64,000 nucleotides of DNA from Betaproteobacteria bacterium (lineage in GTDB: Bacteria; Pseudomonadota; Gammaproteobacteria; Burkholderiales; Casimicrobiaceae): positions 1 through 64,000 of the forward strand of contig JACPUX010000019.1 in NCBI GenBank assembly GCA_016192065.1, read 5' to 3'. The stretch's first letter is position 1; every line of letters begins with the position of its first letter. The position numbers and the translations under genes are program-made. The notes under the pieces are model-generated. The model had not been told where the DNA came from, did no database searches, and worked only from the letters and a program-made list of their open reading frames with translations. Shown here piece after piece: positions 1-64,000 of the stretch.

Positions 1-1
1 C

Positions 2-965
<964 letters not shown>

Positions 966-976
<11 letters not shown>

Positions 977-2309
977 GGCACCCATCAACCACGATCGGCG
1001 TTGGCCTGTTGTTTCGCTCGCCGAAATCTCCACCAAGATCGGCTCAGGTGCAACACCGAAGGGTGGATCAGAGTCCTATCTTCCAAGCCGCACACGCTTT
1101 GGGCTTGTGCGAAGCCAAAATGTGTTCGACCGCTATTTCGATTACAGCGGGCTCGCGTTTGTTTCAGACGAACAAGCCGACGGCCTACGCGGAGTTGTTC
1201 TTCAGCCTCGCGACATCCTTCTAAACATCACTGGCGACGGGATTACGTTTGGACGCGCTTGCATAGTTCCGAACGATGTCCTTCCCGCCTGCGTCAATCA
1301 GCACGTCTCAATTATTCGTCTCGACCCTCAGCGAGCTGATCCCGGATATGTTCTGTCGTTCCTTTCGCACCCTGGCGTCAAGTCATATATCGAGTCATTC
1401 AATGCGGGTGGTTCTAGGCGCGCGATTACGAAGGGCCACATCGAGTCATTCCGGCTGCCGTTGCCGCCGCTCGACGAACAACGCGCCATCGCCCACATCC
1501 TCGGTACCCTGGACGACAAGATCGAACTGAACCGCCGCATGAACGAAACGCTGGAAGCAATGGCGCGGGCGCTCTTCAAATCCTGGTTCGTGGACTTCGA
1601 CCCCGTCCGCGCCAAGGCTGAAGGCCGCGACCCCGGCCTGCCCAAGCCCCTCGCCGACCTGTTCCCGGATTCCTTCGAGGACTCGGAACTGGGGGAGATA
1701 CCTAAGGGGTGGCGGGCGGGGACGCTGGCAGACCTCGCGCTTTTGAACCCGGAAAGCTGGTCGAAGGAGACACGCCCAGAGATCATCAACTACGTCGATT
1801 TGTCGAACACGAAGTGGGGAAGCATTGAGTCGGTTACATGCTATACGCAGGGAGACGCACCGAGCCGGGCGCAGAGAGTGCTGCGACCAGGAGATTCAAT
1901 CGTCGGGACGGTAAGGCCCGGTAACGGCTCTTATGCCTTCATCTCGGCAGATGGGCTTACGGGAAGCACCGGGTTCGCCGTTTTGCGACCCTGCATACCA
2001 GAATATGCACAGTTTGTTTACTTGGGGGCGACGGCCTCTAAGAACATCGAGACACTCGCGCATTTGGCTGATGGTGGAGCGTATCCGGCGGTTCGACCGG
2101 ATGTTGTCATCGCTACGGAAGTGATCCGACCAAGCGACAAAGTCCTCGCTCGTTTTTCGATGCTCTGTGCTCCGCTGCTGGAAGAAATAGCGCGGAACGA
2201 ACGCGAGTCACACACCCTCGCCGCTCTCCGCGATACACTGCTGCCCAAACTGATGTCCGGCGAACTGCGCATCCGTGACGCCGAAGAACTGTTGGAGAAA
2301 ACCTCATGA
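966..2309 (+). CDS. hsdS: Type I restriction-modification specificity subunit HsdS
   Basis: HsdS recognises the bipartite DNA target of the type I enzyme. The 447-residue protein shows the expected two-fold layout. Target recognition domain 1 covers about residues 15-165, followed by a conserved helical spacer ([20 protein letters not shown]). Recognition domain 2 starts near [15 protein letters not shown], and the second conserved helix ends in [14 protein letters not shown] chose the ATG at 966, about 7 bases after AAGGGG, rather than the TTG at 960. It overlaps the end of hsdM by 11 bases and meets the next gene at an ATGA junction, so translation is coupled. Both halves look intact. Confidence 0.95.
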
Positions 2310-3517
2310 ACGCCACGAACGACCATCCCGAACCGGCACGCATCGAAAGCCTGGTTGTGCAGAACTACCGGGCGCTCAGAAATGTCACCCTGAGCGACAT
2401 CACGCCCCTGGTGGTGCTGTTGGGACCGAACGGCAGCGGCAAATCGACCGTCTTCGACGTGTTCGCTTTCCTGTCCGAATGCTTTACGGACGGCCTGCGC
2501 AAGGCCTGGGATCGGCGAGGCCGCTTTCGGGAGCTGCGCAGCCGGGATTCGGAGGGGCCGATCGTCATCGAGATCAAGTACCGCGAAAGGAGGGACGCTC
2601 CTCTCATTACTTACCACCTCGAAATCGACGAGGAGGGGAGGGGGCCGGTCGTTAAGCGGGAGTTTCTGCGCTGGAAGCGCGGGCATCCTGCGGCGCCCTT
2701 CCAGTTTCTGACCTACCAATACGGGAAGGGCGAGGTGGTTACCGGCGAGGTTCCTGAGCCGAAGGACAGGCGCATTTCAAAGCCGTTGTCCGGCCCGGAC
2801 GTGCTGGCGGTCAATACCTTGGGAACGTTGGCGGAAAACCCGCGCGTCATTGCGCTGCGCGATTTCATCACCGGCTGGCACCTTTCCTACCTGTCGGCGG
2901 ATGCCGCGCGCGGCAACCCGGAGGCCGGAGCGCAGGAGCGCCTCTCACCAACGGGCGACAATCTGCCGAATGTCGTCCAGTATCTGCGCGAGCAGCATCC
3001 GGAGCGGCTGGAAGAGATATTCAGAACCTTGCGACGGCGCATTCCCCGTATCGAGAAGGTCGAGGCCGAGGTCCTGAAAGACAGTCGTTTGCTGCTGCTG
3101 GTTAAGGACGCTCCTTTCTCCACCCCGGTGCTCTCGCGCTTTGTTTCGGACGGCACGTTGAAGCTGCTGGCCTATCTGACGGTGTTGTACGATCCTGCGC
3201 CGCCGAAACTCATTGGCATCGAGGAGCCGGAGAACTACCTTCATCCGCGCCTGCTGCCCGAACTGGCAGAAGAGTGCCAGCAGGCGGCCGAACGCGCGCA
3301 ACTCGTGGTCACGACGCACTCGCCTTTCTTCATCAATCCGCTGCGGTCAAAGGAAGTGCGCGTGTTGTACCGGACGCCGGACGGCTACACGCAAACGCGC
3401 CTCATCAGCGAAATGCCGGGGGTTCAGGAGTTCATCGATCAGGGCGCCACCCTCGGTGAATTGTGGATGGAGGGGCATTTCGATGTCGGCGACCCCTTGG
3501 CGATGGGGGAAGCCTGA
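2306..3517 (+). CDS. AAA/OLD-like ABC-type ATPase nested in the R-M operon
   Basis: 403 residues of the SMC/RecF/OLD-type ATPase superfamily (AAA_15/AAA_21 type). Walker A GPNGSGKS is at residues 40-47 after an N-terminal strand typical of the group ([18 protein letters not shown]). The Walker B region [12 protein letters not shown] is near residues 303-314, and the switch histidine lies in VVTTHSPFF near 336. It starts at ATGA on the hsdS stop and ends at ATGA on the next gene. That partner has TOPRIM-like acidic motifs. ATPase + TOPRIM or nuclease pairs (OLD, Gabija, PARIS) are known anti-phage systems. By analogy this is probably a defence ATPase; the specific function is unknown. Confidence 0.85.
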
Positions 3518-4131
3518 TGGTTCAGTTGGAAGTGCTCGTAGAGGAGCCGTCGGCCGAGGAAGCCTTGCGGCATCTTTTACCCAAGGTTCTGCGCGGACGG
3601 GCACGCGCGAAAGTTGTGAATCTCGGCAGCAAGTACAAATTGTTGAAGGTGCTGGAACATCGGTTGGCAGCCTATCGTGTGCGCATCGACAGAGGCGAAG
3701 ACTTGCGGGTAGTGGTTCTGGTCGACCGGGATGACGACGATTGCACGAAACTGAAAAGCCAGCTTGAGCGAATGGCAAAGGCCGCGAATCTTCCAACGAA
3801 AACCCGCCCGGATGCCGACGGACGCATCGTCGTCCTCAATCGTATCGTGATCGAGGAGCTCGAATCCTGGTTTATCGGAGATGCTGCTGCGCTGCGGACG
3901 GCATTTCCGAAACTTCCGGCCATTGTGGAGAATTCCGGAATTTTCAGGAATCCGGACAACGGGGGGTCATGGGAGGCGCTGCATCGTTTTCTGAAGCGGC
4001 ACGGGATATACAAGAGCAATTATCCGAAGATCGACGCGGCCAGGAAGATTGCGCCTCATCTCGATATCGCCCGTAACCGTTCCGTCAGTTTCAGGAATTT
4101 CTGTGTCGGAGTCGAAACTTTGCTTGCTTGA
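3517..4131 (+). CDS. DUF4276-type, TOPRIM-like partner of the ATPase
   Basis: 204 residues. The ATG at 3517 overlaps the ATPase stop as ATGA; an in-frame upstream ATG at 3463 lies inside the ATPase gene and is not needed. The N-terminus has an acidic pair after a hydrophobic strand (LEVLVEEPSAEEAL, E9/E10). A second hydrophobic strand ends in a run of acidic residues (VVVLVDRDDDDC, D70-D75). This E...DxD layout resembles TOPRIM nucleases. A third motif, VIEELESWFIGD, lies near residues 112-123 and is characteristic of DUF4276-like proteins. Nuclease activity is inferred only. The gene ends directly in front of a truncated gene in the same frame. Confidence 0.75.
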   Translation: MVQLEVLVEEPSAEEALRHLLPKVLRGRARAKVVNLGSKYKLLKVLEHRLAAYRVRIDRGEDLRVVVLVDRDDDDCTKLKSQLERMAKAANLPTKTRPDADGRIVVLNRIVIEELESWFIGDAAALRTAFPKLPAIVENSGIFRNPDNGGSWEALHRFLKRHGIYKSNYPKIDAARKIAPHLDIARNRSVSFRNFCVGVETLLA

Positions 4132-4809
4132 GATGCAGATGGCCTCCGGAAACTGCTGGACGACTATCTGATGCGCCGGGCGGAGCGCTTCCTGATCGAA
4201 TCACTGCCTATCGCCGGGCGCATTGTGCCCGGCCGCATGGAGCGCGAGGATACGCCCCTGTTGCCGGTGGAGGCGCTGCGCGAGGCGCTGGCCAACGCGT
4301 TCGTGCATCGCGACTATTCCATCGGCGGCGGTTCGGTTGCGGTGGGGCTTTACGACGACCGCCTGGAAATCATTTCCATCGGCGACCTGCACTTCGGCCT
4401 GACGCCGGAGGCACTGTTCCGCGAACACGAGTCGAAGCCCTGGAACCCGATGATCGCGCGTACCTTCTACCGCCGCGGCATCATCGAGACCTGGGGACGC
4501 GGCACGCTGAAGATTGCCCGCTTGATGCAGGAGTCCGGCCTTCAGCCGCCGAAGGTGTCGTTGCGCGGCGGGGCGGTCGTCGTCACCTTTGAGTTGCCGG
4601 GGAAAACGCCGGGGAAAACGCCGGGGAAAACGCCTGAGGTGATATTGCGTTTGCTGACGGGGGAGCCGGATATGTCCATACCGGAATTGGCAATGCGCTT
4701 GGGCAAATCGGAAAGCGCGGTGGAGCGCGCAATCAGGAAACTCCGGGAGTCCGGTCGCCTCATACGCGTCGGCCCGGATAAAGGCGGCCGATGGGAAGTG
4801 CTGGAATGA
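4132..4809 (+). pseudogene. RecG-like/AlbA_2 ATP-binding protein, 5'-truncated
   Basis: The frame opens immediately after the DUF4276 stop codon (same frame) with DADGLRKLLDDYLMRRAERF, which resembles the middle of AlbA_2/HATPase_c_4 proteins. The first ATG is at 4171. The ATP-binding part is clear (LREALANAFVHRDYSIGG, then RRGIIETWGRGTLKI), followed by a GKTP linker encoded by three 12-bp repeats and a C-terminal winged-helix segment (IPELAMRLGKSESAVERAI). Family members have roughly 200 more N-terminal residues carrying the AlbA_2 domain; these are absent. The remaining frame is open and ends in ATGA on a scrap of hsdR. It is probably a decayed accessory gene, though a short functional protein cannot be excluded. 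Confidence 0.7.
4597..4632. repeat. Three perfect 12-bp tandem repeats (CCGGGGAAAACG)
   Basis: Copies at 4597-4608, 4609-4620 and 4621-4632 are identical and encode GKTP units between the ATPase part and the winged helix of the truncated gene. The unit length is a multiple of three, so copy number can vary without a frameshift. Confidence 0.9.
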
Positions 4810-4904
4810 GCCATTTCACCGAATCCGTCGTCGAAGACGCCGCCGTCGCCTGGCTGGTGATCGACTGCGATACACCCGAATGCGAAGAGGAAGCACCGGT
4901 ATGA
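4806..4904 (+). pseudogene. Duplicated 5' scrap of hsdR
   Basis: The first 39 bases are identical to the start of hsdR at 5899 (both encode [13 protein letters not shown]), and 47 of the first 49 match. After about 17 codons the frame leaves hsdR and reads [15 protein letters not shown] to a stop. Its ATG overlaps the stop of the truncated gene upstream, and its stop overlaps the ATG of rhuM-fic. It is best explained as the original hsdR start, left behind when the rhuM-fic cassette entered and the start was duplicated downstream. A translated 32-residue peptide is possible but has no known role. Confidence 0.8.
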
Positions 4905-5898
4905 GTACCCCAACCGAAGCACCCGGCGGCGAGGTTCTTCTGTACGAGGCCCCGGACGGCCAAGTCCGGGTGGACGTGCGGTTCGATCATGAGACCGTCT
5001 GGCTGACACAGGAGCAGATGAGTCAGTTGTTCGGGCGCGAGCGTTCGGTCATTACCAAGCACGTTCGCAACGTGTTCCGGGAGGGAGAACTGGCGCCGGA
5101 GGCAACTTGTGCAAAATTTGCACAGGTTCAAACCGAGGGCGAAAGAACCGTCACCCGCGAGATTGACCACTACAGCCTCGACGTGATCATTTCCGTGGGT
5201 TACCGCGTCAAATCCAGCCAGGGCACGCGCTTTCGCCAGTGGGCCACCCGCGTGCTGCGCGAGCATCTGGTGCAGGGCTTTACCTTCAACCAGACTCGGC
5301 TGGCCGAGCGCGGTCTGCAGGAGGCGCGGCAGACGCTCGACCTGCTGGCACGCACGCTGCAAAACCAGGCGCTGGTGGATGACACCGGCCGCGCCGTGCT
5401 GGAACTGATTACCGGCTATGCCGATACCTGGCGGTTGCTGCTGGAGTACGACGAAAACCGGCTGCTGTTGCCGCCCGGCGCCCGGCCGTCTTCGGGCGTG
5501 CTGGATCATGGCCGGGCCAGTCACGCGATTGCCGATTTCAAGCAGGAGCTGATGGCCCGCAGCGAGGCCACGCCGCTGTTCGGCAATCCGCGTGGCGCGG
5601 CGCTGGAGGGCATACTCGCCAGCATCGAGCAGACGATGTTCGGCGAGTCGCTGTACCGCTCACGCGAGGAGAAGGCGGCCAATCTGCTTTATCTCGTCAT
5701 CAAGGATCACCCGTTTTCCGATGGCAACAAACGCATCGGTTCCTTCCTGTTCATGCTCTACCTGCAACAGGAAGGCATGGCGCACCAGCTCAACCCGCAG
5801 GCGCTGACCGCACTGGCCTTGCTCATCGCCGAAAGCGCCCCGGCCGGCAAGGACTTGATGATCCGGCTGATCATCAATCTGCTGGCGGAGCGGGGCGC

Positions 5899-5902
<4 letters not shown>
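4901..5902 (+). CDS. RhuM-family / Fic-domain fusion protein
   Basis: 333 residues from the ATG at 4901 ([12 protein letters not shown]), which overlaps the previous stop. Residues 10-130 match the RhuM virulence-protein family ([20 protein letters not shown], then [19 protein letters not shown]). The C-terminal part carries a Fic/Doc signature, [13 protein letters not shown], at 270-282. The canonical motif is HxFx(D/E)GNxR, so the catalytic His and the nucleotide-binding loop are present. Fic enzymes usually transfer AMP or other phosphate-containing groups to proteins. Such fusions are frequent passengers of type I R-M loci, but their role there is not established. The stop overlaps the hsdR start as ATGA. 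Confidence 0.88.
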
Positions 5903-9048
<3,146 letters not shown>

Positions 9049-9130
9049 GTCCTTGCGGGCAGGGGCTTGCCAGATCCTGGTCACGGGCGGCGCCGCATCC
9101 GAAAACCGGGCGGCATCCCCCGCCCCACCC

Positions 9131-9616
9131 TCAAACCGCCGCAATACTCCGGCTGAAGGTCGCGCGGCCGCTGCTGCCGTCGGGGCCGTAGACGGCCTGG
9201 CGGCTGGCGGAGGCGGTGAGGATGGCCAGCGCTTCGTCGCATTTCTGGCGGCGCTGGTTGATGATTTGGCCGTTGAGGCGGTTGATTTCGGCGGCTTCGG
9301 CCGAGAGTGTGACGAGGCGTGACCATTCCCGGCGCAAGCGGTCGCCTTGCGGGCCTGGGCCGAATTCCGGACCTTCGCCGGGCGTCGGCTGGTGACCACC
9401 GGTCAAGGCGGCGAGCATGGCTTTGCGCTGTTGGGCGAAATTCAAAAGGTTGGCGAGGCTTTCATCCTTCTTCTGCACGATCGCGCCCAGGGCATCCAGG
9501 TCGCCGTCCACCAGCAAACGCTGTTCGGCGCGCAAAAGCCCGAGAAAACCATTGATCGCCGCCGCTTCGCTGCGGATTTGCAGGGCGATGCGTTCCATCA
9601 CCGGGCTGGATGCCAT
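9131..9616 (-). CDS. flgN: Flagellar export chaperone FlgN
   Basis: 161 residues, largely helical. FlgN is the cytoplasmic chaperone of the hook-junction proteins FlgK and FlgL, whose genes lie at 18644-21758. Family features are the opening helix LQIRSEAAAINGFLGLLRAE, a heptad-like middle with KKDESLANLLNFAQQRK, and the conserved late INRLNGQIINQRR. The start ATG has AGGAGA four bases upstream. The gene follows flgM after 13 bases, the usual flgM-flgN order, and its end faces the end of hsdR 82 bp away. The C-terminal tail is variable in the family. Confidence 0.9.
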   Translation of the reverse strand: MASSPVMERIALQIRSEAAAINGFLGLLRAEQRLLVDGDLDALGAIVQKKDESLANLLNFAQQRKAMLAALTGGHQPTPGEGPEFGPGPQGDRLRREWSRLVTLSAEAAEINRLNGQIINQRRQKCDEALAILTASASRQAVYGPDGSSGRATFSRSIAAV

Positions 9617-9629
9617 GAAGTCTCCTGGT

Positions 9630-9938
9630 TCAGGGGTTTCTGGGTGCCAAAAGCTGCCGCACCGTTTCGATCAATTTGTCGGCCACCACCGAGGGGTCGA
9701 CTTGCAGCCGCCCTTCGCTGATCGCGGACTTGATCTCGTCCACCCGCGTTCGGTCGACCGCCGGGCTGGCGGCAAGGCTCGCCGCCAGGTCGGAAAGCTG
9801 CGCGGCCAGCGGGCTCAAAGCGACCTGGTCGCTGGCGGCCGGCGCACCGCCAGTGCTGGCGGACCGCTCGCTCTTGGCCGCCGATGCCCCGCCCAGATTG
9901 GCGGGCCCGACCGGCTGGTTCAGTTTCTCGATGTTCAT
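9630..9938 (-). CDS. flgM: Anti-sigma-28 factor FlgM
   Basis: 102 residues. FlgM binds FliA (sigma-28) until the hook is complete, then leaves through the export apparatus. The N-terminus MNIEKLNQPV is followed by a long Ala/Ser-rich disordered stretch. The C-terminal sigma-binding helices read VDRTRVDEIKSAISEGRLQV and PSVVADKLIETVRQLL, the best-conserved part of the family. I chose the ATG at 9938 because AAGGTG sits 7 bases upstream; the ATG at 9956 has no ribosome binding site. A good sigma-28 promoter lies about 75 bp upstream, fitting autoregulation. Confidence 0.92.
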   Translation of the reverse strand: MNIEKLNQPVGPANLGGASAAKSERSASTGGAPAASDQVALSPLAAQLSDLAASLAASPAVDRTRVDEIKSAISEGRLQVDPSVVADKLIETVRQLLAPRNP

Positions 9939-10012
9939 GTTCGGCACCTTGTCCATGAAAATAGCGCATTGCGAACCGCCGGCTCGTGGCCGACGGACCG
10001 CTCCTTGGTCCT

Positions 10013-10040
10013 ATTACGGCAGGAGCCTGAATGAGCTTTA
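10013..10040 (-). promoter_or_regulatory. Candidate sigma-28 (FliA) promoter of flgM
   Basis: On the minus strand, TAAAGCTC (10040-10033) and GCCGTAAT (10020-10013) match the sigma-28 pattern TAAAGTTT / GCCGATAA, with a 12-base gap (consensus 11). It lies 75 bp upstream of the flgM ATG in the flgA-flgM gap, where a class 3 promoter is expected. Confidence 0.5.
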
Positions 10041-10141
10041 GCACTATTTTCATCGTCTTGGCCTAAGGGCCGGCGCCAGGACTACGGATACTCTGAATAA
10101 GTTGCTGCGCGGTCCGCTCGCGACACTGCTCCAGAGTTTCC

Positions 10142-10846
10142 CTAGAACACCACCTCCACCAGCCCGGGCGCTTTTGCCACGCCCCGCACGGTCCGGCCCG
10201 AGGCCAGGCGTACCTGGGCGGGCTGGCCTTCGAGGGCGTGGTTCACCGCGACTCCTTCGTTACTCAGGCGGAAACCGTGCCCCTGGGCAACCAGCCGGAC
10301 CGGCTGGCCTTGCCGGATTGCCTGCGGGGCGCGCACCCACTCCTCGCGGAGTACTTGGTGGGCCGACATGCCGACCGCCAAGGATTTGCCTACGAGCTGG
10401 GCCGGGTCGCTCAGGATGCCGGCGGGCAAGCGGGTCAGTTCTTCCTGGCGAATCGCCAGGTCGTCGGCGCCCAGCGTTTGGCCGGGCAGCAGCGGGCGGG
10501 TGGCGATCACCACCGGTCCGTGTACATTCACCTGCGCTGGCAAAGCCACCGACCAGCCGCCTTCGCCGGGGCAGCGCACCCCCACCGTGGAAGAACCCCA
10601 AAGCCGCGCGCCGCTGGGCAGATAGGCCTCAAGCGCGGCGCAGGGCGGCAGGGCCAAGCGGGAATCAACGGCGCCGACGCTGCTGCGCACGGTACCGGGC
10701 AGTCCCGCGGTCTGCGCCCGCAAGAAGGCTTCGGCCACCCGCTGCACGGCGGCCAAGTCCTGGCGCAAGTCCGCCGCGGCGATCCAGGGCGCGAAAAAGG
10801 TCAGTACCGAGGCTAGGCTGAGGTGAGCGATCGATGGGCGGCGCAT
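10142..10846 (-). CDS. flgA: Flagellar basal body P-ring formation protein FlgA
   Basis: 234 residues from the ATG at 10846. FlgA is a periplasmic chaperone for P-ring (FlgI) assembly. A Sec signal peptide is visible (hydrophobic SLASVLTFFAPWIAAA before DLRQD). The C-terminal SAF/ChapFlgA region is typical: VVIATRPLLPGQTLGADDL, then LVGKSLAVGMSAHQVL, ending in RTVRGVAKAPGLVEVVF. It is divergent from flgB across a 404-bp gap and is followed by flgM after about 200 bp that contains a sigma-28 promoter. This flgN-flgM-flgA // flgB arrangement is standard in beta- and gammaproteobacteria. Confidence 0.93.
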   Translation of the reverse strand: MRRPSIAHLSLASVLTFFAPWIAAADLRQDLAAVQRVAEAFLRAQTAGLPGTVRSSVGAVDSRLALPPCAALEAYLPSGARLWGSSTVGVRCPGEGGWSVALPAQVNVHGPVVIATRPLLPGQTLGADDLAIRQEELTRLPAGILSDPAQLVGKSLAVGMSAHQVLREEWVRAPQAIRQGQPVRLVAQGHGFRLSNEGVAVNHALEGQPAQVRLASGRTVRGVAKAPGLVEVVF

Positions 10847-11250
10847 GGGGACTCCAAAAAAGCAGGCGAGGAAGTGCGTTCCATTTAGCAGGGAACGTGC
10901 CCAGGGTCGTCGCCGCCGGGGCGCAATTTGTGTGGCGCCGCGCCTGGCTTGGCATGGCGGGGTGTGGCGCGGGGGCGGACGGGTCCGGGATGGGGGGCTA
11001 TCCGGCGGCAAATTCTGCCGGGGCCGGCAAAGCCTGCCGTGCGCGCATTTCGTGCCCTGGTCTCGCGGCGTGAATAACGCGCGAATTCGCATGCTTCTCG
11101 CGCGATCGGGTTCGGCGTAAGGCCCCTAAGATGCGATCGTGCATAAGGACCGGTAACGACCATGACGCCCAAACCTTTAGGGAAACTTCGCAGGAGCCAC
11201 CGCGCCGCCCGGTCGCAGTGTACGCCGAGCCTTTCCGGGAGCCCTGCCGC
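10847..11250. other. Divergent flgA-flgB intergenic region
   Basis: 404 bp without a convincing gene. It should hold the divergent promoters of flgA and the flgB-flgL operon. The best sigma-54-like candidate is GG at 11121-11122 and GC at 11133-11134 with the correct 10-base gap (AGGCCCCTAAGATGC), but flanking matches are weak. No classical sigma-28 site was seen. Confidence 0.4.
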
Positions 11251-11664
11251 ATGATCTCCAAACTCGACGACGCCTTTCGCTTCCAGGAACTGGTGCTGAA
11301 CCTGCGCACCAAGCGCCAGGATCTTCTGGCGTCGAACATCGCCAATGCCGATACGCCGCACTACAAGGCGCGGGACCTCGATTTCGAGGCCAGCCTCAAG
11401 GCCGCGCTGGCGGGCAAGGCCGACGCACCCTCGACCCCGGCCTTGCAGCGCACCGCGGCGGCGCACCAGGCCGGCCTCGTTGGCGCCGGCAGCGATCCGC
11501 AGGTGCTATTTCGCCAACCCAGCCAGCCATCAATCGACGGCAATACCGTGGAACTCGATTCGGAGCGGGCACGCTTTACCGAGAACGCGCTGCACATCGA
11601 GGCCAACCTGGTGTTCCTGTCCGGCCGGATCAAGCAATTGATGTCGGCGATCCAGGGCCAGTGA
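11251..11664 (+). CDS. flgB: Flagellar basal-body rod protein FlgB
   Basis: 137 residues from the ATG at 11251 (MISKLDDAFRFQELVLNLRT); the frame is open further upstream but family length supports this start. FlgB is a proximal rod subunit, exported without a cleaved signal. The signature for rod/hook/filament proteins, RQDLLASNIANADTPHYKAR, is near residues 22-41, and the C-terminal helix ends in KQLMSAIQGQ. It is the first gene of a ten-gene operon (flgB to flgJ), then flgKL. The flgC ATG follows 15 bases after its stop. Confidence 0.95.
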   Translation: MISKLDDAFRFQELVLNLRTKRQDLLASNIANADTPHYKARDLDFEASLKAALAGKADAPSTPALQRTAAAHQAGLVGAGSDPQVLFRQPSQPSIDGNTVELDSERARFTENALHIEANLVFLSGRIKQLMSAIQGQ

Positions 11665-11679
11665 GCGGGAGCCTGAAAC

Positions 11680-12081
11680 ATGTCCTCCTTCAAAATCTTC
11701 GATGTGGCCGGTTCGGCGATGGCGGCGCAGAACGCGCGGCTCAACGTGGTCGCCAGCAACCTCGCCAACGCCGACAGCGTCACCAGCTCCACCGGCCAGC
11801 CCTACCGCGCCAAGCAAGTGGTGTTCAGCACCGTGCCCATGGGCGAGGCCTCGACCGGCGTCGAAGTGAAACAGGTGGTCGAGGACCAGTCGCCGATGCG
11901 CATCGTCCACGACCCCAAACATCCGGCGGCGGACAAGGACGGCAACGTCACTCTGCCCAACGTCAATGTGGTCGATGAAATGGTCAACATGATTTCCGCC
12001 TCGCGCGCCTATCAAACCAACGTCGATGTCATGAACACCGCCAAGACCCTGATGCTGAAAACCCTGACCCTGGGTCAGTGA
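11680..12081 (+). CDS. flgC: Flagellar basal-body rod protein FlgC
   Basis: 133 residues, the usual length. FlgC is a proximal rod subunit. The N-terminal signature [18 protein letters not shown] and the C-terminal [19 protein letters not shown] / MLKTLTLGQ blocks form the coiled-coil D0 domain shared by axial proteins. A middle segment ([18 protein letters not shown]) is typical of FlgC rather than other rod proteins. It sits between flgB and flgD with short gaps, indicating co-transcription. Confidence 0.96.
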
Positions 12082-12091
12082 GGAGCAGACC

Positions 12092-12772
12092 ATGACCGAA
12101 ACTTCGCTCACCCTCGACAAACTCCTGCAAGGCCTGCAGGACAAGGCCGGCGTCACCAGCGCGGGCAGCACGCGCAACGCCATCTCCAACACCGAAGACC
12201 GCTTTCTGCGGCTCTTGACGGCGCAAATGCAGGCGCAGAACCCCTTGAGCCCGCTGGACAATGCCCAGGTCACCAGCCAGCTCGCGCAGATCAGCACGGT
12301 CAACGGCATCGACCAGTTGAACAACACCTTGCTGACGCTCTTGAACTCCAACAGCATGACCCAGGCGCTGGCCGCCGCGGGGGTGGTGGGCCACGGCGTA
12401 CTGGTGCCCGGCGACAGCATTGTGTTGGGCGAGGGCGAAGCGCGCCTGGGCGTGGAATTGGCGCAGCCGGCGGACCGCGTCACCATCACCATCAAAGACA
12501 GTTCGGGGCGGGTCGTTCGCACCCTGGAATTGGGCGCACAGGAAGACGGCGTGTTGCCCGTCACCTGGGATGGGCTCACCGATTCCGGCGCGACCGCCGC
12601 ACCGGGTAATTACACCTTTAGCGTCAGCGCCACCCGCGGCAGCGAGGATGTCTCCGCTACGGCGCTGGCCTACGGCAAGGTGGAAGGTTTGACTTACAGC
12701 GCCAACGGGCTCATCGCCATCATTGCCGGCCTGGGACGCGTATCGCTCGATGAACTGAGAGAAATTCTCTGA
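12092..12772 (+). CDS. flgD: Hook assembly scaffold FlgD
   Basis: 226 residues. FlgD caps the growing hook and is later replaced by FlgK. The conserved N-terminal block is present (FLRLLTAQMQAQNPLSPLDN, then SQLAQISTVNGIDQLN), followed by the FlgD Ig/tudor-like region (ITIKDSSGRVVRTLELGAQ and VLPVTWDGLTDSGA) and the strand-rich ending SANGLIAIIAGLG. Ten bases separate it from flgC and sixteen from flgE. Confidence 0.95.
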   Translation: MTETSLTLDKLLQGLQDKAGVTSAGSTRNAISNTEDRFLRLLTAQMQAQNPLSPLDNAQVTSQLAQISTVNGIDQLNNTLLTLLNSNSMTQALAAAGVVGHGVLVPGDSIVLGEGEARLGVELAQPADRVTITIKDSSGRVVRTLELGAQEDGVLPVTWDGLTDSGATAAPGNYTFSVSATRGSEDVSATALAYGKVEGLTYSANGLIAIIAGLGRVSLDELREIL

Positions 12773-12788
12773 ACAGCAGGAGACGGAA

Positions 12789-14015
12789 ATGGGCTTTCAG
12801 CAGGCACTGAGCGGACTCAACGCCGCTTCAAGGAATCTCGACGTAATCGGGAACAACGTCGCCAACGCCAACACCGTGGGCTTCAAAACCTCGCAGGCGC
12901 AGTTTGCCGATCTGTTCGCGGCTTCACTCAGCGGAGCGAGCTCCAATACCGCGGGAATCGGCACGCGGCTCGCGGCGGTGGCGCAACAGTTCACGCAAGG
13001 CGCTGTCACCGTTTCCTCGAATCCGCTGGACATGGCGATCAACGGTTCGGGATTCTTCCGGCTCTCCGACAACGGCACCATCAAGTATTCGCGCAATGGC
13101 CAGTTCCAGCTCGACAAGGACGGCTACATCATCAATAGCGCCAACATGCAATTGACCGGCTACCCCATCGATGCCACCGGGGCGCTGGACACCGCTTCGC
13201 CGCAGCCGCTGCGCTTGTCCACCAGCGACTTGGCGCCGGTGGCGACCACCCAGATGGCCGGCGTGTTGAACCTCGATTCCCGCGCCCCGATCATCGGCGC
13301 CGCTTTCGATCCAACCAATTCGGCCACCTTCACCAACTCGACTTCGCTCTCGGTGTACGACAGTCTGGGCAACGCGCACTCGATGTCGCTGTATTTCGTC
13401 AAGACCGCGGCCAGCACCTGGAACGTGTATGGCACGCTCGATGGCGCGACCGGGCCGGTGACCCCTTCGCCCCTGGGCACCCTCACCTTTACCAGTACCG
13501 GCGCCATCGATACCACCGCCACGACGCTGCCGTTTGCGGCCTCGCTGGCCTTCACCAACGGCGCTACGACGCCCCAGGCGGTCAACGTCGATTTCACCGG
13601 CACCACCCAGTTCGGCAGCGGCTTTTCGGTCAACGCGCTCACTCAGGACGGCTACACCTCGGGCAAGCTCTCGGGCTTCAGCATCTCCTCCGACGGCACC
13701 ATACTCGGCCGCTACACCAACGGGCGCACCTCCACCCTGGGGCAGGTGGTGATGGCCAACTTCACCAACCCCAACGGGCTGGTGCCCATGGGCGGCAACA
13801 CCTGGGCGGAATCGGCTGACTCCGGAACGCCCTTGATTGGCGAGCCCAGCTCGGGAAATCTGGGCGCACTTCAATCGGGCGCGGTGGAGGACTCCAACGT
13901 CGATCTCACCGCCGAGCTGGTCAACATGATTACCGCGCAGCGGGTGTACCAGGCCAACGCCCAGACCATCAAGACTCAGGACGCGGTACTGCAAACGCTG
14001 GTCAACCTGCGCTAG
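12789..14015 (+). CDS. flgE: Flagellar hook protein FlgE
   Basis: 408 residues, typical for betaproteobacterial FlgE. It polymerises into the hook. The N-terminal D0 signature is GFQQALSGLNAASRNLDVIG, followed by NNVANANTVGFKTS. The body contains the FlgE D2 region (AAFDPTNSATFTNSTSLSVY, SMSLYFVKTAAS), and the C-terminus has VDLTAELVNMITAQRVYQAN and a final QTLVNLR. AGGAGA upstream of the ATG is a good ribosome binding site. Its length determinant, FliK, is encoded in the opposite fli operon. Confidence 0.96.
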   Translation: MGFQQALSGLNAASRNLDVIGNNVANANTVGFKTSQAQFADLFAASLSGASSNTAGIGTRLAAVAQQFTQGAVTVSSNPLDMAINGSGFFRLSDNGTIKYSRNGQFQLDKDGYIINSANMQLTGYPIDATGALDTASPQPLRLSTSDLAPVATTQMAGVLNLDSRAPIIGAAFDPTNSATFTNSTSLSVYDSLGNAHSMSLYFVKTAASTWNVYGTLDGATGPVTPSPLGTLTFTSTGAIDTTATTLPFAASLAFTNGATTPQAVNVDFTGTTQFGSGFSVNALTQDGYTSGKLSGFSISSDGTILGRYTNGRTSTLGQVVMANFTNPNGLVPMGGNTWAESADSGTPLIGEPSSGNLGALQSGAVEDSNVDLTAELVNMITAQRVYQANAQTIKTQDAVLQTLVNLR

Positions 14016-14037
14016 CTAATCCCCTGGAGAAGTCCGC

Positions 14038-14778
14038 ATGGACCGCCTGATCTACATTGCCATGACCGGCGCCAGCCAGACGCTCAACCAGCAGTCCACG
14101 GTGGCGCACAATCTGGCCAACGTCGCGACCCCAGGCTTTCGGGCGCAGACCACGGCCTTGCGCGCGACCCCGGTGTTTGGCCAAGGGCTCGCCAGCCGCG
14201 CGTTCGTGGTCGATTCGACGCCCGGTTCCGACCTCCGGGCCGGCCCGGTGCAACACACCGGGCGCGATCTCGACGTGGCAGTGCAAGGCCAGGGCTGGAT
14301 CGCGGTGCAAGCCAAGGATGGCACCGAGGCTTACACCCGCAACGGCAGCCTGATGGTCGATCTCAATGGCGCACTGCTCACCCGCACCGGACTGCCGGTG
14401 CTGGGCGACGGTGGGCCGATCACCCTGCCCGCCGACGCCAAGATCACCATCGGCAAGGACGGCACGGTCTCCGCCCTGCCGGCCGGGCAGGCAGCCAGCA
14501 CCATCGTCACCGCCGGGCGCATCAAGCTTGTGAACCCGCCGGAGGACCAGTTGACGCGCGGCGCCGACGGGCTGTTCCGGGTCAAGGGCGGCAACGTCGA
14601 GGCCGATGCCCGGGTGACGCTGGCGGACAGTTCGCTCGAAGGCAGCAACGTCAACGTCGCCGAGACCATGGTGCAGATGATCAGCCTGGCGCGGCAATTC
14701 GAATTGCAAATGAAGCTCCTGCAAAACGCCGAAAGCGATGCGCAGAAGGCGAGCCAGTTGCTCAATCTCAACGGCTGA
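14038..14778 (+). CDS. flgF: Flagellar basal-body rod protein FlgF
   Basis: 246 residues. FlgF is a proximal rod protein. The start MDRLIYIAMTGASQTLNQQ and the axial signature TVAHNLANVATPGFRAQTTA are diagnostic. The middle domain has DLDVAVQGQGWIAVQAKDG and the C-terminus VNVAETMVQMISLARQFELQ. Gene order and spacing (22 bp from flgE, 15 bp to flgG) fit one transcript. Confidence 0.96.
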   Translation: MDRLIYIAMTGASQTLNQQSTVAHNLANVATPGFRAQTTALRATPVFGQGLASRAFVVDSTPGSDLRAGPVQHTGRDLDVAVQGQGWIAVQAKDGTEAYTRNGSLMVDLNGALLTRTGLPVLGDGGPITLPADAKITIGKDGTVSALPAGQAASTIVTAGRIKLVNPPEDQLTRGADGLFRVKGGNVEADARVTLADSSLEGSNVNVAETMVQMISLARQFELQMKLLQNAESDAQKASQLLNLNG

Positions 14779-14793
14779 TCGGAGTAAACCGCC

Positions 14794-15576
14794 ATGATCC
14801 GTTCCCTGTGGATTTCCAAGACCGGCCTCGATGCGCAGCAAACGCAGATGGATGTGCTGGCCAACAACCTCGCCAACGTCAGCACCAATGGTTTCAAGCG
14901 CTCGCGCCCGGTGTTCGAGGACTTGCTCTACCAGACCATCCGCCAGCCCGGCGCTCAATCGACGCAACAGACGCAATTGCCCTCGGGCCTGCAACTGGGC
15001 ACCGGCGTGCGCACCGTGGCCACGGAACGGCTGTTCACCCAGGGCAACTTGCAGCAGACCGGCAATGCGCTCGACGTGGCGATCCAGGGCAACGGTTTTT
15101 TCAGTGTGCTCTTGCCCGACGGCAGCACCGCCTATACCCGCGACGGGTCTTTCCAGCGCGACAGCCAGGGCCAGATCGTCACCTCCAGCGGCTACACCGT
15201 GCAACCCGCGATCACCATTCCCGCCAATGCCACCTCGGTGACCATCGGGCGTGACGGTACCGTGAGCATCACCCAGCCCGGCACCAGCGCCACCACCCAG
15301 GTGGGCGCGCTGCAACTAAGCAGTTTCGTGAACCCCGGCGGCTTGCAGAGCGTGGGCGAGAACCTCTACCTCGAGACCGCCGCCAGCGGCACGCCCAATG
15401 CCAACACGCCGGGCACCAACGGCCTGGGCACGCTCAACCAGAATTACGTGGAAACCTCGAACGTCAACGTGGTCGAGGAACTGGTGAGCATGATCCAGAC
15501 CCAGCGCGCCTATGAACTCAACTCCAAGTCGATCCAGACTTCGGACCAGATGCTGCAACGGCTTTCCCAACTCTGA
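14794..15576 (+). CDS. flgG: Flagellar distal rod protein FlgG
   Basis: 260 residues, the standard FlgG length. FlgG forms the distal rod that crosses the P and L rings. The N-terminus is nearly invariant ([20 protein letters not shown], then [20 protein letters not shown]), with the FlgG-specific segment directly after it. The C-terminus has [19 protein letters not shown] and [11 protein letters not shown]. It lies between flgF and the ring genes flgH and flgI. Confidence 0.97.
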
Positions 15577-15588
15577 AAGGGATGCGCC

Positions 15589-16263
15589 ATGCGTTCCGCC
15601 CAACTGAAGCTACTGATCGTGGGTTTGGCCATGGGCCTGAGCGGCTGCGCCATGATGCAGCCCAGCATCGTGCGCGCGCCGGTGACCGCCCGCGCCGAGC
15701 CGCCACCCGCGCCGATCGCCAGGAACGGCGCGATCTTCCAGGCCAATGCCTCGCACTTGGCACTGTTCGAGGATCGCCGCGCGCGCTTCATCGGCGACAC
15801 CTTGACCATCAGCATCATCGAGAAGACCAGTGCCAGCAAGAAGAGCAGCAGCACCGCCAACCGCGAGGCCGGCGACACGTTTGCCGTGCCCACCCTGGCC
15901 AACCTGCCGGGCAAGGGCATCCTGGGTGCTTCGCTCTCGGCTTCGGCCAACAATAAGTTCACCGGCAAGGGCGAGAGCGCCAGCAACAACGATTTCACCG
16001 GCACCCTGGCGGTAACGGTGGTGGAAATTCTGCCCAACGGCAACTTGGTGGTGGCCGGCGAAAAGCAATTCGCGATCAACCAGGGCACCGAATTTCTGCG
16101 TTTCTCGGGCGTGGTGAACCCGAACAACATCACCTCGGGCAACGTCGTGAACTCTACCCAGGTCGCCGATGCGCGCATCGAATACCGCGGCAACGGCTAT
16201 ATCGACGAAGCCCAGACCATGGGCTGGCTGGCGCGGTTCTTCATGAATGTGTTGCCGTTCTAG
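15589..16263 (+). CDS. flgH: Flagellar L-ring lipoprotein FlgH
   Basis: 224 residues. FlgH forms the outer-membrane L ring. A lipoprotein signal is clear: a charged start, a hydrophobic stretch and the lipobox LSGC with the lipidated Cys at residue 20. Conserved blocks are GAIFQANASHLALFEDRRAR, IGDTLTISIIEKTSASKKS and the C-terminal GYIDEAQTMGWLARFFMNVL. Twelve bases separate it from flgG. A 125-bp gap to flgI holds no gene. Confidence 0.96.
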   Translation: MRSAQLKLLIVGLAMGLSGCAMMQPSIVRAPVTARAEPPPAPIARNGAIFQANASHLALFEDRRARFIGDTLTISIIEKTSASKKSSSTANREAGDTFAVPTLANLPGKGILGASLSASANNKFTGKGESASNNDFTGTLAVTVVEILPNGNLVVAGEKQFAINQGTEFLRFSGVVNPNNITSGNVVNSTQVADARIEYRGNGYIDEAQTMGWLARFFMNVLPF

Positions 16264-16388
16264 ATGGTGGTGTGGTGGTTGGAGCGACCTTGGCCGCGAA
16301 CGACCCGCTCATTCGCCCGCCGGGCCATTCACGGGCAAGCCCGATCCTACCGGGGACGGGTGGTGAGATTGAGGAAGGAAGAACAGGC

Positions 16389-17555
16389 ATGTTGATCAGC
16401 GGCAAGGTGAGTTCTGGTTCGGCAAGGCGGGTGCTGGCGGCGTGGGCGCTGCCTTGGCGACGCTTGCTGTGGCCAGCCTTGGCCGCGCTGGTTCTGGCCG
16501 CCGGAGTGGTGCGGGCCGAGCGGGTCAAGGACCTGGTCAGTGTGCAAGGCGTGCGGCCGAATCAATTGATCGGTTACGGCGTGGTGGTGGGCCTCGACGG
16601 CAGTGGCGACCAAACCACCCAGACACCCTTCACGGTGCAAAGTGTGGTCAGCATGCTGGCGCAGATGGGGGTGTCGCTCCCCCCCGGCACCAGCCTGCAA
16701 TTGAAAAACGTCGCCGCGGTGATGGTGACCTCGACCCTGCCGGCGTTTGCGCGCCCCGGGCAGACGCTCGATGTGACCGTGTCTTCGATCGGCAATGCCA
16801 AGAGTCTCAGGGGCGGCACGCTCTTGCTCGCGCCCTTGAAAGGCCTCGACGGCCAGATTTACGCCATGGCGCAAGGCAATGTTTTAGTCGGGGGAGCGGG
16901 GGCGCAAGGCGGCGGAGGGAGTTCGGCGCAGATCAATCATTTGAGCGCCGGGCGCGTGCCCGCGGGGGCTACGGTGGAACGTTCGGTGCCCACACCCTTG
17001 GGCCAGGGCGATTACATCGACCTCGAGGCACACACCTCCGACTTCGCCTTAGTGCACAACATCGCCAACGCCATCAACGCCGGCACCAGTCCCGGCACGG
17101 CGCTGGCGCGCGACGGCCGGGTGATCCGGCTCAAGGCGCCCAGCGGCGACGACGAGCGAGTCGGCTTTCTCGCCAAAGTGGGCGAACTGGCGGTGGTCCC
17201 GGTCAAGTCCGCGGCCAAGGTGCTGTTCAACGCCCGCACCGGCTCGGTGGTCATGAACCAGAGCGTCAACATCGAAGCCTGCGCGGTGGCGCATGGCAAC
17301 CTTTCGGTGATCATCTCCAACCAACCGGTGATCTCCCAGCCCAATCCATTGGCGGGCGGCCAGACCGTGCAAACGCAGAGCTCCCAGGTCGAGATTCGCG
17401 CCGACAAAGGCGAAATCGTCATGCTCGGCGGCGCCTCGCTCGGCGAGGTGGTGAAAGCCCTCAACGCCATCGGCGCGACCCCCCAGGACCTCCTGGCGAT
17501 CTTGCAAGCGATCAAGGCGGCGGGAGCCTTGCGCGCCGAGCTCGAAGTGATCTGA
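16389..17555 (+). CDS. flgI: Flagellar P-ring protein FlgI
   Basis: 388 residues from the ATG at 16389, preceded by AGGAAGGA; the open frame back to 16272 lacks a ribosome binding site. FlgI forms the periplasmic P ring around the rod. A long Sec signal (hydrophobic WPALAALVLAAGVVRA) is followed by the mature start ERVKDLVSVQGVRPNQLIGY, which is highly conserved. Further blocks are GVSLPPGTSLQLKNVAAVMV, LKGLDGQIYAMAQGN, and a C-terminus rich in NAIGATPQDLLAILQAIKAA. Assembly needs FlgA. Confidence 0.96.
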   Translation: MLISGKVSSGSARRVLAAWALPWRRLLWPALAALVLAAGVVRAERVKDLVSVQGVRPNQLIGYGVVVGLDGSGDQTTQTPFTVQSVVSMLAQMGVSLPPGTSLQLKNVAAVMVTSTLPAFARPGQTLDVTVSSIGNAKSLRGGTLLLAPLKGLDGQIYAMAQGNVLVGGAGAQGGGGSSAQINHLSAGRVPAGATVERSVPTPLGQGDYIDLEAHTSDFALVHNIANAINAGTSPGTALARDGRVIRLKAPSGDDERVGFLAKVGELAVVPVKSAAKVLFNARTGSVVMNQSVNIEACAVAHGNLSVIISNQPVISQPNPLAGGQTVQTQSSQVEIRADKGEIVMLGGASLGEVVKALNAIGATPQDLLAILQAIKAAGALRAELEVI

Positions 17556-17569
17556 GCGCGGGTGCAAGC

Positions 17570-18532
17570 ATGGCCATACCGGGCAAAGTCGACGCGAGCA
17601 GCACCTTCGCCCTCGATGCGCAGGCGCTTTCGCGGCTGAAGACCCAGGCAGCGAGCGATCCGCAGCGAGCGCTCAAATCAGCGGCCCAGCAATTCGAGGC
17701 GGTGTTCGTGGACATGCTGCTGAAAAGCATGCGCGCCACATTGCCCAAGAGCGGCATGCTCGATTCCAACGAGACCCAGTTCTACACTTCCATGCTCGAC
17801 AGCCAGGTGGCGCAAAGCATGGCGAGTCGGGGCATCGGCCTGGCCGAGGTGATGGTGCGGCAGTTGCAGCACCAATCCCGCGCTCTGGGAGCGGCCCAGA
17901 CACCGTCGCTGGAGGGTGCCGCCCTGGTGCCGGCGGCGCTGCGCCAGGCCGCCGGTGACACCGGTGCAACGCTGGTCGCGGCCCCCACCAAGCCGAACGG
18001 CGCGGCGCCCGGCCTCTCGGTTCCGGGCCTGTTCGAGCAGGCGCGCGCCAGCGTCGGCAAGGTGATCGACAGTTTTACCGAAAAGTTGCTCCCGCACGCC
18101 GTGGCGGCGAGCCAGGTGGCCAAGGTGCCGGCCTTCTTCATGCTCGGCCAGGCGGCCCTGGAAACCGGTTGGGGGCGACGGGAGATCGTCGGCCCTGGCG
18201 GTGAGCAAAGCTACAACCTTTTCGGCATCAAGGCGGGCAAGGGCTGGACCGGCAAAGTGGTGGAAGCCACGACCACCGAGTGGAGCAAGGGCGAGGCGAA
18301 GAAGGTGGTGGAGAAGTTTCGCGCCTATGGCTCGTATGCCGAGGCCTTCGCCGACTACGCTCGGCTGCTCACGGAAAACCCGCGCTACGCCGCGGTGATG
18401 GACCAGCTCGGCGAGGTCGCGGGCTTCGCTCAGGGCTTGCAGAAAGCGGGCTATGCCACTGATCCGCAATACGCTAAGAAGCTGGCCCGCACCATCGATA
18501 CGCTGGTGAACCGGTATGGTGCGGCGGGTTGA
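17570..18532 (+). CDS. flgJ: Flagellar rod assembly protein/muramidase FlgJ
   Basis: 320 residues from the ATG at 17570, so this is the two-domain form. Residues 1-100 are the rod-capping domain (SAAQQFEAVFVDMLLKSMRA, FYTSMLDSQVAQSMASRGIG). Residues about 165-320 are a peptidoglycan hydrolase of the glucosaminidase type, with the likely catalytic Glu198 in QAALETGWGRREI and the following YNLFGIKAGKGW. It opens the peptidoglycan for the rod. It is the last gene before the flgK promoter gap. Confidence 0.95.
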   Translation: MAIPGKVDASSTFALDAQALSRLKTQAASDPQRALKSAAQQFEAVFVDMLLKSMRATLPKSGMLDSNETQFYTSMLDSQVAQSMASRGIGLAEVMVRQLQHQSRALGAAQTPSLEGAALVPAALRQAAGDTGATLVAAPTKPNGAAPGLSVPGLFEQARASVGKVIDSFTEKLLPHAVAASQVAKVPAFFMLGQAALETGWGRREIVGPGGEQSYNLFGIKAGKGWTGKVVEATTTEWSKGEAKKVVEKFRAYGSYAEAFADYARLLTENPRYAAVMDQLGEVAGFAQGLQKAGYATDPQYAKKLARTIDTLVNRYGAAG

Positions 18533-18568
18533 GGAAACCGACGGGGGGAATGAGGCGACGGCCGGCGC

Positions 18569-18595
18569 TCAATAAACCGGGCAGGCGGCCGTTAT
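18569..18595 (+). promoter_or_regulatory. Candidate sigma-28 promoter of flgKL, inside an inverted repeat
   Basis: TCAA (18569-18572), 15 bases, then GCCGTTAT (18588-18595) resembles the sigma-28 pattern TAAA-N15-GCCGATAA. The same stretch is bounded by inverted TCAATAA / TTATTGA arms (18569-18575, 18592-18598). The flgK ATG is about 50 bp downstream, and flgKL is a class 3 unit in many flagellar regulons. Confidence 0.45.
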
Positions 18596-18643
18596 TGAAC
18601 TATCCAGGCATGTGAAGGGCGCGAACCGCGCGGGCAGGGCAAG

Positions 18644-20545
18644 ATGAGCGGACTATTCGGTATCGGTGTCAGCGGCCTCAATGCCGCCCAGATTGGCCTG
18701 GCCACCACCAGCCACAACATCACCAACGCGGCGACGCCGGGGTACCACCGGCAGACCGCGGTGCAGCGCGCCGCCACGCCGATGCAATCCGGCGCCGGCT
18801 TCATCGGCCAGGGCGCCGAGGTGCAGACGGTCAAGCGGCAGTACGACCAGTTTCTGCAAAACCAGTTGGTCGAAGTTCGTTCGCAAGGCGCGCAGTTCAA
18901 TCGCTACCTGTCCGAAATCGCGCAGATCGACAATGTGCTTGCCGACAGCTCGGCGGGGGTTTCGCCGGCGATGCAGGAATTCTTCCGCGGCCTGCAGGAT
19001 GTCGCCACCAATCCCGCCTCGGTGCCTTCGCGCCAGGCGCTCCTGTCCACGGCGCAATCGCTGGCGGCCCGCTTCCAGGCGGTCAACGCACGCTTCGATT
19101 CTGTGCGCGCCGGCATCAACACCCAGATCGATGCCAGCGTTACCGCGATCAACACCTATGCCGCGCAAATCGCCGAGCTCAATGACCGGATCGTCTTGCT
19201 GGGCGGGGCCGGCGAGGGGCAACCGCCGAACGACCTCCTGGATCAGCGCGACCAGTTGGTCTCGGAACTCAATCAGCAGATTCGCACCACCGTGGTGAAG
19301 CAAAGCGATGGTGCCTACAATCTTTTCATCGGCACCGGTCAATCGCTGGTGGTCGGCAATGAGGTCTCCAAGCTGGTGGCGACCGATTCCACCGCTCAGC
19401 CCGGGCGCACCGTGGTGGCCTATCAACTGGGCAGTACGCAGGTGGAACTGGCCGAGAGCAGCCTCACCGGCGGCAACCTGGGCGGGTTGATCGCCTTTCG
19501 CGCCAATTCGCTCGACGCAGGCCAGGCCGCGCTGGGCCGCGTGGCCATCGGCTTGGCGCAATCGTTCAATGATCAGCACCGGCTCGGGCAGGATCTCACC
19601 GGCGCCCTGGGCGGCAACTTCTTCAACGTCGGCAGTCCGGCCGTGGCCGCGGACACCGACAACATCGGCACCGCGGTGATCGGCGCGAGCCTCGGCTCGG
19701 TGTCCGCGCTCACCACCAGCAGCTACCAGTTGAGCTACGACGGCGCCAACTACACGCTGATCCGCACCTCCGACGGCAACTCGCAAACCTTTGCGACCTT
19801 GCCGCAGACCGTCGATGGCGTGGTGTTTTCACTCACCTCCGGCGCTCCGGCGGCGGGCGACCGTTTTCTCATCCAGCCCACCATCAACGGCGCCCGCGAC
19901 TTCAACGTGCTGATCAACGACACCGCGCGCATCGCCGCGGCCGCGCCGATCCGCGCCTCGGCGGCGCTGGCCAACACCGGCCGAGCGACGGTCACACCCG
20001 GCAGCGTCAACCCGCCGCCGCCGCCCAACGCCAACCTCACTCAGCCGGTCAGCATTACCTTCACCAGCGCCACCACCTTCAATGTGGTGGGCACCGGCAC
20101 CGGCAACCCGGTCGGCGTGGCCTACACCTCGGGCGGCAACATCACCTACAACGGCTGGACCATTCAGATCAGCGGTACGCCTGCCATCGGCGACGTCTTC
20201 ACCATCGGCCCGAATACCAGCGGCACCGGCGACAACCGCAACGCCCTAGCCCTGGCGGGCTTGCAGACCAGCGCCTTGCTGGCCAACGGCACCGCCAGTA
20301 TTCAAGACGCCTATGCGCAACTGGTGAGCGAAATCGGCAACAAGACGCGCGAACTGCAAGTCAGCGTGAGTGCGCAGGACTCGGTGATCCAGCAGACCGA
20401 GGCGACGCAGCAGTCACTCGCTGGCGTCAATCTCGACGAGGAAGCGGCCAACCTCATCCGCTACCAGCAGTCCTATCAGGCGGCGGGCAAGGTCTTGCAG
20501 ATCGCCGCTTCGCTCTTCCAGTCCATTCTCGACATTGGAGGCTGA
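18644..20545 (+). CDS. flgK: Flagellar hook-filament junction protein FlgK (HAP1)
   Basis: 633 residues, on the long side for FlgK because of a central insert (about residues 350-530) rich in Thr/Gly/Asn. Both conserved ends are present: SGLFGIGVSGLNAAQIGLAT then SHNITNAATPGYHRQTA at the N-terminus, and VNLDEEAANLIRYQQSYQAA / ASLFQSILDIGG at the C-terminus. FlgK forms the first junction zone between hook and filament and is exported with FlgN. The ATG is 8 bases after GGGCAGGG. flgL follows almost directly. Confidence 0.96.
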   Translation: MSGLFGIGVSGLNAAQIGLATTSHNITNAATPGYHRQTAVQRAATPMQSGAGFIGQGAEVQTVKRQYDQFLQNQLVEVRSQGAQFNRYLSEIAQIDNVLADSSAGVSPAMQEFFRGLQDVATNPASVPSRQALLSTAQSLAARFQAVNARFDSVRAGINTQIDASVTAINTYAAQIAELNDRIVLLGGAGEGQPPNDLLDQRDQLVSELNQQIRTTVVKQSDGAYNLFIGTGQSLVVGNEVSKLVATDSTAQPGRTVVAYQLGSTQVELAESSLTGGNLGGLIAFRANSLDAGQAALGRVAIGLAQSFNDQHRLGQDLTGALGGNFFNVGSPAVAADTDNIGTAVIGASLGSVSALTTSSYQLSYDGANYTLIRTSDGNSQTFATLPQTVDGVVFSLTSGAPAAGDRFLIQPTINGARDFNVLINDTARIAAAAPIRASAALANTGRATVTPGSVNPPPPPNANLTQPVSITFTSATTFNVVGTGTGNPVGVAYTSGGNITYNGWTIQISGTPAIGDVFTIGPNTSGTGDNRNALALAGLQTSALLANGTASIQDAYAQLVSEIGNKTRELQVSVSAQDSVIQQTEATQQSLAGVNLDEEAANLIRYQQSYQAAGKVLQIAASLFQSILDIGG

Positions 20546-20549
20546 AGCC

Positions 20550-21758
20550 ATGCGCATCAGCACCATGAACTTCTACGACGTGGGCACGCGCGCCATGCTC
20601 GACCAGCAATCCGCGCTGCTCAAGACCCAACAGCAGGTGTCCACCGGGCGGCGCATCACCGTGCCTTCCGACGATCCGGTGGCAGCGGCGCGCGCATTGG
20701 TGGTGAGCCAGAGCGAGGCCATGAACCTACAATTCGGCAACAACCGCGATGCCGCCAAGACCTCGCTGGGTTTGGTCGATTCAGTGCTCGATTCCGTGGG
20801 CAACGTCATTCAGGACCTGCGCAGCATGGCCCTCGAGGCCGGTGATGGCGTGCTCAGCACCGCTGACCGCCAGAGCTTGGCCACGGCCATGCAGGGCCGC
20901 TTCAATGAACTGCTGGGCTTGGCCAACAGTCGTGACGGTTCGGGCAACTACATGTTCTCCGGCTTTCAGGTTGGCACCCAGCCGTTTGTGCCAACCGGTG
21001 GCAGCGTCAGCTACAACGGCGACGACGGCGCGCTCGCCCTGCAAGTCGCCGCCTCGCGCCAGATGGGCGTCACCGCCTCGGGGCGCGATGTCTTCGAGCG
21101 CATCCGCAACGGCAATGGCGTGTTCCAGACCGCGGCGGCGGGCGCCAATACCGGTACCGGTATCATCAATCAAGGATCGGTGGTCAATGCCAGCTTGCTC
21201 ACCGGGCAGAACTACGCCATCGTTTTCACCGTCGCCGCCGGAGTCACGACCTACGACCTGATCAACACCACGACCGCGACGACCATCTCCGCCGGCAACC
21301 CTTTCACGCCCAATGCCGCCATCACCGTGGACGGCATGCAGGTGCAGATCGAAGGCGCCCCGGCCAACGGCGACCAGTTCACGCTGACGCCCAGCGCCAA
21401 TCAGAGCCTGTTCACCACCATTTCCGATCTCATTACCGCGCTGCAAACACCCGCCGCCAGCCCGACCTTTGCGGCGCCGCTGGCCAATGCCCTGGGCCGC
21501 GGCATCGCCAACTTCGACCAGGCTCTGGACAACGTCTTGAAATACCGCGCCGACACCGGCGCCAAACTCAATGAAGTCGACTCCCTGGACGACACCGGCG
21601 AAGCAATCGACATCCAGTTCAAGCAGCAACTCTCCGAACTGCAAGATGTGGATTACGCCGAGGCCATATCCCGCCTCACTCGTCAGCAAGCCTTCCTCGA
21701 AGCCGCGCAGAAGTCATTCATCAAAGTCGTGAGCAACAAGCTGTTCGACTACATCTGA
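20550..21758 (+). CDS. flgL: Flagellar hook-filament junction protein FlgL (HAP3)
   Basis: 402 residues from the ATG at 20550 (MRISTMNFYDVGTRAMLDQQ), four bases after the flgK stop. It is flagellin-like at both ends: LLKTQQQVSTGRRITVPSDD with the conserved PSDDP, and at the C-terminus EAISRLTRQQAFLEAAQKSF. FlgL forms the second junction zone between hook and filament. Immediately after its stop a 14-bp tandem repeat array begins and runs into the end of the convergent fliR. Confidence 0.96.
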   Translation: MRISTMNFYDVGTRAMLDQQSALLKTQQQVSTGRRITVPSDDPVAAARALVVSQSEAMNLQFGNNRDAAKTSLGLVDSVLDSVGNVIQDLRSMALEAGDGVLSTADRQSLATAMQGRFNELLGLANSRDGSGNYMFSGFQVGTQPFVPTGGSVSYNGDDGALALQVAASRQMGVTASGRDVFERIRNGNGVFQTAAAGANTGTGIINQGSVVNASLLTGQNYAIVFTVAAGVTTYDLINTTTATTISAGNPFTPNAAITVDGMQVQIEGAPANGDQFTLTPSANQSLFTTISDLITALQTPAASPTFAAPLANALGRGIANFDQALDNVLKYRADTGAKLNEVDSLDDTGEAIDIQFKQQLSELQDVDYAEAISRLTRQQAFLEAAQKSFIKVVSNKLFDYI

Positions 21759-21759
21759 G

Positions 21760-21870
21760 ATCAAGAAACTAGTATCAAGAAACTAGGATCAAGAAACTAG
21801 GATCAAGAGACTAGTATCAAGAGACTAGTATCAAGAGACTAGTATCAAGAAACTAGTCTCTTGCAACTAG
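21760..21870. repeat. 14-bp minisatellite between flgL and fliR
   Basis: Seven consecutive full 14-bp units of ATCAAGARACTAGK (21760-21857) and a degenerate eighth (CTCTTGCAACTAG, 21858-21870). The array starts two bases after the flgL stop, and its last unit supplies the fliR stop codon (minus strand, 21869-21867). Five of the seven units end in the palindrome ACTAGT. Confidence 0.95.
21832..21863. terminator. Perfect 12-bp hairpin at the flgL/fliR convergence
   Basis: CAAGAGACTAGT (21832-21843) pairs with ACTAGTCTCTTG (21852-21863) across an 8-base loop. The degenerate last repeat unit creates the inverted arm. Its position between convergent operons suggests a bidirectional transcript end, but there is no T-run, so factor-independent termination is not assured. 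Confidence 0.45.
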
Positions 21871-22646
21871 CGCGCGCCAAAGATCCCCGGCAAGACTCCC
21901 ACCCAATCGATCAGCAGGCGAGACATCAGGTTGCCGACTGTGGGCAAGGTCAGCACCAGCACGATCAGACCGACGCTCACGGTGAGCGGAAAGCCGATGG
22001 CGATGACGTTCAGTTGCGGCGCGGCGCGGGTGAGCACACCAAAGGTGAGGTTGGTGATGAGCATGGCGGCGATCATCGGCAAGGCGATCAGTACCGCCAC
22101 CGCGAACACCCGCGCGCCTTGCGCCACCAGGGTTTCGAGCATGCCCGCGCCGGACGGAGCCGCGGCGATGGGCAGCCAGTTGAAGCTCTCGATCATCACG
22201 CTCACCAGCAACAAGTGGCCGTTGAGCGCCAGGAAAATAAGCGTCGCGAGAATGCCGAAAAGCTGGCTGGTGAGTGTGCTGCTGCTGGGCATTTGCGGGT
22301 CGTAGTAGGCGGCGAAGCCCAGGCCCATTTGCAGATCGATCAGCGCTCCGGCCAGATCGATGGCGGCGAAGATCAGCCGCATGGCGAAGCCGATGGCCAG
22401 GCCGATGATGATCTGCTCGGCGATGATGGCGAGCCCCAGCCCGGCGCCCGGATTGACTTGCGGCAAAGCCGGCAGACCCGGCGCCACCATCAAAGTGATG
22501 AGCACGGCCAGCCCGATGCGCACCCGCCCCGGCACCCCGGCGTTGCCCAGGATGGGCGCGACCGAAAATACCGCCAGAATGCGCATCAGCGGAAACAGAA
22601 AAGCGCCGAGCCAGGCTTCGAGTTGCGCCGTGGTGAGGGTAATCAT
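21867..22646 (-). CDS. fliR: Flagellar export apparatus protein FliR
   Basis: 259 residues with about six hydrophobic segments. FliR is part of the FliPQR export gate in the inner membrane. Conserved text includes LEAWLGAFLFPLMRILAVFS, GLAIGFAMRLIFAAIDLAGA, GLGFAAYYDPQMPSSSTLTS and, late, LITNLTFGVLTRAAPQLNVI. It is the last gene of the large fli operon, 42 bp after fliQ, and its stop codon lies in the minisatellite. Confidence 0.95.
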   Translation of the reverse strand: MITLTTAQLEAWLGAFLFPLMRILAVFSVAPILGNAGVPGRVRIGLAVLITLMVAPGLPALPQVNPGAGLGLAIIAEQIIIGLAIGFAMRLIFAAIDLAGALIDLQMGLGFAAYYDPQMPSSSTLTSQLFGILATLIFLALNGHLLLVSVMIESFNWLPIAAAPSGAGMLETLVAQGARVFAVAVLIALPMIAAMLITNLTFGVLTRAAPQLNVIAIGFPLTVSVGLIVLVLTLPTVGNLMSRLLIDWVGVLPGIFGAR

Positions 22647-22688
22647 GGTTCTGGCGATCGCCCCCAGGGCCGGTGGACGAGGCGCGGC

Positions 22689-22958
22689 CTAGCCGATCAA
22701 GTTGGGAATGGACTCGAACAAGCGCCGCATGTAGTCCACCAGTAACGCCAGCATCCATGGGCCGGCGATGACCATGGTGGCGAAGATCGCCACCAGCTTG
22801 GGGATGAAGGAAAGGGTCATTTCGTTGATCTGGGTGGCCGCCTGGAAAATGCTCACCACCAGACCGGTAGCCAGGGCGGCGATCAACAGTGGCGCGGCCA
22901 AGAGGAGGGTCATTTGCAGGGCCTGGGCGCCCAGGCTCATCACGGTGTCAGCGGTCAT
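22689..22958 (-). CDS. fliQ: Flagellar export apparatus protein FliQ
   Basis: 89 residues with two transmembrane helices (MTLLLAAPLLIAALATGLVV and LVAIFATMVIAGPWMLALLV). FliQ belongs to the export gate. The middle QAATQINEMTLSFIPKLVA is nearly invariant. The ribosome binding site GGGAGGAGG upstream of the ATG is supplied by the end of the repeat that separates it from fliP. Confidence 0.96.
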   Translation of the reverse strand: MTADTVMSLGAQALQMTLLLAAPLLIAALATGLVVSIFQAATQINEMTLSFIPKLVAIFATMVIAGPWMLALLVDYMRRLFESIPNLIG

Positions 22959-22964
22959 GGTGTA

Positions 22965-23148
22965 AGCCTCCTCCCGCCCCCTCCCCGAGGGAGGGGGTGA
23001 GTACGGTTCGCGGGCTGCGCCCGCTCCGGGGTCTGTCTTGCGCCACCTTTGTGCGGCTTCGCCGCATCCGGCCCTCGGCCGGACCCGCCTTTAGGCGGTT
23101 CTGCGCAAGCCGCTGGCTTGCTGGTGGACGGCCGGGCGATGGCACTCA
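22965..23148 (-). repeat. Hairpin-rich intra-operon repeat, fliP stop to fliQ ribosome binding site
   Basis: On the transcribed strand it begins with the fliP stop codon (TGAGTGCC) and ends in the purine-rich GGGAGGAGG that serves fliQ. In between are short inverted arms with tiny loops: AAGCCAGCGGCTT, CCGCCTAAAGGCGG, CCGGCCGAGGGCCGG, GCGGCGAAGCCGC, GCGGGCGCAGCCCGC and CCCCCTCCCTCGGGGAGGGG. Related copies occur at 30231-30462 and 42746-42932. Confidence 0.85.
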
Positions 23149-24063
23149 TGTGCCGAAACTCTGCACCAGGGAGCTGACCAGCAGATGCCAGCCGTCCACC
23201 AGCACGAACAGGATGATCTTGAACGGGAGCGAAACGATCACCGGCGACACCATCATCATGCCCATGGACATCAGTACGCTGGCCACCACCATGTCGATGA
23301 TCAGGAACGGTATGAAGACGATGAAGCCGATCTGGAAGGCGGTCTTCAGTTCGCTGGTAACGAAAGCCGGAATGAGCACCCTGAGCGGCACTTCCTTGGC
23401 CTCGGCCACGGCGTCACTGCGCGAAATTTTGAGAAAGAGCGCGAGATCGGACTCCCGCGTCTGCTTCAGCATGAAGCCTTTGAGCGGCGCCGCCGCGCGG
23501 TCGAGCGCCTCGGCCTGGGTGATGCGACTTTCGGAGAAGGGCAGGTAGGCCTCGCTGTAGATCTTGTCGGCCACCGGCGCCATGATGAACAATGTGAGGA
23601 ACAGAGCCAGGCCCAGTAGCACCTGATTGGGTGGCGAGCTCTGCGTGCCCAGGGCGTGGCGCAGCAGCGAGAGCACGATGATGATGCGGGTGAAGCTGGT
23701 CATCATCAGGATCACCGCCGGCAGAAACGACAGGACGGTAAAGAAGAGCAGAGTCTGGATCGACAGCGTGTAGGTTTGTCCACCGCCGGGCGCGGGGGTG
23801 CTGGTGAAGGCGGGAACGCCACCGCTCTGTGCCAAGGCGGGCAGTGCGATCAGGCCTAGCGCCAAGGGCAGGGCGACGCCCAGCCAGAGTTCCCGGCCGC
23901 CTCGGCAGAGTCGTGCGGCGGGCACCCGTCTGGTCCGCGTCAGGGGGCTGGCGTCGGGGCGCAAGGCCTGCTGGTGCATTGCCTCCGCCGTGGCAGGCGG
24001 CAAGGTGCCCGGCGAAGCCCCCCGGCTCCGGTGCGCGGGTGAGCGCGCCAGCGTGTCAGGCAT
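23146..24063 (-). CDS. fliP: Flagellar export apparatus protein FliP
   Basis: 305 residues from the ATG at 24063, which overlaps the end of fliO by 8 bases; a second ATG at 23979 would shorten it by 28. A charged leader and signal-like helix ([20 protein letters not shown]) precede the FliP core: [60 protein letters not shown] and the C-terminal [20 protein letters not shown]. FliP is the main subunit of the export gate. Its stop codon TGA is the first triplet of the following repeat. The start is less certain than the rest. Confidence 0.93.
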
Positions 24064-24469
24064 TGGGGCGCCCCTGCTTTCCCAGCGCGCGCTGCATCCA
24101 CTGCGCGAATGACGCGGGCGTGGGTCCGGCGGGGGCTGGCGCGCCTTCCTGCCGGGGCAGGGTATAGAGCGCCGACACCTGGCCGGGTGCGACGCCCAGC
24201 ACCAGCCAAAGGTCGGAGATTTCGACCACCACCACGCGTTCCTTCTGGCCAATGGCGGTGCTGCTGATCACGCGCAGCAAGCCGGCGTTGCCGACCGGGC
24301 CGCTGCCGATGCGCCGCAGCAGCCAAGCCAGGGCGACGATAACGCCAAGCACCAGCGCCAGACTGGCGATCATCTGCAAGACCGCCGCCAGATCGAGCAC
24401 CGGGGCGGCATTATCGGCGGCGTGGCCCAGCGCTGGAACGCTCGCCAGAAAGGCGGCAAGGCGAATCAT
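24056..24469 (-). CDS. fliO: Flagellar protein FliO
   Basis: 137 residues. FliO assists FliP assembly. It has an N-terminal signal-like stretch, one transmembrane helix ([21 protein letters not shown]) and a cytoplasmic part with the family text [20 protein letters not shown], then [16 protein letters not shown]. It overlaps fliN by 4 bases (24466-24469) and fliP by 8, so translation of this part of the operon is coupled. Confidence 0.9.
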
Positions 24470-24873
24470 TTTTTCAGCTTGCGCAAGCGTTCCGAGGGCG
24501 TGATGATGTCGGTGAGGCGGATGCCGAACTTGTCGTTCACCACCACCACCTCGCCCTGGGCGATCAGGCAGCCGTTGACCAGCACATCCATGGGCTCACC
24601 GGCCAGGCCGTCGAGTTCGATCACCGAGCCCTGAGCGAGTTGCAGCAGGTTCTTGATCGGCGTTTTGGTCCGTCCCAATTCCACCGTCAGTTGCACCGGG
24701 ATGTCCAGAATCATGTCCAGGTCGTGCTTGGGCTCGCCGCTGGTGGGCACCGGGGCGAACTCCTGGAAGGCTGCCGGCGCCGCGGCGATGGCCGACTTGG
24801 CCTCGGTGGTGGTCTGTTCAGCCATTGCGGCGGCCCAGTCGTCGTCGCTGATTTCAGTGCTCGGGTCAGCCAT
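24466..24873 (-). CDS. fliN: Flagellar motor switch protein FliN
   Basis: 135 residues. FliN forms the lower C ring with FliM and FliG. The C-terminal SpoA-type domain is clear: DMILDIPVQLTVELGRTKTP, IKNLLQLAQGSVIELDGLAG, then EPMDVLVNGCLIAQGEVVVV and a closing FGIRLTDIITPSERL. The N-terminal 45 residues are acidic and variable. The start overlaps the fliM end by 8 bases. Confidence 0.96.
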   Translation of the reverse strand: MADPSTEISDDDWAAAMAEQTTTEAKSAIAAAPAAFQEFAPVPTSGEPKHDLDMILDIPVQLTVELGRTKTPIKNLLQLAQGSVIELDGLAGEPMDVLVNGCLIAQGEVVVVNDKFGIRLTDIITPSERLRKLKK

Positions 24874-25867
24874 GGTGATCTCCGGGATCGGGGGACAGGC
24901 TCGCGGGGTTCACCAGCCGGTCCACCTTGAGGGCGTAGCGCCCGTTGCAAATACCGTAGCGGCAATCGAGCACGGGCACGCCATCGACTTCGGCCAAGAC
25001 CCGGTCCTTGAGCTCGCAGGGAATGACATCGCCGACTTTCATCGCCACCAGGTCGGAGATGTTGAGCGTGAATTCGCTGATGGTGGCTACCAGTTCCACT
25101 TCCGCCAGTTGCACCTGCGAGCGCAGAAGCGTGATCCAGCGCCGGTCGGCTTCCATGTGGTCGGCCTGCATGGTGCTGTAGATCAGGTCGCGGATCGGCT
25201 CGAGCAGCGAGTAGGGCAGGCAGATATGGAACTCACCGCCCGTCGCCTCCAGTTCGATGGTGAAGGTGGTGGCCACGACGATTTCATTGGGCGTGGCGAT
25301 GTTGGCGAATTGAGTGTTCATTTCCGAGCGCACGTATTCGAACTTCAGCGGGTAGACCGGCGCCCAGGATTTTTGGTATTCCTCGAACGCCACACCCAGC
25401 ATGCGCTGGATGATGCGCTGCTCCACCTGAGTGAAATCGCGGCCTTCGACGCGGGTATGAAAGCGCCCGTCGCCGCCGAACATGTTGTCGACGAACAGGA
25501 ACACCAGGTTGGGATCGAAAATGAACAGGCCGGTGCCGCGCAGCGGTTTGGCCTGCACCAGATTCAGGTTGGTGGGCACCACCAGGTTGCGCACGAATTC
25601 GCTGTATTTCAGCACCCGCACCGGACCGACGGAGATTTCCGCGGTGCGACGGATGAGATTGAACAAGCCGATGCGCAAGAGCCGCGCGAAACGCTCGTTG
25701 ATGATTTCCAGTGTGGGCATGCGCCCACGGACGATGCGCTCCTGGGTGGCGAGGTTGTAGGGACGTATGCCGGAGCCGTCGTCCTGCTGAACGACTTCGT
25801 CGACCTCGCCGGTGACGCCACGCAGTAGGGCGTCAACCTCGTCCTGGGAGAGAAAGTCCTTGGCCAT
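24866..25867 (-). CDS. fliM: Flagellar motor switch protein FliM
   Basis: 333 residues. FliM is the CheY-P-binding switch subunit. The N-terminal peptide DFLSQDEVDALLRGVTGE carries the CheY-binding EVDALL motif. The middle domain includes RPYNLATQERIVRGRMPTLE and the conserved LVFLFVDNMFGGDGR, and the C-terminal SpoA domain has DLVAMKVGDVIPCELKDRV. It lies six bases after fliL. Confidence 0.97.
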   Translation of the reverse strand: MAKDFLSQDEVDALLRGVTGEVDEVVQQDDGSGIRPYNLATQERIVRGRMPTLEIINERFARLLRIGLFNLIRRTAEISVGPVRVLKYSEFVRNLVVPTNLNLVQAKPLRGTGLFIFDPNLVFLFVDNMFGGDGRFHTRVEGRDFTQVEQRIIQRMLGVAFEEYQKSWAPVYPLKFEYVRSEMNTQFANIATPNEIVVATTFTIELEATGGEFHICLPYSLLEPIRDLIYSTMQADHMEADRRWITLLRSQVQLAEVELVATISEFTLNISDLVAMKVGDVIPCELKDRVLAEVDGVPVLDCRYGICNGRYALKVDRLVNPASLSPDPGDHHG

Positions 25868-25873
25868 GGCCGC

Positions 25874-26374
25874 CTATTGAATGATGAACGCGGTGAAATG
25901 CACGTCCAGCACGTCCTGTTCCGCTTGCCCCTCGACAAAGGGGCGCCGGGCCGCCTGCACCAGTTCGTTGGCCAACTGGCGCTTGCCTTCCACGTTGTTG
26001 AGTTGGGAAGGCGCCTTGTTGGTGAGGATCATCAGGAAACGGTTGCGCAGTTCCGGGTCGTGCAGCTTCAAGTGCTCGGTGACTTTGCTATCGGCAACTT
26101 TGAGCGTCATCGCAACTTGCAGGTACTGCTCTTCGCCCTCGGGTTGCAGGTTCACGGTGAACTGTTCGATCGGAAAGTAGACCGGAGGCTTGGGCGCGGC
26201 GACTTTCTTCTCCTTGGGGTCGCCGTTACCGGCCATGAAGAACCAGGCCGCGCCGCCGCCCGCCAAAAGCACCAGCACGACCACGATGATGATCAGTTTG
26301 CCCTTGCCTTTCTTGGGCGGTGCCGCTTCCGCCGCCTCTTCTTTCGCCGGTGCCTTCTCGGGTGCTTTCGCCAT
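25874..26374 (-). CDS. fliL: Flagellar basal body-associated protein FliL
   Basis: 166 residues. FliL is an inner-membrane protein around the stator. An Ala/Glu/Lys-rich start is followed by one transmembrane helix (LIIIVVVLVLLAGGGAAWFF) and a periplasmic domain with YFPIEQFTVNLQPEGEEQYL, LKLHDPELRNRFLMILTNK and a C-terminal VLDVHFTAFIIQ. The 120 bp between fliK and fliL hold no gene and may carry an internal promoter; none was recognised. Confidence 0.93.
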   Translation of the reverse strand: MAKAPEKAPAKEEAAEAAPPKKGKGKLIIIVVVLVLLAGGGAAWFFMAGNGDPKEKKVAAPKPPVYFPIEQFTVNLQPEGEEQYLQVAMTLKVADSKVTEHLKLHDPELRNRFLMILTNKAPSQLNNVEGKRQLANELVQAARRPFVEGQAEQDVLDVHFTAFIIQ

Positions 26375-26494
26375 GCTGTCCTCGCCTCTAACGCCTGTTG
26401 GAAATTATGTGCCGCGGATGAATTTGTGCATGCATCGAAAAGCCGGACGATTACCGGCTACTTTGCCGATCCGTCGCGCATGGGTGGCCGCCGC

Positions 26495-27625
26495 TCAAGC
26501 GAAAGTATCGACCAGCCCGAGGCGCTGCCGCCGCTGTACGTTGATCACCTCGCCAGTGGGCTGCGCCGCCTTGTCTTGGCCGCGCGATTCGCCGGGGTTG
26601 CTGCCGCCCTGGTCCTGGGAGAAGGCCTGGCGGGTTTGCCCCAGGTCCTGGGAGACGAAGGCATTGCCCAAGGTGATGCCGGCTTCGGCGAACATTTCGC
26701 GCAGGCGCGGAATCGATGCCTCTATGGCCTCGCGCACGGGTGCGCTAGCGGCGGCGAAGCTGGCTTCGGCCTGGTCGTTCCGGATCGTCACGCTGACTTC
26801 GATCGGCCCCAGTTGCGGCGGGTTGAGGCGCAACTGGGCGGTGCTCAATTCCTGCTTGCTGATCAAAACCACTTGCTGGGTGAATTCCTCGCTCCACGCG
26901 GCCGCGCCGAAAGGTGCCTGCACCGCGGTCGGCGCGGCCGCCGTGAGGGTGCTGGCCGCCCCTGGCGCGGCGGCCAGCGAAGGTGCCACCTGAAGCGGCT
27001 GGGGATCTTTGGCGGAAGTGTTGGGTAGGGCCTGCGCCAGCTTGAGATCGAAGGCGGTGGCGCCCGGGGCGGTGGCGCGTGCTGACGGCGCGGCGAGTTC
27101 CTGGGTGTCAGCGGTGTTCGCGGACAAGGCGTTGCGCCCAGTGGAAGGTTCCGGCGGCAGCGCGGTGGCGGCCCCGGTGAGGCCGGCCAGCGGCGCATTT
27201 CCTTGGGGCGCGACGTGCTCCGCCTTGACCGCGAGTGCTGTGCTGGTACTGCGCGCCAGCGCCCTCGCGCCCGCGGCAAGCGCTTCGGCGCCCTGCGGTG
27301 CCGCGGGCGACGCGGCATTGGCCGGAGTCGCCGCCAGCGGCAGCCAGTTCAGCAGTTCCGCGGCGTTGGGGGCGGCTTCGAAAGACTTGGTCTCGCCGCG
27401 CTCGCCATCCTGCTGCTGCTCGCCCGGCGCGCCCTGGAGCGCAGGTGTCGGCAAGCCGCCCTCCGGCCCCTGTTGCAGGGCCAGCTCTTGGGCGAAGAGC
27501 GCCTGGAAGTCGATTCCGGCCGCTGCTGCGCGACTGGCGGAGAAGTTGGCGGCGGCGTTCAAAAGACCTGGGTTGGCATTGCTCGGCGCGACGCTGTTGG
27601 TGAGAAGATCGGCAAGACGGCTCAT
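26495..27625 (-). CDS. fliK: Flagellar hook-length control protein FliK
   Basis: 376 residues from the ATG at 27625, which has GGGGAA six bases upstream; the ATG at 27649 has none. FliK is a secreted ruler that switches export specificity. The first 270 residues are Ala/Pro-rich and poorly conserved, as usual. The C-terminal Flg_hook domain is clear: QQVVLISKQELSTAQLRLNP then PQLGPIEVSVTIRNDQAEA and EAIEASIPRLREMFAEAGI. It overlaps no neighbour and follows fliJ after about 20 bp. Confidence 0.92.
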   Translation of the reverse strand: MSRLADLLTNSVAPSNANPGLLNAAANFSASRAAAAGIDFQALFAQELALQQGPEGGLPTPALQGAPGEQQQDGERGETKSFEAAPNAAELLNWLPLAATPANAASPAAPQGAEALAAGARALARSTSTALAVKAEHVAPQGNAPLAGLTGAATALPPEPSTGRNALSANTADTQELAAPSARATAPGATAFDLKLAQALPNTSAKDPQPLQVAPSLAAAPGAASTLTAAAPTAVQAPFGAAAWSEEFTQQVVLISKQELSTAQLRLNPPQLGPIEVSVTIRNDQAEASFAAASAPVREAIEASIPRLREMFAEAGITLGNAFVSQDLGQTRQAFSQDQGGSNPGESRGQDKAAQPTGEVINVQRRQRLGLVDTFA

Positions 27626-27645
27626 GATGTTCCCCGAGGTGCGAA

Positions 27646-28095
27646 TCAAATGGCCTGGCGGGTGCGCAGCCAGGTGGAGGTGGCCAAAGCGTCGAATTCC
27701 TTCTGCTCGCGTTTTTGCGTCGCCTGCTGTTCAGCCTTGACATGGCGTTCCGCCAGCGCGCCGTAGGACTTGAGTTCGCGGCGCTTGTCCTGCCACTCGC
27801 GCTTGGCGAGGTGAATGCGGTCTTGGGTCTGGGCCACGATCAGCCGCTGCTGCGCCACTGCCGCATCGAGCTGGTCCATGAATTGATGGAAGTTGCGCCA
27901 ACCGTTGCTGTCCAGTCCCTGGCGCACGGCATCGCGGAACCGGGTCTGGTATTCCTCGCGGTACTGCAAGAGCAGCGTCAGACGCTCGTCGGCGGACTTG
28001 GCCAGGTTCTGGATGTCCGCCAGCCGCCTTACCGCGTGGTCGTTCTTGACCTGGGCGAGATCGAGTAGGGGTTGCAGGGTAAAGGGCTTGCTCAT
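27646..28095 (-). CDS. fliJ: Flagellar FliJ protein
   Basis: 149 residues, almost entirely alpha-helical coiled coil rich in Gln, Arg, Glu and Ala. FliJ is a central stalk-like component of the export ATPase complex and an escort chaperone. Recognisable text: FTLQPLLDLAQVKNDHAVRR at the start and LIVAQTQDRIHLAKREWQDK later. It sits between fliI (90-bp gap) and fliK in the usual order. Confidence 0.92.
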   Translation of the reverse strand: MSKPFTLQPLLDLAQVKNDHAVRRLADIQNLAKSADERLTLLLQYREEYQTRFRDAVRQGLDSNGWRNFHQFMDQLDAAVAQQRLIVAQTQDRIHLAKREWQDKRRELKSYGALAERHVKAEQQATQKREQKEFDALATSTWLRTRQAI

Positions 28096-28185
28096 CGTGG
28101 TCTCCGCGTTTCAATAAGGCGCGCGTGGCGGCCGCGCCTGGTGTTTCCCATGTTCTTGAAGGTTGTGTGGTGCGTGCATCTCGAA

Positions 28186-29595
28186 TCACATCGCCAGAGC
28201 ATCGGACTGAAACACCGACACCAGGTCGCCCAGACTCTCGTGAAAACGCTTGTGCTCGTTCATGTCCTGCTGCAGGAAGCTGGCCATCGCCGGATAGAGC
28301 GCGATCGCCTGATCGAGCATCGGGTCGTTGCCCGGCACCACCGCTCCCACCGAAATGAGATCGAGGGAACGCTGGTAGCGCGAGTAGAGCTGCTTGAAAT
28401 GTCGCACCACGTTGACATGATCGGCATCCACCAGATTGTTCATGGCGCGGCTAATCGAAGCTTCGATGTCGATCGCCGGGTAGTGGCCCTGTTCGGCAAG
28501 GCGCCGCGAAAGCACGATATGGCCGTCGAGAATGGCGCGCGCGGCGTCGGCGATGGGGTCTTGCTGGTCGTCACCTTCGGTGAGTACGGTGTAGAAGGCG
28601 GTGATCGAGCCGCCGCCGGGCATGCCGTTGCCGGCGCGCTCCACCAGTTGCGGCAGGCGGGCGAAGACCGAGGGCGGATAACCCTTGGTGGCCGGCGGTT
28701 CGCCGATCGCCAGGGCGATCTCGCGCTGCGCCATGGCGTAGCGGGTGAGCGAATCCATGATCAGCAGCACGTTCTTGCCCTGATCACGGAAATACTCGGC
28801 CACGGTGGTAGCGTACGCCGCGCCTTGCAAGCGCATCAGGGGCGATGTGTCGGCGGGCGCGGCCACCACCACCGAGCGCGCCATGCCCGAGGGGCCGAGG
28901 ATGTGTTCGATGAATTCCTTGACTTCGCGGCCGCGTTCGCCGATCAGGCCGACCACCGAAACATCGGCGTTGGTGTACTTGGCCATCATGCCCAGCAGTA
29001 CGCTCTTGCCCACGCCGCTGCCGGCGAAGAGGCCCATGCGCTGGCCGCGCCCGACGGTGAGCATGGCGTTGATGGCGCGCACCCCGGTGTCGAGCACCTG
29101 ATCGATGGGGGCGCGCTGCAAGGGATTGTAGGGCCTACTTTGCAAGGGCGCGGTCAGATCGCTGGGGATCACTCCGGCGCCGTCGAGCGGGCGACCGGCG
29201 CCATCCAGCACCCGGCCCAGCAGGCAGTCTCCCACCGGCAGGTGCTTGGCACGGTCGATGGCGCGGCGCTTGGGAGCGCGGTTGTTGCCCAGGCGCGGCA
29301 GACTCAGCGGACGGTCGAGCGCGGTGATGCGGGCACCGGGAGCGAGGCCATAGACATCGTGGGCCGGCATGAGGTAGAGGCGTTCGCCGCTGAAGCCGAC
29401 CACCTCGGCCTCGATCTGGTTGCCGCCCGGCAGTTCCACCAAGCACGAACTGCCTACCGGTACGCGCAAGCCCGAACCTTCCATCACCAGCCCGGCGACC
29501 CGGGTGAGGTGGCCGCTCATCTGCAAGGGCTGCGCCTGCGCCACCTGCTCGGCGCAGTCGCCCAGAAACTGGTTCCAGACCTGGCTGTAGGCCAC
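28186..29595 (-). CDS. fliI: Flagellum-specific ATP synthase FliI
   Basis: 469 residues from a GTG at 29595 with GGAGGG ahead of it; the fliH stop lies just before it. FliI is the type III export ATPase, related to the F1 beta subunit. Walker A GSGVGKS is near residues 192-198, with [20 protein letters not shown] downstream, Walker B in [19 protein letters not shown], and [20 protein letters not shown] after it. All core motifs are present. It is regulated by FliH, encoded upstream. Confidence 0.97.
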
Positions 29596-29597
29596 GA

Positions 29598-30230
29598 TCA
29601 GCCCTCCGTCCAGGCGAGATCCTGGCCCAGGGTCGCCACCACCCTTTGCCAGCGCGTGCTCAGCGTGGCATCGACTTCGGCGGTGTTGGTTTCGACCCGG
29701 CAGCCGCCGCGTTCGACCAGCGGGTCTTCGCGCAGGCGCCAACCACCGTGTTGCAACTGGTCGGCCAGATGGGCGCGCACCAGTTCCGCGTCGGCGGGAT
29801 TGAGGATGAGCTGAGGATGCTGGTTGTAGCTGTCGAAATTGCGGATCGCTTCGCGCACCGCCGGCAGCATCAGCTCCGGATCGGCGCGCAAGGAACCGCG
29901 CAGCACTTCGCGGGCGACATGCAGCGCCAAAGTGAGCACCTGCTGAGCGACTTCTTCATCGAGTTGGCGCAAGGAATCGGCCAGCGGTTGGAGCAAGGCG
30001 CTCAAGGCCTGTGCTTCGGCGGCGGCCCGGCCCAGGCCAGCGGCGTAGCCATCCTTGCGGCCGGCGGCGAAACCCTCATCCCGCGCCTGGGCCTGGAGCT
30101 GCTCGATGGCGGCCACAGTGGGCAGCGCATCCTGGCGCACCCGCGGTTTGCCCCCGGCGCTGAAGTCCAGCAGCTCCCAGCGCTCGTAGGCGGTGAGCTG
30201 TTCTTTGGGGATGATGGCGCGCGCGCTCAT
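29598..30230 (-). CDS. fliH: Flagellar assembly protein FliH
   Basis: 210 residues from the ATG at 30230 ([20 protein letters not shown]); the longer open frame upstream is just translated repeat DNA. FliH binds and restrains FliI. Features: a start typical of FliH, a helical section with alternating small residues ([20 protein letters not shown]), and a C-terminal domain related to V/F-type ATPase E/delta subunits ([39 protein letters not shown]). The ribosome binding site GGGAGGAAGG is the tail of the adjacent repeat. Confidence 0.93.
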
Positions 30231-30462
30231 CGCTGCCCCTTCCTCCCGCCCCTTTCCGGCGGAAGGGGGTGATTGCGGTTCGTGGGCTGCGCCCACTCCG
30301 GAGCTTGGCTTGCGCCCCCTTGGGACGGCCCGGCGTGGGCGCACCTGGGGGTACCTTCCCCCCGTCCCCCTTCCGGCGGAAGGGGGTGATTGCGGTTCGT
30401 GGGCTGCGCCCACTCCGGAGCTTGGCTTGCGCCCCCTTGGGACGGCCCGGCGTGGGCGCTCA
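30231..30462 (-). repeat. Tandem pair of intra-operon repeats, fliG stop to fliH ribosome binding site
   Basis: Two perfect 89-bp direct copies (30254-30342 and 30371-30459) separated by 28 bp. On the transcribed strand the block begins with the fliG stop (TGAGCGCC) and ends in the purine-rich ribosome binding site of fliH. Each copy has the inverted arms GTGGGCGCAGCCCAC and CCCCCTTCCGCCGGAAGGGG. Same family as 22965-23148 and 42746-42932, but lacking the middle hairpins. Confidence 0.93.
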
Positions 30463-31458
30463 TACGAAGGCCTCTTCCGACTTGCCGCCGAGCATGATTT
30501 GACCTTCGTCGCCGAGGCGGCGCACGATCTTGAGGATTTCCTTCTGTTGGCCCTCGACTTCCGAAACCCGCACCGGACCCTTGGATTCGAGATCATCGCG
30601 CAGCATTTCGGCGGCGCGGGTGGACATGTTCTTGAAGATCTTGTTCTTGAGATCCTCGCTGGCGCCTTTGAGGGCGAGGATCAGCGATTCGGACTGCACC
30701 TCGCGCAACACCGTCTGGATGGCGCGGTCGTCGAGATCCATGAGATTGTCGAAGGTGAACATCTGGTCGAGGATTTTCTGAGCGAGATCGGGATCGTATT
30801 CCTTGACCGCATCGACCACGCTCTGCTCGACATTGCCGCTCATGTAGTTGAGGATTTCGGCGGCGGTGCGCACGCCGCCCAGGGCGGTCTTCTTGATGGT
30901 GTTGGTCGAGCCGCTCAAGAGCCGCGTCATCACTTCGTTCAGTTCCTTCAAGGCCGAAGGTTGCACGCCGTCCAGAGTTGCGATGCGCAGAATCACGTCA
31001 TTGCGCAGGCGCTCCGTAAGATGGCCCAAGACCTCGCTGGCCTGATCGCGATCCAGATGCACCACGATGGTGGCAATGATCTGAGGATGCTCGTTGCGCA
31101 CCAATTCGGCGATTGAACCGGAATCCATCCACTTCAGGCCCTCGATGCCGGCGGTATCGCCGCCGTGCAAAATGCGGTCCACCACTTGCGCGGCCTTATC
31201 GTCACCCAGCGCCTTGGTCATGACGTTGCGGATGTACTCCTCCGAGGCGACTCCCAAGGTGGTCGATTGCAGCGCCTGACTCTCGAATTCGCCCAGCACG
31301 GTTTCGATCCGGTCGCGCGGCACCGATTTCATTTCCGCCATGGCCGCGCCGAGCTTCTGTACCTCGCGCGGGTTGAGATGGCGCAGGATTTCCGCCGCCT
31401 CGTTCTCACCCAGGGAGAGCAGCAGAATCGCGGCCTTCTGGATACCTTCGTCACTCAT
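30460..31458 (-). CDS. fliG: Flagellar motor switch protein FliG
   Basis: 332 residues. FliG couples the C ring to the MS ring and to the stator. Conserved text: IQKAAILLLSLGENEAAEIL, the EHPQIIATIVVHLDRDQASE segment of the middle domain, and the torque-generating C-terminal domain with FTFDNLMDLDDRAIQTVLRE and LKNKIFKNMSTRAAEMLRDD. It overlaps fliF by 8 bases. Its stop codon is the first triplet of the tandem repeat block. Confidence 0.97.
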   Translation of the reverse strand: MSDEGIQKAAILLLSLGENEAAEILRHLNPREVQKLGAAMAEMKSVPRDRIETVLGEFESQALQSTTLGVASEEYIRNVMTKALGDDKAAQVVDRILHGGDTAGIEGLKWMDSGSIAELVRNEHPQIIATIVVHLDRDQASEVLGHLTERLRNDVILRIATLDGVQPSALKELNEVMTRLLSGSTNTIKKTALGGVRTAAEILNYMSGNVEQSVVDAVKEYDPDLAQKILDQMFTFDNLMDLDDRAIQTVLREVQSESLILALKGASEDLKNKIFKNMSTRAAEMLRDDLESKGPVRVSEVEGQQKEILKIVRRLGDEGQIMLGGKSEEAFV

Positions 31459-33088
31459 TGCCGCCGCTCACCCAGCCACGCACCACGTTGGCCACCAGCT
31501 TGGGGTCGGCCGCCGCGAGCTGGCGGGCCGCCTCCAGCCGCTGTTCGTAGGCCGCCACGGCCGACTGCGCGGCCGGCGAACCGATACTTACGGTGCCTTC
31601 GCCCGCGCCGGCTGCGGCGAGTTCGGTGGCGGCCGCTGCCGGAGGCGTCATCAGATTGCGCAGATAGGGCCGCAGTACGCCCAACACCAAATAGGCCAGC
31701 ACACCCGCGATCAGGAGGTTCTTGCCGATTTCCATGATTGTGTTCCAGAGCGAGGACGATTTCCAGAACGGCGCTTCGGGCAGGACTTCCTTCTCGCCCG
31801 CGTTGAAGGGGCTGTTCACGACGTTGAGGCTGTCGCCACGATCCTTGTCGAAACCGATCGCTTCCCGGACCAGGTTGTTGATCTTCTCGAGTTCTTCCTT
31901 GGGCAAGGGCTGGGTGGTGACCTTGCCTTCGTTGTCGGTCTGCTTCAGGTGATTCAGCACCACCGCCACCGACAGGCGCTTGATCGTGCCGACCTGGTTC
32001 TTCACATGGCGGATGCTCTTGTCGACTTCGTAGTTGATGGTGGCGTCGCGCCGCGAGCTCGCGCCCGGGGCAGCCGCGCCGCCGGCCACGCTGGGGGCGG
32101 CACCGGCGGGCGCGTTGATGGGCGCGCTGGCCGTGCCGGGCGGCTGGTTGGACAGCGCCCCCGGCACGCCGCCGGCCTGGCCGGTCGCGCCGTTGATCGC
32201 TTCGCTGGTTTGCTGGCTGCGGATGGCCGAGTTGGCCGGCTGCGGATTGGGCTTGTAGGTTTCCTCGGCCTGCTCGACCGCGGAAAAATCAACCGCCGCG
32301 GTCACCGTGGCTTTGACGTTGCCGGGCCCGGTGATGGGGGTGACGATGGACTCGATGCGCCGCGCCAGATTGGCTTCGATTTCCTGCACGTATTTCAACT
32401 GGTTCGGGTCCAGCGTGGGCGTGGGCGCATTGCCGTTCTGCGACAGCAGGCTGCCGTTCTGGTCCACCACGGTCACGCTCTTGGCGTCGAGCTCGGGCAC
32501 GCTGGTGGCCACCAGCGTGACGATCGCGGCAACCTGCTGGCCATCGAGGCTGCGGCCGGGGTGCAGGTTCAGCAGCACCGAGGCGCTGGCTTTGTGTTGT
32601 TCGCGCAGGAAAGGCGAAGGCTTGGTCAGCGCCAGATGTACGCGCGCCGCCGCAACTGCGGAGAGTACCTGAATACTGCGCGCCAGTTCGCCTTCGAGGG
32701 CGCGCTGGTAGTTGATCTGTTCGAGGAATTGGCTGGTGCCGAATTTCTGCCCTTCCATCAGCTCGAAACCCACCTGGCCGCCCTTGGGGAGGCCTTGCGC
32801 GGCGAGCTTCAGACGCGCCTCATGGACGCGGCTGGCGGGCACCATCACGGCGCCGCCGCCTTCGGAGAACTTGTAGGGCACGTTCATCTGTTGCAGTGCG
32901 GCGATGATGCTGCCGCCGTCGCGGTCGGAGACGTTGCCGTAGAGCACCCGGTAGTCGGGTGACTGCGACCACATCCAGGCGCCGATCAAGAGCGCGATGA
33001 AGGCAGCGGCCACGACCATCACGCCGATCTTCTGGTTCGCCGGCAGGGCGGTGAACACGGTTAGCGGTTGTTGCGCGGTTTCGGCCAT
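31451..33088 (-). CDS. fliF: Flagellar MS-ring protein FliF
   Basis: 545 residues from the ATG at 33088 ([20 protein letters not shown]). FliF forms the MS ring in the inner membrane. An N-terminal transmembrane helix ([20 protein letters not shown]) is followed by ring-building motifs ([55 protein letters not shown]). An Ala/Pro-rich loop follows, then a second helix ([19 protein letters not shown]) and the FliG-binding C-terminus ending in [10 protein letters not shown]. It is the first gene of the fli operon and is divergent from the sigma-54 activator gene. Confidence 0.96.
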
Positions 33089-33127
33089 GGCACAGGGGTT
33101 TTGCTTTGGGCAAGCCTTTTCTGGGAT

Positions 33128-33145
33128 GGGAGGATTATTCCTCCC
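33128..33145. promoter_or_regulatory. Perfect inverted repeat in the fliF / regulator divergent region
   Basis: GGGAGGA-TTAT-TCCTCCC lies in the 202-bp divergent region, 40 bp upstream of the fliF ATG. It could be an operator or an mRNA hairpin in the fliF leader. No consensus sigma-54 or sigma-28 promoter was recognised nearby. Confidence 0.4.
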
Positions 33146-33290
33146 GCCTGGGCCAGGCAAAACCGCGATAAGGCGCGGAAATCCGCCCTTAATCGAGCCC
33201 TGGAATTTGGTTCGCGGCGATAAGCTGCCACCATCCCCGAAGACCCCGGCCGGCGCCGCGGCCAGGGAGCCGAGAGAAGGACGAAAAAGT

Positions 33291-34337
33291 ATGGGCACGA
33301 GTTGGACCGCAACGAACCGCCAAAGCGACCGGGAAACCGCCCTGGGCTTGGGCCTGGTCGCGGTTGACCGGCGCAGCCGCGAGGCCCTGGAGTTGGCCCG
33401 CAAAGTTGCCGGGTGCGAGGTTTCGGTATTGCTCACCGGGCCCAGCGGAGTGGGCAAGGAAGTCCTGGCGCGCTACATCCACGCCCTGTCGGCCCGGCGC
33501 AATGGCCCTTTGGTAGCGGTGAACTGCGCCGCCATCCCCGACACGCTACTGGAGACCACCCTTTTTGGGCATGAAAAAGGCGCTTTTACCGGGGCGCAAC
33601 GCTGCCAGACCGGCAAGTTCGAACTTGCCGCCGGCGGCACCCTGCTGCTGGACGAAATCTCCGAATTGCCCCTGGCACTCCAGGCCAAGCTCCTGCGCGT
33701 CTTGCAGGAAAAAGTGGTGGAGCGGGTCGGCGGCCACGAGGCGGTCGCGCTGGATGCCCGGATCATCGCCACCAGCAATCGCGATCTTGCGCAACAAGTG
33801 GCGCAAGGCGCCTTCCGCGAGGATCTCTACTACCGCATCAACGTCTTTCCCATCGCCCTGGCGCCGCTGAGCGAGCGTCCGGCCGACCTGCTGCCGCTGG
33901 CGCGCAGCCTGCTCGAGCGCCATGCCGCCGCGCTGCGCCGGGCGCCTCCGGCCTTCACCCCGGAGGCCGAGCGCCTGCTTGTCGAACAGGCTTGGCCGGG
34001 CAATGTCCGCGAGCTGGAAAACGCAGTGCAGCGTGCTTTGGTGCTGTGCGAAGGGGAGATCATCACGGCTCGGCATCTAGGCCTGCGCTCGCGCGCCGAA
34101 GCGATGGACCGAGTCGATGCCATGACTGCCCCGGGAGAATGGCTGGGCGGCGACCTCAAGGGCGCGGAGCGGGCGCTGATTCTCTCCACCCTGGCCGCCG
34201 TCAAGGGCTCGCGCAAGCAAGCGGTGGCGCGGCTGGGTATCTCCGAGCGCACCCTGCGCTACCGCTTGCAGCAATATCGGCGTGAAGGCATCGACCCCGA
34301 TGCCGCCCACGGCACCGCGGCGAGGGCACTGGCATGA
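33291..34337 (+). CDS. Sigma-54-dependent flagellar activator without a receiver domain
   Basis: 348 residues. A bacterial enhancer-binding protein with Walker A GPSGVGKE at 50-57, the sigma-54-contacting GAFTGA loop at 97-102, and Walker B in GTLLLDEIS at 116-124. The C-terminus has [18 protein letters not shown], then a Fis-type helix-turn-helix ([20 protein letters not shown]). Only about 28 residues precede the AAA+ domain, so there is no phosphoreceiver or GAF domain. Placement beside fliE and fliF resembles FlrC/FleR, which normally carry a receiver. It probably activates sigma-54 flagellar promoters. The stop overlaps the fliE start. Confidence 0.88.
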
Positions 34338-34693
34338 ACCGCGTAGGCGTCGATCCTGCCGGGATCGAGCGCATTCTCGAGCAACTGCGCGCCGCTCAAG
34401 CGCGCATGCAGGGCGGGGTGTCTGGCAATGCCGCGCCCAAGCTCGTGGCGCAAGCTCCAGCGGCCGCCCCCAGCGACTTCGCCAGCGCCTTGAAAACCAG
34501 CCTCGACCAAGTCAACAGCCTGCAAGTCAAAGCGACCGAGGCCACCCGCCTCTTCGAACTCGACCCCAAGAACACCAATCTGCATGAAGTCATGATCACC
34601 ACCCAGAAGGCGCAGATCTCCTTCCAGGCCACCTTGCAGTTCCGCAACAAGGTGGTGCAGGCGTATCAGGACATCATGAACATGCAGATCTAG
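34334..34693 (+). CDS. fliE: Flagellar hook-basal body protein FliE
   Basis: 119 residues. FliE links the MS ring to the rod. The C-terminal half is diagnostic: [40 protein letters not shown] and [16 protein letters not shown]. The ATG overlaps the stop of the sigma-54 activator gene (ATGA), so the two are translationally coupled. In many genomes fliE starts the fliEFG operon; here it faces away from fliF. Confidence 0.96.
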
Positions 34694-34717
34694 AGACCAG
34701 CAATCACGGCGCGCGGT

Positions 34718-35179
34718 TTAGGGCGCCGGGGAATTGGCTCGGCCCATCGGCGGAGTGCGCGCGGCCATCATCAGTCGGTTCCAGGCGTTGATTTCGACGA
34801 CCGCCAGCGTCAGCGTCGCCAGGTCGGCGAGCTCGAAGTGCTCACGGGTGCGCTCATACGCGGCGTCAGAGACGCTGCTTTCGGGCAGCCGGGTGAGGGT
34901 TTCGGCCCAGTCCAGCGCGGCCCTTTCGACGGCATTGAAACAGGGCGCTTCGCGCCAGGTCGCAAGGAGGTGCAGGCGCCCATGTTCCACGCCCAGCTTG
35001 CGGGCCATTCCGACGTGCAAGTCGACGCAAAAGGCGCAGCCGTTCAGTTGCGAGACCCGGATTTTCACCAACTCCACCAGCACCGGATCGAGACCCCCGG
35101 CGTGCACCTTGGCGCCGAGATTGATCATCGCGGCGTAGCCCTCGGGGGAAACTTCGCGCAAATCGAAACGGGCGGACAT
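34718..35179 (-). CDS. Carboxymuconolactone decarboxylase/AhpD-family protein
   Basis: 153 residues. The redox motif of AhpD-like proteins is present: Cys48-x-x-Cys51 with His55 in NGCAFCVDLHVGMARKLG. The surrounding helix resembles AhpD/PA0269-type alkylhydroperoxidase-like proteins: VLVELVKIRVSQ, then WREAPCFNAVERAALDWAE. Likely a small cytoplasmic peroxidase-like or thiol-redox enzyme; the substrate is unknown. It converges on fliE with a 24-bp gap and has its own sigma-70 promoter. Confidence 0.88.
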   Translation of the reverse strand: MSARFDLREVSPEGYAAMINLGAKVHAGGLDPVLVELVKIRVSQLNGCAFCVDLHVGMARKLGVEHGRLHLLATWREAPCFNAVERAALDWAETLTRLPESSVSDAAYERTREHFELADLATLTLAVVEINAWNRLMMAARTPPMGRANSPAP

Positions 35180-35247
35180 GTTGGTCTCCTTGTTTGTGCG
35201 GCAAGTGCCGGGCGCACGGTACCGCGCTGGCGCAGCAATCGGTCGAG

Positions 35248-35277
35248 ATCATAGTAGAAGCGCGCGCCCGTCATCAA
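35248..35277 (-). promoter_or_regulatory. Sigma-70 promoter of the AhpD-family gene
   Basis: Minus strand TTGATG (35277-35272), 18 bases, TATGAT (35253-35248). The predicted start is about 60 bases before the ATG at 35179. Confidence 0.5.
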
Positions 35278-35436
35278 GCCATCTCGGCGGGCCAGCGCTG
35301 CGGAATCGAGGCCGGAGTCAGGGAAATTCAATGACCGGATCTTGTCCTTCGCCGGTGTGCAGGAACTGAGCGGTGCCACCTTTCGACTCCGAGGCACCGT
35401 TTTCCGCGTTTGCTTGACCAATATCAAGTTGCAGCG

Positions 35437-35465
35437 TTGCCCGACTCATGCGATTGGCATACGAT
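35437..35465 (+). promoter_or_regulatory. Candidate sigma-70 promoter of a small RNA
   Basis: TTGCCC (35437-35442), 17 bases, TACGAT (35460-35465), in a gene-free region. An intrinsic terminator follows about 150 bases downstream. Confidence 0.4.
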
Positions 35466-35471
35466 TTCTTT

Positions 35472-35632
35472 CATCGACGCACGCGAGTAAACGGCGGATC
35501 GGCCGGCACCGCAATCTGAGCCCAGACGCGCCGAGCAGCTTTCCGAGACTTGGCTGAGTTCGTCCCTGCGACACCCCCCCCGTCGCGTGGACTCGGTCTA
35601 AGCAGCAACCCCCAGCAATGGGGGTTTTTTTT
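35472..35632 (+). ncRNA. Candidate small RNA with a C-rich loop
   Basis: About 160 nt between a plausible promoter and a strong intrinsic terminator, with no convincing open frame. A hairpin at 35568-35586 (GCGAC / GTCGC) exposes a nine-base loop ACCCCCCCC, able in principle to pair with G-rich ribosome binding sites. The family was not recognised: it does not look like 6S RNA, SRP RNA or tmRNA. Boundaries are predicted from the promoter and terminator only. Confidence 0.4.
35607..35632 (+). terminator. Intrinsic terminator
   Basis: CCCCCA-GCAA-TGGGGG stem (35609-35624) followed by eight T residues. The A residues before the stem could extend pairing into the T-run. Confidence 0.85.
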
Positions 35633-36017
35633 CGCCCGCCGCCGCGCCGCCCACCGCGGCAACTGCTTCAGCAACCAACGCCAGCAAGGAGCGCAGCGGC
35701 ACCCCCGAAGCGTTGCGCCACCGCGCTTTTTGACTGGAGCAAACGGCCGACAAGATCATGGCCCTGAGGGGAAAAAGGAAGGAGGAAGAGGAAAAAAAGG
35801 AGCAAGAAAAAGCAAGAAAAAGAAGAAAAAGGGCCGAAGAAAAAGGGCCGTGGTCGAGTTTCCCAAGAGATCGAAAATGATGCACGAGCGTGGCATCTTC
35901 TGTGCTCTCTGTGGCCTGCGCGCTCGGCGCACGCGGCTCATCATCGTGCGCCAAGGGCGGAAAGACTGGCGCGATGATCAGCGTTTTTTTTGCGATCCGT
36001 CCCCGTCCGCTCCGCCC
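35633..36017. other. Low-complexity intergenic stretch with a polypurine tract
   Basis: 385 bp with no recognisable gene. From about 35765 to 35853 the plus strand is almost all purine (GGAAAAAGGAAGGAGGAAGA and so on). One small open frame, 35758-35880, would encode 40 residues rich in Lys, Arg and Glu (MALRGKRKEEEEKKEQEK) but has no ribosome binding site. A run of eight T residues near 35985-35993 lies before the convergent end of the anti-sigma gene. Confidence 0.5.
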
Positions 36018-36350
36018 TTACCGCTCCCCCCACGCCCCGCCCAGCGCCACGGCATAGAGCACGGCCACCGTCACCAGGGTACTGAGCTGCCGCGAACCGA
36101 ATTCGCCTTCGGTGATCAGGGCGGCGATGGCGTTGAAGACGTATTCGGCGCCGCCCAGGCTGTGCAGGGCCAGGAGGCATCCCAGGGCGGTGGCCAGCGG
36201 CAGCACCCAGGCAGCCGGCCGGTTGCGGCGGGCGGGAAGATGCTCCATCACCCGGTTGCTGAAGCCGGCGTCGTCGAGGTGCGCTTGCGCCTGGGCGTCG
36301 CGATGTAGCAGGGTGTCCAGCCAATCGTCTTCGGGGGGCGAGGTTTTCAT
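36018..36350 (-). CDS. Putative anti-sigma factor (membrane protein)
   Basis: 110 residues from the ATG at 36350, overlapping the ECF sigma gene as ATGA. The N-terminal 40 residues are hydrophilic and acidic (MKTSPPEDDWLDTLLHRD); two hydrophobic segments follow (AAWVLPLATALGCLLALHSL and LSTLVTVAVLYAVALGGAW). No HCxxC zinc motif is visible. The assignment rests on position directly after an ECF sigma factor and on topology; sequence alone does not prove it. Confidence 0.6.
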   Translation of the reverse strand: MKTSPPEDDWLDTLLHRDAQAQAHLDDAGFSNRVMEHLPARRNRPAAWVLPLATALGCLLALHSLGGAEYVFNAIAALITEGEFGSRQLSTLVTVAVLYAVALGGAWGER

Positions 36351-36904
36351 GCGAGGTTCTCCGGTTGCCAGGAAGAGAGCGCGGCCTTGAGCTTCTGCTT
36401 GGCTTTCAGGATGTGAGTCTTGAGCGTGCCCAGCGGCAGCTCCAGCACATAGGCGGCTTCTTCGTGGGAGAGGTCTTGATAGTAGCACTGGACAATGGCG
36501 GCACGCTCAGGCTCCGTGAGCTGGGCGAGGGCGCGTTCGAGGTCGATGCGCAGCTCGGTGGCCTGCGCGTGTGAGGCTGCCGCCTCGGATTCAGAAACGT
36601 CGGAGTCGAGCGGGTCTTCGGGTTTGGCGGAGCGCGCGTGGGCGAGGAAACAGTTGTAACCGATGCGATAGAGCCAAGTGGAGAAACGCGCCTCGCCCCG
36701 AAACAGATGCAGTTTGCGCCAGGCCAGGACGAAGGCCTCTTGTGCCAGATCGTCGGCCAGCGCCAGGTTGCCGTGGGTGAGCCGGCGCAACAGCGCCCGC
36801 AGGTTCGACTGGTTGCGACGCACGAGCTCGGCATAGGCGTGCCGATCTTGGCGCGTCAGGACGCGGGCGATGAGTTCCGCGTCGCCCGGGCTGGGCGCCG
36901 ACAT
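36347..36904 (-). CDS. ECF-type RNA polymerase sigma factor
   Basis: 185 residues. Region 2 is clear: AYAELVRRNQSNLRALLRRL, then ADDLAQEAFVLAWRKLHLFR and EARFSTWLYRIGYNCFLAHA. Region 4 has LEAALAQL-like text (LERALAQLTEPERAAIVQCY) and the helix-turn-helix YQDLSHEEAAYVLELPLGTL. RpoE-like; the regulon is unknown. It is coupled by ATGA overlaps to the membrane protein upstream and the putative anti-sigma factor downstream. Confidence 0.92.
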   Translation of the reverse strand: MSAPSPGDAELIARVLTRQDRHAYAELVRRNQSNLRALLRRLTHGNLALADDLAQEAFVLAWRKLHLFRGEARFSTWLYRIGYNCFLAHARSAKPEDPLDSDVSESEAAASHAQATELRIDLERALAQLTEPERAAIVQCYYQDLSHEEAAYVLELPLGTLKTHILKAKQKLKAALSSWQPENLA

Positions 36905-37299
36905 CAGGGCCGCGGCTGGCTGTTCTCGATCTTGGCGGCGATCAGGTAGCCGACCCCAACGGCAATAGGTATGGCCGCCACGCCCCAGGCGCCGTCCTCC
37001 AGAATCAGGAACAGATACAGCCCGACGCCCACGGCAATCAGCAGGATGCCGCGCCGCCGGTCGGAATTGGGCGTGCCGGCCCGGTGCAGGAGTTCGGGCG
37101 GGATCGGCTGGCCTTTTTCGGCGAGCAGGCAGATCGTTTCATGCATGCGTCGCGAATGGCGCAGCTTGTAGGCGAGGATGGAGAGCACGATGACGATCGG
37201 TGTGCCGAAGATGAAGGCGATGGCCACGATTGCAAGCACCATGCCCATGGTGTCGCTCGCGCCCTCGAGACCGCCGAGGTTGAAGCCGAAGTCGTTCAT
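36904..37299 (-). CDS. Membrane protein of the DUF6249 type, first gene of the sigma operon
   Basis: 131 residues with an N-terminal transmembrane helix (MVLAIVAIAFIFGTPIVIVL), a cytoplasmic part (RRMHETICLLAEKGQPIPPE) and two hydrophobic stretches near the C-terminus (ILLIAVGVGLYLFLILEDG and VAAIPIAVGVGYLIAA). The LAEKGQPIPPELL segment is typical of small membrane proteins paired with ECF sigma factors. Its stop overlaps the sigma gene start. The function is not established. Confidence 0.75.
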   Translation of the reverse strand: MNDFGFNLGGLEGASDTMGMVLAIVAIAFIFGTPIVIVLSILAYKLRHSRRMHETICLLAEKGQPIPPELLHRAGTPNSDRRRGILLIAVGVGLYLFLILEDGAWGVAAIPIAVGVGYLIAAKIENSQPRP

Positions 37300-37395
37300 G
37301 ATTGCGCGCTCCCGAAGATGTAAAGATGTGGTTTGGATGCGACCGGCGCAGGGTTTGGATGTAGTCCGGGTGTAATCGGCCGTCGCAGCCCTGCG

Positions 37396-37404
37396 TGCTA
37401 TGAT
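37396..37404 (+). promoter_or_regulatory. Extended -10 promoter of gspD
   Basis: TGC-TATGAT lies 36 bp ahead of the gspD ATG. No good -35 was seen. The in-frame ATG at 37404 would overlap this element, supporting the later start at 37440. Confidence 0.45.
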
Positions 37405-37439
37405 TGCCGGATGCCAAAAAGGGGGAGGCGCATTCTCTC

Positions 37440-39458
37440 ATGAAGCAATTTTTGCGTTTGGGCCAGGGGTTGTCCGGGGCGCTGCTGGCGGGTTGGTTGA
37501 GTCTGGCCGCGGCGGCCGAGGAACCGGTGACACTCAATTTCGTCAACGCCGAAATCGATGCGGTGATCAAGGCGGTGGGGGAAATCACTGGCCGCAATTT
37601 CCTCCTTGACCCCAAGGTGAAGGGCACCCTCAGTATCATTTCCAATCAACCGGTGGCGCGCCATCTGGTTTACCCCACCCTACTGTCGGCGTTGCGCTTG
37701 CAGGGATTCACCGCGGTCGAGGGCGAAGGCATCACCAAGATCGTGCCCGAGGCCGAGGCCCGCACCCATGCGCACGCCGCGGGGAAGGCTCCGGCGCGGG
37801 GGGACACCTTGGTCACCAAGGTGTACACGCTGAAGAATGAATCCGCCGGCCAGATGGTAGGGGTGTTGCGACCGCTGGTGCCGGCCAACAACCCGATCAG
37901 CGCCTTCCCGGGCACCAATAGCCTGGTGGTGACCGATTACGCCGACAACCTCAAGCGTCTCGAACAGATCATCGAAGCCATCGACCGGCCCAGCGCCGGA
38001 GAGCCTGTGCTGGTCCCCCTGAAATACGCCTCCGCCGCCGATCTGGCGCCCACGCTGGCCCGGGTCTTTGCCGAGAACGGCCCGGCCGGGGCGGCGATCG
38101 ATCCGGCCCAGCGCGTGAGCATCGTCGCTGAGTTGCGCAGCAACAGCCTGATTCTGCGTTCCGACAATCCAGCCAAGGTGGCACGGGTGCGAACCTTGGC
38201 CGCCGAACTCGATACACCGACGCGGGCCGGCGGCAATGTGCAAATCGTCTACCTGCGCAATGCCGATGCCGTGAAAGTGGCGCACACTTTGCGCGGCGTG
38301 CTGACCGGTGCCAGCACCGCCGAGGCGCCGGCGAACTTGTCCGCGGCGAGCCCGGCGGGCGGCGCCAGCGCCCCGGCCGCGACCCTGGCGGCGAGCGTGG
38401 CGTCGCCAGCGAGCTTCAGCACCGGCGGTGTGACCATACACGCCGACACCGCCAGCAACGCGCTGATCATCGCCGCCCCGGAAGCCGTGTACAACGGCCT
38501 GCGTGCGGTCATCGAGAAGCTCGATGTGCGCCGGGCGCAAGTGCATGTCGAAGCGCTGGTGGTGGAAGTGACCACCGACAAGGCCGCCGAGTTCGGCATC
38601 CAGTGGCAAACGCTCGACACCCTTGCCACCTCTTCGGGCACCCAGGCCATCGGCGGCACCAACTTCGGCGCCCGCGGTTCGGGCCAGAACATCATCGACG
38701 TCGCCGGCAACATCGGCGCCGCGGGGCAGGGCTTGAACATTGGCGTGGTGCGGGGTCAGGTGACGCTCCCCGGTATCGGCACCATCGCCAACCTCGGGGT
38801 ACTGGCGCGCGCACTGGAGACGCAGGCGAACGCCAACATTCTGTCCACCCCTAGTCTGCTCACGCTCGATAACGAAGAGGCGCGCATCGTCATTGGCCAG
38901 AACGTGCCCTTCATCACCGGCCAATACGCGCAGTCCGGCAGCACCACGACGCCCACGCCCTTCCAGACGATCGAGCGGCGCGACGTGGGGCTCACCCTGA
39001 AGGTGAAACCGCAGGTCACCGAGGGCGGCACCGTGCGCTTGCAAATCTACCAGGAAGTCTCCAATGTGCTCGACAAGTCGAATGCTGCCGGGGTGATCAC
39101 CAACAAGCGCTCACTGGAATCGACCGTGCTGGTCGATGACGGGCAGATCGTGGTGCTGGGCGGGCTCATTCAGGACAGCTTCATCGACGCCGACGACAAG
39201 GTTCCGCTCCTGGGCGACGCGCCGCTGATCGGCGCGCTGTTTCGCTACGAATCCCGCAAGCGCAGCAAGACCAATCTCATGGTTTTCCTGCGGCCGCAGG
39301 TGCTGCGTAGTGCCAGCAGCGGACAGGGCGCCACCGCCGATCGCTACGACATGCTCCTGGGGGAGCAGAAGAAGCAGCAGTCGGAGCAGCGCTTCTTCTG
39401 GAAAGACCAGGGCGGGCCACAATTGCCACCGCTCACTGCTCCGCCCGCGAGACCGTGA
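37440..39458 (+). CDS. gspD: Type II secretion system secretin GspD
   Basis: 672 residues from the ATG at 37440, with GGGGGAGG upstream. GspD forms the outer-membrane channel. A Sec signal (LSGALLAGWLSLAAAAEE) precedes the N0 domain (VTLNFVNAEIDAVIKAVGEI then NFLLDPKVKGTLSIISNQPV) and N1-N3 repeats (NSLVVTDYADNLKRLEQIIE, RAQVHVEALVVEVTTDKAAE). The secretin core has LSTPSLLTLDNEEARIVIGQ then NVPFITGQYAQSG and VVLGGLIQDSFIDADDKVPL. Its stop overlaps the gspE start. No gspC precedes it. Confidence 0.95.
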   Translation: MKQFLRLGQGLSGALLAGWLSLAAAAEEPVTLNFVNAEIDAVIKAVGEITGRNFLLDPKVKGTLSIISNQPVARHLVYPTLLSALRLQGFTAVEGEGITKIVPEAEARTHAHAAGKAPARGDTLVTKVYTLKNESAGQMVGVLRPLVPANNPISAFPGTNSLVVTDYADNLKRLEQIIEAIDRPSAGEPVLVPLKYASAADLAPTLARVFAENGPAGAAIDPAQRVSIVAELRSNSLILRSDNPAKVARVRTLAAELDTPTRAGGNVQIVYLRNADAVKVAHTLRGVLTGASTAEAPANLSAASPAGGASAPAATLAASVASPASFSTGGVTIHADTASNALIIAAPEAVYNGLRAVIEKLDVRRAQVHVEALVVEVTTDKAAEFGIQWQTLDTLATSSGTQAIGGTNFGARGSGQNIIDVAGNIGAAGQGLNIGVVRGQVTLPGIGTIANLGVLARALETQANANILSTPSLLTLDNEEARIVIGQNVPFITGQYAQSGSTTTPTPFQTIERRDVGLTLKVKPQVTEGGTVRLQIYQEVSNVLDKSNAAGVITNKRSLESTVLVDDGQIVVLGGLIQDSFIDADDKVPLLGDAPLIGALFRYESRKRSKTNLMVFLRPQVLRSASSGQGATADRYDMLLGEQKKQQSEQRFFWKDQGGPQLPPLTAPPARP

Positions 39459-40942
39459 ATCTGGAGTTGACGCAACGGCGGATTCCCTACGCCTTTGCCA
39501 AGGCGAATGGAGTTCTGCCCGTCGATGAGGCCGAGCCGGTGCTGCGGGTACTGGTGCGCCCGGATGCCTCGGTCGACGGCTTGGCCGAATTGCGGCGCAT
39601 CTTGGCGCGTCCGCTGGCGGTCGAGGCGGTGAGCGCAGAGCGCTTCGCCAGCGCCCTGGCCAGCGCCTATAACCAAGGCAGCAGCGCGGTCGCGCAGATC
39701 AGCGAAGACCTCGCGCGTGACCGCGATCTGGCCAGCCTGTTGCAGGAACTTCCCGCCAGCGAGGACTTGCTGGTGGGCGACGCCGAGGCGCCGGTGATTC
39801 GCATGATCAACGCGCTGCTCCTGCAGGCGGTGCGCGACGGCGCTTCCGACGTTCACCTGGAGCCTTTTGAAGCGCGCTCGCTGACGCGCTTCCGCATCGA
39901 CGGCCAACTGCGTGACGTGATCGAGCCACCGCGCGCGCTGCACGCCGCGCTGGTGTCGCGGGTGAAGATCATGGCCAGCCTGGACATCGCCGAAAAGCGC
40001 CTGCCGCAGGATGGCCGCATCACCTTGCGTCTGGGAGGGCGCAGCGTCGATGTGCGGGTCTCGACCTTGCCTACCGGCCAGGGCGAACGGGTGGTGATGC
40101 GCCTGCTCGACAAGGAGGCGGCGCGCCTCGACCTCGAAGCGCTGGGCATGGCCGCGGGCACCCTGAACGCGATCGATCAGCTCATCCGGCAGCCGCACGG
40201 CATCGTGCTGGTAACCGGGCCCACCGGTTCAGGCAAGACCACCACGCTCTATTCCGCGCTGTCGCGGCTCGACCGCGCGCACATGAACATCATGACCGTC
40301 GAGGACCCGATCGAGTACGCGCTTGATCGCGTTGGTCAGACCCAAGTGAACCCGCGCACCGAACTCACCTTCGCGCGAGCGCTGCGGGCAATCCTGCGGC
40401 AGGACCCGGACGTCATCATGATCGGTGAAATCCGCGATCTCGAAACCGCGCAGATCGCCGTGCAGGCGAGCCTCACCGGGCACCTGGTGCTGGCCACCCT
40501 GCACACCAACGACGCCCCCAGCGCGGTGACCCGGCTGGTGGACATGGGGGTCGAGCCTTACCTCCTGGCGTCGAGCCTGCTGGGCGTGCTGGCCCAGCGC
40601 CTGGTGCGCAGGCTCTGCCCGCGGTGTCGCGTCGCCCACCCCGTTGTCGCCGCCGAGCGGGAATTGCTCGCCGGCACCGCGGCGGCCGACTTGAGTACCC
40701 TGCATGAGGCACCGGGTTGCGCCGCTTGCAACCAAAGTGGCTATCGCGGGCGCACCGGCATCTACGAGCTCTTGACCGTGGACGCCACGGTGCGCGAGCT
40801 GATTCACCAAGCCGCTGGCGAAAGCGCCCTGCGCGCCCACGCGAACAGCCGCAACTGGCCAACGCTGCGCCAGGATGGGGCGCGTTGGCTGGCGGAAGGT
40901 GTGACTTCGCTGGCGGAGTTGCTGCGCGTAACGCGCGATTGA
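39455..40942 (+). CDS. gspE: Type II secretion ATPase GspE
   Basis: 495 residues from a GTG overlapping the gspD stop (GTGA). GspE is the cytoplasmic ATPase driving pseudopilus assembly. Visible motifs: VIRMINALLLQAVRDGASDV and HLEPFE, Walker A in VTGPTGSGKTTTLYSALS, the Asp box IMTVEDPIEYALDRVGQTQV, Walker B in RQDPDVIMIGEIRDLETAQI and the His box LATLHTNDAPSAVTRLVDMG. A four-Cys zinc motif lies near the C-terminus (LCPRCR ... CAACNQSGYRGRTGIYELL). Confidence 0.96.
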   Translation: MNLELTQRRIPYAFAKANGVLPVDEAEPVLRVLVRPDASVDGLAELRRILARPLAVEAVSAERFASALASAYNQGSSAVAQISEDLARDRDLASLLQELPASEDLLVGDAEAPVIRMINALLLQAVRDGASDVHLEPFEARSLTRFRIDGQLRDVIEPPRALHAALVSRVKIMASLDIAEKRLPQDGRITLRLGGRSVDVRVSTLPTGQGERVVMRLLDKEAARLDLEALGMAAGTLNAIDQLIRQPHGIVLVTGPTGSGKTTTLYSALSRLDRAHMNIMTVEDPIEYALDRVGQTQVNPRTELTFARALRAILRQDPDVIMIGEIRDLETAQIAVQASLTGHLVLATLHTNDAPSAVTRLVDMGVEPYLLASSLLGVLAQRLVRRLCPRCRVAHPVVAAERELLAGTAAADLSTLHEAPGCAACNQSGYRGRTGIYELLTVDATVRELIHQAAGESALRAHANSRNWPTLRQDGARWLAEGVTSLAELLRVTRD

Positions 40943-40954
40943 CCGAGCCCCCGC

Positions 40955-42157
40955 GTGCCCACCTTTCGTTATCAGGCCGTCACGCCCGAGGGCGCCCACC
41001 GCGAGGGATTGCTCGAAGCCGGCAATCCGCGCGCGGCCCGCGATCAGTTGCGGGCGCAGGGTCTCTTGCCGGTAGAGGTCGCCGCGGCGGCCGCGGCGCC
41101 TGCCGGGGCGAAATCCGCTCAGCGTCTGAGCGCCACCGATCGTGCCCTGCTCACCCGTCAGCTCGCCACCCTGTTGGCGGCGGCCATGCCCCTGGAAGAG
41201 GCGCTAGGCGCCCTCGCGGAACAAAGCGAAGGCAAGGGCCAGCGCGCGGTGCTCGAAGGTGTACGGCAACACGTGCTGGCGGGTGAATCCCTGGCGCAGT
41301 CCCTGGCGCAATACCCGCGGGTGTTTTCGGAGTTCTATCGTGGCCTGGTCGCGGTGGCCGGCGAAACCGGTCAATTGGCCGAAGTGATGGCGCGGCTCGC
41401 CGACTATCTCGAAGCTCGCCAGGCCTTGCGCCAGAAGATTTTGCTGGCGGCACTCTACCCTTGTCTGGTGGCGGTGATCGCGCTGGCGGTGGTGGCCGCG
41501 CTGCTGCTTTTTGTCGTACCGCAGGTGGTGGCCGCCTTCGAGCACACCCGGCAGACCCTGCCCTGGCTCACCCGCGCCTTGATCGGCGTGAGCGGCTTCT
41601 TGCGCGCCAACGTCTTGGTACTGCTGGCGCTGATCGCCCTCGCGGCGGTCGCCGGCTATTACGCCTCGCGGCGCGAACGGACGCGGCTCGCCTGGCACCG
41701 CCTGGTGCTGAAGTTGCCGGCGATTGGGCGCTTGTTGCTGGCTCTCGACTGCGCGCGGTTTGCCTCCACCCTGGCCATCCTAGTGGGCAGCGGCGCGCCG
41801 CTCCTGCGTTCGCTCGAAGCGGCCGCCGGCGTGATCTGGCTGGTGCCGCTGCGGGAGGCCGCGCGCGGCGGCACCGCGCGGGTGCGCGAGGGAGTCGGTC
41901 TCGCCCGCGCGCTCGACGCCGGGCGGCTCTTTCCGCCGCTTTTCCTGCAACTGGTGGCGAGCGGCGAAGCCAGCGGCCGCCTGCCCGAGCTCTTGCAACG
42001 CGCCGCCGCGCAACAACAAAGCGAGGCCGAGCGCCGCCTTGCGATCCTTGTCGGTCTCCTGGAACCCGCGCTCATCTTGGTCATGGGCGGCGTGGTGCTG
42101 TTGATGGTGTTGGCGGTGATGCTGCCGATCGTATCGATGAACCAGTTGATCCGCTGA
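40955..42157 (+). CDS. gspF: Type II secretion inner-membrane protein GspF
   Basis: 400 residues from a GTG (MPTFRYQAVTPEGAHREGLL). GspF is the inner-membrane platform protein. Two homologous T2SF domains are seen: LTRQLATLLAAAMPLEEALG in the first, and CARFASTLAILVGSGAPLLR in the second. Three hydrophobic segments include LVAVIALAVVAALLLFVVPQ and the C-terminal ILVMGGVVLLMVLAVMLPIV. It follows gspE after 12 bases. No pseudopilin genes follow. Confidence 0.95.
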   Translation: MPTFRYQAVTPEGAHREGLLEAGNPRAARDQLRAQGLLPVEVAAAAAAPAGAKSAQRLSATDRALLTRQLATLLAAAMPLEEALGALAEQSEGKGQRAVLEGVRQHVLAGESLAQSLAQYPRVFSEFYRGLVAVAGETGQLAEVMARLADYLEARQALRQKILLAALYPCLVAVIALAVVAALLLFVVPQVVAAFEHTRQTLPWLTRALIGVSGFLRANVLVLLALIALAAVAGYYASRRERTRLAWHRLVLKLPAIGRLLLALDCARFASTLAILVGSGAPLLRSLEAAAGVIWLVPLREAARGGTARVREGVGLARALDAGRLFPPLFLQLVASGEASGRLPELLQRAAAQQQSEAERRLAILVGLLEPALILVMGGVVLLMVLAVMLPIVSMNQLIR

Positions 42158-42254
42158 GTTTGAATTCGCGCGCGGATGGAGTGCGGCGGCGGCCGGGTTC
42201 GTGTCAGGGACCTGGCAACCCGGAGTAGTCCCCGATCATGGAGCATGGAAGCCG

Positions 42255-42713
42255 ATGAAAAGAGTAGCTGCGGTGGTAGTGTGCTGGGTCCTCGCCACTC
42301 TCGCTTGGGCCGCGATTCCCGGAGATGTTGAAGTCTTTGACCCTGGGCGCGATGCCGCCCAGGACATTTCCCGCGCGGTGGCGGAAGCCAAGCAAAGCGG
42401 TCGGCGCATCTTGCTCGACGTGGGCGGCGACTGGTGCAGTTGGTGCCACATTCTGGACCGGATGTTCAAGCAGAACGCGGATTTGAGCGAACTGCGCGAG
42501 CGGCATTTCATTTGGGTGAAGATCAACAAGAGCCCCGAGAACAACAACGAGGCGGTACTCGCCCGCTACCCGAAGATCAAGGGCTACCCGCACATTTTCG
42601 TGCTCGATCGCGATGGCCGCCTGCTGCACTCGCAAGACACCTACCAACTCGAAGAGGGCAAGAGCTATAGCAAGGAACGCATCCGTGCCTTTCTGGTTCG
42701 CTGGTCGAACTGA
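42255..42713 (+). CDS. Periplasmic thioredoxin-fold protein
   Basis: 152 residues from the ATG at 42255. A Sec signal (AAVVVCWVLATLAWAA) precedes a thioredoxin_7-like domain with the active-site Cys61-Ser-Trp-Cys64 in LDVGGDWCSWCHILDRMF, the cis-proline segment IKGYPHIFVLDRDGRLLHSQ, and a helical tail. Probably a periplasmic thiol-disulfide oxidoreductase; the partner is unknown. It follows gspF by about 100 bp and may be co-transcribed with it. Confidence 0.85.
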   Translation: MKRVAAVVVCWVLATLAWAAIPGDVEVFDPGRDAAQDISRAVAEAKQSGRRILLDVGGDWCSWCHILDRMFKQNADLSELRERHFIWVKINKSPENNNEAVLARYPKIKGYPHIFVLDRDGRLLHSQDTYQLEEGKSYSKERIRAFLVRWSN

Positions 42714-42745
42714 GGCCGGCGCCGGTGCTCAGGCGCGTCCTGGTG

Positions 42746-42932
42746 GTCCCTCCCCTCGGCCCCCTCCCGGCGAGGGGGGGATGAGTTCGGTTCGCGGGCT
42801 ATGCCCGCTCCGGTGATTGGCTTGCGCCCCCTTGGCGCGGCTTCGCCGCTTCCGGCCCTTGGCCGGGCCCGCCTTTCGGCGGTCCCGCGCAAGCCGCTGG
42901 CTTGCTGGTGGGCGATCGCGCGGTGGCGCTCA
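42746..42932 (-). repeat. Hairpin-rich repeat at the paaN stop codon
   Basis: Third member of the family at 22965-23148 and 30231-30462. On the minus strand it begins with the paaN stop TGAGCGCC and contains the arms AAGCCAGCGGCTT, CCGCCGAAAGGCGG, CCGGCCAAGGGCCGG and GCGGCGAAGCCGC, plus a C-rich/G-rich terminal arm. It lies between convergent genes and so serves no downstream ribosome binding site. Confidence 0.85.
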
Positions 42933-44600
42933 GGCGCTTGAATGCTGGCGCCACTGGACCACGCGAAAGCGATTGGCGACATAGGCCGAGTCGGTGAGTG
43001 AGGCGTTGGCGGCGGCGTTCATGCCGGTGCCGTGGTAATCGCTGAAGGCGGCGGATTGGTTCACGAATACGCCCTCGGTGAGATTGACCGAGAGCGAGAC
43101 GCCGGTGGTTTCGGCCACGGCGATGGCGCGGGCGCGGACCTCCTCGCTGGTGGTGTAGATCGAAAACGTCAGGGCGCCGTGCTGCGCGACCGTTTTTTCG
43201 GCAAGCTCGAGGCTGTGGGCGGTGCCCTCGGTGGCGATGAGAAAGGCGATCGGGCCGAACCACTCGCGCTGGTAGAGGTCCGGCTGGTCGGCGTCGAGCT
43301 TGAGCAGCAGAGGCGTGCGGATGCGCGCATCGGGATATTGCGGATGCCTGAGGACTTGGCTGTCGCAGACCAGATTGCCCAGTGAACGTGCCATGTCGAG
43401 GCGCGAAACAATGTGTTCGTTTTGAATCGCCCCAAGGATTTCGACGGCCCGTGCTGGATCTCCCAGAAGCTTGCCCAGGCCTTGGCCCAGGGCCGCCGCT
43501 GCCTCCTCGAAGCTCATGTGGCCCCGGTCGGTATCGATGCCGCTCCTGGGGAGGTAGAGGTTCTGTGGCGCGGTACACATCTGCCCGGAGTAGAGCGCCA
43601 GCGAAAAGGCGACGTTCTTCACCAGACCGCTGAAGTCGTCGGTGGAGTCGATGACGATCTGATTGACCCCGGCCTTTTCGGTGAAGACCAGCGCCTGCCG
43701 CGCGTGCGTTTCGAGCCAGTTGCCATTGGCCGCGCTGCCGGTGAAATCAATGATTTTCACTTCCGGGCGCTGCGCCAGTTCTTGCGGGGCGGCATCGGCG
43801 GCATCGTGGGCGTAGAGCGTCACCAGGTTGGGATCGAAGCCTGCTTCGCGCAGGACCTCACGCGCCACCCTCACCGTGATCGCCAACGGCAGGATGGCTC
43901 CGGGGTGGGGTTTCACCAGGACCGCGTTGCCGGTGGCGAGACTGGCGAAGATGCCCGGATAGCCATTCCAGGTGGGGAAGGTACAGCATCCGATCACGAG
44001 CGCTACGCCACGCGGCACGACCCGATAGTGTTTCTCCAGGCGCAGCGGCTCGCCCTTGCTCTGAGGTTTTTCCCACAAGGCGGTGCGGGGGATGCGGGAA
44101 GTTTCGCGCCAGGCATAGGCGACCGCCTCCAGGCCACGATCCTGGGCGTGCGGTCCGGCGGCCTGGAAGGCCATCATGAAGGCCTGCCCGGTGGTGTGCA
44201 TGACCGCATGCGCGATCTCGAAACTGTGCCGGTTCAGGCGTTGCAGGATTTCCACGCACACGCCCGCCCAGGCGTTCGGGCCGGCTTCGATCCAGCCCCC
44301 CTGGGCCGTCCGCATGGCGGCGAGCAGGGGATCGAGTTCGACCTTGGGGTAGCGGATGTCGAGGGCGAATCCGTAGGGCGAAACCTCACCGCCCACGCTG
44401 CCCTGCCGTCCCGGTAGGTCAAGTTCGAACTCCTGGCCGCGATGCGCCTCGAAGGCCGCCTTGCCCAGCTCCGCGGCCTGTTCGCCGTAGATGCGCGGAC
44501 TCGCCGACTCGGGAAATACGCTGTAGTAGCCGCGGCTGTCGCAGGCGGCAGCGGATTCCTGAAGCAGTACCTGATGATGCAAAAAGAGTGGGTGTTCCAC
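42930..44600 (-). CDS. paaN: Phenylacetate degradation protein PaaN
   Basis: 556 residues from a GTG at 44600 with GGAGAA upstream; the frame extends further but that part is antisense to paaE. PaaN belongs to the aldehyde dehydrogenase superfamily and is typical of betaproteobacterial phenylacetate clusters. Visible text: VVPRGVALVIGCCTFPTWNG, YPGIFASLATGNAVLVKPHP, the GSAANGNWLE segment, and QALVFTEKAGVNQIVIDSTD. The Cys in LYSGQMCTAPQNLYL is at the catalytic position of aldehyde dehydrogenases. Its likely step is oxidation after ring opening, as for PaaZ; this is inference. The stop codon starts a repeat. Confidence 0.9.
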   Translation of the reverse strand: MEHPLFLHHQVLLQESAAACDSRGYYSVFPESASPRIYGEQAAELGKAAFEAHRGQEFELDLPGRQGSVGGEVSPYGFALDIRYPKVELDPLLAAMRTAQGGWIEAGPNAWAGVCVEILQRLNRHSFEIAHAVMHTTGQAFMMAFQAAGPHAQDRGLEAVAYAWRETSRIPRTALWEKPQSKGEPLRLEKHYRVVPRGVALVIGCCTFPTWNGYPGIFASLATGNAVLVKPHPGAILPLAITVRVAREVLREAGFDPNLVTLYAHDAADAAPQELAQRPEVKIIDFTGSAANGNWLETHARQALVFTEKAGVNQIVIDSTDDFSGLVKNVAFSLALYSGQMCTAPQNLYLPRSGIDTDRGHMSFEEAAAALGQGLGKLLGDPARAVEILGAIQNEHIVSRLDMARSLGNLVCDSQVLRHPQYPDARIRTPLLLKLDADQPDLYQREWFGPIAFLIATEGTAHSLELAEKTVAQHGALTFSIYTTSEEVRARAIAVAETTGVSLSVNLTEGVFVNQSAAFSDYHGTGMNAAANASLTDSAYVANRFRVVQWRQHSSA

Positions 44601-44613
44601 GGGATTCTCCGGT

Positions 44614-45687
44614 TCAGCCTTGATCAAAATCGACCACCACGCGCTCGGTGATGGGGAAGCTCTGGCAGCACAGTACGTAGCCACGGGTGACTTCGTAGTC
44701 TTCCAGCGCGTAATTGGTGTCCATGTCCACCTCGCCTTCGACCAGTTTGGCGCGACAGGTGGAACACATGCCGCTCTTGCACGAGTGCGGCAATTCGATG
44801 CCGGCGCTGGCCGCGCCATCGAGGATGGAAACGCTGTTCTTGGCCAGCAGAAAGCTGCGGCGCTGGCCGTCCTGAACAATCGTGACCTCGGTCGCGGCCG
44901 AGAGTTCGGCCGCGGCTTCAACTCGGGGCTGGCGGCGACTGCTGCGGGGGGCCGCGACGAAGCGTTCGGTCTTCACTTTAGCCTCGGGATAACCGGCGGT
45001 CTTGAGCGCGGCCAAGACCTCGTCGATCATCGCGCCCGGCCCGCAGACATAGACGGCGTCGATGGCGGCGAGCGGCACCCAGCGGGCGAAGATCAGGGCG
45101 CATTTGGCCGCGTCGATCCGCCCGTTGAGCAGTTCGAGGTCCTGGTGTTCGCGGCTCATCACGAAGGCGAGTTGAAAGCGATCGAGATAGCGATCCTTGA
45201 GTTCACAGAGTTCCTCGCGGAACAGCGTGCTCGAATGGGCGCGATTGCCATAGAACAGGGTGACGCGGCTGGCCGGTTCGGTGGCGAGGGTCGATTTCAG
45301 GATCGACATGATCGGGGTGATGCCGCTGCCCGCGGCGAAGGCGAGATAGTGCCGCCGCACACCGACCTCGGGGGCCAGGGTGAAGCGTCCTTGCGGCGGC
45401 ATCACCCGCAAGACCTCACCGGTCCGAAGGTGTTTGGCCCAATTCGAGAACGCACCATCGGGCACGCACTTGATCGCCACCTGGAGATTCGGTTCGTGGG
45501 TACCGGTACAGATGGAATAGGGCCGGCGCAGTTCTTCGCCGTCGATTTCTGCGGCCAGGGTCAAGTACTGGCCGGGAAGGAAGCGGAAGCTCGCGCGTAA
45601 ATGCTCCGGCAGAGTGAAGGTGAGCACCACCGCGTCGCGGGTGGGATGTTCCACGGAGCAAAGGCGCAAGGGGTGAAGGTTCGTCAT
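44614..45687 (-). CDS. paaE: Phenylacetyl-CoA 1,2-epoxidase reductase subunit PaaE
   Basis: 357 residues. PaaE passes electrons from NADPH through flavin and a 2Fe-2S centre to the diiron PaaA. The ferredoxin-reductase part has RFLPGQYLTLAAEIDGEELR, RPYSIC, and FAAGSGITPIMSILKSTL. The C-terminal plant-type ferredoxin domain has cysteines 303, 308, 311 and 341 (SCKSGMCSTCRAKLVEGEV ... VLCCQ). It follows paaC after 55 bp, with no paaD between them. Confidence 0.95.
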   Translation of the reverse strand: MTNLHPLRLCSVEHPTRDAVVLTFTLPEHLRASFRFLPGQYLTLAAEIDGEELRRPYSICTGTHEPNLQVAIKCVPDGAFSNWAKHLRTGEVLRVMPPQGRFTLAPEVGVRRHYLAFAAGSGITPIMSILKSTLATEPASRVTLFYGNRAHSSTLFREELCELKDRYLDRFQLAFVMSREHQDLELLNGRIDAAKCALIFARWVPLAAIDAVYVCGPGAMIDEVLAALKTAGYPEAKVKTERFVAAPRSSRRQPRVEAAAELSAATEVTIVQDGQRRSFLLAKNSVSILDGAASAGIELPHSCKSGMCSTCRAKLVEGEVDMDTNYALEDYEVTRGYVLCCQSFPITERVVVDFDQG

Positions 45688-45742
45688 CGCCAGGGCTTGG
45701 AATCGCCCAAGGGCTCGCGGCGCACCTCGCGGCGAGTGGTGG

Positions 45743-46504
45743 CTACCATTTCAGTTCCGGGTGGCGGTGTTCGAGGTATTGCATCTCGCTCAGCAAATAG
45801 CTCAGGTGTTCACTGTGCATGCCGCGCCGGCCGCCGCTATGATGCCAGCCGTCCGCAGGTAGATCGATGGTCGCCTCGGCCAGAGTCTCGAGCACCGTGG
45901 CTCGCCAGGGCAGGCGCAATTCAGAATGATCGACGGCTACGCCGTCGCGAGCCAGTGTCTGCTCCAGGGCGTCGCTCTCGAAAAGTTCTCCGGTGTAGGG
46001 CCAGAGGCGATCGATCGCGCTGGCCATGCGGCGATGACTCTCCTCGGTGCCGTCGCCCAGGCGGATCACCCACTCGCGGCTGCGCTCCAGGTGATAAGCA
46101 GCTTCCGGCGCGGATGCGTGGGCGACTTCCGCCACCCGCGCATCGCTGGAGCGCGCCAGCACGCGCAGCAGCGGCAAGTGCCAGGCATCGAAGAGAAACT
46201 GCCGTGCCATGGTGTCGGCATAGTCGCCGTTCGGCTGCTCCACCAAGAGCACATTGCGGAACTCCGGCGCGTCGCGGCGCATGGCCAGGGCATCCTCATC
46301 GCGGCCCAGGCCTTCGACGGCGCCGGCGAGCGAGAGCCACGAACGTGCCTCGCCCAAGAGATCGAGGGCGACATTGGCCAGAGCGAGGTCCTCCTCGATG
46401 ATTGGACCCTTTCCGGTCCAGGCGGACACGCGCTGTCCGAGCACCAGGGCGTTGTCGCCCAGGCGCAAGAGGTACTCGAAGAGCGGCGGAGGCGATTCAA
46501 CCAT
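45743..46504 (-). CDS. paaC: Phenylacetyl-CoA epoxidase structural subunit PaaC
   Basis: 253 residues. PaaC is the ferritin-like, non-catalytic partner of PaaA. Recognisable text: FEYLLRLGDNALVLGQRVSA, WTGKGPIIEEDLALANVALD, LLGEARSWLSLAGAVEGLGR, and QFLFDAWHLPLLRVLARSSD. The late LSYLLSEMQYLEHRHPELKW is a PaaC hallmark. It lies between paaB (62-bp gap) and paaE. Confidence 0.95.
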   Translation of the reverse strand: MVESPPPLFEYLLRLGDNALVLGQRVSAWTGKGPIIEEDLALANVALDLLGEARSWLSLAGAVEGLGRDEDALAMRRDAPEFRNVLLVEQPNGDYADTMARQFLFDAWHLPLLRVLARSSDARVAEVAHASAPEAAYHLERSREWVIRLGDGTEESHRRMASAIDRLWPYTGELFESDALEQTLARDGVAVDHSELRLPWRATVLETLAEATIDLPADGWHHSGGRRGMHSEHLSYLLSEMQYLEHRHPELKW

Positions 46505-46566
46505 GGATGGCGGCGGTACGCGCCACGAAATACGAGCTTGTGAAAGAGCTTGGCATGAATGGTCGC

Positions 46567-46848
46567 TTAGAGGTGTTTCACTTCGTCCGGCATGGGAAAG
46601 AACGTGGGGTGGCGATACACCTTGCTGATCGACGGCGAAAAGAGGGCCTCTTTTTCATCTGGAGAGCTGGCAAGGATGTCGGTCGAGCGCACCACCCAAA
46701 TCGAGGACCCTTCGCCACGCCTGGTATAGATGTCGCGGGCGTTGCGCAGTGCCATTTCGCCATCCGGAGCGTGCAGGCTGCCCACATGTTTGTGCGCCAG
46801 TCCGTGCTGCGAACGGATGAAGACTTCCCACAGCGGCCAGTCGTTCAT
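46567..46848 (-). CDS. paaB: Phenylacetyl-CoA epoxidase subunit PaaB
   Basis: 93 residues. PaaB is the small bridging subunit of the epoxidase. Conserved text: [40 protein letters not shown] then [18 protein letters not shown]. It overlaps the paaA stop by 4 bases, so synthesis of the two is coupled. Confidence 0.96.
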
Positions 46849-47870
46849 GGCGAAACTCCGTTCGACCCAGGCGCCGTGGCGTGCGTATCGCGGCGCCGGG
46901 CGGCGGTTTTGACGGCGTGGGCGGTGGCCGCTTCGCGCACCCAGCGGCCACCCTCCCAGGCCTCGCGTCGAGTGTCCAGACGATCGCGGTTACAGGGGCC
47001 GTCACCCTGCACCACGCGGAAGAATTCGTCCCAGGGAATGGTGCCGAAATCATAGTGGCCGCTGGCCTCGTTCCATTTGAGCGCGGCGTCGGGTACCTTG
47101 AGTCCCAGGTAATCGGCCTGAGGAACGGACTGGTCGATGAACTTCTGGCGCAGTTCGTCATTGGTGTAGAGCTTGATGCGCCAGGCTTTTGACTGCGCCG
47201 TATGGGGCGAGCTTTCATCGGGCGGTCCGAACATCATCACCGCCGGCCACCACCAGCGATCGAGCGCGTCCTGCGCCATTTGTTTCTGTTCCGGCGCGCC
47301 GCGGCACAGCGCCAGCATCAGATCGTAGCCTTGGCGCTGATGAAAACTCTCCTCCTTGCAGATTCGGACCATGGCCCTGGCATAGGGTCCGTAGGAGCAG
47401 CGGCAAAGCGGAATCTGATTCATGATCGCGGCGCCATCGACCAGCCAGCCGATGGCACCGACATCGGCCCAGGTGAGGGTGGGGTAGTTGAAAATGCTTG
47501 AATACTTGGCGTTCCCGGCATGAAGCTCTTCGATCAAGGTTTCACGGGCAACGCCCAGTGTTTCCGCCGCGGCATAGAGATACAGGGCGTGGCCACCTTC
47601 GTCTTGCACTTTAGCCAAGAGAATGCACTTTCGGGCCAGGGTGGGGGCACGGGTGATCCAGTTGCCCTCGGGCAGCATGCCCACCCATTCGGAGTGGGCA
47701 TGCTGGGAAATCTGCCGGATCAAGGTGCGCCGATAGGCCTCGGGCATGTCGTCACCCGGCTCGATCTTCTGTTCCGCGTCCAGTCGTGCCTGAAAGAGTT
47801 GTTCGGGCTCAGACAATTCACTTCGACTTCGAAGCCGCTTGGCCTCAGTATCTACCAGTTGGGTATACAT
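46845..47870 (-). CDS. paaA: Phenylacetyl-CoA 1,2-epoxidase catalytic subunit PaaA
   Basis: 341 residues. PaaA holds the diiron site that converts phenylacetyl-CoA to the ring epoxide. Two ExxH pairs of the iron site are visible ([20 protein letters not shown] and [19 protein letters not shown]), and the stretch [20 protein letters not shown] is characteristic. The C-terminal 25 residues are variable. It is the first gene of the operon; its promoter carries PaaX-type boxes. Confidence 0.97.
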
Positions 47871-47917
47871 TTGCTCGCTCCGGGGCCGGGAACCCCCTCC
47901 GGGTTGCCTGGTGAAAC

Positions 47918-47947
47918 ATGATACAGATCAAGTTTACAAAAAGTCAA
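47918..47947 (-). promoter_or_regulatory. Sigma-70 promoter of the paaA operon
   Basis: Minus strand TTGACT (47947-47942), 18 bases, TATCAT (47923-47918). The -10 overlaps a TGATACA box, so a bound repressor would block RNA polymerase. The paaA ATG is about 50 bp downstream. Confidence 0.6.
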
Positions 47948-48009
47948 TTGTGTATCATCATCGCGCCGGGTGGGGTGTTACAAATTTGCACAACACCGAT
48001 TTTGTATCA
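47919..48009. promoter_or_regulatory. Probable PaaX operator region
   Basis: TGATACA (47919-47925) and TGTATCA (47951-47957) form an inverted pair 25 bases apart; a third box TGTATCA lies at 48003-48009. Two direct repeats, GCGCCGGGTG followed by TGTTACAAA and then TGCA, end near 47990 and 48042. PaaX is known to bind widely spaced inverted boxes; these boxes lie between paaA and paaX. The assignment is by position and pattern. Confidence 0.55.
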
Positions 48010-48093
48010 CTATGGCCTCGCGCCGGGTGTTACAAAAATGCAAAAGTGCGGGTAACATGACGGAACGGGGACAACTCAAGCAGGGGATCAAGT

Positions 48094-49014
48094 ATGAAGA
48101 ACCGACGTTTGCAGGACTGGGTCAACGCGCGCCTGCGCGCTGAACCACCACGCGCCAAATCGCTCCTGGTGACGATCTGGGGCGACGCGATCGTGCCGCA
48201 TGGCGGCGAAGCGGCGCTCTCCAGCATCATTGATTTGGCGGCCTGTTTTGGCGCCAGCGACCGCTTGGTGCGTACCAGTATTTTCCGCTTGACGCGGGAC
48301 GGCTGGCTCGTCGGTGCGCGCGACGGCCGCCGCAGCTATTACAAACTTACCGCTGACGGGCGGCGCAAGGTCGATCACGCCTATCGCCGCATCTACAGTC
48401 CGCCGGCGCCGAGCTGGGACGGCAACTGGCTGATCGCGATCATTCCGCCCAACACCATGATGGATAAGCCGCGCGACAATCTGCGCCGGGAGCTGGGATG
48501 GGAAGGCTTCGGCATCCTCGGGCCTGGGCTTTTCGCACGCCCCGGGGGCGACCGCGATACGGTCACGGACATCATCAAGAGCTTCCGCGCCACCGACAAG
48601 GTGGTGGTGTTCAACGCCAAGGAGCTGCCCGAAGGTAAGGGCGCAGGCGCGCGTGATTTGGTTCGTGAGTGCTGGAATCTTAACGCCATGGCCAATTCCT
48701 ACCGCACCTTCGTGCGACAGTACACGCCCGCGCTGAAGCTTCTGAGTGAAACCGCCGATCTTGATCCGGAGCAGGCCTTCACCAGCCGGATTCTGGTTCT
48801 GCACGCCTTCCGGCGCGTGTTGTTGAAGGATCCGCAGTTGCCTTCGGCGCTGCTCCCGCAGGGTTGGCCGGGGCTGGCGGCCTATGAGCTGACGCGCGAA
48901 ATCTACCGGGTTTCGCGTGAGGCCTCCGAGCAATATTTGCAGAACACCGTCGAAACTCAGCGCGGTCCATTCCCGGTCGAAGACGCCTCGTTCAAGAAGC
49001 GCTTCGCCAAGTAA
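48094..49014 (+). CDS. paaX: Phenylacetate operon repressor PaaX
   Basis: 306 residues. PaaX represses paa genes until phenylacetyl-CoA binds. The N-terminal winged helix reads PRAKSLLVTIWGDAIVPHGG, LGASDRLVRTS-like text (FGASDRLVRTSIFRLTRDGW) and RSYYKLTADGRRKVDHAYRR. The middle and C-terminal domains have WDGNWLIAIIPP, RRELGWEGFGILGPGLFARP and LVLHAFRRVLLKDPQLPSAL. It is divergent from paaA over 223 bp. Confidence 0.95.
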   Translation: MKNRRLQDWVNARLRAEPPRAKSLLVTIWGDAIVPHGGEAALSSIIDLAACFGASDRLVRTSIFRLTRDGWLVGARDGRRSYYKLTADGRRKVDHAYRRIYSPPAPSWDGNWLIAIIPPNTMMDKPRDNLRRELGWEGFGILGPGLFARPGGDRDTVTDIIKSFRATDKVVVFNAKELPEGKGAGARDLVRECWNLNAMANSYRTFVRQYTPALKLLSETADLDPEQAFTSRILVLHAFRRVLLKDPQLPSALLPQGWPGLAAYELTREIYRVSREASEQYLQNTVETQRGPFPVEDASFKKRFAK

Positions 49015-49095
49015 TCGCCAGCACGCGGCGTACGCCTCAAGCCCGGCGGGAATTCTGCCGAAAACCCTCCTGTGGGGCTGGCCCACGGGAGGGGT

Positions 49096-51771
49096 ATGAC
49101 CCAGCACTATCTCGGACATCTGTTCGCGCCGCGCAGCGTCGCAGTCTTCGGCGCCAGCGCTGAGCGGAACTCGCTCGGTGGGGTGGTCTTCGCGAATCTC
49201 GTGGCGGCGCGCTTCGCCGGTGCCGTCTATCCGATCAACCTGAGGCCGCAGGAACTCCCCGGGCACCGGGTGTACGGCTCCCTCGATGAAGTCGGCGCGG
49301 CGGTGGACCTCGCGGTGATCGCCACACCGGCTGAAACAGTACCGCAAATCGTCGAGGCCTGCGGCAAGCGCGGCGTCAAGGCGATCGCCCTGCTCAGCGC
49401 GGGTTTTGCCGAAACCGGGGCACGGGGCGCGTTTCTCGAACGCTCTGTGCTTGCCTCGGCGCGCCGCCACGGCATGCGCTTGCTCGGGGCGAAATGCCTG
49501 GGGGTGGTGCGCCCCGCACAGGCCTTGAACGTTTCGGCGGGAGGTGGCCAGCCCTACGCTGGCGATCTGGCGCTGGTGTCGCAATCGGCGGCCGTCTGCG
49601 CCTCGGTGCTCGATTGGGCGCATACCAACGACATCGGATTCTCGACCATCGTGTCCTTGGGCACTGCCATCGATCTTGACTTTGGCGATGTGCTCGATTT
49701 CCTGATTAGTGACATCCAAACGCGCAGCATCCTGTTGCACGTCGAACGGGTTCGCGATGCCCGACGATTCATGAGCGGCCTGCGTGCGGCGGCGCGAGTC
49801 AAGCCGGTGGTGGTGGTCAAGGTCGGGCGGCACGAAGAGCCGCAAGGCCTGCGGCGATTGGGTGAGGAAAGCGGTCTACCCTTTGACGAGGTCTTCGACG
49901 CCGCGATCACACGTGCCGGAGCGGTGCGGGTGCGTACCGTCGGCGACTTGTTTTCCGCCGCCCGAGTGCTGGCCGGGAACAAGCGCCCCCAAGGCCTGCG
50001 GCTGGCCGTCGTGGCCAACGGCAGAGGCCCAGGGGTACTGGCCGCCGATCGGGCCGTGGACCTCGGACTGGAGTTGGCGGGTTTTTGCGCCGAAACTCTG
50101 GCCGCACTGGATCGCTGCCAGCGCGGCGGCTGGTCGCGCCGCAATCCGATCGATCTCTTGGGGGATGCCGACACCGAGCGCTTTGCGCAAGCGCTGGAGG
50201 TTTGCAGCACGGACTCCGGCGTTGACGGCATCCTGGCGATCCTTTGCCCGCAGACCCTCACCGACCCCTTGCGGCTCGCGCGGCGCATCATCGAACTGGC
50301 TGGGCGAACCGAGAAGCCCATCCTTGCCTGCTGGATGGGCGAGGTCCAGGTGCGCGAAGCCAGACGCTTGTTCACCGATGCCCGCCTCCCCAGCTTCCGC
50401 GCCCCCGAAGCCGCGGTCGAGGCCTTCGCTGCTCTGGCGCGTCATCACCAGAATCGCGTCAACCTGCTGCAAACGCCGGGGGCCCTATCCCGCCAAACAC
50501 CTCCTGATTTGGAGGGGGCGAAGCTGATCATCGAGTCCGCCCTCGCTGAGCGGCGCGAGTACCTTGGCGAAATGGAAGCCAAGGCGCTGGCTTCGGCGTT
50601 TCGGATTCCGGTGGTTCCGTATATGCTCGCCCGCTCGCCCAACGAAGCGCTGCTCTTCGCACAGCAGATCGGTTTTCCGGTGGCGATGAAGGTGCTGGGC
50701 TCCGGTTTCGGACGACGCAGTGAATGCGGCGGCGTGATGCTCAATCTAACCAGCGCCCAGGCGGTGCGAACGGCGCACAGAGATTTGATCGAGGCGGTGC
50801 AAGCGAAGTTTCCCCAGGCCCGGATCGAGGGTGTCAGCATCGAGCGCATGCAGATGCTGCCCGAGGCTCGGGAACTGGCCATCGGGGTGAGCACCGATCC
50901 GGTGTTTGGGCCGGTCATCAGCCTGGGGCCCGGTGGAAAGCACGCGCGACTGGCACAGCATCGCGCGGTGGCGCTGCCACCCCTAAACCGCTCGCTGATT
51001 GACCATCTGCTCGCCGAGAGCCATGTCGCCGCATATCTTCAGGGACCGGAGCATGCACCGGAAATTGATCGTGCGGCTTTGGGGGGACTCTTGGAACGGG
51101 TTTCGGAGATGGTCTGTGAAATGCCCTGGATTCGCCGCCTGGAGATCAATCCTTGCCTGGTCGATGCCGGCGGCGCGCGCGTGCTCAACGTGCGCGTCAT
51201 GGTTGGGCAGCACTTCAGTGGCGAAAACCGCTACCGACACATGGCGATCTGCCCGTACCCCGTTCATTTGGTGCGCCACTGGCAGATGACCAATGGAACT
51301 GGTCTTTGCGTACGCCCGATTCGCCCGGAAGATGCCGAAGCGGAGCAGGATTTTGTCCGCGGCCTCACCGACCGCAGCCGCTACCTGCGCTTTCAGATGA
51401 GTCTCAATGAGCTGACCCCGGCGGCCTTGGCGCGCTTCACCCAGATTGACTATGACCGGGAGATGGCGCTGGTGGCACAGGCCGGTCCAGCCACCGAGTC
51501 AACCCTGATTGGCGAGGCGCGCTACACCATCAACCCCGACGGCGTAAGCTGCGAATTCGGTCTGGTGGTCGCCGACGCCTGGCGCCAGCGGGGCGTCGGT
51601 GCCAGGCTCATGCACTGCCTCATGGATGCCGCGCGCGAGCGGGGTCTCAAAACCATGCGCGGTGAAGTCTTGCTCGAGAACGAAGGCATGCGGCGGCTCA
51701 TGGCCGCGCTGGGCTTCAATGAAGAGTCCGGCGAAGACGAAGAACTCGTCGAAGTGGTCAGTGCGCTCTGA
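49096..51771 (+). CDS. Pat-like protein acyltransferase (acyl-CoA synthetase-like plus GNAT domain)
   Basis: 891 residues from the ATG at 49096, just after GGGAGGGG. The order is a CoA-binding domain (LFAPRSVAVFGASAERNSLG), a succinyl-CoA-ligase-like domain (VSQSAAVCASVLDWAHTNDI), an ATP-grasp domain (FPVAMKVLGSGFGRRSECGG) and a C-terminal GNAT acetyltransferase (LCVRPIRPEDAEAEQDFVRG, with FGLVVADAWRQRGVGARLMH). This is the architecture of Pat/PatZ lysine acetyltransferases, which shut down acyl-CoA ligases by acetylation. Position behind paaX suggests CoA-ester metabolism; targets are unknown. Confidence 0.88.
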   Translation: MTQHYLGHLFAPRSVAVFGASAERNSLGGVVFANLVAARFAGAVYPINLRPQELPGHRVYGSLDEVGAAVDLAVIATPAETVPQIVEACGKRGVKAIALLSAGFAETGARGAFLERSVLASARRHGMRLLGAKCLGVVRPAQALNVSAGGGQPYAGDLALVSQSAAVCASVLDWAHTNDIGFSTIVSLGTAIDLDFGDVLDFLISDIQTRSILLHVERVRDARRFMSGLRAAARVKPVVVVKVGRHEEPQGLRRLGEESGLPFDEVFDAAITRAGAVRVRTVGDLFSAARVLAGNKRPQGLRLAVVANGRGPGVLAADRAVDLGLELAGFCAETLAALDRCQRGGWSRRNPIDLLGDADTERFAQALEVCSTDSGVDGILAILCPQTLTDPLRLARRIIELAGRTEKPILACWMGEVQVREARRLFTDARLPSFRAPEAAVEAFAALARHHQNRVNLLQTPGALSRQTPPDLEGAKLIIESALAERREYLGEMEAKALASAFRIPVVPYMLARSPNEALLFAQQIGFPVAMKVLGSGFGRRSECGGVMLNLTSAQAVRTAHRDLIEAVQAKFPQARIEGVSIERMQMLPEARELAIGVSTDPVFGPVISLGPGGKHARLAQHRAVALPPLNRSLIDHLLAESHVAAYLQGPEHAPEIDRAALGGLLERVSEMVCEMPWIRRLEINPCLVDAGGARVLNVRVMVGQHFSGENRYRHMAICPYPVHLVRHWQMTNGTGLCVRPIRPEDAEAEQDFVRGLTDRSRYLRFQMSLNELTPAALARFTQIDYDREMALVAQAGPATESTLIGEARYTINPDGVSCEFGLVVADAWRQRGVGARLMHCLMDAARERGLKTMRGEVLLENEGMRRLMAALGFNEESGEDEELVEVVSAL

Positions 51772-51901
51772 CCGGTGCCAGCGGGAAAGGTGCGTGCGGT
51801 GTTCCCGGAACCGGCGATCATCCTGATGATGCCGGCTTCACGCCGGTTCGGTTCCTCGCGCTGGCGGGTCGAACGACCGCTGCCTCGCGGCGAACGGCGG
51901 T

Positions 51902-52258
51902 TCAGCGGATGCGGCCGCCGCCACCGGTTTCCCAGGGATCGCGGCGGATCGCTTCGGGCTTAGGCTTGGGGGGGAAGAGCCGGTCGTAGAGCACGGAGAG
52001 CGCGAGCAACTCCGTGTACACCTGGGACGGAAATCCCTGGCGGGTGTTGCGATCGGTCATCAGCAAGTTCTGAAAGTAAGATCGCGCGGTGTCCGGCGAA
52101 GACCAGACCGCGACAATGCGCTCGACGATCTGCGGATACTGCTCGGAGAGCTGCTTGGGATAGTGCTGCTCATGTCCCTTGAGCAGGGCGAGCAGATTGG
52201 CGTCCTTGAAAAAGGCGTCGTTCGCCTGGGAGCGCAAGCCGCTCATATAGTTGTCCAT
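51902..52258 (-). CDS. Conserved hypothetical protein
   Basis: 118 residues, hydrophilic and mostly helical, without signal peptide or membrane segment. Text such as LLALLKGHEQHYPKQLSEQY and SYFQNLLMTDRNTRQGFPSQ reads like a real, constrained protein, and codon use matches the neighbours. No family or function was recognised. The 130 bp downstream of the Pat-like gene and the 163 bp towards the transferase gene hold no other gene. Confidence 0.7.
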   Translation of the reverse strand: MDNYMSGLRSQANDAFFKDANLLALLKGHEQHYPKQLSEQYPQIVERIVAVWSSPDTARSYFQNLLMTDRNTRQGFPSQVYTELLALSVLYDRLFPPKPKPEAIRRDPWETGGGGRIR

Positions 52259-52421
52259 GCCACACCTCGAACCGGATCAGTTTGCTCGCACACGCTTCGA
52301 CCTTGCACGCTCCCGCGAAGTTTCAGGGGCGGGGCTTGCGGCCGGTGTTTCCGACTGCGGCGCCCTATTGTGAGGGAGCCGCGCCGGCACCGCTACTGAA
52401 TAATCCGAAAGTTGCGCCGAA

Positions 52422-54571
<2,150 letters not shown>

Positions 54572-54576
54572 GGAGA

Positions 54577-54704
54577 CGCTGATCAACGCAGAATCCGTCA
54601 TTCCGGTGGAAGCCGGAATGGAGGAAATTCATTGAATCGGACACCGGCTCCCCGCTTCAGACATGCGGGGACAAGCCCCGCCGGTATGACGGCTTTGATC
54701 AGCG
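54577..54704. repeat. 128-bp element with 10-bp terminal inverted repeats
   Basis: Perfect ends CGCTGATCAA (54577-54586) and TTGATCAGCG (54695-54704). Inside, CCGTCATTCCGG near the left end faces CCGGTATGACGG near the right end, and ATTCCGGTGGAAGCCGGAAT and CCCCGCTTCAGACATGCGGGG-type arms form further hairpins. There is no open frame. It resembles a MITE or a REP-like mobile repeat inserted between purB and the end of the arn operon. Confidence 0.75.
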
Positions 54705-54765
54705 CTCCCCGCGAAACCCTGAAGGAGCCCCTGCCGGAGCGGCCTGCTGCTTCGCGCGCCGGACA

Positions 54766-55227
54766 CTAGGCGCGCAGCGCCAGCGCCGCGGCGAGGACCT
54801 CCTCGGCGTGTCCGGCCACCTTCACACCTCGCCATTCACGCGCCAGGCGGCCATTTTGATCGATCAGGAAGGTGCTGCGCTCGATACCGCGAACCTGTTT
54901 GCCGTACATGTTCTTGAATTTGATCACGCCGAGTTGAGTGCAGAGTTTCTCTTCCGTGTCGGACAGCAGGACGAAGGGAAACTCGTACTTGGCGCGAAAG
55001 CTCTCGTGTGATTTCAGAGTGTCACGCGAGACACCGGCGATGACGCAGCCCAGTTGCAGAAATTCGGCGTGCAAATCACGAAAGGCGATGCCTTCGTTGG
55101 TGCAGCCCGGGGTGTTGTCCTTGGGATAGAAGTAGAGCACCACCGGATGTCCACGGTGGGCGGAAAGCCGGAATTCGCTGTTCCCGGTTGCGGGCAGGAC
55201 GAAGTCGGCGACGGTGGGGAGGTTCAC
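54766..55227 (-). CDS. bcp: Thiol peroxidase of the Bcp/PrxQ family
   Basis: 153 residues from a GTG at 55227 with AAGGAG six bases upstream. Peroxiredoxin that reduces hydroperoxides. The active-site segment VVLYFYPKDNTPGCTNEGIA has the peroxidatic Cys; the second Cys five residues later, seen in E. coli Bcp, is absent, so a 1-Cys mechanism or another resolving Cys is likely. It follows arnD by 10 bases and seems to be the last gene of the arn operon. Confidence 0.92.
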   Translation of the reverse strand: MNLPTVADFVLPATGNSEFRLSAHRGHPVVLYFYPKDNTPGCTNEGIAFRDLHAEFLQLGCVIAGVSRDTLKSHESFRAKYEFPFVLLSDTEEKLCTQLGVIKFKNMYGKQVRGIERSTFLIDQNGRLAREWRGVKVAGHAEEVLAAALALRA

Positions 55228-55237
55228 TTTGACTCCT

Positions 55238-56212
55238 TCAGCTTGGAGACAACATTTCTGGATCGAATCGAACCGCGTGCGTGCGCGCGTTCGGCGAGTG
55301 CGGTTCGGCGAGGAACTCCGCGCCCTGGACGAGCACCATCCCAGCGCGCCCGAAGACCTCGCCCAAAGCAATTTCATGCCGCGGCAAATCGGTGGGCATC
55401 TGGCGCTCGAAAAAGGCTCGTAGCGGAACGCACGCTCGCCCCTGGCTGCTCCAGCCCGCCAGGAGCCGCTCGAATACCGGCAGGAGCTTCTGGCCTTCGA
55501 GTTCGGCATGAAGAGTGAAGACCTGGTCGCGCCCGGGCATCGCGGCGGTGAGATCGAGCAAATGCTCGGCGACGTTTTCGACGGTGTGCCCGGCGCAGCC
55601 GATCAGTTCGTCGAGTGTTGGCAGGGTGGTCGGAAATTGCGGGCAATGGATCAACTCCGCGTTCCACGTCGGCAAGAAGGGATGCGTGCCGCGGCAGTCC
55701 GAGGCGTAGTCGAAACCCAGGCGCTGGGTGAGACGCAAGGCCTCCACGTTCATTTGCCAGCCGGCCGCACCATGCACTCGTGGGGCTTCACCGAAGACCG
55801 CGCCGAATCTCTCGATCGCTCGGTTCATGGCCGCCGCCGTCCAACTCGCATTGGCCGAAGCGACGCCATCCTGCCAGGCTACGTGGTCCCAGCAATGCAC
55901 ACCGACCTCGAAGCCGGCGTCACGTGCCGCCAGCATTTCGGCGTGGGCGCGCCGGCCGATGTCCGGGCCGGGAAGCACCGTGCCATAGAGTAGCGTGCGC
56001 AAACCGTAGTGCTCCAGCACCGAGGTGCGTCCAACCTTGCGCATGAAGCCGGGGCGAAAGGCGCGGCGAATGGCGCGCCCGGTGTGATCGGGACCGAGGC
56101 TGAAGAGGAAGGTCGCACCCGCGGCATGGCGGCGCAGTGTTTCCACTAGGCGTGGCACGCCTTCGCGAGTGCCGCGCAGGGTGTCGACGTCGACCTTGAG
56201 GGCGATGCTCAA
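55238..56212 (-). CDS. arnD: Deformylase of aminoarabinose synthesis, ArnD-like
   Basis: 324 residues, starting at a TTG that overlaps the previous stop (TTGA); no closer ATG fits. ArnD removes the formyl group from undecaprenyl-phosphate-L-Ara4FN. It is a polysaccharide deacetylase: IALKVDVDTLRGTREGVPRL holds the metal-binding Asp pair, GVHCWDHVAWQDGV the His motif, and GFDYASDCRGTHPFLPTW follows. The C-terminal region has QVFTLHAELEGQKLLPVFER. Confidence 0.92.
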   Translation of the reverse strand: MSIALKVDVDTLRGTREGVPRLVETLRRHAAGATFLFSLGPDHTGRAIRRAFRPGFMRKVGRTSVLEHYGLRTLLYGTVLPGPDIGRRAHAEMLAARDAGFEVGVHCWDHVAWQDGVASANASWTAAAMNRAIERFGAVFGEAPRVHGAAGWQMNVEALRLTQRLGFDYASDCRGTHPFLPTWNAELIHCPQFPTTLPTLDELIGCAGHTVENVAEHLLDLTAAMPGRDQVFTLHAELEGQKLLPVFERLLAGWSSQGRACVPLRAFFERQMPTDLPRHEIALGEVFGRAGMVLVQGAEFLAEPHSPNARTHAVRFDPEMLSPS

Positions 56213-57252
56213 TCGACCAGGCGACGCGCTTGCGCCACGTCGCCGCGATAGGCCTCGAAAATGCGCCGCAGGGCTTCGGCCATGGGTACGCTGGGGGACC
56301 AATCGAGATCGCGGCAAGTGTTGTCGATTTTCGGCACACGATTCTGCACGTCCTGGTAGCCTTTGCCATAGTAGGCGTCGGCGGTGGTCTCGATGATCTC
56401 CACTTGGGCGGCGCTGTTGCGGTACTCGGGGTAGCTCAGGGCAAGTTCGAGCATCATGGTGGCCAGCTCGCGTACCGAGAAGTTGTTCGCCGGATTGCCG
56501 ATGTTGTAGATCTGCCCGCTCGCCACACCATGGTCGTTGGCAATGATCTTCAGGAGGGCATCGATGCCGTCGTCGATGTAGGTGAACGCGCGCTTCTGCG
56601 TGCCCCCGTCCACCAGCTTGATCGGTTCGCCACGCACGATGTGTCCCAGGAACTGGGTGATCACGCGCGAGCTGCCTTCCTTGGGGGTGTTGATGGAATC
56701 GAGCCCGGCGCCGATCCAGTTGAAGGGCCGAAATAAGGTGAAGTCCAGACCCTGCTCCATGCCATAGGCCCAGATCACGCGATCCATCAACTGTTTGGCA
56801 CACGAATAAATCCAGCGCGGCTTGTTGATGGGGCCCAGCACCAATTCCGAAGCCTCGGGGTCGAATTCGGCGTCGCCGCACATGCCGTAGACTTCCGAAG
56901 TCGAGGGAAAGATGATGCGCTTGTGGTACTTGACGCAGGAGCGAACGATCGGCAAGTTCGCTTCGAAATCGAGTTCGAACACCCGCAAAGGCTCGCGCAC
57001 GTAAGTCGCGGGCGTGGCGATGGCCACCAGGGGCAGCACGGTGTCGCATTTCTTGATGTGGTATTCGATCCACTCGCGGTTGATGGTGATGTCGCCTTCA
57101 AAAAAATGAAAGCGCGGCTCGGTCATGAGGTCGGCGATGCGTTCAGTCTGCATGTCCATGCCGTAGATTTCCCAGTCAGTGCATGCAATGATGCGTTGGG
57201 AAAGGTGATGGCCGATGAAGCCGTTGACGCCGAGAATCAGGATTTTTTTCAT
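56209..57252 (-). CDS. UDP-glucuronate decarboxylase (ArnA C-terminal domain as a stand-alone protein)
   Basis: 347 residues from the ATG at 57252 (MKKILILGVNGFIGHHLSQR). Short-chain dehydrogenase that oxidises and decarboxylates UDP-glucuronate to the 4-keto-pentose. NAD-binding GVNGFIGHHL is at residues 8-17; Ser-Thr-Ser and the catalytic YxxxK lie in FPSTSEVYG and YSCAKQLMDR. Text such as LPLVAIATPATYVREPLRVF and FRPFNWIGAGLDSINTPKEG is that of ArnA. In E. coli this domain is fused to the formyltransferase; here the two are separate neighbouring genes. Confidence 0.92.
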   Translation of the reverse strand: MKKILILGVNGFIGHHLSQRIIACTDWEIYGMDMQTERIADLMTEPRFHFFEGDITINREWIEYHIKKCDTVLPLVAIATPATYVREPLRVFELDFEANLPIVRSCVKYHKRIIFPSTSEVYGMCGDAEFDPEASELVLGPINKPRWIYSCAKQLMDRVIWAYGMEQGLDFTLFRPFNWIGAGLDSINTPKEGSSRVITQFLGHIVRGEPIKLVDGGTQKRAFTYIDDGIDALLKIIANDHGVASGQIYNIGNPANNFSVRELATMMLELALSYPEYRNSAAQVEIIETTADAYYGKGYQDVQNRVPKIDNTCRDLDWSPSVPMAEALRRIFEAYRGDVAQARRLVD

Positions 57253-57334
57253 GGAGGGGTGGTACGCGGGTCGGACGGCGAGGGCGGAAAGCCGCACATT
57301 TTACGCCTTGCGCCCGCGCCGGGCGAGCGTCGCC

Positions 57335-58261
57335 TCAACTGGGCAAGGGCACGGGGGCGCTGCCGAAGCGACGCACGAAGCCGGCGGCATCTAGCGGCTG
57401 GCCTTCGACCTCGAACGCCAGCACCCGTAGTAGACCGCCGGCGCCGCAGCGGGCGAGTAGGTGGCCATCGCGCACTTCCAGAGTGGGGAGCAGGCACGGT
57501 TCGGCCGAGCCGGCGAGCACTGTGCTACGCAGGACGCGCGTCGCCAGACCGGCCAGGGTGGTGGTGGCACCGGGGTAAGGCGGGGCCACGGCGCGCACCA
57601 AATCGTGGATGGCGCGGGCATTCTGTCGCCAGTCGATTTCGCCGTCCTCGGGCTTGCGTCCGCCGAAGTAGCCGCCTTGACTGAGATCCTGGGGGATGCT
57701 TGGCGCGGTGCCGGCGACCAAGGCGGGCAGCACGTCGAACAGCGCCAGCTCCGCGGCCACGGTGACCTTGTCGAACACCTCCCGGGCGGTGTCGTCAGGC
57801 AGAATCGGCACCGCTCGTTGCGCCACGATGTTGCCGGCATCGGGCTTGACCGTCATGTAGTGCAGAGTGGCACCGGTTTCCGCCTCGCCCTTGATGATCG
57901 CCCAGTTCACCGGTACCCGGCCGCGGTACTTGGGCAGGAGCGAGCCATGCATGTTCAGGGCGCCTCGTGAAGGAAGCGTCAACAGGGACTCTTTCAGCAG
58001 GTGCCGGTAGTAGAAGGAAAACAGGAAGTCCGGCCGTGCCGCGGCGACGCGCGCTCGGACCACCTCGGTATTGGGATCGTCCGGCACGATCAGGGCGATG
58101 CCCTGTTCTTCGGCCACGCGCGCCACACTTTCGAACCAGATGGTTTCGCGCGGCGAATCCTGGTGAGTGACCACCAGCCCGACCTCGACACCACGCGCCA
58201 GGAGTACGCGCAGGCAGCGCACGCCGACATTGTGATAGGCGAAGACCACCGCGCGGGTCAT
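57335..58261 (-). CDS. UDP-L-Ara4N formyltransferase (ArnA N-terminal domain as a stand-alone protein)
   Basis: 308 residues. Methionyl-tRNA formyltransferase fold. The catalytic stretch NMHGSLLPKYRGRVPVNWA has the Asn and His, with the Asp in VKPDAGNIVAQRAVPI. It transfers a formyl group from N10-formyltetrahydrofolate to UDP-L-Ara4N. It lies 82 bp upstream of the decarboxylase gene and overlaps arnC by one base. A full C-terminal OB-like region is present. Confidence 0.92.
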   Translation of the reverse strand: MTRAVVFAYHNVGVRCLRVLLARGVEVGLVVTHQDSPRETIWFESVARVAEEQGIALIVPDDPNTEVVRARVAAARPDFLFSFYYRHLLKESLLTLPSRGALNMHGSLLPKYRGRVPVNWAIIKGEAETGATLHYMTVKPDAGNIVAQRAVPILPDDTAREVFDKVTVAAELALFDVLPALVAGTAPSIPQDLSQGGYFGGRKPEDGEIDWRQNARAIHDLVRAVAPPYPGATTTLAGLATRVLRSTVLAGSAEPCLLPTLEVRDGHLLARCGAGGLLRVLAFEVEGQPLDAAGFVRRFGSAPVPLPS

Positions 58262-59271
58262 CAGTCGGTCTCGCTGAGCCGCGAGTTCGCGCGGTTTGCC
58301 GCCGCGGTCTCGTGCGCTTGTTTGGGCGAGCCCTCCAGCACCGCTTGAATGACGAAACGGGGCCGGTTGCGCACCTGCTGATAAATGCGACCGACGTATT
58401 CCCCCACCAGTCCGATACCGAAAAGTAGAATTCCGATCAGGAAGAAAGTGATCGCGAACAGAGTGAACACACCTTCCGCCTCAGGGCCGACGATCAGTCG
58501 CCGGCCCACCAGATAGACCACGAAGGCCGCGGAAAACAACGCCAGGAGCATGCCCGCCATGGAGAAGAGCTGGAGCGGCACCAGGGAAAAACCGGTGACC
58601 AGATCGAAATTGAGACGAATGAGCTTGTAGAGCGAATACTTCGATTCGCCCGCGGCGCGCTCCTCGTGGCCCACGGTCACCTCGGTGGGAGCGTGCGCGA
58701 AGGTGTAGGCCAGTGCCGGAATATAGGTGCTCACTTCGCGGCTGGCGACGATCGCTTGGACGATTTCGCGGCTATAGGCACGCAGCATGCAGCCCTGATC
58801 AGTCATGCGGATGCGGGTGATGCGTTCGCGCAAGCGGTTCATGGCTTTCGAGGCGAAATGCCGCCATAGACGATCTTCACGGCTGGCGCGGATGCTGCCC
58901 ACGTAATCGTGTCCGGCGTCCATCGCGGCCAGCAGCTTGCCGATATCCTCGGGCGGGTTCTGCAAATCGGCGTCGAGGGTGACGACGCGTTGGCCCCGCG
59001 CGTATTCGAAGCCGGCCATGATCGCCATGTGCTGACCGTAGTTGCCATTGAACAGGATGACCCGAGTCACCTCCGGGCGCGCCAGATACTGGTCTTTCAG
59101 CAAGGCCGCCGAGCGGTCGCGGCTGCCGTCGTTGACCAAGATGATCTCGTAGCTTACCCGCAGCGCATCCAGGGCGGGATAGAGCCGCGCGAACAAGGCG
59201 GCGAGGCCCGGCTCTTCATTGAAGACCGGAATCACCACCGAAACCAAGATTTCGCCATTCATGCGCGGCAC
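58261..59271 (-). CDS. arnC: Undecaprenyl-phosphate Ara4FN transferase ArnC
   Basis: 336 residues. A GT2 glycosyltransferase that puts L-Ara4FN on undecaprenyl phosphate. Start EILVSVVIPVFNEEPGLAAL; the DxD motif is in VVTLDADLQNPPEDIGKLLA; TDQGCMLRAYSREIVQAIVA follows. Two C-terminal transmembrane helices are seen (LFSMAGMLLALFSAAFVVYL and LFAITFFLIGILLFGIGLVG). It overlaps arnB at its start by 13 bases. Confidence 0.95.
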   Translation of the reverse strand: MPRMNGEILVSVVIPVFNEEPGLAALFARLYPALDALRVSYEIILVNDGSRDRSAALLKDQYLARPEVTRVILFNGNYGQHMAIMAGFEYARGQRVVTLDADLQNPPEDIGKLLAAMDAGHDYVGSIRASREDRLWRHFASKAMNRLRERITRIRMTDQGCMLRAYSREIVQAIVASREVSTYIPALAYTFAHAPTEVTVGHEERAAGESKYSLYKLIRLNFDLVTGFSLVPLQLFSMAGMLLALFSAAFVVYLVGRRLIVGPEAEGVFTLFAITFFLIGILLFGIGLVGEYVGRIYQQVRNRPRFVIQAVLEGSPKQAHETAAANRANSRLSETD

Positions 59272-60404
59272 TCCGCCAGAACTTGCGCTACGGTCGCGCA
59301 GACCCGCTCGACATCGCCCTCATTCATGGTGGTGAACAGCGGCAGCGTTACCGTGCTGGCGCCGATGTGCTCGCAGTGAGGAAAGTCGCCTTCGCGGTAG
59401 CCGAATTGACGAAAGAGGGTGGCAAGGTGGAGTGGCTCGTAGGAGACACCGGTGCCGATGCCTCGGGCCTGCATGCGCGCGCGGAACTCGGCGCGGCTTA
59501 TGGACAGGCGGGCCAGGGGCAGCAAGGGTGCGAACATGTTCCAACTGTGGCCCGACTCGTCGCCGGAGTGGCCGCGGTGGGGCAGTTCGCACGGTGGATC
59601 GGTGCTCCAGCAAGAGAAATAATGCGCCACCAAGAGTCGCCGCTTGGCATTGAATTCCTCGAGCCGTGCCAGTTGCCCCAGGCCCACACGCGCGTTCACG
59701 TCCGGCAGATTGAACTTGCCGCCGGGCACGGCGACGTCACGGGTCTTGTCGGGCCGAGGCGTGATGCCATGAAAGCGCAGGATTTCGACCTCGCGCGCTT
59801 CTTCGGGCGTGCTCACCACCAGCGCCCCGCCTTCGATGCTGGTCATGTTCTTGTTGGGATGGAAACTGAATACCGTGATATCGCCGAAGCTGCCGATGCG
59901 TTGGCCGCGCCAGCTCGAGCCTACGGCGAGCGCCGCGTCTTCGATCACCCGCAAGCGGTGGTGCCGCGCCAAATCGTAGAGCGCGTCCATGTCCACCGGC
60001 AACCCGCCGAAATGGGTCGGCATGATGGCGCGCGTCGCCGGCGTGATCGCTCTGGCACAGGAGGACAGATCGAGGTTGCGGGTGCCTGGGTCGACATCGA
60101 CGAAAACCGGTTTTGCCCCGACCTTGACAATCATGTTGCCGGCCGCGAAAAAAGTCTGCGCCGAAGAAATCACTTCATCGCCCGGACCGATGCCGCAGAG
60201 CTGCAGGGCCACCTCCAGGCCCGCCGTGGCCGAGTTCAGCACGCGCGTCGGTCGCCCGCCGAAGTACGCCGAAAGCGCTTGCTCGAACGCCAGCACTTTC
60301 GGCCCGGAAGCGATCCAGCCTGAGCGCAGCACCTCAGCGACGCCGGCAATGGTCGTCTCGTCGATTTCCGGACGCGCGAAAGGCAGAAAAGGCAGTTCAC
60401 TCAT
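59259..60404 (-). CDS. arnB: UDP-4-keto-pentose aminotransferase ArnB
   Basis: 381 residues from the ATG at 60404 (MSELPFLPFARPEIDETTIA). A PLP-dependent DegT/DnrJ/EryC1 aminotransferase that makes UDP-L-Ara4N. PLP lysine Lys185 lies in FSFHPNKNMTSIEGGALVVS; VIEDAALAVGSSWRGQRIGS and LNSATAGLEVALQLCGIGPG are typical. It sits between the arnE/F-like gene (8-bp gap) and arnC. Confidence 0.95.
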   Translation of the reverse strand: MSELPFLPFARPEIDETTIAGVAEVLRSGWIASGPKVLAFEQALSAYFGGRPTRVLNSATAGLEVALQLCGIGPGDEVISSAQTFFAAGNMIVKVGAKPVFVDVDPGTRNLDLSSCARAITPATRAIMPTHFGGLPVDMDALYDLARHHRLRVIEDAALAVGSSWRGQRIGSFGDITVFSFHPNKNMTSIEGGALVVSTPEEAREVEILRFHGITPRPDKTRDVAVPGGKFNLPDVNARVGLGQLARLEEFNAKRRLLVAHYFSCWSTDPPCELPHRGHSGDESGHSWNMFAPLLPLARLSISRAEFRARMQARGIGTGVSYEPLHLATLFRQFGYREGDFPHCEHIGASTVTLPLFTTMNEGDVERVCATVAQVLAECRA

Positions 60405-60411
60405 GGAGAAT

Positions 60412-60789
60412 TCAAGCGTCGCGCGCCACCAGGTAAACGCCGAGGACAATCAAGCCGATGCCGGTCCAGGCCGAGCCGCTCAAGGGGTGCTCGCCCAGGA
60501 GCTTCCAGGCTGCCAGGGCATTGACGATGTAACCGATCGAGAGCATGGGATAGGCAACGCTCACCGGCACGCGCGACAGTGCCATGATCCAAACCACGAG
60601 GCTGATGGCGTAGCAGGCGAACCCACCGAGAAAGCGTGGCTCGGTGCCGATGGCCCAGCTCATGGTCCACCAGTTCTCACGCGTGAAGCTGATCACGCCA
60701 AGGGTTTGCGTCCCGGCCTTGAGAAAAATCTGGGCGGCCGCATTGAACAATACACCGAGCAGTATGAGGCCGAAACTGGTGGCGTTCAT
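60412..60789 (-). CDS. ArnE/ArnF-like small multidrug resistance-type flippase subunit
   Basis: 125 residues from the ATG at 60789, overlapping the arnT stop by 4 bases. Four hydrophobic helices of the SMR/EamA type are seen, with FGLILLGVLFNAAAQIFLKA at the start and VAYPMLSIGYIVNALAAWKL and GIGLIVLGVYLVARDA at the end. In enterobacteria ArnE and ArnF together flip undecaprenyl-P-Ara4N; here only one gene is present, perhaps acting as a homodimer. Confidence 0.88.
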   Translation of the reverse strand: MNATSFGLILLGVLFNAAAQIFLKAGTQTLGVISFTRENWWTMSWAIGTEPRFLGGFACYAISLVVWIMALSRVPVSVAYPMLSIGYIVNALAAWKLLGEHPLSGSAWTGIGLIVLGVYLVARDA

Positions 60790-62441
60790 GGACGGGCGAT
60801 GATGGTGAAGCGCGCGTTGGAAGCGAGCACCCGATGGGGCAGCTGCTCGCGCTGCAGCACGCCATAGCGGTCGGTTTGCACTAGGGCGTAGGCGCGGGCA
60901 TGCTGGGGCCAAAGTGCAGCGAATTCGGCGAAACTCGCGAGGCCCTTCTCGGGTTCCTGCTCCAAACCCAGAGCGAACTCGTCGCGGTAGTTCACCAGCG
61001 TGAGCGTGCGCTTGAGGTAGAAAGGCAGGGTCTGGTCGTAGGTTTCCACGCTGTAGAAGGGTATCTCTGGCGCGATTGGGCCGTGTTTGGCTTCGATCTC
61101 GCGGACCAGATGATACGCCGATTTCGCTGGGGACAGAGCATCGTGCCCGAGCGCGACCAAAGTGGCGGCGAGCATACCGCCACCAGCGAGCGCCAGCACG
61201 CTCGCCACGACGCGGTCGCGCAGCGCGAACATCATGGCCACTAATGCACCGACCGCAAGGCTCAGGCCTGCGGATTCGATCCAGGGAACGTAGGCCTGAT
61301 AGAGCGACAGCGGCGCATCCGGCTTGGACTGGCTGGTCGCTTCTTCGGCGAGAATCACACCGGCCAGACCGAGCGCGACTAGTGGCAGGCTCAGCACGCC
61401 CAGGGCGTGTCCCGTACTGAGCTGCAGTTGGCGGGCAAGCAGCAAGGCAAGTGCAGGAAACATCGGTAGGATGTAGGAGGGCAGTTTCGAACTTGATGCG
61501 CTAAAGAAGACGAGTATGAATCCAGCCCAAATTCCCAGCAGGTGATCGGCGGAGAACCTCGATCGATCTTCCGGAGTGCGTGGCCAGAAGCGCCAGCCAT
61601 AAATCAGCAAGTGCGGCAGCCAAGGCAACACCCCGGCGGCCAACAGGGGCAGAAAATAGTGCCATGCGCCTTCGCGGCGATGCGCTGCGGTGAGGTAGCG
61701 CTCGAAGTGCTCGTGGACAAAGAAGAAATGCGCGAATTCCGGATTGACCCGGGCGCAGAGTACGAACCACGGTGCCACGATCAGCAGGAAGAGCGGCAGG
61801 CCGCGCGCGACTTCCAGGCGCTTCCAAAGCGCCCAATCACGCTGGACAATGGTATAGAGCAGCAGGCTCGCGCCGGGAATCACCAAACCGACCAGACCCT
61901 TGGAGAGCATGGCCAAGGCCATGCCGATCCAGGCGGCAAGCATCCAGCGACGTCGCCATACGGGGTTGCGTTGGGGCGCTTGCGCCAGGAGGAAGGCGCA
62001 AAGCGCCAGGGTCAAAAATGCGGCGAGACCCATATCGAGCGAAAGGAAGTGACTGTTCACCACCTGCCAGCTCATGCTGCCCAGCAGCGCGAAAGCGATG
62101 ATTCCAGCTGCCGCGCCCCAGAGCGTGTGGGCGGTGTAGCCCACCAGCAGCAGCGCGAGGAAACCGGTCAGCGCCGGCCATAGGCGGGCGACCCAGTGCG
62201 CTTCGCCGAAGCTGCGAAAGGCGAGGGCGGTGGCCCAGTATTGCAAGGGCGGCTTCTCGAAATACTTGAGACCGTTCAAACGCGGCGTCACGAAATCCCC
62301 GGAAAGTGCCATTTCCCGAGCGATCTCAGCATAGCGGCCTTCGTCCGGGCGAATTAGCTTGCGCTGGTCGAGGGTGCCGAACCACAAGGTGGTGAAGACC
62401 AGGAATAGCGCAAGAAGCGCTTGGCGGCTGGGCAGGGGCAT
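60786..62441 (-). CDS. arnT: Lipid A aminoarabinose transferase ArnT
   Basis: 551 residues from the ATG at 62441 (MPLPSRQALLALFLVFTTLW). An inner-membrane GT-C glycosyltransferase that moves L-Ara4N to lipid A. The periplasmic acidic motif is in RKLIRPDEGRYAEIAREMAL; LKYFEKPPLQYWATALAFRS is diagnostic. About ten transmembrane helices follow, then a periplasmic C-terminal domain with FYSVETYDQTLPFYLKRTLT. It is the first gene of the operon. Confidence 0.94.
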   Translation of the reverse strand: MPLPSRQALLALFLVFTTLWFGTLDQRKLIRPDEGRYAEIAREMALSGDFVTPRLNGLKYFEKPPLQYWATALAFRSFGEAHWVARLWPALTGFLALLLVGYTAHTLWGAAAGIIAFALLGSMSWQVVNSHFLSLDMGLAAFLTLALCAFLLAQAPQRNPVWRRRWMLAAWIGMALAMLSKGLVGLVIPGASLLLYTIVQRDWALWKRLEVARGLPLFLLIVAPWFVLCARVNPEFAHFFFVHEHFERYLTAAHRREGAWHYFLPLLAAGVLPWLPHLLIYGWRFWPRTPEDRSRFSADHLLGIWAGFILVFFSASSSKLPSYILPMFPALALLLARQLQLSTGHALGVLSLPLVALGLAGVILAEEATSQSKPDAPLSLYQAYVPWIESAGLSLAVGALVAMMFALRDRVVASVLALAGGGMLAATLVALGHDALSPAKSAYHLVREIEAKHGPIAPEIPFYSVETYDQTLPFYLKRTLTLVNYRDEFALGLEQEPEKGLASFAEFAALWPQHARAYALVQTDRYGVLQREQLPHRVLASNARFTIIARP

Positions 62442-62503
62442 GAGCAGAATGGTCTTTTGCCCCCTCGTCCGGCTCGTCTTGCCGAAAGCGGGCGGGGCGG
62501 CGA

Positions 62504-62512
62504 ATTGTAGCA
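62504..62512 (-). promoter_or_regulatory. Extended -10 promoter of the arn operon
   Basis: Minus strand TGC-TACAAT (62512-62504), giving a leader of about 55 nt to the arnT ATG. The -35 is weak. It lies back to back with the cysS promoter, whose -35 starts 14 bp away. Confidence 0.5.
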
Positions 62513-62525
62513 CCGGGCGGTGTTC

Positions 62526-62555
62526 TTGACCGCGTGCGTGCTCCGCCCTTACCAT
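62526..62555 (+). promoter_or_regulatory. Sigma-70 promoter of the cysS leader
   Basis: TTGACC (62526-62531), 18 bases, TACCAT (62550-62555). The expected transcription start (62561-62563) coincides with the ATG of the cysteine-rich leader peptide at 62562, so the mRNA may be leaderless. Confidence 0.6.
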
Positions 62556-62561
62556 TGCGCC

Positions 62562-62642
62562 ATGTCCTCCTGCCCAACCCACCCTGCCTGTTGTTGCGCG
62601 ATCTGCCGGCCCTCCCGGCGGTCGCAGGCTCGTGCGCGCTGA
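62562..62642 (+). CDS. Cysteine-rich leader peptide of cysS
   Basis: 26 codons: MSSCPTHPACCC, then AICRPSRRSQARAR and a TGA stop. Five cysteines, three of them consecutive (codons 10-12, 62589-62597) and one at codon 15. No ribosome binding site is visible, which fits a leaderless start at the predicted transcription start. The Cys codons end just before an inverted pair (62603-62609 with 62615-62621) that competes with antiterminator pairing, as in amino-acid leader attenuators. It precedes the cysteine tRNA ligase gene, making cysteinyl-tRNA the logical sensed signal. Confidence 0.7.
   Translation: MSSCPTHPACCCAICRPSRRSQARAR
62603..62624 (+). promoter_or_regulatory. Protector / antiterminator segments of the cysS attenuator
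   Basis: Segment 1 (62603-62609, CTGCCGG) pairs with 62615-62621 (CCGGCGG) over a five-base loop. Segment 2 (62616-62624, CGGCGGTCG) can instead pair with 62669-62677 (CGGCCGCCG), the 5' arm of the terminator, through nine pairs including one G-U. The two foldings are mutually exclusive. Confidence 0.6.
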
Positions 62643-62667
62643 CCGTCAGCGTTGTTGAACGGAGCCC

Positions 62668-62703
62668 ACGGCCGCCGCCTAAAACGGCGGCCGTTTTTAT
62701 TTC
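62668..62703 (+). terminator. Intrinsic terminator in the cysS leader (attenuator)
   Basis: ACGGCCGCCG (62668-62677) and CGGCGGCCGT (62685-62694) form a perfect 10-bp stem with a 7-base loop, followed by TTTTATTT. It ends 19 bp before the cysS ATG, on the same strand, so it would stop cysS transcription unless disrupted. Confidence 0.85.
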
Positions 62704-62721
62704 CCCATTCCGGACCCCACC

Positions 62722-64000
62722 ATGGATCTGCAACTCTACGACACCTACACCCGCAGCCAGCGTCCTTTCGTTCCCATTCATCCGGGGGAGGTGGGCTTGT
62801 ACACTTGCGGCCCCACGGTGTACGACTACGCGCACATCGGCAACCTGCGCACCTACCTTTTTGAGGATGGCCTGAAGCGGGTGCTGAAGTGGAACGGCTA
62901 TCGGGTGCATCATGTGATGAACATCACCGATGTTGGGCACCTGGTGTCCGATGCCGACACCGGCGACGACAAGATGGAAGAGGGCGTGCGGCGCACCGGC
63001 AAGACTGCCTGGGAAATCGCCGCGCTCTACACCGAGGCCTTCCGTACCGACCTCAAGGCCTTGAACATCGAAGAGCCGGAGATCTGGTGTCGCGCCACCG
63101 ATCACATCAGCGAGCAGATTGCCTTCGTGGCGGATTTGGAGGCCAAGGGCTTCACCTACCGCACCAGCGACGGTATCTATTTCGATACTTCGAAGCTCGC
63201 CGACTATGGCTACCTCGGGCGGCTGGATACCGCGGGGCAGGAAGCGGGCATACGCGTGGAATTGGGCGAAAAACGGCATCCCACCGACTTTGCCCTGTGG
63301 AAGTTCAGCCCCGCGAACGAGCGGCGCCAGATGGAATGGGACAGTCCCTGGGGTAGGGGCTTCCCGGGCTGGCACATCGAATGCTCGGCCATGGCGCAGA
63401 AGTACCTCGGCGAGTTGTTTGATATTCATTGCGGCGGGGAGGACCACATCAAGGTTCACCACACCAACGAAATCGCCCAGACCGAGGCGCGCTGTGGCAC
63501 CCGTCTGGCCAACTATTGGCTGCACGGCTACTTCCTGCAACTCAATCAAGCCAAGATGGCGAAAAGCGCTGGCGGTTTTCTGCGCGTGCAGACCCTGCTC
63601 GATCAGGGCTACGACCCGCTTGCTTATCGCTACCTGTGCCTCACCGCCCATTACCGTACCCAGCTCAATTTCACCTGGGACGCCCTCGACGCCGCGGTTA
63701 CGGCCTGCGAGCGACTGCGCTTGGCGACCTTCAAGCTTGGTGTCGCGGGTGACCCGGACCCAGGCTTGGTGCAGCGGTTCACCGCCGAGATCAACGATGA
63801 CCTGAATTTTCCTCGTGCCCTCGCGCTCACCTGGGAAGTGCTGAAAAGTGAGTTGCCCGATGCCCTCAAGAAAGGCACGCTGCTCAAGTTCGACGAAGCG
63901 CTGGGACTCGGGCTCGCGACCTGGACGCCGCGCGAGGAAGACGTTCCCGCTGAGGTGCGGGCGCTGGCCGAAGCGCGTTGGGCGGCCAAGAAAGCCAAGG
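62722..64000 (+). CDS. cysS: Cysteinyl-tRNA synthetase CysS (3' partial)
   Basis: 426 residues are visible; the frame is open to the window end, so about 30-40 residues are missing. It charges tRNA-Cys with cysteine. The class I HIGH-type motif is HIGN at 38-41 in [18 protein letters not shown], with the zinc ligand Cys29; further ligands are expected around [15 protein letters not shown]. The KMSKS-type loop is KMAKS at 278-282. [18 protein letters not shown] is typical. No ribosome binding site stronger than GGA is seen. Transcription must pass the attenuator upstream. Confidence 0.95.

Follow-up and report, generated by a model that had tools for sequence, protein, structure and literature searches.

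The cysteinyl-tRNA synthetase gene (cysS) at the end of the window, which is the whole analysed stretch of 64,000 nucleotides, is preceded by what we consider, with a probability of about 0.85, to be a ribosome-mediated transcription attenuator. Its leader peptide would be read from a leaderless mRNA, and the system would raise CysS when Cys-tRNA is short. Because related bacteria keep the arrangement, it is very probably a real switch. The features of the region are the following, where sister means the second species of the genus (L083).

62526-62555, + strand: promoter from a promoter scan, with -35 box TTGACC (62526-62531), 18-nt spacer and -10 box TACCAT (62550-62555); the sister boxes are 6/6 and 5/6 identical.
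62562, + strand: putative transcription start at the A of the leader ATG or next to it, which would make the mRNA leaderless; the -10 box ends 6 nt before the ATG, with similar spacing in many relatives.
62562-62642, + strand: leader peptide ORF, 26 codons plus TGA, from ORF reading; a Cys-pair leader is kept in relatives.
62571-62573, + strand: Cys codon 4 (TGC), also Cys in the sister.
62589-62597, + strand: Cys codons 10-12 (TGT TGT TGC), the putative regulatory run; the sister has Cys at 11 and 12.
62598-62625, + strand: segments 1 and 2, a 1:2 hairpin with strands 62598-62609 and 62615-62625, predicted in the whole-leader fold.
62604-62606, + strand: Cys codon 15 (TGC), within segment 1, Cys in the sister too.
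62616-62624, + strand: segment 2, the antiterminator strand CGGCGGTCG, predicted to pair with 62669-62677; codons 17-26 plus stop are 31/33 identical to the sister.
62627-62666, + strand: internal stem-loop joining segments 2 and 3 and including the leader stop codon, predicted fold.
62668-62701, + strand: intrinsic terminator from a terminator scan, stem 62668-62694 (segments 3 and 4) and U-run 62695-62701; 24/27 identical to the sister.
62722-64000, + strand: cysS, cysteinyl-tRNA synthetase, by ORF and homology; it runs off the window and is a 471-codon open frame in the genome.

The initial annotation had described a promoter whose predicted start coincides with an ATG, and behind it a 26-codon frame with five Cys codons, three of them in a row. 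Both were confirmed. TTGACC-18-TACCAT is the sole promoter-like site within 62200-63000 (0.2 expected in shuffles); no second perfect match to the promoter and ATG spacing was found in the same genome, where the promoter-plus-ATG search gave one more site, which has two mismatches, and the backward control also gave one. The ORF at 62562-62642 translates as MSSCPTHPACCCAICRPSRRSQARAR and a stop, with Cys at codons 4, 10, 11, 12 and 15, of which 10-12 are consecutive. The regulatory codons match the amino acid of the downstream gene: five Cys codons stand ahead of cysS, their translation being predicted, and Cys pairs are conserved.

A 10-bp terminator between leader and cysS had been claimed as well, and it is present at 62668-62694, with 10 pairs, nine of them G-C, followed by TTTTATT. 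The cysS start at 62722 is 27 nt past the terminator stem and 20 nt past the U-run. The long ORF adjoining the leader (60786-62582) is on the opposite strand, and so the terminator serves no upstream gene and belongs to the cysS transcript. When the whole leader was folded, the 1:2 hairpin at 62598-62625, the internal stem at 62627-62666 and the terminator appeared together (z -3.2, 0/200 shuffles as stable). A hairpin just after the Cys run, as annotated, forms in this fold, but it was not reproduced when 62589-62640 was folded alone, which gave a different hairpin with a stability no greater than that of shuffles (z -0.2, 74/200). If the leader is folded with the 3' arm of the terminator withheld, a helix between 62617-62624 and 62669-62676 forms across the internal stem (z -2.3, 4/200 shuffles).

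From these parts we infer a start site, ribosome stalling, a folding switch and read-through. Transcription would start at, or a few nucleotides from, the leader AUG, and ribosomes would translate the 26-codon leader without a Shine-Dalgarno (SD) sequence, as the spacing suggests. With ample Cys-tRNA, the ribosome would clear the Cys run, reach the stop codon at 62640-62642 and unfold the internal stem (62627-62666); the 1:2 hairpin (62598-62625) would close behind it, the 3:4 terminator (62668-62694) would form and transcription would end before cysS. The leading edge of a ribosome lies about 12 nt past the codon at which it stalls. With scarce Cys-tRNA, a ribosome stalled at codons 10-12 (62589-62597) would extend to about 62609 and cover segment 1 (62598-62609), while segment 2 would bind the terminator 5' arm and transcription would continue into cysS. 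The initial reading as a sensor of Cys-tRNA is supported by the conserved Cys run and terminator.

Families and genera are given here by arbitrary codes (f1, f8, f28, f33; g1 and so on), in which f1 is the family of the window, f1g1 its genus and f1g2 a sister genus. Genus f1g1 is represented by two genomes, the window's and L083, and the sister comparison is one species pair. L083 has the leader MSSCVKRLARCCPACRHSRRSQARAR with a stop, and a terminator at the same place as in the window, whose U-run is weaker and interrupted (TTTGCATTTT). Identical over aligned positions were 6/6 in the -35 box, 9/18 in the spacer, 5/6 in the -10 box and 6/6 from there to the ATG; 16/27 in codons 1-9, 14/21 in codons 10-16 and 31/33 from codon 17 to the stop; 12/25 from stop to terminator, 24/27 in the terminator and 16/25 between terminator and cysS. 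By these identities the control parts are kept, whereas the stretches that connect them have drifted. At its third codon positions cysS shows 57.5% identity, and against this value the binomial p was 3.7e-6 for codons 17 to stop, 4.5e-4 for the terminator and 6.8e-4 for the boxes plus the -10-to-ATG spacing (17/18 identical), with segments that were laid out after the model and in one species pair. The initial annotation had predicted that a spurious signal would fail to be conserved in close relatives; this failure did not occur, because both the Cys run and the terminator are kept in the second species of the genus as well as in a sister genus.

The same comparison bears on whether the ORF could be a functional small Cys-rich protein (metal- or redox-binding) that lies before cysS by chance. 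Several leaders are indeed rich in Cys, for example MTKSLSCCCAPICICCCAHRRVCSQ in L105, but the peptides share little between genera besides Cys (judged by eye), leader lengths within f1g2 range from 14 to 35 codons, and the C-terminal part in the window is nearly identical to the sister at the DNA level, more so than the N-terminal part. Such a protein is very improbable.

The distribution of the leader was followed through f1 and beyond. The f1 sample of 64 genomes gave 62 usable upstream regions, after G033 (no cysS match) and G027 (a fragment without start) were dropped. A Cys-Cys uORF before cysS was present in f1g1 (2/2), f1g2 (16/16), f1g4 (1/7) and f1g3 (2/22), and none was found in f1g5 (0/4), f1g6 (0/10) and f1g7 (0/1); a few loci of genera g3, g4, g5 and g7 had looser CxC leaders. 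The same cysS lineage, 62-70% identical to the window CysS, occurs in other families: 14/61 genomes of f28, 1/5 of f33 and 105/392 of f8, for which 52 upstream regions were examined among the 105 genomes. Here the Cys-Cys uORF was found in f28 (14/14), f33 (1/1), f8g14 (6/6), f8g153 (1/1), f8g164 (1/2), f8g196 (1/1), f8g116 (14/23), f8g194 (2/5) and f8g165 (4/11, several f8g165 loci having Cys-Pro-Cys in another frame), and f8g60 gave 0/3. Across the whole cysS lineage the count was 65/129.

Control rates of Cys pairs were 3/52 for native cysS of the order, a set of 40 loci hand-picked among the matches listed (mostly one per family) and 12 further loci, which do not sample the 380 order genomes with cysS at random. 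They were 1/76 for cysS from other organisms (80 loci minus L002, which is the same place as L087, and three with <200 nt upstream) and 2/28 for other cysS of the phylum. In leaders of six related groups, Cys made up 14.6% of the same-frame codons versus 4.7% and 3.3% in the other frames, the first value being biased upward because the leaders were chosen for Cys pairs or CxC. Shuffled upstream regions gave Cys-pair frames in 0-10% by group, which leaves some room for a chance Cys-rich frame next to an ordinary terminator. This explanation is already contradicted by conservation (f1g1 2/2, f1g2 16/16, f28 14/14 and f8g14 6/6 against the control rates) and by the -10 spacing, and it is scarcely credible.

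L061 and L275, two of the loci counted as hits in the controls, may have genuine leaders. Both belong to distant proteobacterial cysS genes that are sisters in the tree, and their uORFs, MTILFINFYCCR and MMITYPMLFYCCR, each ending in a stop, are located about 120 to 80 nt upstream; they are maybe an independent Cys leader. L156 has a frame ending V-T-R-S-C-C-N-C-C-stop ahead of a native-type betaproteobacterial cysS.

The leader mRNA is probably leaderless, because 37/65 Cys-pair leaders of the lineage have a TANNNT box whose end is 5-8 nt upstream of the ATG, while shuffles gave 0-0.6% by group; the window box, 6 nt before the ATG, falls inside this range. The 28 other leaders belong to f8g116 (14), f1g2 (6), f8g165 (4), f8g194 (2), f8g164 (1) and f8g196 (1), which includes all Cys-pair leaders of f8g116 and f8g165; in f1g2 the box lies at 9-10 nt in five of the six and is missing from the sixth. 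In six groups the spacing was found in 34/40 leaders versus 1/118 other ATGs of the same regions, but these groups were chosen after the 37/65 result was known and the leader start was picked with preference for a -10 box, so the 37/65 count is the fairer test, since shuffles were treated in the same way. With leader starts picked by the same preference, an SD-like motif in f28 was present before cysS in 14/14 and in front of 1/14 leader ATGs. No such motif precedes leader or cysS in the window or the sister, and its absence at the window leader says little because cysS is also without one. The guess of a leaderless start in the initial annotation has gained comparative support from the 37/65 spacing and from the 6/6 identity between -10 box and ATG in the sister.

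Terminators were found in f1g1 (2/2), f1g2 (16/16), f28 (13/14), f33 (1/1) and f8g165 (11/11), were weak or absent in f8g14 and unconvincing in f8g116. Their stem sequences vary by group (GGCCGCCG, AAGGCTGC, GGCCACAG). Judged by eye, cysS of f1g2 seems codirectional with the gene upstream of it, and the terminator there could serve that gene too. Six loci of f8 genera g194, g60 and g164 (L258, L259, L260, L261, L262 and L264, with L261 and L264 read by eye) carry a short single-Cys leader ending F-(G/A)-A-C-(R/S/A)-x-x-P, together with a -10 box 6 nt before the ATG and the GGCCACAG terminator.

The antiterminator was analysed in 60 leaders, with f8g116 and leaders without a found terminator left out. 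Duplex energies between the stretch after the Cys codons and the terminator 5' arm gave a mean z of -1.7 in f1g1 (n=2) and -1.2 in f1g2 (n=16), were close to 0 for f8g165 and for most genera of f28, and averaged -0.55 over the 60 leaders; p was 0.06 in the window and 0.085 in the sister, and a terminator-swap control on these energies gave no class-specific gain. By partition functions over the 60 leaders, the 5' arm was sequestered at 0.53 with the ribosome stalled at Cys, at 0.25 with the ribosome at the stop and at 0.58 in the shuffled stalled case, so the difference between stall and stop is what any sequence of such length gives. The antiterminator across the 60 leaders did not exceed shuffles (30/60 above their own shuffles, Wilcoxon p 0.26). 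The values in f1g1 were 0.95 stalled, 0.45 at the stop and 0.73 shuffled, with p 0.15 in the window (0.90 versus 0.70 shuffled), 0.03 in the sister and a Wilcoxon p of 0.06 for f1g1 and f1g2 together. By group, f1g1, f1g3, f1g4 and f1g7 were above shuffles; f8g165 and most other f8 groups were below on average. An earlier pairing test, replaced by duplex energies and partition functions, had given p of 0.05 or less in 3/24 leaders (window 0.033, sister 0.010, L087 0.033), a 25th leader, L113, being unscorable.

The pairing of a leader segment with the terminator 5' arm, as first proposed, is suggestive in the window (z -2.3) and in the genus, but it is not significant over the whole set. The models suggest an antiterminator in f1g1, and in other groups it is unproven; its best support is the 31/33 conservation of the predicted strand. 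The alignment of relatives proposed in the initial annotation kept Cys run and terminator, but compensatory change in both foldings was not demonstrated in it. A GGGGA:UCC pairing in f8/f28 leaders with one U-A to C-G swap (L222 versus L211, by eye) was not counted as covariation, because the helices are in different registers in the alignment.

The lack of significance over the set would also be expected if the leader were Cys-dependent but controlled translationally or by Rho rather than by a 2:3/3:4 switch, the hairpin before cysS being a basal terminator. The f8g116 loci agree with this: the Cys-pair uORF is kept in 14/23, all 14 place the Cys run at the stop or one codon before it, and a convincing terminator was present in 0/14 (10 with none, four with only 6-pair stems), a layout resembling the mycobacterial cys leaders for which the accessible text of PMC1262725 proposes Rho. 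In the window and the sister, however, the antiterminator overlaps a terminator stem that is long and rich in G+C, and the stretch with segment 2, codons 17 to stop, is 31/33 identical. For the window we judge this alternative unlikely and prefer the transcription attenuator. At f8g116 loci L147, L148, L205, L208, L218, L221 and L224 the Cys run is at or next to the uORF stop and no convincing intrinsic terminator was seen; the f8g116 loci look like a different attenuator, possibly Rho-dependent or translational.

A covariance model was built from 13 f28/f8 leaders and run on the 61 f28 genomes, scoring the 67 best candidates per genome. Twelve matches had E<1e-5, each of them immediately before lineage cysS. 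Of the 13 model sequences, 10 come from the searched genomes; G845, G862 and G864 were held out, although G845 differs little from one row of the model. A 13th match lay before lineage cysS at 1.5e-4, eight weaker matches were elsewhere (2.8e-4 to 0.007), and G867, whose leader is without a found terminator, was missed. Rfam at the gathering score (T-box and other cis-regulators) had no match in the window or in 18 related loci. Sub-threshold Rfam hits had E of 0.022-7.6 in a search to E 10; the best, at 0.022, was an unrelated RNA element, and they were taken as chance.

In a quick CysS tree, which carried long-branch warnings and left out 4/79 sequences, the lineage is on one starred branch with Pseudomonadales L003, well apart from eight native betaproteobacterial CysS. 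L003 has no Cys-pair leader. The closest named relative is L002, a Betaproteobacteria MAG with 73% identical CysS. Since each of the three main branches of the lineage has Cys leaders, the simplest reading would be that the Cys leader is an old trait which was lost in f1g6 and mostly in f1g3. The patchy distribution suggests that the lineage may have been transferred between families, where it would replace or double the native cysS. Among the matches listed in one search of the order, six genomes outside f1 had lineage cysS, and four of these (G042, G181, G281 and G381) have a second cysS match in a two-synthetase arrangement; in G042, G181 and G381 this match has 39-40% identity and is native-type cysS (among the matches listed). 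The forms would make a series: leaders with a Cys run and an intrinsic terminator (f1g1, f1g2, f28, f33), leaders with one Cys (some f8 genera), and those of f8g116, whose Cys run stands at the stop and which have no terminator. We propose tentatively, at not quite even odds, that a lineage of betaproteobacterial cysS genes brings along a leaderless Cys attenuator of its own, that the two have passed together from family to family, and that the attenuation chemistry has switched within the lineage.

If this reading of the lineage is true, the series would let a change of attenuation mechanism be followed in nature. The cysS attenuator itself would extend Cys-codon control of cysS from Rhodobacterales to Betaproteobacteria, would make the leaderless start of an attenuator peptide seem a recurring design and not an oddity, and would supply many natural variants, in which the terminator is kept, reduced or lost, for the study of attenuator evolution. 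It is also a candidate cysteine-starvation sensor of these bacteria.

Several known systems share parts of this arrangement. Synthetase genes under classical leader-peptide attenuators include pheST in gamma-proteobacteria and trpS and leuS in Streptomyces, which belong to other amino acids and other taxa (PMC1262725, as far as accessible). The trpL of Sinorhizobium meliloti also attenuates transcription, with an RNA that starts at the leader ATG, but it has Trp codons, precedes trpE(G) and is alphaproteobacterial (PMC7298713, in its accessible part). Mycobacterial leaderless poly-Cys sORFs, with cysteine-responsive attenuation (Canestrari et al. 2020, via the accessible parts of PMC9031893 and PMC13236596), also have Cys runs in a leaderless short ORF. 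Unlike the window leader, they precede cysteine biosynthesis operons and not cysS according to the same parts and those of PMC1262725; PMC13236596 describes translation attenuation in its accessible part, and that of PMC1262725 reports no conserved terminators in the cys-operon leaders and suggests Rho.

The nearest system is the uORFC-8-2 motif, a cysS attenuator with tandem Cys codons that the accessible sections of PMC8632094 report exclusively in Rhodobacterales (Alphaproteobacteria). According to these sections it occurs upstream of cysS only and has a short uORF with tandem Cys, an intrinsic terminator and the same proposed logic, its tandem Cys usually being at codons 14-15, which is also the position in the f28 g67 leaders. 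It differs from the window in that its Cys codons lie inside the first stem and that a leaderless start is not mentioned in those sections. The window system is outside Rhodobacterales, with the Betaproteobacteria MAG L002 as closest named relative. The initial annotation had known no such betaproteobacterial system, and in open-licence literature and Rfam we found no description of a Cys-codon cysS attenuator in Betaproteobacteria; since a tandem-Cys cysS attenuator is published for Rhodobacterales (PMC8632094, in the same sections), the novelty is smaller than first thought. Because no betaproteobacterial description was found in these sources, what is new, within an already known kind of attenuator, is a form that is leaderless, has a terminator and stands before a cysS lineage of Betaproteobacteria.
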